Origin: a virus
Reading direction: 5' to 3' (one strand)
IMG/VR virus record: IMGVR_UViG_3300033571_006464
Span: 1 to 29,808 of that record
DNA length: 29,808 nucleotides
The notes below the pieces were generated by a model, which did not search any database, was not told the DNA's origin, and saw only the letters and a list, made by a program, of their open reading frames with translations. Positions within the stretch are counted from its first letter, which is position 1, and each line of letters starts with the position of its first letter. Below are positions 1 through 29,808 of the stretch, one piece after another. Position numbers and translations under genes: made by a program.

Positions 1-162
1 GGAGTAACTCAAGTTGATATTCTAAAAGAAGCACTCTTCAAATTCCAGTTAGAACGAAATGGATTAACTGGAGTTCCTTATGAACTCGCACTCGTCATTA
101 CTTCTGATGGTGCTAATGATACTGTTGTGGCATCCGTAGACTGGGAGGAAATTAGCAGATGA
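1..162 (+). CDS. 3' end of an unidentified phage gene (partial)
   Basis: An open frame enters from the left edge and runs 53 codons before a TGA, which overlaps the ATG of the next gene (ATGA overlap), so the two are probably translationally coupled. The visible tail contains hydrophobic strands and ends in DTVVASVDWEEISR. It does not resemble the T4 small terminase tail or another family I can name. Its place just before the terminase block makes a packaging or neck protein possible, but that is inference from position only. The N-terminus lies outside the window. Confidence 0.6.
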   Translation, partial: GVTQVDILKEALFKFQLERNGLTGVPYELALVITSDGANDTVVASVDWEEISR

Positions 163-1160
163 AAAAGAGAGTTCCCACAGAGCAAGAGATTGTTAAGAAG
201 CATGGTGTTTCACTTGACTATGTTACTCGTCAAGCAGAGATTGGTTCTACTGTAGAGCGAGAGCATGTCACTACACATGAAGAAGCTTATGGTATTGCCC
301 TTCAACATCTAGACGAATTCCCAGACTACTACAAGCACTTACTCAAGATGGAAAAGAAACTTAAATCCGAATGGAAAAACGGTAAAAAATCCGTCAAAGA
401 AGAGAAACAAGAAGTTCGTTATTGTCATCTTTGTGAAAAGAAAGAAACTAAATCACAATGTTCATATGGTCCAAGCGCATGGGAAATGTATACTCGTAAA
501 TTAAACATTGAAGAGGATCATAAAGAAATTGCTTCTGGTAAAAAATTAGATGATGAAGGTTACATGGCGAACCTTGAATTGGATCAAATGCAAAGATCTA
601 TTGACATGCTTCGCAAAGTTATTCGTAAATCAAATCAGCAACTTCCTGCATGGGTCCAATCTAAGATTACAAGAGCCGCAGACTTTGTAGATACTGCTGC
701 AGAATATCTGGCATCAGATGAGAAAATTGATGAAGGAGTACTTAGCAGAATTGTAGATAGATTGAAGAATAGAGTAGATACTGGCGAGAGAACTGGAAGT
801 GGTGGAAAAATCTATACGCCTCGCAAACCAGCTTCGTCAAAAGTTAAGTATAAATCAAGCACCAAGCCAGTTAATAAGCCAAATGATTCAGATAAAGATC
901 CTTGGCTTAAAGGTGCTAGAGCTTCTGGTGGAGCAGAATTAAAAGCTCATTATCGTCAACTAAGAGGTGAATCAAAGTCTTTCTCTGAGTTTATGAATGA
1001 GGCAGATAATGTAAGTTTTCAAATTGGTTCTGGACATAGTGCTGCTAAGAGACAAGCAAAGATTAGAAATCTTGCAGATAGAACAACAAGTGCAGGAGAA
1101 CAATCTGCAGCAAAAGCAAAATTAAAAGGTCCCGATTGGCAAAAACCAAAATTAAAATAA
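159..1160 (+). CDS. Modular phage protein (DUF5661-like N-terminus) upstream of terminase
   Basis: This is a 333-residue soluble protein with no signal peptide or membrane segment. Residues about 8-66 (KHGVSLDYV ... HEEAYGIALQHLDEFPDYYKHL) look like the DUF5661 helical module often seen in phage proteins. A short cysteine cluster follows (C89, C92, C101), which could be a degenerate metal knuckle. Residues about 135-190 contain the QLPAWVQSKITRAADFVDTA segment, which I associate with a helical module recurring in marine T4-like phage proteins. The C-terminal third is basic, Lys/Ser-rich and low in complexity. It overlaps the upstream gene by 4 nt and ends 6 nt before gp17. It stands where a small terminase subunit (gp16) would be expected but is twice that length, so I do not assign gp16. 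A virion or packaging-associated protein is inferred. Confidence 0.75.
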   Translation: MKKRVPTEQEIVKKHGVSLDYVTRQAEIGSTVEREHVTTHEEAYGIALQHLDEFPDYYKHLLKMEKKLKSEWKNGKKSVKEEKQEVRYCHLCEKKETKSQCSYGPSAWEMYTRKLNIEEDHKEIASGKKLDDEGYMANLELDQMQRSIDMLRKVIRKSNQQLPAWVQSKITRAADFVDTAAEYLASDEKIDEGVLSRIVDRLKNRVDTGERTGSGGKIYTPRKPASSKVKYKSSTKPVNKPNDSDKDPWLKGARASGGAELKAHYRQLRGESKSFSEFMNEADNVSFQIGSGHSAAKRQAKIRNLADRTTSAGEQSAAKAKLKGPDWQKPKLK

Positions 1161-1166
1161 TTTATT

Positions 1167-2885
1167 ATGAGTGAAAGATCTAGTTATAAAGGTAATCCTA
1201 ACCTCAAACCTTCTAACGTACAAATACAATTTACTTCTGAACAGTTAGAAGAGTATTTGACATGTCAGGAAGATCCAATTTACTTTGCAAAAAAATACAT
1301 CAAAATTGTTTCTCTTGATGAAGGTCTAGTCCCATTTAAAATGTGGGACTTCCAAGAAAAATTGATTGACAATTTTCATAGGCATAGATTTAATATCGCA
1401 AAGCTCCCAAGACAGACTGGAAAATCAACTACGGTTGTTTCCTACCTGCTACATTACGCTTTGTTCAATCCAAATGTAAAAATCGCAATTCTTGCAAACA
1501 AAGCAGAGACCTCAAGGGAACTTCTATCCAGATTGCAGTTATCATACGAAAATCTACCTAAATGGTTACAGCAGGGCGTGGGTTCTTGGAACCGTGGATC
1601 ACTGGAGCTAGAGAACGGATCCAAGATTATTGCCGCTTCTACCTCATCATCTGCTGTTCGTGGTAATTCATTTAACATCATCTTCCTAGACGAATTTGCA
1701 TTCGTTCCGAATCATATTGCAGAGCAGTTCTTCTCTTCTGTATATCCTACTATCTCATCTGGTAAGACAACCAAAGTTATTATTATTTCTACCCCACAGG
1801 GTATGAATATGTTTTATAAGTTCTGGCATGATGCAGAACGTGGAAAAAATAGTTATACTCCTCTTGAAGTTAATTGGTGGGATGTTCCAGGAAGAGATCA
1901 GAAATGGAAAGAAGAAACTATTGCAAACACTTCTCAACGTCAGTTTGAACAAGAATTTGAATGTAACTTTTTAGGATCTGTAGATACTCTCATCAATCCA
2001 AATAAACTTCGTGTAATGGTGTATGAAGACCCAGCTAAACGTAGTGCTGGATTGGATGTATATGAAGAGGTTATTGAAGGTCATGATTATGTAATGACCG
2101 TTGACGTAGCTAGAGGAGTGGGAAATGATTACTCTGCATTTACAGTAATGGATGTTACCACCATTCCATATAAATTAGTTGCAAAATATAAAAATAATGA
2201 AATAAAACCAATCTTGTTTCCAAATATTATTGACACAGTAGGACGTAATTATAACAATGCAAATGTTTTAGTGGAAGTAAATGATATTGGCGGACAAGTT
2301 GCAGACATTCTTCAATTTGATCTTGAATATGATAATCTTCTTATGTGTGCAATGAAAGGTCGTGCAGGACAAATCGTAGGAACTGGATTCTCCAACAAAG
2401 CACAGCTGGGAGTAAAAATGACTAAAGCTGTCAAGAAGTATGGATGTGCTAACTTAAAAGCTTTGATTGAAGATGATAAATTAATAATTTCAGATTATGA
2501 TGTTATCAGTGAACTTACAACTTTTATTCAAAAAAGTGATACGTTTTCTGCTGAAGATGGATGTAATGATGACCTTGCTATGTGTTTGGTTATTTTCTCT
2601 TGGTTAGCAACTCAACCTTATTTCAGGGAGCTTACTTCAAATGATGTCAGGAAAAGAATTTTTGAAGATCAGAGAGAAGCTATCGAGCAGGATATGGCTC
2701 CATTTGGTTTTATATTGGATGGCTTAACTGATCCAGAAGCAGAATTTGTCGATTCAAATGGAGATTATTGGATGGTTGCAGATAACACTAGATATTATGG
2801 TGATACTGTAGATACTCCTATTAGAGGTGGTGGATGGAATGCTGATGAATATGGAGATAAGTCGTATATGTGGGAATATCAATAG
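1167..2885 (+). CDS. gp17: Terminase large subunit gp17 (packaging ATPase/nuclease)
   Basis: The packaging motor pumps DNA through the portal and cuts the concatemer. The N-terminal ATPase has a Walker A RQTGKST (residues 82-88), Walker B IIFLDE with D175/E176, and the coupling motif ISTPQG (about 207-212). The C-terminal RNase H-fold nuclease shows its acidic residues in MTVDVARGVGNDYSAF (D313), VEVNDIGG and CNDDLAM. At 572 residues it is close to T4 gp17 (610). The ATG at 1167 is 6 nt after the preceding stop, so the two genes are likely co-transcribed. No intein or intron interrupts the motifs. It should act with the portal gp20 encoded downstream. The family assignment is secure. Confidence 0.97.
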   Translation: MSERSSYKGNPNLKPSNVQIQFTSEQLEEYLTCQEDPIYFAKKYIKIVSLDEGLVPFKMWDFQEKLIDNFHRHRFNIAKLPRQTGKSTTVVSYLLHYALFNPNVKIAILANKAETSRELLSRLQLSYENLPKWLQQGVGSWNRGSLELENGSKIIAASTSSSAVRGNSFNIIFLDEFAFVPNHIAEQFFSSVYPTISSGKTTKVIIISTPQGMNMFYKFWHDAERGKNSYTPLEVNWWDVPGRDQKWKEETIANTSQRQFEQEFECNFLGSVDTLINPNKLRVMVYEDPAKRSAGLDVYEEVIEGHDYVMTVDVARGVGNDYSAFTVMDVTTIPYKLVAKYKNNEIKPILFPNIIDTVGRNYNNANVLVEVNDIGGQVADILQFDLEYDNLLMCAMKGRAGQIVGTGFSNKAQLGVKMTKAVKKYGCANLKALIEDDKLIISDYDVISELTTFIQKSDTFSAEDGCNDDLAMCLVIFSWLATQPYFRELTSNDVRKRIFEDQREAIEQDMAPFGFILDGLTDPEAEFVDSNGDYWMVADNTRYYGDTVDTPIRGGGWNADEYGDKSYMWEYQ

Positions 2886-2897
2886 TTAAAATATAAA

Positions 2898-2909
2898 GAT
2901 AAATAAATA
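2898..2909 (+). promoter_or_regulatory. Late promoter (double NATAAATA) for gp18
   Basis: Two overlapping copies of the T4-type late -10 element lie here: GATAAATA at 2898-2905 and AATAAATA at 2902-2909, 34 nt before the gp18 ATG. An inverted repeat TGAGA/TCTCA (2914-2918 and 2925-2929, A6 loop) sits about where transcription would begin. Use of this element by gp55-programmed RNA polymerase is established for T4 and inferred here. Confidence 0.75.
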
Positions 2910-2943
2910 GTTTTGAGAAAAAAATCTCATAGAGGTAATAAAC

Positions 2944-4986
2944 ATGTCGTTTGCTTCACCTGGAGTAACTATAAAAGAGGTTGATTTAACAGCAACCATT
3001 AATGTATCAGATCAGAATGTAGCACTTGTTGTAATTGCTGCAGAAACTGGTCCTGTTGATACCGTAACTTATATCTCTAGCGAGAAAGAGCTAGTAGATA
3101 CATTTGGAAAACCAAATGATAATAACTATGAGTCATGGTATGCAGCATTAACAATTATTCAATATGGAGGAATTGCTGCAGTAATCAGACCAACAAGTTC
3201 TGCTATTACATTAAAGACTGCATATAATGCATCTACTTCACTAACTGATTTTATCATCAAAAATCAATTTGATTTTGAAAATTATACTGGAACTGCATTT
3301 TACTTTGCTGGAAGAAATGCTGGGTCTAAGTTTAATTCACTCAAGGTAGCAGCAGTAGATCACGGTGCAGATCAAATTGTAACTTACACTGGTACTGATC
3401 CTACAGTAGTAGCTGGAGACGCAATTAGAATTTTAACTGGTACTACTCTAGTTGGTACTGGATGGATCTATAAAGTAGATTCTACTGGAAGTGGTGGTAA
3501 GCTATGGATTACCCTAGCAGATAGCACCAAAAAGCTTCCTACATCTGGTCTTACTACATATAGTATTACAGATAATTCTGGTACTCCTGTAGAACTATTA
3601 GCAGCAGGTACTATTTCTAATGTAGATAATTCATACTACGATAGTCTTGAATATGCAACTGGACAAAAGTGGAGAGATATTGCACCACAGCCAGGTACTT
3701 CTGCAAGCGTTGCTGCAAAGGGTGGCAAGTTTGATGAAATGCATATTGTTGTAATAGACGAGGAAGGAATTGTTACTGGAACTCCTAATACAGTTCTAGA
3801 AAAGTATACCTACGTTTCAAAAGCTAAGGATGCTTCAAACTTAGATGGAACAGTGTCTTACTTCCATAGCACTATGGCTGCAAAGTCATCATATGTGTAT
3901 CCTGGTACTGGAACTGGAGTAGATTTTATTGGCACAACTAATAGAGTCCGTCTAGAAGGTGGTGGATTTGAAACTTCTGATGCAAGTATTGGTCTCGCAA
4001 ATAGTGCAAATAAAGTTTATCCTTTAATTGCAGTATCTGGGGCTCCATCAGTAGAATTTTCTCTAGGTAATGGAACTGATTATGACTTTGCAAATGATGC
4101 AACAGATATTGAAACTGCAGTAACAAACGGATATGAACTAGTAAGAGATTCCGAAACTTTCAATGATATTGATTTCCTAGTTCCTGGAAAAATTAGCACT
4201 GCAAGGGCTCTAAAACTAATTGATATTGCTGAAACTAGAAAGGACTGCATGGCAGTTATTTCTCCAAGAAGAAGTGATGTAATTAACGGAAATTCCAGCA
4301 CTTCAAAAACTGATAGTATCATTGATTTCTTTAATGGAATCTCAAGCAGCTCTTATGCAACCTTTGATTCTGGATATAAGTATATTTACGATAAGTTTAA
4401 CGATACTTATAGATACATTCCTTGTGCAGCTGACGTTGCTGGTCTTTGCATCAGCACAACAATTAATTCTGAAACTTGGTTCTCACCAGCAGGTTATAAC
4501 AGAGGCAATCTAAAAAATGCAACTAAACTTGCATATTCACCAAAGCAATCAGAAAGAGACAGACTATATTCTGCAAGAGTAAATCCTGTTGTTTCTTTCC
4601 CAGGCCAAGGTATTGTCCTATTTGGTGATAAGACAGGTCTTTCATCTCCTAGTGCATTTAACAGAATTAATGTTCGTAGACTGTTCATTGAACTTGAGAA
4701 GAACATTGCAAGATTCTCCAAATATCAACTATTTGAAATTAATGATGAAATTACCAGAAGTTCATTTAAGTCTGCAGTTGAACCATATCTCAGGAATGTT
4801 CAAGGCAGAAGAGGAATTTATGATTTCCTTGTCGTATGTGATGAATCCAATAATACAGCGGATATAATTGACGCAAATGAATTTTATGCTGAAATTTATA
4901 TTAAACCAGCAAGAAGTATCAACTTTATTACTATCACCTTTGTTGCTACTAGAACTGGTGTTTCTTTTGGTGAATTAACAAACTAA
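2944..4986 (+). CDS. gp18: Contractile tail sheath protein gp18
   Basis: This protein polymerises around the tail tube and contracts to drive it through the cell envelope. At 680 residues it matches T4 gp18 (659). The N-terminus (SFASPGVTIKEVDLT) is the usual sheath opening. The conserved C-terminal sheath domain is clear: GIVLFGDKTGLSS, then INVRRLFIELEKNIARFSKY, then a DFLVVCDESNNT strand and IYIKPARSINFITITF near the end. The central, Gly/Thr/Ser-rich part should be the variable surface domain. AGAGGT (2931-2936) is a plausible ribosome-binding site. It is followed by the tube gene gp19 after 34 nt. Confident. Confidence 0.96.
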   Translation: MSFASPGVTIKEVDLTATINVSDQNVALVVIAAETGPVDTVTYISSEKELVDTFGKPNDNNYESWYAALTIIQYGGIAAVIRPTSSAITLKTAYNASTSLTDFIIKNQFDFENYTGTAFYFAGRNAGSKFNSLKVAAVDHGADQIVTYTGTDPTVVAGDAIRILTGTTLVGTGWIYKVDSTGSGGKLWITLADSTKKLPTSGLTTYSITDNSGTPVELLAAGTISNVDNSYYDSLEYATGQKWRDIAPQPGTSASVAAKGGKFDEMHIVVIDEEGIVTGTPNTVLEKYTYVSKAKDASNLDGTVSYFHSTMAAKSSYVYPGTGTGVDFIGTTNRVRLEGGGFETSDASIGLANSANKVYPLIAVSGAPSVEFSLGNGTDYDFANDATDIETAVTNGYELVRDSETFNDIDFLVPGKISTARALKLIDIAETRKDCMAVISPRRSDVINGNSSTSKTDSIIDFFNGISSSSYATFDSGYKYIYDKFNDTYRYIPCAADVAGLCISTTINSETWFSPAGYNRGNLKNATKLAYSPKQSERDRLYSARVNPVVSFPGQGIVLFGDKTGLSSPSAFNRINVRRLFIELEKNIARFSKYQLFEINDEITRSSFKSAVEPYLRNVQGRRGIYDFLVVCDESNNTADIIDANEFYAEIYIKPARSINFITITFVATRTGVSFGELTN

Positions 4987-5020
4987 TTTAATTCTATAGA
5001 AAACCTAGGAGATTAAAACA

Positions 5021-5662
5021 ATGGCAAGGAGTATTTCAGAATTTAAATCAAAGCTCACGAAAGGAGGAGCTAGACCTAATCTGTTCCTAGTAAGACTAAA
5101 TTTCCCTACTCTACAAGGAATTGTAGATATTCAAGGAACAAGTGTTGCTGGTAATGGACCAACAGAACAGGCAGAATTTCTAGTAAAGACTGCACAGATT
5201 CCTGCATCAAATATTGGAACAATTGAAGTTCCTTTCAGAGGAAGAATGCTGAAGGTGGCTGGAGACAGAACCTTTGAGCCATGGTCAGTCACAGTTATCA
5301 ACGATGGTAACTTTGAAGTTCGTAAGGCGTTTGAAATCTGGTCAAGAGGAATCAATGCTCTAACAGAAAACGTATCACAACTTGGATATAGCAGCGGAAA
5401 GGGTGGCGCACTCTCCTACTGTGCTGATATGGTTGTATACCAGCTAGGAAGAGATGGAGTTTCACCAGATAAGACTCCTTCTTCTGCCAACGCTACTGGC
5501 ACAGATGCAAAAATGGATGTTGTTCGTGCATATAAATTCTATGATGCATGGCCTTCTTCACTTTCTGCAATTGATCTTTCATACGATGCAAATGATCAAA
5601 TTGAAGAGTTCACAGTAGAATTCCAATATAACTTCTTTGAAGTAACCACTCCAAAACTTTAA
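5021..5662 (+). CDS. gp19: Tail tube protein gp19
   Basis: This 213-residue protein should form the inner tube of the contractile tail, stacked as hexamer rings inside gp18. The opening MARSISEFKSKLTKGGARPNLFLVRL and the central QIPASNIGTIEVPFRGR strand are typical of T4-family tube proteins. It is somewhat longer than T4 gp19 (163), as in other cyanomyoviruses, with an insertion rich in Gly/Ser/Asp around residues 125-165. AGGAG (about 5007-5011) provides a good ribosome-binding site. The stop codon TAA directly abuts a late promoter for gp20. The order sheath then tube supports the call. Confidence 0.95.
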   Translation: MARSISEFKSKLTKGGARPNLFLVRLNFPTLQGIVDIQGTSVAGNGPTEQAEFLVKTAQIPASNIGTIEVPFRGRMLKVAGDRTFEPWSVTVINDGNFEVRKAFEIWSRGINALTENVSQLGYSSGKGGALSYCADMVVYQLGRDGVSPDKTPSSANATGTDAKMDVVRAYKFYDAWPSSLSAIDLSYDANDQIEEFTVEFQYNFFEVTTPKL

Positions 5663-5669
5663 ATAAATA
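5662..5669 (+). promoter_or_regulatory. Late promoter AATAAATA for gp20
   Basis: AATAAATA begins on the last base of the gp19 stop codon and lies 30 nt before the gp20 start. Downstream, an imperfect dyad (GTT..GG, loop AAATC, CC.AAC, 5677-5693) resembles the hairpin that follows the late promoter at 25073. Confidence 0.75.
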
Positions 5670-5699
5670 GTTTAACGTTTAGGAAATCCCAACTATAAT

Positions 5700-7361
5700 A
5701 TGACTCAGTTATTTGGCTTTTCAATTGAAGATAGAAAGAAAAAGCCAGCAAAAGCTTTTTCACCAGCACCACCCAATGATGATGATGGCACCTCAGTTAT
5801 TGCTGCGGGTGCCTATTTTGGTCAGTATTTAGATTTAGATGGTGTTGGTCAACATAATAATGAATTTGAATTAGTAAGAAAATATAGAGAAATTGCTCTT
5901 CATCCAGAAGTTGATGATGCAATTGATGATATTGTAAATGAAGCAATTAGTAGTGATTTAGATTATGCTCCAGTTTCAGTTGAACTTTCAAATCTCCAAG
6001 CAAGTGAAAAGATAAAGAAATCAATTAGAGAAGAATTTGGAAATATTTTACGACTTTTAAATTTTGATAAAAAATGTCATAACATCTTCCGTCGTTGGTA
6101 CATTGATGGAAGACTTTATTATCATAAAATTATTGATTTTGATAATCCAAAAGAAGGAATAAAAGAATTAAGATATATTGACTCTTTAAAAATTAAAAGA
6201 GTTAGAGAAATAAAAAAAGAAAAGAACGCCGATTCTATGTTGACTAATGAAGGTCAACGATATGACTATGGGGAGTTTTTAGAATACTATATTTACTTTC
6301 CAAAAGGATTCAAAGGTTCTGATGCAAATGGAATAAAAATAGCAAACGATGCTATAAGTTATGTTCCATCTGGTCTATTTGACCATAATAGAAATATGGT
6401 TCTAAGTTATTTGTATACAGCAATTAAGTCTGTAAACCAACTTAGAATGATTGAAGATTCTCTTGTTATTTACAGATTGTCTCGTGCTCCAGAGCGTAGA
6501 ATTTTCTATATTGATGTAGGTAATCTTCCAAAAGTTAAAGCAGAACAGTATCTACGTGAAGTAATGGGTAGATACAGAAATAAACTTGTTTATGATTCTG
6601 CTACTGGTGAAATTCGTGATGACAAAAAGCATATGAGTATGCTTGAGGACTTTTGGCTACCTCGTAGAGAAGGTGGTCGTGGAACAGAAATTACTACCCT
6701 TCCAGGTGGACAGAATCTCGGAGAACTTGAAGATGTCAAATATTTTCAGAAGAAACTTTATAAATCACTAAATATTCCTCTCTCAAGACTAGAGCAGGAA
6801 AGTTCATTTACTATTGGTAGAACCAATGAAATCACCAGAGATGAACTTAAGTTTGCTAAGTTTGTTGGAAGACTTCGCAAACGTTTCAGTGATTTATTCC
6901 ATGATTTACTCAGAACTCAACTTCTTCTGAAAGGAATCATCACTGCAGATGATTGGGAAGAAATGAAAGAATATATTCAATATGATTATATTTTTGATAA
7001 TCATTTTACTGAACTTAAAAATGCGGAACTTCTAAATGACCGTCTTAATATTGTAAATCAAGTAGAGCCATATCTAGGTAAGTATTTCTCTGTTGAATAT
7101 GTTCGCAGACAAATTCTCAAACAAACTCAAGATGAGATTGAAGAAATTGACATGCAAATTGAAAAAGAAAAGGAAATTGGTATTATTCAAGATCCAAATC
7201 AAATGATGATGGACCAACAAGGTCAACTTCCCCCAGGTCAAGACCAACAAATTCCAACTGATGTAGCAGCATCTGGAGAGGCTGGTCCTGCAGGAGGAGG
7301 ATTGGATTCACAGTTTAAAAACTATATCTCACCTTCTGATTATACTAAAGGCAAATTTTAA
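5700..7361 (+). CDS. gp20: Portal vertex protein gp20
   Basis: The portal dodecamer is the DNA gateway at one capsid vertex, nucleates prohead assembly and docks the terminase. The 553-residue protein matches T4 gp20 (524). Diagnostic blocks include EIALHPEVDDAIDDIVNEAI near residue 65, RRWYIDGRLYYHKIID, SRAPERRIFYIDVGNLPK and the strongly conserved YKSLNIPLSRLEQESSF. The C-terminus is a Gln/Met/Pro- and Gly-rich low-complexity tail. Only a weak AGGA lies far (about 16 nt) upstream of the ATG, so initiation may use a non-standard site. It has its own late promoter. Confident. Confidence 0.97.
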   Translation: MTQLFGFSIEDRKKKPAKAFSPAPPNDDDGTSVIAAGAYFGQYLDLDGVGQHNNEFELVRKYREIALHPEVDDAIDDIVNEAISSDLDYAPVSVELSNLQASEKIKKSIREEFGNILRLLNFDKKCHNIFRRWYIDGRLYYHKIIDFDNPKEGIKELRYIDSLKIKRVREIKKEKNADSMLTNEGQRYDYGEFLEYYIYFPKGFKGSDANGIKIANDAISYVPSGLFDHNRNMVLSYLYTAIKSVNQLRMIEDSLVIYRLSRAPERRIFYIDVGNLPKVKAEQYLREVMGRYRNKLVYDSATGEIRDDKKHMSMLEDFWLPRREGGRGTEITTLPGGQNLGELEDVKYFQKKLYKSLNIPLSRLEQESSFTIGRTNEITRDELKFAKFVGRLRKRFSDLFHDLLRTQLLLKGIITADDWEEMKEYIQYDYIFDNHFTELKNAELLNDRLNIVNQVEPYLGKYFSVEYVRRQILKQTQDEIEEIDMQIEKEKEIGIIQDPNQMMMDQQGQLPPGQDQQIPTDVAASGEAGPAGGGLDSQFKNYISPSDYTKGKF

Positions 7362-7367
7362 TAAATA
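7360..7367 (+). promoter_or_regulatory. Late promoter AATAAATA for the gp67-like gene
   Basis: AATAAATA overlaps the gp20 stop codon (TAA at 7359-7361). It runs directly into a perfect 8-bp inverted repeat, AGTTATTG/CAATAACT (7367-7374 and 7381-7388), which spans the expected start of transcription. Confidence 0.75.
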
Positions 7368-7401
7368 GTTATTGTAATTTCAATAACTGATTGGAGTTTT
7401 T

Positions 7402-7632
7402 ATGTCTTTATCACAAGAAATTGTGGATAGCATTATTGCTAGAAACAATGTCAATGCGAATGAAAAAATTTATGATGCTCTATATGGAATAGCTTCTGAG
7501 AAAGTTGGAATGAGAAAATTTGAAATTTCTCAGAATCTATTCAGCACAGATAATTATGAATCTGACGATGATTATATTGAAGATGGTGAAGGGTTTATAA
7601 ATTATGAAGATAATTTAGAAGACCAAGAATAA
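7402..7632 (+). CDS. Small acidic prohead core protein, gp67-like
   Basis: This is a 76-residue protein between portal and prohead protease, the slot T4 gene 67 occupies. The N-terminal half is helical (IVDSIIARNNVNANEKIYDALYGIASEKVGMRKFEISQNLF) and the C-terminal third is strongly acidic (DDDYIEDGEGFINYEDNLEDQE). That matches the layout of T4 gp67 (80 residues, acidic tail), a minor core component processed by gp21. Its ribosome-binding site is GGAG at 7393-7396. The assignment rests on size, position and composition rather than residue identity. Confidence 0.7.
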   Translation: MSLSQEIVDSIIARNNVNANEKIYDALYGIASEKVGMRKFEISQNLFSTDNYESDDDYIEDGEGFINYEDNLEDQE

Positions 7633-7653
7633 ATTAATTATCCGTAACCAAAA

Positions 7654-8307
7654 ATGAAACTAATCACCGAGACAATTGAAAACATAAAAGTTATCACCGA
7701 AGAAAAAGGTGGTAAGAAAAATCTGTATATTGAAGGAGTATTTCTTCAGGCAGATTTAAAAAATAGAAATGGTCGTATGTATCCATTCAATACACTAAAT
7801 CGTGAGGTTGGTGCATATTGTGAAAATTATGTGAATAAAGGTCGTGCTCTTGGTGAACTTGGTCATCCAGATAGTCCAACAATTAACCTGGATAGAGTAT
7901 CACATAAAATTGTTTCTCTTCGTGCAGAGGGTTCCAATTTTATTGGTAAGGCTCAGATTCTAGAAACTCCAATGGGTAAGATTGCTAAGTCTCTTCTTGA
8001 GTCTGGTGTTTGTTTAGGAGTTTCCTCAAGAGGTATTGGATCTATTGAGGAAAAAAATGGAGTCAACGTAGTAAAAGATGACTTTATGTTATCTACTGCT
8101 GCTGATATTGTTGCAGATCCTTCAGCTCCTGATGCTTTTGTTCAAGGTATCATGGAGGGTAAAGAATGGATTTGGAATAATGGAATGTTAGAAGAAAAGG
8201 TAATTAATAGTTATAGAAGAGCAATTAATACTGCATCTTCTAATAGTTTATCCGAAAGAAAACTACAAGTTTTTGAAAGTTTTCTACGTAATATAAAAAT
8301 TTCATAA
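7654..8307 (+). CDS. gp21: Prohead core protease gp21
   Basis: This serine protease (T4 gp21 family) sits inside the prohead and cleaves scaffold and capsid proteins before packaging. At 217 residues it matches T4 gp21 (212). GELGHPDSPTINL provides the probable catalytic His (H71), and CLGVSSRGIGS provides the probable nucleophile (S124 or S125). VADPSAPDAF closes the protease domain. No good Shine-Dalgarno is visible in the short spacer (7633-7653), so coupling to the gp67-like gene or weak initiation is possible. It is followed by its main substrate, scaffold gp22. The exact catalytic residues are inferred from motif shape. Confidence 0.93.
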   Translation: MKLITETIENIKVITEEKGGKKNLYIEGVFLQADLKNRNGRMYPFNTLNREVGAYCENYVNKGRALGELGHPDSPTINLDRVSHKIVSLRAEGSNFIGKAQILETPMGKIAKSLLESGVCLGVSSRGIGSIEEKNGVNVVKDDFMLSTAADIVADPSAPDAFVQGIMEGKEWIWNNGMLEEKVINSYRRAINTASSNSLSERKLQVFESFLRNIKIS

Positions 8308-8310
8308 ATA
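8303..8310 (+). promoter_or_regulatory. Late promoter CATAAATA for gp22
   Basis: CATAAATA contains the gp21 stop codon (TAA 8305-8307). Beginning 5 nt later is a hairpin, TAGAAA-A-TAT/ATA-TTTCTA with loop CAC (8315-8336), close to the expected start of transcription and just upstream of the GAGGG ribosome-binding site. Confidence 0.75.
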
Positions 8311-8349
8311 ATATTAGAAAATATCACATATTTCTAGAGGGTTTTTTCG

Positions 8350-9495
8350 ATGTCCAATGTATTAGATACAGAATTTGACGAATTTCTAGAAGAAGGAAAC
8401 GTTGTCACCGCTCACGCTAAACCAGGAGACCGTATGCAAAAATTACAGCACAGCACTCCTGGACAGGGTGCATCACCAGAAGAACTTGGTGGTTCTTCAA
8501 CAACTAAGCCAGAAGGTGATGAGATTGGCAAAAAAGCTTCTTCAAGAGTAAAGAAGTCATCTTCTAAAGTAAATGCTGGTGCAAAGTCACCAGACGGAAT
8601 GGCTCGCCTTCAAGGCTCAGCTCCTGGTCAAAAGGGAATGAGTGAGGAAGAAGAGCTAGATGATGAAGAGCTAATTTATGAAGCTCAAGAAGATGATGAA
8701 GAAGATGAAGATGAAGAGGATGAAAAGAAGGAAGATAAGAAAAAGTCTTCTAAAAAAGAAAAAACAGAAATGAAGGCTGAGGAAATTGATATTGATGTCT
8801 CTGAAGACCTCAATGCACTCTTCCATGGAGAAGAGCTTTCCGAGCACTTCATGCAGAAAGCCGCAACTATCTTTGAAGCTGCAGTAAAGGCAAAAGTAGT
8901 TGAAGAGCTAGAAAAGTTTGAAGCACTATACGAGCAAAGACTTCAAGAAGAAATTGAAGAAATTGCAGAGTCTCTTGAGACTCGTGTAGATGCACACCTT
9001 GATTATGTTGCCGAGCAGTGGATTTCTGAGAATTCACTTGCTATTGACAACGGCATCAAGACCGAAATTGCTGAAAGTCTAATGGCTGGTCTTGCAAATC
9101 TCTTTATGGAGAACAATATCAATCTTCCTGAAGAGCAACAAGATGTAGTTGCTGATATGGCAACTAAACTAGATGAAATGGAGGAAAAACTCAACGAACA
9201 GATTGAAATCAATGTTGAGCTAAACAAAGAAATCGGTTCCTATGTTAAAAATGGAATTATTGCAGAAGTATCCGAAGGTTTAGCAGAAACACAAAAAGAA
9301 AAGCTGTTCAACCTTGCAGAAGGTGTTGAGTTTATGAGTGAAGAATCTTTCCGTGAAAAGGTTGGAACCATTAAGGAAAATTATTTCCCTAAGGCTCAAT
9401 CAAATTATGTGGAAGACCTTGTTGAGAAAAATCAAGATTTTTACGAAGGACCAATGGCTGCTTATGTAAATGCAGTATCTAGATGGTCTAAGTGA
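8350..9495 (+). CDS. gp22: Prohead scaffold (core) protein gp22
   Basis: This should be the main internal scaffold, around which gp23 assembles and which gp21 later degrades. The C-terminal 230 residues are almost entirely helical and coiled-coil-like (EELEKFEALYEQRLQEEIEEIAESLE; MATKLDEMEEKLNEQIEINVELNKEI) and end in the conserved YVNAVSRWSK. At 381 residues it is over 100 longer than T4 gp22 (269). The excess is an N-terminal extension with two copies of a DxMxxLQxSxPGQ repeat (about 27-40 and 82-95) and a Glu/Asp run at about residues 98-125. It sits between the protease and the capsid gene. The assignment is firm from position and C-terminus; the role of the extension is unknown. Confidence 0.93.
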   Translation: MSNVLDTEFDEFLEEGNVVTAHAKPGDRMQKLQHSTPGQGASPEELGGSSTTKPEGDEIGKKASSRVKKSSSKVNAGAKSPDGMARLQGSAPGQKGMSEEEELDDEELIYEAQEDDEEDEDEEDEKKEDKKKSSKKEKTEMKAEEIDIDVSEDLNALFHGEELSEHFMQKAATIFEAAVKAKVVEELEKFEALYEQRLQEEIEEIAESLETRVDAHLDYVAEQWISENSLAIDNGIKTEIAESLMAGLANLFMENNINLPEEQQDVVADMATKLDEMEEKLNEQIEINVELNKEIGSYVKNGIIAEVSEGLAETQKEKLFNLAEGVEFMSEESFREKVGTIKENYFPKAQSNYVEDLVEKNQDFYEGPMAAYVNAVSRWSK

Positions 9496-9507
9496 TAATT
9501 TAGATTT

Positions 9508-9515
9508 TATAAATA
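9508..9515 (+). promoter_or_regulatory. Consensus late promoter TATAAATA for gp23
   Basis: This is the only exact match in the window to the T4 late consensus TATAAATA, and it serves the most highly expressed late gene. A second partial element, AAATAAAT, lies at 9532-9539. The gp23 ribosome-binding site AAGGAG ends 10 nt before the ATG. Confidence 0.85.
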
Positions 9516-9564
9516 TTTACAGATTCCTAACAAATAAATTTAACAACCAAGGAGTTTTACCCCA

Positions 9565-10956
9565 ATGTTTAATTCAGAACAACTACAAAGAAAGTGGGCT
9601 CCAATTCTTGAGCACACTGATCTTTCCCCAATTTCAGATAGACACCGTAAAGCAGTAACCGCAGTTCTACTTGAGAACCAAGAAGCTTTTCTTCGTGAAG
9701 AGCGTGGAGTTCTTTCAGAAGTTGCTGCTAACAGCACTGGTTCATTCACCTCTGGTGGTGCAGGTGCAGGCGCACATGGCTTCTCTGGCGGTGCTGCTGC
9801 TGGCGGTCCTGTTGCAGGTTTCGACCCAGTTCTAATCAGCCTAATCCGCCGTTCAATGCCTAAGCTAATTGCTTATGACATTTGCGGTGTTCAACCAATG
9901 AGCGGTCCTACTGGACTAATCTTCGCAATGCGTGCTCATCGTGGAACCGACCGTAATGGTGACGGCAACACTCCAAACGTATTCGATAACGAGACCTTCT
10001 TCAACGAAGTTCCTTCTGGTTTCTCTGCTGCTGGCGGTGCATACTCTGCTGCAACTGGCGAGACTGCAACCAATCCATCAGTTCTAAACGCTGCTTCTCC
10101 TGGCAACTATGCTGCAGTAGGTGGTATGAATACCAACTCTGCTGAAGCTCTAGGCGAATCAGGTTCTGAGTTCCGTGAAATGAGCTTCGGAATCGAGAAA
10201 GTAACTGTAACAGCAAAGAGCCGTGCTCTAAAAGCTGAGTACACCCTAGAACTAGCACAAGACCTCAAGGCTATCCATGGTCTTGATGCTGAGACTGAGC
10301 TTGCAAATATTCTCTCAACAGAGATTCTTGCAGAAATCAACCGTGAAGTAGTTCGTACAATCTACGTAACTGCTAAGCCTGGTGCTCAGAACAACGTAGC
10401 TAATGCTGGTTCTTTTGACCTCGACGTTGATTCCAACGGTCGTTGGTCTGTAGAGAAGTGGAAGGGACTCATGTTCCAAATCGAGCGTGATGCAAACGCA
10501 ATCGGCCACTCAACTCGTAGAGGAAAGGGTAACTTCCTAATCTGTTCTGCAGACGTAGCAAGTGCTCTAGCTGCTGCTAAGCTTCTCGACTACACCCCAC
10601 TTCTAAATCCAAACGAGACTCCAGATGACACTGCATCTACTCTCGCTGGTACAATCAACGGTCGTATCAAGGTATATGTTGACCCATATTCCGCAAACAT
10701 CTCTAACGACCATTATTATGTAATGGGTTATAAGGGAACCAATGCATACGATGCAGGTCTCTTCTACTGCCCATACGTTCCTCTCCAGATGGTTCGTTCC
10801 ATCGGTCAGGACACCTTCCAGCCTAAGATTGGCTTCAAGACCCGCTACGGCATGGTCGCAAACCCATTCGCTGGTGGAATCACTCAGCGTTCTGGCGCTC
10901 TAACTGCAAACGACAACGTTTACTACAGAAGAACCAGAGTTCTAAACCTAATGTGA
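9565..10956 (+). CDS. gp23: Major capsid protein gp23
   Basis: This HK97-fold protein forms the capsid hexamers. The block RRSMPKLIAYDICGVQPM followed by SGPTGLIFAMRAHR is the signature of T4-family gp23. At 463 residues it is shorter than T4 gp23 (521) and typical of cyanomyoviruses. The probable gp21 maturation site is L50-S51-E52, matching the T4 (L/I)-X-E rule, which would leave a mature protein of 411 residues starting VAANSTG. A Gly/Ala-rich stretch (about 60-83) follows the cut. Codon use differs visibly from neighbours: many C-ending codons and higher GC, as expected for the most abundant protein. The gene has its own late promoter and a strong terminator. Confidence 0.98.
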   Translation: MFNSEQLQRKWAPILEHTDLSPISDRHRKAVTAVLLENQEAFLREERGVLSEVAANSTGSFTSGGAGAGAHGFSGGAAAGGPVAGFDPVLISLIRRSMPKLIAYDICGVQPMSGPTGLIFAMRAHRGTDRNGDGNTPNVFDNETFFNEVPSGFSAAGGAYSAATGETATNPSVLNAASPGNYAAVGGMNTNSAEALGESGSEFREMSFGIEKVTVTAKSRALKAEYTLELAQDLKAIHGLDAETELANILSTEILAEINREVVRTIYVTAKPGAQNNVANAGSFDLDVDSNGRWSVEKWKGLMFQIERDANAIGHSTRRGKGNFLICSADVASALAAAKLLDYTPLLNPNETPDDTASTLAGTINGRIKVYVDPYSANISNDHYYVMGYKGTNAYDAGLFYCPYVPLQMVRSIGQDTFQPKIGFKTRYGMVANPFAGGITQRSGALTANDNVYYRRTRVLNLM

Positions 10957-10973
10957 GTTAAATCACAAATAAC

Positions 10974-11003
10974 AAAAGGGGAGCCTTCGGGCTCCTTTTT
11001 TTG
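10974..11003 (+). terminator. Rho-independent terminator after gp23
   Basis: The stem GGAGCC (10980-10985) pairs with GGCTCC (10990-10995) around a TTCG tetraloop, is extended by two G-T pairs, and is followed by eight T. It ends the capsid operon and separates the late virion block from gp3-uvsY-uvsW. Confidence 0.93.
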
Positions 11004-11026
11004 TACCTAAATAAAAATAAAACGTC

Positions 11027-11563
11027 ATGGCAGCTAATTTTATTAATAATTCTGCTTGTCCAGTAAACTTTTTATCTGGAGTAGGATTTCAATTTCAACT
11101 AGTAAAATATCCTAAAGTATCTTTTTATTGTCAGTCTGCTAATGTCCCTTCAATAAATTTAGCAGTAGCAGTTCAATCTACTAGATGGAATGCAGTACCC
11201 CATCCTGGAGATGAAATTTCATTTGATGATTTAAATATAAGATTTTTAGTAGATGAAAAGTTACAAAATTACTCTACAATTCATAACTGGGTTAAAAATT
11301 TAGGTCATCCAGAATATGGGGGAGAAGTTAATGAATTACCAGGAGAAGATATTAATGATAAAACTTATAGTGATGGAATTCTGTTTATATTAGATTCAAA
11401 CTTTAAAAGAAAATTCAAAGTTGTATTTAAAGACATGTTTCCAGTAAGTATAGGTGGATTAAATTTTGATTCTACTTACACAGACACAGAATATTTTGCA
11501 GTTGACGCAACTTTCAAGTATACTATATACGATATCTACGACATTAATGACAAGAAACTATGA
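11027..11563 (+). CDS. gp3: Tail completion / sheath stabiliser protein gp3
   Basis: This 178-residue protein is nearly the size of T4 gp3 (176), which caps the finished tail tube. The sequence looks like a tube-fold relative of gp19: an N-terminal F-x-L-V-K strand, SANVPSINLAVAVQSTRWNAVPHPGDEISFDDLNIRFLVDE, and a C-terminal FAVDATFKYTIYDIYDI strand. It follows gp23 in the order I know from cyanomyoviruses. The ATG is preceded by only an A/T-rich leader with a weak late-like element (TAAATAAA, 11008-11015). The stop overlaps the uvsY start (ATGA). gp3 is the best call; another tail-terminator name is possible. Confidence 0.75.
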   Translation: MAANFINNSACPVNFLSGVGFQFQLVKYPKVSFYCQSANVPSINLAVAVQSTRWNAVPHPGDEISFDDLNIRFLVDEKLQNYSTIHNWVKNLGHPEYGGEVNELPGEDINDKTYSDGILFILDSNFKRKFKVVFKDMFPVSIGGLNFDSTYTDTEYFAVDATFKYTIYDIYDINDKKL

Positions 11564-11991
11564 TTGATATTGACTTTATTAAGGATCATTGGGCTCAAGA
11601 CTCCAAGATGGATGAAGACCTACTCGATCACGAATCTATTAAAATTCCACAATTACATAGCAAGTATTTAAATTGGCTCTCTGATGTAAGACTTATTAAA
11701 ATTAAAAAAGAACAAGATTACAAAAAATTGCTCAAACAAAAATTTGAATATTATACTGGAAAATCAGATGCAGAAGTATACAAACAAAAACCATTTGATT
11801 TAAAAATACTTAAACAAGATGTTCAACTTTATATTGAATCGGACGATGAAATTCAGTCATCTTTAAATAAACTAAATTATTATAAAGAAATGATATTTTT
11901 ATTAGAAAATATTCTGAGTAATATTAGTACTAGAGGATTTCAAATTAAAAATAGTATTGATTGGCAAAAATTCATGCAAGGAACTATTTAA
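11560..11991 (+). CDS. uvsY: Recombination mediator UvsY
   Basis: UvsY loads the UvsX recombinase on gp32-coated single-stranded DNA. At 143 residues it matches T4 UvsY (137). It begins MIDIDFIKDHWAQDSKMD and is Lys/Glu-rich and helical throughout, with SKYLNWLSDVRLIKIKKEQDYKKLLKQKFEYYTGKSD as the conserved core. The start overlaps the gp3 stop and its own stop overlaps the uvsW start (TAATG), so gp3-uvsY-uvsW should be one translationally coupled unit. Confident from sequence style and order. Confidence 0.92.
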   Translation: MIDIDFIKDHWAQDSKMDEDLLDHESIKIPQLHSKYLNWLSDVRLIKIKKEQDYKKLLKQKFEYYTGKSDAEVYKQKPFDLKILKQDVQLYIESDDEIQSSLNKLNYYKEMIFLLENILSNISTRGFQIKNSIDWQKFMQGTI

Positions 11992-13460
11992 TGGCAGACG
12001 TTATTATCCAGAAAAAGAACGAAACATATTTAACCGTAGAATGTGAACCACATATTAAATATGAGTTATCTGAATACTTCACATTTGATGTTCCAAATGC
12101 AAAATTTATGCCCCAATTTAAAAACAGATTGTGGGATGGAAAAATAAAACTATTCAGTCCAATGGATGGATCAATCTATTGTGGACTTTATAGTTATCTT
12201 ACAGAGTGGCTATGTAGTAGGGGATATACATATCTCGATAAAGAAAATAAATTTTATGGAATGCCATCTGAGTCTTCTCATGATATAACTCCAGAAGGTC
12301 TTGTTGATTATGTAAAAACTTTAAATATTCCATTTAAAGTTAGAGACTATCAATACAAAGCAATATATCAAGCATTAAAAGATCAAAGAAAATTATTGCT
12401 TTCTCCTACTGCTTCTGGAAAATCTTTGATGATATATTCTATCGTTAGATATTACACAGATAAAAATTATAGAACTTTAATTATAGTTCCCACCACATCT
12501 CTTGTAGAACAATTAACTAAAGATTTTACTGAGTATGGTTGGAATTCAGATCATTATTGTCATAAAATTTATGCTGGAAAATTAAAGCAATCTACTAAAC
12601 CAGTTACAATAACAACCTGGCAATCAATATATAAAATGCCAAAAACTTGGTATGAAACTTATGATGTTGTTATTGGAGATGAAGCTCATCAATTCAAAGC
12701 TAAGTCTTTAATTGGTATTATGACAAAGTTGCACAACTGTAAGCATAGAATTGGATTCACTGGAACCCTAGATGGGACGAACGTAAACCAGCTAGTTTTG
12801 GAGGGATTATTTGGTCCAGTGAATAAAGTCATCAAAACTAAAAAATTAATTGAAAAAGGATACCTTTCTAATTTAAAGATAAACATACTTTTATTGCAAC
12901 ATGGGTATTCGTCATTTGAGTCGTATCAAGAGGAAATAGACTATATTTGTCGTCATGAAAGACGAAACAAATATATTAAAAATCTTGCTACAAATCAGAA
13001 TGGAAATACTTTGGTATTATTTTCCATGGTAGAAAAGCATGGTAGAGTGCTGTACGATTTAATAAATAGTGAAGTAGGTTCCACTAGAAAAGTATTCTTT
13101 GTATATGGTGGTGTTGATACAGAAGAAAGAGAATTGATTCGCTCTTTAACAGAAAAAGAAACTGATGCCATCATTATTGCTTCTTACGGTACATTTTCCA
13201 CTGGGATTAACATAAAAAATTTACACAATGTTATTTTTGCTTCTCCTTCCAAATCAAGAATTAGAAATTTACAATCTATAGGTAGAGTTCTAAGAAAGGG
13301 TGAAAATAAATCAAAAGCTAAATTGTTTGATATTGCTGATGATTTTTCAAAAGGAGAAAAGAGAAATTATACATTAAATCATTTAATTGAACGAATTAAA
13401 ACCTATTCACAGGAAAACTTTGAATATGAAATAATTCCCATAAACTTTAGTAAAGAATAA
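11991..13460 (+). CDS. uvsW: DNA/RNA helicase UvsW
   Basis: UvsW is an SF2 helicase that unwinds R-loops and branched DNA, switching replication from origin- to recombination-dependent. Visible motifs are motif I SPTASGKS (138-145), motif II DEAH (230-233), motif III GFTGTLDG and motif VI QSIGRVLRKGE. The start is placed at the ATG of the TAATG overlap with uvsY, giving 489 residues; an in-frame TTG 30 nt upstream would lie inside uvsY and adds nothing conserved. T4 UvsW is 503 residues. The N-terminus (MADVIIQKKNETYLTVECEPHIKYEL) is the small DNA-binding domain of the family. Confidence 0.95.
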   Translation: MADVIIQKKNETYLTVECEPHIKYELSEYFTFDVPNAKFMPQFKNRLWDGKIKLFSPMDGSIYCGLYSYLTEWLCSRGYTYLDKENKFYGMPSESSHDITPEGLVDYVKTLNIPFKVRDYQYKAIYQALKDQRKLLLSPTASGKSLMIYSIVRYYTDKNYRTLIIVPTTSLVEQLTKDFTEYGWNSDHYCHKIYAGKLKQSTKPVTITTWQSIYKMPKTWYETYDVVIGDEAHQFKAKSLIGIMTKLHNCKHRIGFTGTLDGTNVNQLVLEGLFGPVNKVIKTKKLIEKGYLSNLKINILLLQHGYSSFESYQEEIDYICRHERRNKYIKNLATNQNGNTLVLFSMVEKHGRVLYDLINSEVGSTRKVFFVYGGVDTEERELIRSLTEKETDAIIIASYGTFSTGINIKNLHNVIFASPSKSRIRNLQSIGRVLRKGENKSKAKLFDIADDFSKGEKRNYTLNHLIERIKTYSQENFEYEIIPINFSKE

Positions 13461-13463
13461 ACT

Positions 13464-13862
13464 ATGGATGATTTTTACGGAATTTTAAAATTAGTAGACG
13501 GAACAGAACTAGTAGGTAATGTACTTCCTTGCGAAGATAAGGATGGTTTCATTATTGAAAATCCATTTGAAGTTCTGGTAGAAAATGTAATGACTCCTTC
13601 AGGGGAAATGTATAAGGTTGATTTACGAGCCTGGATTAAATTTTCAAAAGAAGATATATTTTTTATTGAAAAACAAAAAGTATTTACCGTTGCAGAAGCA
13701 GATGAGAAAATCCTAAGACTTTATAGAAGCACTCTAAAAAAGTATCTAAACCAATCAGATAACAATAGAGTTTCTTTAGATAAAGAATTAGGATTTAAAA
13801 ATAAAATTAATGAAGCAAGAGAACTATTGGAGAAGTCCTTTAAACTTAATATAGATATTTAA
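13464..13862 (+). CDS. Hypothetical protein, possible Sm-like fold
   Basis: This 132-residue protein has no name I can give. Residues 3-45 (FYGILKLVDGTELVGNVL, then DGFIIENPFEVLVENV) follow the Sm/LSm-like pattern: a strand, a DGTEL turn, a strand ending V/L, a short gap and an NP-containing strand. Further short strands (MYKVDLRAWIKF; IFFIEKQKVFTV) would complete a small barrel. The last 50 residues are helical and basic. It starts 3 nt after uvsW and probably shares its transcript. The 121-residue gene at 25210 has the same N-terminal pattern. An RNA-binding role is a hypothesis only. Confidence 0.8.
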   Translation: MDDFYGILKLVDGTELVGNVLPCEDKDGFIIENPFEVLVENVMTPSGEMYKVDLRAWIKFSKEDIFFIEKQKVFTVAEADEKILRLYRSTLKKYLNQSDNNRVSLDKELGFKNKINEARELLEKSFKLNIDI

Positions 13863-13909
13863 GTAATATTCTGACCCTTAACAGAGTCATTATACACAAA
13901 TCCAGAGGT

Positions 13910-13942
13910 CTTGTCAAGGGGGTATTGCAAATCCTTGACAAG
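13910..13942. repeat. Perfect 10-bp inverted repeat (candidate operator) at the gp55 promoter
   Basis: CTTGTCAAGG (13910-13919) and CCTTGACAAG (13933-13942) are exact reverse complements separated by 13 nt. Each arm also contains a near-palindromic CTTGNCAAG, centres 24 bp apart. The candidate -35 hexamer lies between the arms. There is no T-tract after it, so it is not a terminator. Confidence 0.75.
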
Positions 13943-13953
13943 TGTGTTAAACT
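13925..13953 (+). promoter_or_regulatory. Candidate sigma70-like promoter for gp55-gp47-gp46
   Basis: TTGCAA (13925-13930), a 17-nt spacer and TAAACT (13948-13953) lie 30 nt before the gp55 ATG, in the only sizeable gap (120 nt) of this region. The same -10 with GCTAAACTAC-like context occurs at 25175. A TTGACA at 13935 is too close to this -10 to be its -35. The rest of the gap (13863-13909) shows nothing else clear. Confidence 0.55.
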
Positions 13954-13982
13954 ACTAACAGTTGAATAGAAGTTTATTTTGA

Positions 13983-14459
13983 ATGAAGAAAAAAGAACAC
14001 TACGTAAATAACAAAGATTTTTTAGATGCTTTAGTTGTTTATAGAAATGAAGTAAAAAAATCAGTAGAAGAAGGAAGGAACAAGCCAAAAGTTCCAAACT
14101 ATGTTGGAGAGTGTTTTCTTAAGATTGCAACCCACCTTTCGTATCGTCCTAACTTTGTGAACTATATGTTCAAAGATGATATGATTTGTGATGGTATTGA
14201 AAATTGTCTTCAATATATTGACAACTTTGACCCAGAAAAATCTACTAACCCCTTTGCATATTTTACTCAAATTATTTACTTTGCATTTCTAAGAAGAATT
14301 CAAAAAGAAAAGAAACAGCTTGAAATCAAATCTAAACTATTAGAACGTTCTGGATTTGATGAAGTATTTGCTGCAGATGACTCTATTATGGGATTTAATA
14401 TGTCTGATATGAACAGCATCAAAGAAAACTTAGAATATCGTAATTACAACAACCGATGA
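13983..14459 (+). CDS. gp55: Late-transcription sigma factor gp55
   Basis: gp55 replaces the host sigma factor to direct RNA polymerase to the TATAAATA late promoters seen across the virion genes. At 158 residues it is shorter than T4 gp55 (185). The sigma region 2 segment is clear: NYMFKDDMICDGIENCLQ, YIDNFDPEKSTNPFAYF and TQIIYFAFLRRIQKEKKQ (about residues 57-120). The C-terminus is polar (SDMNSIKENLEYRNYNNR) and I see no hydrophobic/acidic sliding-clamp-binding tail of the kind T4 gp55 carries. The ribosome-binding site is weak. Its stop overlaps the gp47 start by 4 nt. Confidence 0.92.
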   Translation: MKKKEHYVNNKDFLDALVVYRNEVKKSVEEGRNKPKVPNYVGECFLKIATHLSYRPNFVNYMFKDDMICDGIENCLQYIDNFDPEKSTNPFAYFTQIIYFAFLRRIQKEKKQLEIKSKLLERSGFDEVFAADDSIMGFNMSDMNSIKENLEYRNYNNR

Positions 14460-15508
14460 ACGCAGCTATTATTACAGACCAACATTTGGATGGAAGAAAA
14501 GGGTCTCAAGCTTTTTGGGACTTTTTCATGAAATTCTATAATGAAATATTTTTTCCTACACTTGAAAAAAACAATATAAAAATTTTGTTTGATTTAGGAG
14601 ATACTTTTGATAACAGAAAAAATATAGATTTTGCTGCTTGGTCTAGAATTAAAACTCAATATTATGATAGATTGCAAGAACTAGGTGTTCAAGTTCATAT
14701 GATTGTTGGTAATCATACTGCATATTATAAGAACACTAATAGAATTAATACTCCAAGTTTATTATTAAATTCTTATGATAATATCACAATATACGATGAA
14801 ATTTGTGATATTGATATTCTAGGTAATACCATTACAATGATTCCTTGGATTAATTCCGAAAATCAATCTAAAGTTATGTCTCATCTACAAAATACTAAAT
14901 CTCAAGTATTGATGGGACATTTAGAAATTACTGGATTTGAAGCACACCCAGGACATGTTTTTGAAGGTGGATTAGATAGAAGTATTTTCTCTAAATTTCC
15001 TCAAGTTTTTTCTGGTCACTTTCACCACAAATCAAGAGCAGAAAACATCTATTATCTAGGAAATCCTTATGAAATTACTTGGAGTGATTATAATGAAGAA
15101 AGAGGATTTCATTTGTATGATTTAGATACTAGGAAATTAAAATTTATAAGAAACACATTTAGAATGTTTAAAAAGTTCTACTATGATGATAATAAAACTG
15201 ATTATCTTTACGTAGACTTAACTGAATACAAAGATTCTTATGTTAAAGTAATTGTAGAAAATAAATCAGACTCTTACATGTTTGATAAAGTAGTTGAAAA
15301 ATTTTATTCTGTTGGCGTACATGATTTAAAAATAATTGAAGACAATTCAATGTTTAATTCTGATAGTGACGACACAGAAAGTATCGAGCATGAAGATACA
15401 CTAACTACACTACAAAGATACATAGAAGAAATGAAAGATAATTATGACAAGTCAAACTTGAAATCAATTATCAAATCAATATACATAGAAGCATGTGAAA
15501 TACAATAA
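14456..15508 (+). CDS. gp47: Recombination endonuclease subunit gp47 (Mre11-like)
   Basis: This nuclease subunit of the gp46/gp47 complex resects DNA ends for recombination-dependent replication. Calcineurin-type phosphoesterase motifs appear in order: TDQHLDGR (residues 7-14), LGDTFDNRKN (about 46-55), GNHTAYYKNTN, GHLEITGFEAHPGH and SGHFHHKS. These provide the two-metal site of the Mre11/SbcD family. Length 350 against 339 in T4. It overlaps gp55 upstream (ATGA) and its last base overlaps the start of the next gene, indicating one coupled operon. Confidence 0.96.
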   Translation: MNAAIITDQHLDGRKGSQAFWDFFMKFYNEIFFPTLEKNNIKILFDLGDTFDNRKNIDFAAWSRIKTQYYDRLQELGVQVHMIVGNHTAYYKNTNRINTPSLLLNSYDNITIYDEICDIDILGNTITMIPWINSENQSKVMSHLQNTKSQVLMGHLEITGFEAHPGHVFEGGLDRSIFSKFPQVFSGHFHHKSRAENIYYLGNPYEITWSDYNEERGFHLYDLDTRKLKFIRNTFRMFKKFYYDDNKTDYLYVDLTEYKDSYVKVIVENKSDSYMFDKVVEKFYSVGVHDLKIIEDNSMFNSDSDDTESIEHEDTLTTLQRYIEEMKDNYDKSNLKSIIKSIYIEACEIQ

Positions 15509-15783
15509 TGTACATTCTAACACTCAAAGGAAGAAAACATGAAGGTGCATATGCAGTAGAAACTTCTGATGGATGTAAAGTTCTTCAGCTTTTTGTTGAC
15601 TGCGATGATGCATTTCGTTATATTGGGCTGTTGGAAGCAGATGGATTTCCAGAAATGGAATCTTTAGAAATAGAAGAAGAAGATGCTATTGCAGCATGTG
15701 AGAATTTCGGCTATAATTACTGTGTTATTACCCCTGAAGATTTCGTAATTCCTCCAGAGACTGTTAGTTATGATTTTATTTAA
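15508..15783 (+). CDS. DUF3110-like protein between gp47 and gp46
   Basis: This 91-residue protein resembles DUF3110, a small family I know mainly from cyanobacteria and plastids. The pattern is EGAYAVE, then VLQLFVDCDDAFRYIGLLEADGFPEMESLEIE, then an acidic helix and a Tyr/Cys strand. The 'F.d.dDA.Ry..lLea..FP' core is the family hallmark as I remember it. Biochemical function is unknown. It overlaps gp47 by 1 nt and gp46 by 14 nt, so it is made together with the recombination nuclease. Physical association with gp46/47 is a guess from position. Confidence 0.8.
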   Translation: MYILTLKGRKHEGAYAVETSDGCKVLQLFVDCDDAFRYIGLLEADGFPEMESLEIEEEDAIAACENFGYNYCVITPEDFVIPPETVSYDFI

Positions 15784-17485
15784 AAATGTTACTTATTCCA
15801 ACTTTCTTGCAGTAGGTAATGTTCCAATATCAATAGATTTAAATTCAAATTCTACTACGTTGATAGTAGGTTCTAATGGAGCAGGTAAAAGTACAATTAT
15901 AGAAGCTATAATTTTTGCTCTGTTTAATAAATCATTTAGAAAAGTAAATAAAAACCAATTAATTAATTCAATCAATGAAAAAGATTGTAAGGTAGAACTT
16001 GATTTTGTAATTGGTTCTAAAGAATATAAAATTATTCGTGGTCTTAAACCAAATATTTTTGAAATCTATATTGATGGAAAACCACTAGACCAACTTGCTG
16101 CAAATTCTGACCAACAAAAATATCTTGAGCAAAATATTTTGAAATTGAATTACAAATCATTTACTCAGATTGTAATTCTTGGTTCTAGTACTTTTGTTCC
16201 ATTCATGCAACTTCCTGCAGCACATCGCAGAGAAATCATTGAAGACCTTTTAGACATTCGTATTTTTTCAACGATGAATGTTATTCTAAAAGATAGAATT
16301 AAAACAAACAATGATAGCATAAAGTCATACGATAATGAGATTGAATTCTTGAAAGAGAAAGTCAAAATGCAAAAGAATCATATTGATTATATTTCAAGTC
16401 AATCTCAAAAAAGTATTGAGGATAAAAAAACTCAAATTCAAGATTACGAAAATCAAATTGAAGACTGTGAGAAAGAATATGATAAAATTTGCACAGATTT
16501 GAGAAATAAAAATCAAGAATTGGCAGACCTTCCTAAAATTAATATAAAAGATTTAGAAAAATATAAAACTAAGTTTCTAACTAAGTTGTCTGATTATGAA
16601 AATAATATAAATTTTTATAGTCAGAATGATACTTGTCCTACATGTCAACAAGAACTAACTACAGAAATTAAAACTAAACACATTAGTAAGTGCAACACTC
16701 AAATTGATAAATTGCAAAAATCTATTGAAGAGGTAGAAACTAAGATAGAAGAATCTCAAAATATAATTAATAAATCTGAAAAAATTCTATCTGAGATTAA
16801 TGAATTTACTGTTCAAATGGCATCCCAAAATTATAAATGTAAAGGTCTTTCAAAATTTATTGATTCGTTGAAAGATGAAATTGATAAAATATCAGAATCA
16901 GATAAGGACATTGCAATAGAAAAACAAAAATTAACTTCTCTTGCTTCTGAGGGATTGACACTCCAGAAAAAATTAGATAAGATGAAACATAATAAAAATC
17001 ATTATGAAGTGGTTTCTAGTTTGTTAAAAGATACTGGGATTAAATCTAAAATTATTAAAAAATATCTTCCAGTAATGAATCAATTGATTAATAAGTATCT
17101 TCAATTAATGGATTTTTATGTCAACTTTAATCTTGATGAAAATTTTGAAGAGACTATAAAATCTAGGTTTAGAGATGATTTTAGTTACTCTTCTTTCTCT
17201 GAGGGAGAAAAAATGAGAATTGATTTAGCTTTAATGTTTACTTGGAGAGCAATTGCAAAATTAAAAAATTCTGCAAACACTAATCTTCTTATTTTGGATG
17301 AAGTATTTGATAGTTCTCTTGATGGGGCAGGCACAGAAGATTTTCTGAGAATTATTCGTGGTGGAATTGATGAAGATACTAATATCTTTGTAATATCACA
17401 TAAAGGAGATTTATTGCATGATAAATTTGATAGAATCCTAAAATTTGAAAAAGTTAAAAACTTTAGTAAAGTAAAGGACATATAA
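15770..17485 (+). CDS. gp46: Recombination endonuclease subunit gp46 (Rad50/SMC-like ATPase)
   Basis: This is the ATPase partner of gp47. The Walker A GSNGAGKS is at 34-41. Long coiled-coil arms (about 170-290 and 293-415) flank a CPTC zinc hook (C289, C292), the dimerising hook of Rad50. The ABC signature FSEGEKMRIDLAL is near 476-488, and Walker B LLILDEVFD has D510/E511, followed by a switch VISHKG. Length 571 against 560 in T4. The start lies inside the preceding gene (14-nt overlap). Complete and without visible defects. Confidence 0.97.
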   Translation: MILFKNVTYSNFLAVGNVPISIDLNSNSTTLIVGSNGAGKSTIIEAIIFALFNKSFRKVNKNQLINSINEKDCKVELDFVIGSKEYKIIRGLKPNIFEIYIDGKPLDQLAANSDQQKYLEQNILKLNYKSFTQIVILGSSTFVPFMQLPAAHRREIIEDLLDIRIFSTMNVILKDRIKTNNDSIKSYDNEIEFLKEKVKMQKNHIDYISSQSQKSIEDKKTQIQDYENQIEDCEKEYDKICTDLRNKNQELADLPKINIKDLEKYKTKFLTKLSDYENNINFYSQNDTCPTCQQELTTEIKTKHISKCNTQIDKLQKSIEEVETKIEESQNIINKSEKILSEINEFTVQMASQNYKCKGLSKFIDSLKDEIDKISESDKDIAIEKQKLTSLASEGLTLQKKLDKMKHNKNHYEVVSSLLKDTGIKSKIIKKYLPVMNQLINKYLQLMDFYVNFNLDENFEETIKSRFRDDFSYSSFSEGEKMRIDLALMFTWRAIAKLKNSANTNLLILDEVFDSSLDGAGTEDFLRIIRGGIDEDTNIFVISHKGDLLHDKFDRILKFEKVKNFSKVKDI

Positions 17486-17498
17486 GTAATCCTTATGG

Positions 17499-17525
17499 AC
17501 CAACCCATTGACTTGGTGGGTTGGT
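17499..17525. repeat. Inverted repeat around the -35 of the VWA-gene promoter
   Basis: ACCAACCCA (17499-17507) and TGGGTTGGT (17517-17525) are perfect complements with a 9-nt spacer that holds the -35 hexamer. One more G-C pair and a G-T pair extend the stem outward. In RNA it is a stable hairpin just past gp46 but lacks a T-run, so it could be an operator, a weak terminator or an mRNA 3'-end stabiliser. Confidence 0.75.
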
Positions 17526-17536
17526 CTTGGTATTAT
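17508..17536 (+). promoter_or_regulatory. Sigma70-like promoter of the zincin/VWA gene
   Basis: TTGACT (17508-17513), 17-nt spacer and TATTAT (17531-17536). Transcription from about 17543 gives a leader of roughly 17 nt, with GAGG (17550-17553) before the ATG at 17560. Confidence 0.75.
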
Positions 17537-17559
17537 ATGGAGAACGAATTGAGGCTCTT

Positions 17560-19725
17560 ATGTCCGACATCCAACAGTCCAAAAGCATTCTTGCAAAACT
17601 TCTGGCAACTGAAAACCTAACAGTAGAACATCGTTCGGTTTCAACCGCAAGTTTTGATACTCATAATCGTATTCTGACTCTTCCTATCTGGGACAAAACA
17701 TCTAATGATGTATATGACCTTCTTGTTGGTCATGAAGTTGGTCATGCTCTCTATACTCCAGATTTGTATGGAAGCGACCTAAATCTTCCTCAGAGTTATC
17801 TGAATATTGTTGAGGATGCTCGTATTGAGAAGCTGATGAAACGAAAGTATCCTGGTCTTGCTCGTGCATTTTATCGTGGATATTCAGAACTGAATGACAA
17901 AGATTTCTTTGAGATTGATTCTATTGATATCAATACTTTAAAATTTATTGATAAAGTAAATCTATATTTTAAACTTGGCAATGTAAATAGTGGAGTATTT
18001 ATTAATTTTACATCAGAAGAACAAGTATTTGTAAACAAAATTGCTAAAGCAGAAACTTTTGAGGATGTAGTAGCTATTGTCAAAGAACTTGTTGAGCATA
18101 CTGAGCAAGAAATGGAACTGCAAATTCAAATATCTCATGGAGATTCTGGAGAATCTGATGAAGAGAATGAGCAAATGGATTCCCAATCAATTGATTCTTC
18201 TGATAGTCAAGTAACTGAAAATCAGAGTCAAAATTCTCCCGACAGTAGTTCTGATAAGAAAGAAGATTCTTCTTCTTCTGATAATGTTCAATCTTCATCT
18301 AACAATTCTGGAAAAGAAGCAGATTTTAATTCCAAGACAGATGATGCTTGGTCTAAAAATCAGAAGCAGCTTGCTTCAATGAATACAAATAATTATATTT
18401 ATTTGTCACCTCCAGAAATTAATGTAGATACCCATATCATTAATTGGAGGGAGTTTGCCGAAGACCTTCCAAATATTTTTAAAGAGATTATTTCCAGTGC
18501 TTCGTATGGGTATAATGGAAAGGAGTATTATCGTAAAATGTTTAATACCGCAGATAGTTCTTATAAAAAATACAAAGAAGAGTGCAAGAAATCAGTCTCA
18601 TATCTAATTAAAGAATTTGAGATGAAAAAGAAAGCAACTGAATATAATCGTTCAGCTACTGCTGCAACTGGTATTCTTGATACCAATAAGATGTATTCAT
18701 ACAAATGGAATGATGACATTTTCAAAAAAGTTACTGTAGTTCCTAAAGGTAAATCTCATGGACTTCTCATGCATGTAGATTGGTCTGGGTCTATGCAAGG
18801 AAATCTTGTTGGCACCATCAAGCAACTATTCAACCTAATTCAATTTTGTAAGAAAGTTCAAATTCCTTTTGAAGTTTATTCTTTTAACGACAAAAATGTA
18901 GCAAAAAATTATGCTCAAATTTCTAGGAGCAAAAAGTTAAAGATTCAAGATAACCAGATTTATATTAGTGATGATTTTCTTCTGGTGAATTTGTTCAGCA
19001 GTAAAATGAATAGTGCTCAACTAGAAAAGCAAATGCAATATGTTTGGAAACTTGCATATGCACTAGACCATCGAGTTTATTTAACTCATCAGTATTCTCA
19101 TTATGATTTGGGAAGCACTCCTCTGAATGAATCTGTATTTGCTTCTATTCCTCTGTTTCATAAATTCAAATCTACTTATAAGGTAGACAAAGTAAATACA
19201 GTATTTCTTACTGATGGAGAATCTAATTCAGTTTCTTACAATCGACCATCACATTCAGGTGCATCCAGGAATATTGTCCATGCTGGATGGAATTCTGCAA
19301 ATGATATTCTTTGTTTTCAGGATAGAAAGAATAAAATTACAATGATGGATATTAATAAGAATGGAAGTATTGGAGTTACATCTTGTTTTGTAGATTATTA
19401 TCGCCAGGTAACTGGTTCAAATGTAGTTGGATTTAGGTTGATTGAATTTTATCAGGCAAAAACTTTCTTGACTCGTTATTTGAAACCTGAGTACTCTTCT
19501 TGGAGTGATGTATCAACTGAATGGTTAAAGACAAAATCATTTACTTCAACCTCACTAGGGTATAACGAACTATATTTTATTCAAATTGATGATGGCATTT
19601 CTACTCAAACTGAAGAAACAGAACCTGCTCCTGTCACTAATGTTGCGGTAGCATTTAAAAAGCAAATGGGTAGGAAAGCGTTCAATAAAATCATCTTATC
19701 TAAATTCATCGAGCAAATCGCTTGA
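17560..19725 (+). CDS. Zincin-motif and von Willebrand A-domain protein, CobT-like
   Basis: This 721-residue protein has three parts. The N-terminal domain has a zinc-protease-type HEVGH at 58-62 (GHEVGHALYTP), followed by YLNIVEDARIEKLMKRKYPG, which could give a downstream Glu ligand. A Ser/Asp/Glu-rich linker spans about 190-255. The C-terminal von Willebrand A domain has a full MIDAS: DWSGS (D407, S409, S411) and FLTDGE (D552). Proteins of this build (CobT, NorD and other VWA partners) work with a MoxR/CobS-type AAA+ ATPase, and such a gene follows directly. The start at 17560 is chosen because an upstream in-frame start lies inside the promoter. Whether it cleaves peptides, inserts a metal or remodels a target is not shown by the sequence. 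Confidence 0.88.
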   Translation: MSDIQQSKSILAKLLATENLTVEHRSVSTASFDTHNRILTLPIWDKTSNDVYDLLVGHEVGHALYTPDLYGSDLNLPQSYLNIVEDARIEKLMKRKYPGLARAFYRGYSELNDKDFFEIDSIDINTLKFIDKVNLYFKLGNVNSGVFINFTSEEQVFVNKIAKAETFEDVVAIVKELVEHTEQEMELQIQISHGDSGESDEENEQMDSQSIDSSDSQVTENQSQNSPDSSSDKKEDSSSSDNVQSSSNNSGKEADFNSKTDDAWSKNQKQLASMNTNNYIYLSPPEINVDTHIINWREFAEDLPNIFKEIISSASYGYNGKEYYRKMFNTADSSYKKYKEECKKSVSYLIKEFEMKKKATEYNRSATAATGILDTNKMYSYKWNDDIFKKVTVVPKGKSHGLLMHVDWSGSMQGNLVGTIKQLFNLIQFCKKVQIPFEVYSFNDKNVAKNYAQISRSKKLKIQDNQIYISDDFLLVNLFSSKMNSAQLEKQMQYVWKLAYALDHRVYLTHQYSHYDLGSTPLNESVFASIPLFHKFKSTYKVDKVNTVFLTDGESNSVSYNRPSHSGASRNIVHAGWNSANDILCFQDRKNKITMMDINKNGSIGVTSCFVDYYRQVTGSNVVGFRLIEFYQAKTFLTRYLKPEYSSWSDVSTEWLKTKSFTSTSLGYNELYFIQIDDGISTQTEETEPAPVTNVAVAFKKQMGRKAFNKIILSKFIEQIA

Positions 19726-19750
19726 CTTCCACCCCTCTTTCCCCTATACT
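19722..19750 (+). promoter_or_regulatory. Sigma70-like promoter of cobS
   Basis: TTGACT (19722-19727), 17-nt spacer and TATACT (19745-19750). The -35 hexamer contains the stop codon of the VWA gene (TGA 19723-19725). Transcription should begin near 19757, and GAGG (19766-19769) precedes the ATG at 19779. Confidence 0.8.
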
Positions 19751-19778
19751 ACTTTCATACCAAACGAGGTACTTAATT

Positions 19779-20882
19779 ATGACTGACCAACTGATTGAAA
19801 ATCTTTCCGCTCTTTACGGTGAAACTGTTACTCGTCAACAACTAATTGAATATGCTGCAAATTCAAATACTTCTCTTGCAGTAATTTGCAAAACTCTAGA
19901 GCCAAATAAAACTGGTCGTGGAGTTTGGAATTTGACTGTAGCCGAAAAACTTGAAATTAATTTTAATACTATGACTGCATCTCCTGCATCTCCTGCAATC
20001 AGCTTCGTCCCCCAAAAAGACAAGAATTACGTCTCGTTTGGTAACTTCAGTGATGTAAAGCGAATTGTTAAGTCTGGGATGTTCTATCCTGTTTTTATTA
20101 CTGGTTTGTCTGGTAATGGTAAAACCGTAAGTGTCGAGCAGGCTTGTGCTCATCTGAAGCGTGAACTTATTCGTGTCAATATCACTATTGAAACCGATGA
20201 GGATGACCTTTTGGGTGGCTTTCGACTTGTTGATGGAGAAACTGTATGGCATGATGGTCCAGTAGTAAATGCACTGAAGCGTGGTGCTGTTCTGCTGCTT
20301 GACGAGATTGACCTTGCTTCCAACAAGATTATGTGTCTACAGTCTGTCTTGGAAGGTAAAGGTGTTTTCCTCAAGAAAATCAATCAGTACGTAACTCCTA
20401 CTTCTGGATTCAATGTAATTGCTACTGCTAACACCAAAGGTAAGGGTTCTGATGATGGTCGCTTCATCGGCACCAACGTGATGAACGAAGCTTTCCTTGA
20501 GCGTTTCCCCATTACTTTTGAGCAACCATATCCTTCGATGGCAACTGAGAAAAAGATTCTCATGAATCTAATGAATACCTTTGAGGTTATCGACGAGGAG
20601 TTTGTAGACAAGCTAATTGTCTGGGCAGATACTATTCGTAAGACCTTCTATGATGGGGGTGTAGATGAAATCATTACCACTCGCCGTCTTGTTCACATCA
20701 TTCAATCATTTGCGATTTTCAAGAACCGCAAGAAAGCTATCAATGTTTGTATCAATCGTTTTGATGATGATACCAAGAGTTCTTTCCTAGACCTCTACAA
20801 GAATATTGATGCTTCTGCTCTAGACACCAATGAGGAAAGTGTGGTAGAAACTAATGAAGAAACACTTGACAGTTCTATCTGA
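19779..20882 (+). CDS. cobS: CobS-like MoxR-family AAA+ ATPase
   Basis: This 367-residue AAA+ protein is of the type annotated as cobaltochelatase subunit CobS in cyanomyoviruses. The N-terminal about 60 residues are helical (LSALYGETVTRQQLIEYAA). The ATPase has Walker A GLSGNGKT (109-116), a pre-Walker B loop with DDLLGGFRL, Walker B LLLDEID (D175/E176), sensor 1 FNVIATANT, and an arginine-containing ERFPITFEQP segment. The start at 19779 has a proper ribosome-binding site; an in-frame TTG at 19722 is the promoter -35. CobS normally works with a VWA partner (CobT) and the large chelatase CobN; the VWA partner is next door, CobN is not in this window. Its substrate is therefore unproven. Confidence 0.93.
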   Translation: MTDQLIENLSALYGETVTRQQLIEYAANSNTSLAVICKTLEPNKTGRGVWNLTVAEKLEINFNTMTASPASPAISFVPQKDKNYVSFGNFSDVKRIVKSGMFYPVFITGLSGNGKTVSVEQACAHLKRELIRVNITIETDEDDLLGGFRLVDGETVWHDGPVVNALKRGAVLLLDEIDLASNKIMCLQSVLEGKGVFLKKINQYVTPTSGFNVIATANTKGKGSDDGRFIGTNVMNEAFLERFPITFEQPYPSMATEKKILMNLMNTFEVIDEEFVDKLIVWADTIRKTFYDGGVDEIITTRRLVHIIQSFAIFKNRKKAINVCINRFDDDTKSSFLDLYKNIDASALDTNEESVVETNEETLDSSI

Positions 20883-20894
20883 TTGATGTATACT
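20866..20894 (+). promoter_or_regulatory. Near-consensus sigma70 promoter inside the end of cobS
   Basis: TTGACA (20866-20871), exactly 17 nt, and TATACT (20889-20894): the best sigma70 match in the window. The -35 lies in cobS codons and the -10 just after its stop. The predicted start of transcription (about 20901) falls inside the left arm of the terminator hairpin that follows. Confidence 0.85.
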
Positions 20895-20896
20895 AA

Positions 20897-20920
20897 GGGG
20901 AGTTCTTCTCCCCATTTTTT
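20897..20920 (+). terminator. Rho-independent terminator of cobS overlapping the next transcription start
   Basis: GGGGAG (20897-20902) pairs with CTCCCC (20908-20913) around TTCTT, followed by A and six T, then more A/T. It should stop transcripts from cobS, while a transcript begun at about 20901 lacks most of the left arm and escapes. Confidence 0.85.
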
Positions 20921-20942
20921 TATTTTATTGGAGATTTTAATT

Positions 20943-21257
20943 ATGCAATGGAAGTACAATGAAGAAAAAATTCTTAAAGATATTGAGGATTATGTCGTAA
21001 GTACTTATGGGAGTCATTATTGTGGTCATGATGATGACTATCGTGATGTTCAGACTATTGACCTAATGGCAGCAAAGGGATTAGCACAAGATTTCTGTCA
21101 GGCTAATATTTTAAAATATGGAAGCCGTTATGGGGATAAAGACGGTCATAACAAGCGAGACCTAATGAAAGTGATTCATTATGCTATGCTCCTACTTCAC
21201 TTCGATAAACACTATTCACGAACAAACAACGGTCTTCAGGAGTTCAAATCAGTATGA
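20943..21257 (+). CDS. DUF3310-like small protein
   Basis: This 104-residue protein contains DFCQANILKYGSRYGDKDGHNKRDLMKVIHYAMLLLHF. That matches the pattern of DUF3310, a small helical family common in phages (GN-x-x-KY-x-x-R followed by D-L-x-K-x-x-x-Y) and sometimes labelled a nucleotide-related protein. True function is unknown. The start at 20943 has GGAG (20930-20933) 9 nt upstream; an in-frame ATG at 20883 would lie in the promoter spacer and is rejected. It leads the gp45-gp44-gp62-regA operon and overlaps gp45 by 4 nt, so it is made together with the clamp genes. Confidence 0.82.
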   Translation: MQWKYNEEKILKDIEDYVVSTYGSHYCGHDDDYRDVQTIDLMAAKGLAQDFCQANILKYGSRYGDKDGHNKRDLMKVIHYAMLLLHFDKHYSRTNNGLQEFKSV

Positions 21258-21919
21258 AAATTTCAGATAAAACTAAAAACATTCTAGAAAATTTTTCAGC
21301 AATTAATTCTTCTATTGTTGTAAAAAAAGGAAACCTAATTCAGACTGTTTCTCCACAAAAAAATATTAAAGCTACTTATGAGTGTGATGAAACATTTGAT
21401 TCGGATTTTGCTTTCTATGATTTGCTAGAGTTTCTTCGTGGTCTTACTATTTTGAAAAATCCAGATTTTGATTTTTCAAATGATAAGTATGTAATTATTA
21501 GTAGCGGAAATTCTAAGGTAAAGTATTACTATTGCGACCCATCTCTAATTACTACTAGTGATAAACAGCTCCCAGACCTTCAGACTGATGTAGAATTTCA
21601 GTTGTCTGATGACGTTCTCAATTCTCTTCTAAAAGCATCGAAGGTGTATCAATTAAATGATATGTCTTTAGTTGGAGATGGAAACGAAATGATGCTAGTA
21701 GTATCTGATAGAGAAGATGTAACTTCCCATAGCTTCTCGGTTGGAGTTGGGAAGACTAATCGAAAGTTTACTGTAAATTTTAAGGTAGAAAATCTTAAAA
21801 TTGTTCCAGATTCATATACAGTTAAGATTACATTTCCCAATATTTCTACCTTTATAAGTTCTACGCATAATCTAACTTATCTAATTGCTTTAGAACCAGA
21901 TTCCGATATTGAGGATTGA
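21254..21919 (+). CDS. gp45: DNA polymerase sliding clamp gp45
   Basis: The trimeric clamp tethers gp43 and, in T4, also activates late transcription through gp55 and gp33. Length 221 against 228 in T4. The opening KISDKTKNILENFSAINSSIVVKKGNLIQTVSP and the strand EFQLSDDVLNSLLKASKVYQLNDM are typical of the T4-type clamp. The C-terminus is IALEPDSDIED. The start overlaps the upstream stop (ATGA), and the stop is 5 nt before gp44. Firm by sequence style and by its place beside the clamp loader. Confidence 0.95.
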   Translation: MKISDKTKNILENFSAINSSIVVKKGNLIQTVSPQKNIKATYECDETFDSDFAFYDLLEFLRGLTILKNPDFDFSNDKYVIISSGNSKVKYYYCDPSLITTSDKQLPDLQTDVEFQLSDDVLNSLLKASKVYQLNDMSLVGDGNEMMLVVSDREDVTSHSFSVGVGKTNRKFTVNFKVENLKIVPDSYTVKITFPNISTFISSTHNLTYLIALEPDSDIED

Positions 21920-21924
21920 TTTTT

Positions 21925-22872
21925 ATGTCTCGTAATGATTTTTTGTGGGTTGAGTCTTACCGACCAACAACAATACAGGATTGTATTCTTCCTTTGGATA
22001 TTAAAAAATCTTTTGAAGATTTTGTTGCCAAAGGAGATATTCCAAACATGTTATTCTCTGGTCCTCCTGGTATCGGGAAGACCACAGTTGCTAAAGCATT
22101 GTGTAATGAATTAGGAGTAGATTCATATGTTATCAACGGCTCAGATGAAGGAAGGTTTCTCGACACGGTTCGGAACAAAGCAAAAAACTTTGCATCGACC
22201 GTATCATTGGAAACAAATGGTAAACCAAAGGTCATCATTATTGATGAGGCTGACAACACAACCAGCGATGTACAACTCTTACTTCGGGCGAACATTGAGA
22301 CGTTTCATCGCAACTGTAGGTTTATCTTCACCTGCAATTACAAAAACAAAATCATCGAACCACTACACTCAAGATGTGCAGTCTTCGATTTCTCTATCCA
22401 AGGAAAGAGCAAACCACTCGTCGCTTCCCAATTCTTTGACAGAGTACGGGAAATCTTGGCTAAGGAGGGTGTTACCTATGATGAAAAGGTAATTGCAGAA
22501 GTAATCAATACTTTCTTTCCAGATTGGCGAAGAATCCTAAATGAACTTCAAAGATATTCTGTTGGAGGAAGTATAGATAGTGGAATCCTAGCAAGTTTTT
22601 CTGATATCAATATGAAGAACTTAATGGGGTACATGAAAGAAAAAGATTTTTCAAATGTTCGTAAATGGGTAGTTGAGAATTTGGATAATGATGTGAATAG
22701 ACTTATTCGCATGGTTTATGAAAAACTTTATGTTACTTTAAAGCCACAATTTATTCCTCAAGCGGTAATAATCTTGGCAAACTATCAATCAAAAGTTCCT
22801 TTTGTTGCAGACCAAGAAATTAATTTATTGGCTTGTTTCACCGAACTAATGCACGATTGTCAATTTAAATAA
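21925..22872 (+). CDS. gp44: Clamp loader large subunit gp44
   Basis: This AAA+ ATPase (four copies with one gp62) opens and loads the gp45 clamp. Walker A is GPPGIGKTT (46-54), Walker B IIIDEAD (D107-E108-A109-D110), and the SRC motif (LHSRCAVF) carries the arginine finger. It starts MSRNDFLWVESYRP, the usual opening, and 315 residues match T4 (319). An in-frame TTG 9 nt upstream overlaps the gp45 stop and is not preferred; GAGG (21911-21914) fits the ATG at 21925. The stretch 22120-22470 looks richer in GC and C-ending codons than the flanks. Confidence 0.96.
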   Translation: MSRNDFLWVESYRPTTIQDCILPLDIKKSFEDFVAKGDIPNMLFSGPPGIGKTTVAKALCNELGVDSYVINGSDEGRFLDTVRNKAKNFASTVSLETNGKPKVIIIDEADNTTSDVQLLLRANIETFHRNCRFIFTCNYKNKIIEPLHSRCAVFDFSIQGKSKPLVASQFFDRVREILAKEGVTYDEKVIAEVINTFFPDWRRILNELQRYSVGGSIDSGILASFSDINMKNLMGYMKEKDFSNVRKWVVENLDNDVNRLIRMVYEKLYVTLKPQFIPQAVIILANYQSKVPFVADQEINLLACFTELMHDCQFK

Positions 22873-22873
22873 T

Positions 22874-23257
22874 ATGTACGAATTAAAAGATTATCTAAAT
22901 TCTATAAATCAAACCAAAAATAATTTAATGGATGGCGATGTAGAATATGAACGTAAATATAATTCATATGTAATAAACAAATGTTTGTCTGGGTTTTCCG
23001 ACACAATCTTGTTTGCTAATGAAATGAACTATTTCTGGCAACTTGACAAGAAGCTACAATATGATTTTTATATAAATATTATCAGACCAAAGAAAAGGTT
23101 CTCTCCTTGGTTAAAAAAGCAGAATGATAATTCATTAGAACTTATCAAACAATATTATGGATATAACGATGATAAAGCAAAATCTGCATTAAAAATACTT
23201 ACTAGAGAACAACTTGAATTTATTAAATCTAAAATGAATCGTGGAGGAAAACAATGA
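22874..23257 (+). CDS. gp62: Clamp loader small subunit gp62
   Basis: This is the non-ATPase subunit of the gp44/62 loader. At 127 residues it is much shorter than T4 gp62 (187), which is usual in cyanomyoviruses as I recall. The sequence is helical and basic (NKCLSGFSDTILFANEMNYFWQLDKKLQYDFYINIIRPKKRFSPW, then a C-terminal EQLEFIKSKM). It starts 1 nt after gp44 and overlaps regA by 4 nt. The call depends mostly on the invariant gp45-gp44-gp62-regA order. Confidence 0.88.
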   Translation: MYELKDYLNSINQTKNNLMDGDVEYERKYNSYVINKCLSGFSDTILFANEMNYFWQLDKKLQYDFYINIIRPKKRFSPWLKKQNDNSLELIKQYYGYNDDKAKSALKILTREQLEFIKSKMNRGGKQ

Positions 23258-23679
23258 ATACTAGTGACACTGAAGTAGCTTGGTCTCCTGACCAGATGGT
23301 TGAAGTGATTTTAAATGAACCAGATGACTTTCTAAAAGTTAGAGAAACTCTTACTCGTATTGGCGTAGCATCACGCAAAGAAAAAAAGCTATATCAATCT
23401 TGTCATATTTTACATAAGCAAGGTAGATATTATATTGTACATTTTAAAGAGTTATTTGCTCTCGATGGAAAACGAGCAAATTTATTCCAGAACGATGTAC
23501 AAAGAAAAAATAGAATTGCTCAACTTCTTCAAGATTGGGGCCTAGTCAAAATTGTTACTCAAGAACAAGTAGCAGACTCAGCTCCACTAAGTCAAATTAA
23601 AGTTCTTTCTTTTAAAGATAAGAATGATTGGACATTAGAATCCAAATACAATATCGGTAAGAAAAAACAACCAGAATAA
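23254..23679 (+). CDS. regA: Translational repressor RegA
   Basis: RegA binds early mRNAs near their start codons and blocks ribosomes. The core DDFLKVRETLTRIGVASRKEKKLYQSCHILHKQGRYYIVHFKELFALDG is very close to T4 RegA, and the C-terminus (IKVLSFKDKNDWTLESKYNIGKK) also matches. Length is 141 against 122: the N-terminus has an extra 14 residues before the MVEVILNEP that lines up with the T4 start. The upstream ATG is preferred because GGAGG (23243-23247) is perfectly spaced 6 nt before it and it forms the ATGA overlap with gp62. The gene ends at a strong bidirectional terminator. Confidence 0.97.
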   Translation: MNTSDTEVAWSPDQMVEVILNEPDDFLKVRETLTRIGVASRKEKKLYQSCHILHKQGRYYIVHFKELFALDGKRANLFQNDVQRKNRIAQLLQDWGLVKIVTQEQVADSAPLSQIKVLSFKDKNDWTLESKYNIGKKKQPE

Positions 23680-23681
23680 AA

Positions 23682-23710
23682 AAAGGGGGTCTAAGACCCC
23701 CTTTCTTTTT
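23682..23710. terminator. Bidirectional rho-independent terminator between convergent operons
   Basis: AAAGGGGGTC (23682-23691) pairs with GACCCCCTTT (23695-23704) around TAA. T-rich tracts follow on both strands, so it can end the regA operon on the plus strand and the small-gene operon on the minus strand. Confidence 0.93.
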
Positions 23711-23792
23711 ATTTCATCGCCATTACCAACTGAGCTTGGTATAGGCGATTTTGTTTTTCAATTTGTTTGCGGATAAGATTCAACCAGTTCAT
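23709..23792 (-). CDS. 27-residue micro-protein gene
   Basis: Read on the minus strand this encodes MNWLNLIRKQIEKQNRLYQA, then QLVMAMK. The ATG overlaps the stop of the 52-residue gene (ATGA) and is preceded by a full AGGAGG sequence 7 nt upstream, one of the strongest ribosome-binding sites in the window. The stop is followed at once by the bidirectional terminator. The peptide would be an amphipathic, basic helix. No family is recognised. The ribosome-binding site, coupling and terminator make it a credible gene despite its size. Confidence 0.6.
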   Translation of the reverse strand: MNWLNLIRKQIEKQNRLYQAQLVMAMK

Positions 23793-23947
23793 TTTGCGAC
23801 CTCCTGATTTTTACAAGGACGGTACGCAACTCCACGATAAGTATTTTGTGGATGTGCTGGAGCATGTGTTTTTGAATACCACTGACGATATTCTTCTTTA
23901 GGTGTATCAGTATTATACTTACACCCTCTGTAGGTTGCTTGTGACAT
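23789..23947 (-). CDS. DUF4278-like 52-residue protein
   Basis: On the minus strand this 52-residue frame begins MSQATYRGCKYNTDTPKEE and ends with TYRGVAYRPCKNQEVAK. Two copies of a [TY]YRGxxY motif (residues 5-11 and 37-42) match the pattern of DUF4278, a short family I know from cyanobacteria and their phages. Function is unknown. AAGGAG lies 7 nt before the start. It is the first gene of a two-gene minus-strand unit and follows a long structured leader (23948-24077). The reading frame carries the AGGAGG site of the next gene inside its last codons. Confidence 0.75.
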   Translation of the reverse strand: MSQATYRGCKYNTDTPKEEYRQWYSKTHAPAHPQNTYRGVAYRPCKNQEVAK

Positions 23948-23960
23948 TAGGGGTCTCCTT

Positions 23961-24077
23961 AATTTTTAGGCTAAAGAGCGTTCCTTCAGTCGGCTTTTGC
24001 GTCGGTTTCCCGATGAACGATCCGTTCCGAGTCGGCTTACTTCCGTTCGCTATTCGAGAATAGCGAATGAACGTATT
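23961..24077 (-). promoter_or_regulatory. Structured 5' leader of the DUF4278-like gene (candidate regulatory RNA)
   Basis: This GC-rich, non-coding stretch stands out from its A/T-rich surroundings. Read on the minus strand it can form three hairpins: TTCGCTATT/AATAGCGAA with a 4-nt loop (24046-24067), GAACG/CGTTC with a 3-nt loop (24015-24027), and TCGG-GAAA-CCGA with a GNRA tetraloop (24002-24013). A 9-nt direct repeat, AAGCCGACT on the minus strand, occurs at 24030-24038 and 23988-23996. CGTTCAT and GAACGGA each occur twice, allowing alternative pairings. Confidence 0.5.
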
Positions 24078-24083
24078 AGTATA
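24078..24083 (-). promoter_or_regulatory. Candidate -10 element for the minus-strand small genes
   Basis: The minus strand reads TATATATACT here, giving a TATACT -10, followed directly by the structured leader. The hexamer 17 nt upstream (AATATT) is a poor -35, so this is tentative. Confidence 0.35.
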
Positions 24084-24116
24084 TATACAGATAAAACTGT
24101 AATATTTGATACAATT

Positions 24117-24437
24117 TTAATCCCTTTGTCTCCAATCTTCTGGTTTATCTTCAGTGAAGAAATCTACAATATCATCTACAGTATCAAATCTACCGATTCC
24201 TTTTCTTTCGTTTCCAAGTCCGCCAATATCAAGTTGATTTAAAAAATCATCTAAGTCACCTTCTTGCATATCTGGGTTTTCAGCTTTTCTTCTTGCTTGA
24301 CGTAAAATTGTTCCTGCAGCTCTATTTGCTTGTGCCAATTTCTCTGCCCAAATAATATCGTGCAATGACACTTCATTTCCTTGCACGATGTTCTTGCAAA
24401 TTGCTTCTAGTCTAAGTCGATAATTTGTAGAAAGCAT
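24117..24437 (-). CDS. Hypothetical 106-residue protein
   Basis: The minus-strand gene begins MLSTNYRLRLEAICKNI and has a helical N-terminal two-thirds (SLHDIIWAEKLAQANRAAGTILRQARRKAE), a Gly-rich turn (LDIGGLGNERKGIGRF) and an acidic end (DTVDDIVDFFTEDKPEDWRQRD). The DIVDFFTED segment looks like a short hydrophobic-acidic partner-binding motif. I do not recognise the family with certainty; its size and beta-flap-like helices would allow a gp33-type late transcription coactivator, but I cannot show that. It is divergent from hsp20, with a late-type promoter 24 nt upstream, and its stop is about 35 nt before the candidate -10 of the small-gene operon. Confidence 0.8.
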   Translation of the reverse strand: MLSTNYRLRLEAICKNIVQGNEVSLHDIIWAEKLAQANRAAGTILRQARRKAENPDMQEGDLDDFLNQLDIGGLGNERKGIGRFDTVDDIVDFFTEDKPEDWRQRD

Positions 24438-24460
24438 AATGTGTATACTGATTATACTAT

Positions 24461-24468
24461 ATTTATTT
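24461..24468 (-). promoter_or_regulatory. Late promoter AATAAATA (minus strand) for the 106-residue gene
   Basis: The minus strand carries AATAAATA, the same octamer used by gp20 and the gp67-like gene, 23 nt before the ATG. TATAAT (24452-24457 on the minus strand) is also present but too close to the ATG for a normal leader. Confidence 0.55.
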
Positions 24469-24482
24469 TCGGAAATCCGAAC
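24469..24482. repeat. 14-bp palindrome between divergent genes
   Basis: TTCGGA-AA-TCCGAA is a perfect 6-bp inverted repeat with a 2-bp centre. It abuts the minus-strand late promoter on one side and the hsp20 -35 on the other, a good place for a shared operator. Confidence 0.6.
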
Positions 24483-24483
24483 T

Positions 24484-24513
24484 GGACTTTTTGTAAAATG
24501 TATATATATAATT
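24484..24513 (+). promoter_or_regulatory. Sigma70-like promoter of hsp20
   Basis: TGGACT (24484-24489), 18-nt spacer and a perfect TATAAT (24508-24513). The leader of about 54 nt ends with AAGGAG (24559-24564) 9 nt before the hsp20 ATG. Confidence 0.65.
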
Positions 24514-24573
24514 GTGAAGAGATGCCAAACGGGTCTCTAAAAACAATTCTCGCTTAACAAGGAGATTCAGAAA

Positions 24574-25077
24574 ATGAAATTTACCACTCAATCACTAGAT
24601 TCATTTTGGAACGATTACGCTCCACTCGCTGTAGGTCTGGATGAAATGTTTAACCGATTAGATGCTATGCAGCATTCGGTAAACGTAAATTATCCGCCCT
24701 ACAATATCGTCAAACATGACAATAGTAACTACACAGTTGAAGTCGCTCTTGCAGGATTTACACCAGAAGAGATTGAAGTCTTTACAGAACAAAACATTCT
24801 CACAATTGCCAGTAAAGTTGAGGAACGAGATACTACAAGACAGTATGTACACCAAGGTCTGTCAAAGCGTTCCTTCACACGTAAGATTCAACTCTCCGAT
24901 GAACATAGAGTATCCTCTGTGAATTTTGAGCATGGATTATTATCTGTAGACATCGAAAGAATTATTCCAGAACATCAAAAGAAAACAACTTGGTCTATTC
25001 CTGGAGTAAAATCAGATCCTCAATTTTTGACAGAGGATAGAGATTCAAATTTCCCAGGAGAGAACACAATTAAATAA
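24574..25077 (+). CDS. hsp20: Small heat-shock protein Hsp20
   Basis: This is an ATP-independent holdase chaperone of the alpha-crystallin family, characteristic of cyanomyoviruses. The alpha-crystallin domain runs from about residue 47 to 135: PPYNIVKHDNSNYTVEVALAGF, EEIEVFTEQNILTIASK and the diagnostic FEHGLLSVDIERIIPE. Length 167. I see no C-terminal I-x-I oligomer-locking motif; the tail is Asp/Glu/Asn-rich (FLTEDRDSNFPGENTIK). It has its own promoter, and its stop codon is fused to a late promoter octamer. A role in folding virion proteins during infection is inferred. Confidence 0.95.
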   Translation: MKFTTQSLDSFWNDYAPLAVGLDEMFNRLDAMQHSVNVNYPPYNIVKHDNSNYTVEVALAGFTPEEIEVFTEQNILTIASKVEERDTTRQYVHQGLSKRSFTRKIQLSDEHRVSSVNFEHGLLSVDIERIIPEHQKKTTWSIPGVKSDPQFLTEDRDSNFPGENTIK

Positions 25078-25080
25078 ATA
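25073..25080 (+). promoter_or_regulatory. Late promoter AATAAATA at the hsp20 stop codon
   Basis: AATAAATA contains the hsp20 stop (TAA 25075-25077). No gene follows before a strong terminator 35 nt on, so the expected product is a very short RNA. Confidence 0.6.
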
Positions 25081-25085
25081 GACTT

Positions 25086-25151
25086 GGGAAATCCCCAAAT
25101 ATCGTCGGCACAGACCCACCCTGGCAACTATCAGGGATTGGGTCTTTTTTC
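25086..25151 (+). ncRNA. Candidate late small RNA of about 65 nt
   Basis: A transcript from the late promoter at 25073-25080 would start near 25086 and stop at the terminator at about 25150. It would hold a 5' hairpin built on GGG-AAATC-CCC (arms TTGGG/CCCAA, 25084-25098) and the terminator stem. There is no open frame of note. It is predicted from promoter and terminator alone. Confidence 0.35.
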
Positions 25152-25153
25152 TT
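25112..25153 (+). terminator. Rho-independent terminator after hsp20
   Basis: AGACCCA-CCCTG (25112-25123) pairs with CAGGG-AT-TGGGTCT (25132-25145), twelve pairs with a 2-nt bulge and an 8-nt loop, followed by T6. The next promoter starts within its T-tract. Confidence 0.92.
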
Positions 25154-25180
25154 GACATCACGGCAGAGATGTGCTAAACT
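25152..25180 (+). promoter_or_regulatory. Sigma70-like promoter for the gp43 operon
   Basis: TTGACA (25152-25157), 17-nt spacer and TAAACT (25175-25180), directly after the terminator. An exact direct repeat AGAGATGT (25165-25172 and 25185-25192, period 20) brackets the -10. Confidence 0.8.
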
Positions 25181-25209
25181 ACATAGAGATGTCTATTTGG
25201 AGTTATCCG

Positions 25210-25575
25210 ATGAATATTAAATTAATTCAACTGGTCAATAATGATTATATTATCTGTGAGTATGAAGAGCTAGATGAAGAACCTTCTCTATACATGAAAA
25301 ATCCATATAGAGTACTAGATTTAAGTTATTGGGATTATAATGAACAAGACAAACATTTCCCTCCAGATAATGCAGTGTTTCTACGAACAACTGAAGAAAA
25401 AAACATTAAAGATGGAAATGAATGTGTAACTATTCAAACTGACTATGCTCAATTAGTTAGATACCCTATGTTTACCGAAGATGTAGATATTCTTCTGAAT
25501 TCTGATAAGATTATGACGATTGTTGAACCTTGTTCGGAAATCTTAACCCTTTATACACAACTAATCTCTAAATGA
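25210..25575 (+). CDS. Hypothetical protein, possible Sm-like fold, before gp43
   Basis: This 121-residue protein begins MNIKLIQLVNNDYIICEYEEL followed by SLYMKNPYRVLDL. The spacing of strands, turn and the NP-containing strand parallels the gene at 13464 and is Sm/LSm-like. The remainder is mixed alpha/beta with an acidic middle. The start at 25210 has GGAG (25199-25202) 7 nt upstream and a leader of about 22 nt; in-frame starts at 25171 (GTG) and 25189 lie in the promoter or at the predicted start of transcription. It overlaps gp43 by 4 nt, so its synthesis is coupled to the polymerase. Function unknown. Confidence 0.78.
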   Translation: MNIKLIQLVNNDYIICEYEELDEEPSLYMKNPYRVLDLSYWDYNEQDKHFPPDNAVFLRTTEEKNIKDGNECVTIQTDYAQLVRYPMFTEDVDILLNSDKIMTIVEPCSEILTLYTQLISK

Positions 25576-28064
25576 AATTTTTCACTAATGTTCAATTAAT
25601 TGGGGACTCTATCTATTATAGGGGTTATAATGATGGGGAACAAGAAACCTTTAAGGAAAGGTTTTCTCCAACATTATTTGTTCCTTCTCCAAAGAAAACA
25701 AAATATAAAACATTAGATGATGTCTACGTAAGTCCTTTAAAATTTGACAGAGTAAAAGAAGCAAGAGAATTTATAAAAAAATATGATGGTGTAGATAATT
25801 TTCAAATCTATGGATATGAAAGATTTCTTTCCCAATATGTAGCGGACACTTTTCCAGAAGAAGAAATTAAATTTGATATTAGTCAACTGAAAATCTATTG
25901 TCTAGATATTGAGGTTGCCTGTGAAAATGGATTTCCTAATGTTGAAGCAGCATCAGAAGAGATGCTATGTATCACAGTTAAAGACTTAAATTCTAAGCAA
26001 GTATATGTTTGGGGAACCAGAGAATATGAAGTTTCACGAAAGGATGTAGAATTTAAGGTATTTTGGACTGAACAAGAAATGTTAAAGAATTTCATTTCTT
26101 GGTGGGTGGATAATACCCCAGATATTATTACTGGATGGAACGTATATCTTTACGATATACCTTATATCATGCGAAGACTCGATAGGGTTCTAAACGAAAA
26201 ATATGCAAAGTCTATGTCTCCATGGAGTTTGATTTCCAGTAGGGAGATTGTGGTTCGTGGTAGAACTCAAATTGTATATGAGTTGACGGGAATTTCCTGC
26301 CTTGATTATTATGATTTGTATCAGAAGTTTACGTATACCAATCAAGAATCATATAGGCTAGACCATATTGGAATGGTAGAATTGGGTGAAAAAAAATTAG
26401 ACCATAGTGAATTTGAAAACTTCAAACAATTTTACACAGAAAATTGGCAAAAATTTGTTGATTACAACATCCGAGACGTTGAACTAGTCGAGAAGCTAGA
26501 TGATAAGATGAAGTTGATAGAACTTTGTCTCACTATGGCATATGACGCAAAACAAAATTATGAAGATGTTTATTCTCAAGTAAAGACCTGGGATAATATT
26601 ATCTTCAATTATTTGAAAAAGAATAACATTGTAGTTCCACCCAAAAAATCAAATAAGAAAGATTATGCATATGAAGGGGCTTATGTAAAAGACCCAATTC
26701 TAGGAAAACATGATTGGGTAGTTTCATTTGACTTGAACTCTCTGTATCCACATCTAATCATGCAATATAATATTTCTCCAGAAACTCTTCTTGATGAACG
26801 CATGAATGGTATTTCAGTAGATAAACTTCTGAATCGGAAAGTAGATACTTCTTCTTTGGATTGTACTACTGTATGTCCAAATGGTGCTATGTATTCTACT
26901 CATGAGCAAGGATTTCTTCCTAAACTTATGCAGAAGACATATGAGGATAGAACTATCTACAAAAAGAAAATGATTGCTGCTAAGCAGCAGTACGAGAAGA
27001 CTCCAACAATTGAGTTGAAGAAAGAGATTGCTCGCTGTAATAACATTCAGATGGCACGTAAGATTCAATTGAACTCTGCTTATGGTGCTATTGGTAATGA
27101 ATATTTTAGGTATTTTCTAATCACCAATGCAGAGGCTATTACTCTTTCTGGACAGCTTTCTATTCGCTGGATTGAAAAGAAGCTAAATGAATATATGAAT
27201 AATATTCTAAAAACCAAGGAAGAAGATTATGTTATTGCTATTGACACTGATTCTATTTACCTCAATATGGGTCCTTTTGTTGAAGCTATATTCAAGGGAA
27301 GAGAAAAAACTACTGAAAGCATTGTTTCGTTCATTGATAAGGTCTGTAGGTTGGAATTTGAAAAGCATATTGAAAGTTCTTACAAAGACTTGGCACAATA
27401 CGTCAATGCATACGAACAAAAAATGAACATGAAGAGGGAGAACATTGCAGATAAAGGTATCTGGACTGCCAAAAAAAGATATATCTTAAATGTATGGGAT
27501 TCTGAAGGAGTTCGATATGCTGAGCCTAAGATGAAAATCATGGGGCTTGAAACTGCAAGGTCTTCTACTCCTTCTTATTACAGAGATAAATTAATGAAGG
27601 CTTTTAAAATCATTCTCGCACAAGATAATGATGCAGTAATTGAATTTATTAAAAAAATTAAAGAAGAAACTAAGATTCAAGATGTAGTTGACATTTCTTT
27701 CCCAAGAGGTCTCAACAACCTTGACAAATACAAGAATTCTGCTAAACTGTATTCGGAGAGGACCCCCATCCAGGTACGAGGAGCTATTCTCTATAACCAT
27801 CTCATCAAAAAGCTAAAGCTATCAAACAAGTATCCTTATATTCAAGAAGGAGAAAAAATTAAGTTCATTTATTTGAAAGAACCAAATCCTATTGGAGAGA
27901 ATGTGATTTCGTATTTTCAGACTCTTCCAGAAGAATTTGGATTGCATAAGTATATTGATTACAATATGCAATTTCACACAAGCTTCTTAAAACCATTAGA
28001 AAATGTTTTGAATGCTATTGGATGGGTATCTGAAAAACGTGGTACATTGGAAGGATTTATTTAA
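25572..28064 (+). CDS. gp43: DNA polymerase gp43 (family B)
   Basis: This is the replicative polymerase with 3'-5' proofreading. Exonuclease motifs are YCLDIEVA (D112, E114), [12 protein letters not shown] (D195) and YNIRDVEL (D302). Polymerase motif A is [13 protein letters not shown] (D387), motif [14 protein letters not shown] (K497-N501-G504) and motif [11 protein letters not shown] (D558, D560). Motif A reads SLYPH where T4 has SLYPS. Length 830 against 898 in T4. The C-terminus TLEGFI fits the T4-type clamp-binding tail. No intein or split is present although this gene is a known site for both. The start overlaps the upstream gene by 4 nt. Confidence 0.98.
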
Positions 28065-28084
28065 CATTTGTAACGGAGCAAACT

Positions 28085-29134
28085 ATGTCATTCTTAAATA
28101 GTGTAATTAAAGAATTAAAAAATGAATATGCAGGAATCGTTGACGAAGGAATTGCCGCAGGAGATTGCACAGGCTTTATTGATACTGGCAGTTATATCGT
28201 TAATGCTCTCATCAGCGGGAGCATTTACGGGGGCTTACCTGCTAATAAAATTACAGCTCTCGCTGGCGAAAGTAGTACTGGAAAAACTTTCTTTGCTCTT
28301 TCAATTGTAAAGCATTTTCTTCAATCAAATCCAGACGGTCAAGTTATCTACTTTGAGACTGAATCTGCAATCTCAAAGGATATGATGGTTACTCGTGGAA
28401 TTGATACTAAACGTGTAGGTCTAGTTCCTGTAACTACAGTTCAAGAGTTTCGTACTCAATCTCTTAAAGTGGTTGAGGAGTATATGAAACTAAAGAAAGA
28501 TGAACGTCCTCCACTAATGTTTGTGCTAGATTCTCTTGGTATGCTTTCTACCACTAAAGAAGTGGAAGATGCATCTGCAGGTAAAGAGACTCGTGATATG
28601 ACTCGTGCTCAGATAATTAAGTCTGTATTTCGTATCCTGTCTCTAAAACTAGGTCAAGCAAATATTCCTCTAATTGTAACCAATCATACCTACGATGTAA
28701 TTGGTTCAATGTATCCGTCTAAAGATATGGGTGGTGGTACAGGTCTTAAGTATTCTGCATCCACTATTATCTTCTTGTCTAAAGCAAAAGAGAAGGATGG
28801 AACTACTGTAGTTGGTAATATTATTACATGCAGAGCACAGAAATCAAGGTTTACTAAGGAAAATTCAATGGTGCAAACCAGGCTGTTTTATGATGAACGA
28901 GGACTTGAACGCTATTATGGATTACTGGAATTGGGTGAAAAGCACGGAGTTTTCACTAAATCTGGGACACGTTATGATATTGATGGTGGTAAGTATTATG
29001 GTAAGCAGATTCTTTCAGACCCAGAACGATTCTTCACCCCCCAAGTAATGCAAGCTTTGGATGAATGTGCCAAAAAAGAATTTTCTTATGGTAGTATTGG
29101 TGTGCCAGATGAAGACGAAGGAGATGAATCTTGA
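28085..29134 (+). CDS. uvsX: RecA-like recombinase UvsX
   Basis: UvsX forms filaments on single-stranded DNA for strand exchange and starts recombination-dependent replication, with UvsY as loader. Walker A is GESSTGKT (61-68), and Walker [10 protein letters not shown] ends at D149. A CDMGGG-like loop appears as [15 protein letters not shown], and the acidic tail is [14 protein letters not shown]. Length 349 against 391 in T4. CGGAGC (28074-28079) is the ribosome-binding site, 20 nt after gp43. Its stop overlaps the gp41 start (TGATG). Confidence 0.96.
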
Positions 29135-29808
29135 TGGATAGAATTGAAATTAAAATTCTTTCAAATCTAATTTATAATGAAGCATTCACTAGGAAAGTAA
29201 TTCCTTTTATTAAAGACTCATATTTTGAATTGCTTTCTGAAAAAATTATATTTCAGGAGATTCATAAATTTGTTACAAACTATGATGATATTCCAACCAA
29301 GTCTGTTTTAAATATTGAAATTGAAAACAGAAAAGATATTTCAGATGATGTATTTCAAACTTCATTGTCTGCAATAAATGAACTAAAGGAAGAGAAGTTT
29401 GATGAACAATGGCTATTAGATACTACCGAAAAATGGTGTAAAGATAGAGCCATTTATTTGGCTCTACTAGACTCAGTTAAAATCGCAGACGGGAAGGATA
29501 AAACTAGAAGTAAGGATTCGATTCCTTCTATCCTTTCCGATGCACTTGCAGTTTCATTTGATGACCATGTTGGTCATGATTACATTTCTGATTCCGACTC
29601 TCGATATGATTTCTATCACAAAAAAGAAGACAAAGTTCCCTTTGACCTTGAACTATTCAACAAAATTACAAAAGGTGGTCTGCCTAACAAGACTCTCAAT
29701 ATCGCTCTGGCTGGTACAGGTGTCGGGAAAAGTTTATTCATGTGCCATATGGCTAGCTCCGTCCTCCTGCAAGGGCGCAATGTTCTCTACATTACACTTG
29801 AAATGGCA
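29134..29808 (+). CDS. gp41: Replicative helicase gp41 (5' part, cut by window edge)
   Basis: The first 225 codons of the DnaB-like hexameric helicase are present. The frame starts [20 protein letters not shown] on the ATG overlapping the uvsX stop. The N-terminal helical domain is followed by a linker, FDLELFNKITKGGLPNKTLN, and then Walker A AGTGVGKS (193-200) and the strand NVLYITLEMA, after which the window ends. Order uvsX-gp41 and the Walker context identify it. The helicase motor and C-terminus are outside. Confidence 0.95.
   Translation, partial: MDRIEIKILSNLIYNEAFTRKVIPFIKDSYFELLSEKIIFQEIHKFVTNYDDIPTKSVLNIEIENRKDISDDVFQTSLSAINELKEEKFDEQWLLDTTEKWCKDRAIYLALLDSVKIADGKDKTRSKDSIPSILSDALAVSFDDHVGHDYISDSDSRYDFYHKKEDKVPFDLELFNKITKGGLPNKTLNIALAGTGVGKSLFMCHMASSVLLQGRNVLYITLEMA

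Follow-up and report, generated by a model that had tools for sequence, protein, structure and literature searches.

What do two adjacent genes between the recombination and replication genes of a cyanophage do, if one of them resembles cobS? The cobS gene is a core gene of cyanophages (PMC3037559) and among the 'host' genes most often used in work on them; it has been taken as a community marker for myo-cyanophages and interpreted as a gene for vitamin B12 (PMC9983427, PMC3037559). The pair formed by this gene and its neighbor is thus already known, and its label is wrong or disputed, with two papers from 2021 in conflict. One of them proposed a viral CobST that hijacks the CobN of the host (PLoS Biol 2021, PMC8651126). 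The other described, for group 2.2 jumbo phages, a MoxR-vWA pair that includes a metallopeptidase at the N-terminus, and proposed a role in virion assembly (Viruses 2021, PMC7824862). In the main text of a transcriptome study of cyanophages (PMC5082946), the two genes go unmentioned.

The gene pair and its architecture

The pair was analyzed in a window of 29,808 bases, an IMG/VR virus fragment of the Kyanoviridae (cyanomyovirus) with a T4-like gene order (Table 1). Full-length PHROGs matches assigned the zincin-VWA protein to phrog_459 and the ATPase to phrog_249, the core pair of Kyanoviridae, and synteny also fits. The labels attached to these groups are 'peptidase' and 'porphyrin biosynthesis', respectively. 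A Pfam search of the zincin-VWA protein returned nothing at E<=1, and a Pfam scan of 61 members of its family gave scattered weak matches only.

Table 1. Features of the gene pair and its flanking genes in the window (residue numbers refer to the respective protein).
Feature	Position	Strand	Evidence
gp47 and gp46 recombination nuclease genes	14456..17485	+	directly upstream of the pair
Zincin-VWA protein, 721 aa	17560..19725	+	phrog_459 'peptidase', E 5.9e-228; ATG 17560
N-terminal zincin-like domain, ~residues 1-193	17560..18138	+	AlphaFold2, pLDDT mostly 76-90; HMM links
HEVGH, residues 58-62, predicted zinc-binding/catalytic motif	17731..17745	+	H58, E59, H62 in 86/86
EDARIE, residues 85-90	17812..17829	+	E85, D86, R88 in 86/86; helix 78-96
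Ser/Asp/Glu-rich disordered linker, ~residues 194-258	18139..18333	+	pLDDT <50 for 195-253
Helical region and VWA domain, 259-721	18334..19722	+	VIA-align structural matches
MIDAS motif 1 DWSGS, 407-411	18778..18792	+	D407, S409, S411 in 86/86
MIDAS threonine T520	19117..19119	+	86/86
MIDAS motif 3 TDGE, 551-554	19210..19221	+	D552, G553 in 85/85
CobS/MoxR-type AAA+ ATPase, 367 aa	19779..20882	+	phrog_249, E 2.8e-128; AAA_5 E 2.6e-19; ATG 19779
Predicted winged helix-turn-helix-like N-terminal domain	19779..19988	+	AF2 order H-E-H-H-E-E, residues 2-51
Walker A GLSGNGKT, 109-116	20103..20126	+	G109, G112, G114, K115 in 69/69
Walker B LLLDE, 172-176	20292..20306	+	D175, E176 in 69/69
gp45 sliding clamp and gp44 clamp loader	21254..22872	+	directly downstream of the pair

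In the AlphaFold2 model of the zincin-VWA protein, the zincin-like domain consists of three strands, the HExxH helix (49-65) and a Glu helix (78-96). From its place on the helix following HExxH, E85 is probably the third zinc ligand. The MIDAS is complete (D407-x-S409-x-S411, T520, D552), and with VIA-align the top structural match of the VWA model was the MDN1 MIDAS (Z 18.3, rmsd 3.1, 217 aligned). NorD VWA domains followed at Z 16-17, one of them at Z 16.4, rmsd 4.1 and 227 aligned. The structural matches of the whole model were filled by its VWA part and included no solved zincin. In PDB sequence searches, nothing was found with the full profile, and the N-domain profile alone returned unrelated chains only, no zincin.

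In the case of the ATPase, the profile matched midasin, CobS, NorQ and CbbQ, and CbbQ and NorQ were the structures closest to the model. Several HTH Pfam families were matched weakly by the N-domain of its relatives, the best being DUF2089-HTH in 9/25 members (2.1e-5). The ATPases of the DnaE-linked group described below carry a ROS/MucR-like finger at this position, a weak match below the Pfam cut-off. These faint similarities hint that the N-domains may be DNA-binding-like and of two unrelated kinds, HTH-like in Kyanoviridae and ROS/MucR-like in the DnaE group. TTG starts lying further upstream stem from the mechanical listing of reading frames only.

Conservation and synteny in Kyanoviridae

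Conservation was assessed in 86 Kyanoviridae relatives, corresponding to 59 clusters at 70% identity. H58, E59, H62, E85, D86, R88, D407, S409, S411 and T520 are kept in all 86, and D552 in 85/85 where the position is present. The HExxH, Glu and MIDAS residues are thus invariant in an alignment whose columns average about 43% identity.

Both genes are present at 77/87 loci, and the remaining loci end within ~1.0 kb of the zincin-VWA gene. In the phage collection, each gene occurs in equal numbers of records (365 Synechococcus, 61 cyanophage and 24 Prochlorococcus). Apart from cyanophages, the pair is present in the pelagiphages HTVC008M and Mosig and in Ochrobactrum phage OC, and most of these phages keep the order gp55-gp47-gp46-pair-gp45-gp44. 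Of the IMG/VR loci with enough flank, 39/40 have gp46/47 within ~2.5 kb on the upstream side, and 29/32 have gp45/44 on the downstream side.

The original prediction had described adjacent genes with HEVGH plus EDARIE, a full MIDAS and intact Walker A/B motifs, and the reading frames and conserved residues confirm this description. It had also turned on the two genes travelling together and on the HExxH and MIDAS residues not being lost from most homologues. The genes do travel together, as the incomplete loci are cut off soon after the first gene, and no loss of these motifs was seen among the 86 relatives.

Relationship to CobS, CobT and B12

Regarding cobalamin synthesis, the ATPase scored 78.3 bits against the CobS equivalog TIGR01650 (cut-off 558.55), and the zincin-VWA protein 10.2 bits against the CobT equivalog TIGR01651 (cut-off 759.05). 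The latter match spans only residues 171-277, around the acidic linker. CobN was found in 0/13 complete elements. The earlier statement that no CobN is present here thus holds for the 13 complete elements, on which absence was judged; the 29.8-kb window itself is a fragment and cannot show absence. Scores far below the CobS and CobT cut-offs and no CobN in the 13 elements argue against a cobaltochelatase identity.

On the host side, CobN was present in 3/3 picocyanobacterial genomes; the E. coli control genome yielded no CobN match. Cyanobacteria lack CobT (0/59 over the cut-off; PMC9227772). A class I RNR small subunit was found in 12/13 elements, elsewhere in the genome and away from the pair, and class II NrdJ over the cut-off in 0/13. 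Therefore, a need of the phage for B12 through its own RNR is unlikely.

The CobT label is nevertheless not baseless. The VWA domain groups with genuine CobT in iterative HMM searches that included reversed and shuffled controls. The Pfam CobT N-domain is matched by the N-domains of the phage-plasmids SSU5 and RHEph10 (E 1.2e-25 and 1.6e-7) and appears to belong to this zincin domain. A direct hhalign comparison between the Kyanoviridae and CobT N-domains was not significant (P 0.023), and in iterative HMM searches with the N-domain, genuine CobT at no point rose over the controls; the N-domain link between Kyanoviridae and CobT runs only through SSU5/RHEph10. Judged by sequence, the zincin-VWA protein is a distant CobT homologue. 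This homology was missing from the earlier account of the locus.

Twelve genuine CobT proteins were then fetched by their own family model. HExxH is absent from 12/12; in a comparable position, these proteins carry H[DN]xxxH and then E[QA]xR. CobT may therefore be an altered form with a changed metal site. Given a CobT-related descent together with a real peptidase motif, both 2021 papers are partly right.

A wider family on phage-plasmids and conjugative plasmids

The Kyanoviridae N-domain HMM joins proteins of SSU5, RHEph10, X66, OC, p027 and IncHI; in round 1, E-values ranged from 1.8e-8 to 1.5e-4, against 8 or more for reversed and shuffled controls. At SSU5/RHEph10-type loci, all full-length proteins (74/74, forming 20 clusters at 50% identity) have HExxH and ED..[IV]E, and the ATPase gene lies directly downstream of the zincin-VWA gene. 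DnaE follows on the same strand, 1.3-4.3 kb downstream, in 73/73 of these loci with enough DNA. Named DnaE-linked elements are SSU5, Nican01, BUCTxx99, RHEph10, X66, pWM99c-2 and pAMS5a. In Nican01, BUCTxx99 and pWM99c-2, HExxH is lost while MIDAS and DnaE linkage are retained, which implies that cutting is not always needed.

Similar arrangements were detected on conjugative plasmids. The order is AAA-x-ssb-bet-exo-DUF3150-VWA in IncC pNDM10505, whose VWA protein reads HEAAH...NVLEDCRIERAM in its initial part, ssb-recT-exo-x-MoxR-DUF3150-VWA in the MOBH plasmid p027_SK3a, and AAA-DUF3150-VWA-toprim in IncHI. A search with the IncC N-domain matched 1,777 plasmid records; SSU5-type 'CobT' proteins were among the matches (E 2e-10). 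The same zincin-VWA family also occurs on E. coli and Klebsiella elements. ATPase matches in Staphylococcus 812 and Acinetobacter AM24 were set aside, as they have no adjoining HExxH-MIDAS partner.

Replication or recombination genes lie beside the pair in every group, namely gp46/gp45, DnaE or ssb-bet-exo. Such neighborhoods are indirect evidence, and as synteny is inherited within each lineage, they amount to only about three or four independent contexts. No capsid or tail genes were seen beside the pair in the regions read. Altogether, the new elements are the motif invariance, the zincin domain in phage-plasmids and IncC/IncHI plasmids, and the recurring replication/recombination linkage.

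Discussion

Several known systems resemble the pair in part. CobS/CobT of CobNST share a CobS-like AAA+ protein and a partner with N-domain, acidic linker and homologous C-terminal VWA domain, whereas the phage pair falls far below the equivalog cut-offs, comes without CobN and has HExxH intact. NorQ/NorD and CbbQ/CbbO share domain order and MIDAS and include the best structural matches; the zincin signature and the replication context, however, belong to the phage pair, and NorD and CbbO serve a membrane oxidase and Rubisco. Midasin (Rea1/MDN1) provides the top MIDAS match and an AAA profile match, but is a single giant chain in ribosome assembly and has no zincin. The group 2.2 jumbo-phage pair (PMC7824862) has the same architecture and is probably of the same family; the portion of that article considered here proposes virion assembly and carries nothing on conservation, plasmid relatives or replication linkage.

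Our best explanation, given with moderate confidence, sees the two proteins as a MoxR-type AAA+ motor and its zincin-VWA adaptor, which together work on a protein client where phage DNA is replicated or recombined, and not as a cobaltochelatase. Cryo-EM of NorQD showed a VWA finger in the ring pore and a twisting motion, a mechanism presumed to be general for such pairs (PMC13036017), in which ATP turns the VWA domain against its own N-domain and so stretches the client (PMC13036017, PMC9976466). By analogy, the ATPase would form a hexamer whose predicted winged-HTH N-domain could be brought near DNA, while the VWA domain would dock on the ring and the MIDAS metal would bind an acidic residue of the client. 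ATP-driven rotation would then pull the client, following the NorQD/midasin scheme, and so expose it to cleavage by the tethered N-terminal zincin, which in some relatives would do no more than hold it. The client may be a part of the replication/recombination machinery; motifs and gene order suggest that at replicating or recombining DNA it is remodelled and probably cut. The pair belongs to a broader family on mobile elements that is related to CobST; an active-looking zincin is common there, and the chelatase CobT differs from this family by its altered metal site.

The original prediction of a MoxR-VWA machine with an intact zincin signature agrees with the motifs, the likeness of the VWA domain to midasin and NorD, and that of the ATPase to CbbQ and NorQ. 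Its preference for a core infection role over a B12 role is likewise supported by the recurring replication/recombination linkage and by the 13 elements without CobN. Could the pair still be a viral CobST that replaces the host ChlI/ChlD or the missing CobST, drives cobalt insertion by the host CobN and raises B12? The VWA homology to genuine CobT, the weakly CobS-like ATPase (78 bits), the three picocyanobacterial genomes with CobN and the lack of CobT in cyanobacteria (0/59 over the cut-off) would fit. We nevertheless consider it quite unlikely, given the scores far under both cut-offs, CobN at 0/13, the class I RNR small subunit in 12/13 and NrdJ over cut-off in 0/13. Moreover, HExxH is kept in these phages and absent from genuine CobT, and the same family resides on E. 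coli and Klebsiella elements, yet the E. coli control gave no CobN match. A role for the pair in loading or activating a phage metalloenzyme, e.g. the class I RNR small subunit, by analogy to NorQD/CbbQO, is very improbable. NorQD does insert iron (PMC13036017) and 12/13 elements encode this subunit, but class I RNR is common in large phages; RNR genes and pair are widely separated in the genomes searched, and NorQD-type machines need no protease motif. RNR as the target, one of two suggested originally, thus found no support.

The other suggested target, virion maturation, fared no better, as no linkage to capsid or tail genes appeared in the regions read. A role in virion assembly or maturation, in which a structural protein would be folded or clipped by the pair, is unlikely, although zincins can act in maturation and the jumbo-phage article makes this proposal and refers to an archaeal virus whose tail assembly requires a MoxR-vWA pair (PMC7824862). 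Against it, the annotated contexts read (Kyanoviridae, DnaE group and plasmids) place the pair among replication genes and not among structural ones, and the domain is also present on conjugative plasmids, which produce no virions. Occurrence in both phages and conjugative plasmids would also suit an attack on a host or rival-element protein, i.e. counter-defence or takeover by regulated proteolysis, and MoxR-vWA couples are found in conflict systems (PMC7159879). We regard such an attack as highly doubtful, however, because PADLOC models had no match among the window proteins and because strict core conservation and fixed replication synteny differ from the patchy pattern expected of counter-defence genes.

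A motor with a zincin-VWA adaptor at replicating DNA brings to mind pairs such as SPRTN/p97 and Wss1/Cdc48, in which a zincin protease works with an AAA+ motor at replication. Zincin, AAA+ motor and replication setting are common to both, as an analogy only. Along these lines, the pair might be a widespread replication-coupled protease-unfoldase of phages and conjugative plasmids, in which the zincin is linked to a MIDAS adaptor and an AAA+ ring bound to DNA. Such a machine would both extract and cut protein roadblocks or DNA-protein crosslinks ahead of the replication/recombination machinery, and CobT would be a repurposed relative with a changed metal site. We assign this idea a low probability.

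In conclusion, a testable and moderately surprising case emerges from the zincin signature, its occurrence on conjugative plasmids and the recurrent link to replication genes. If the pair is a remodelling protease at replication, a metabolic annotation routinely given to abundant ocean viruses would be wrong. With the zincin domain in ~1,800 plasmid records, work in E. coli phage-plasmids would bear on conjugative plasmids as well.

CobT and CobN in a control genome

In the control genome of Caulobacter vibrioides, CobT scored above its cut-off (TIGR01651, 759.05 bits) and no CobN over the cut-off was found in the search of this genome; the chromosome was seen to carry CobST without CobN.

Gene surroundings and further relatives

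Downstream of the replication cluster of the window, an ORF of 106 aa, flanked by the cluster end and the Hsp20 gene, stands on the minus strand in an otherwise plus-strand stretch. The Hsp20 gene, a cyanophage core gene located downstream of the clamp loader cluster, is likewise found close to the pair in pelagiphages. On conjugative plasmids, a third gene, DUF3150, adjoins or lies close to the MoxR ATPase and zincin-VWA genes.

Coordinates of neighbouring genes and of one candidate relative
Feature	Sequence	Position	Strand
106-aa ORF	window	24117-24437	-
Hsp20 gene	window	24574-25077	
DUF3150 gene	L099 (conjugative plasmid)	10647-11924	
DUF3150 gene	L100 (conjugative plasmid)	6987-8258	
DUF3150 gene	L101 (conjugative plasmid)	7138-8265	
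DUF3150 gene	L104 (conjugative plasmid)	6869-7945	
Orf45	L097 (Gordonia phage GMA2)	8062-10257	

A Kyanoviridae-type zincin-VWA gene was also detected on a 188-kb contig (NZ_RMVE01000006.1) of the cultured flavobacterium Nonlabens xiamenensis, where its presence may reflect a phage contaminant or a provirus. Orf45 of Gordonia phage GMA2, close to which thymidylate synthase and dUTPase genes are located, carries HETGH...EELRCER plus a MIDAS-like DCSAS, and is possibly one more independent family member.
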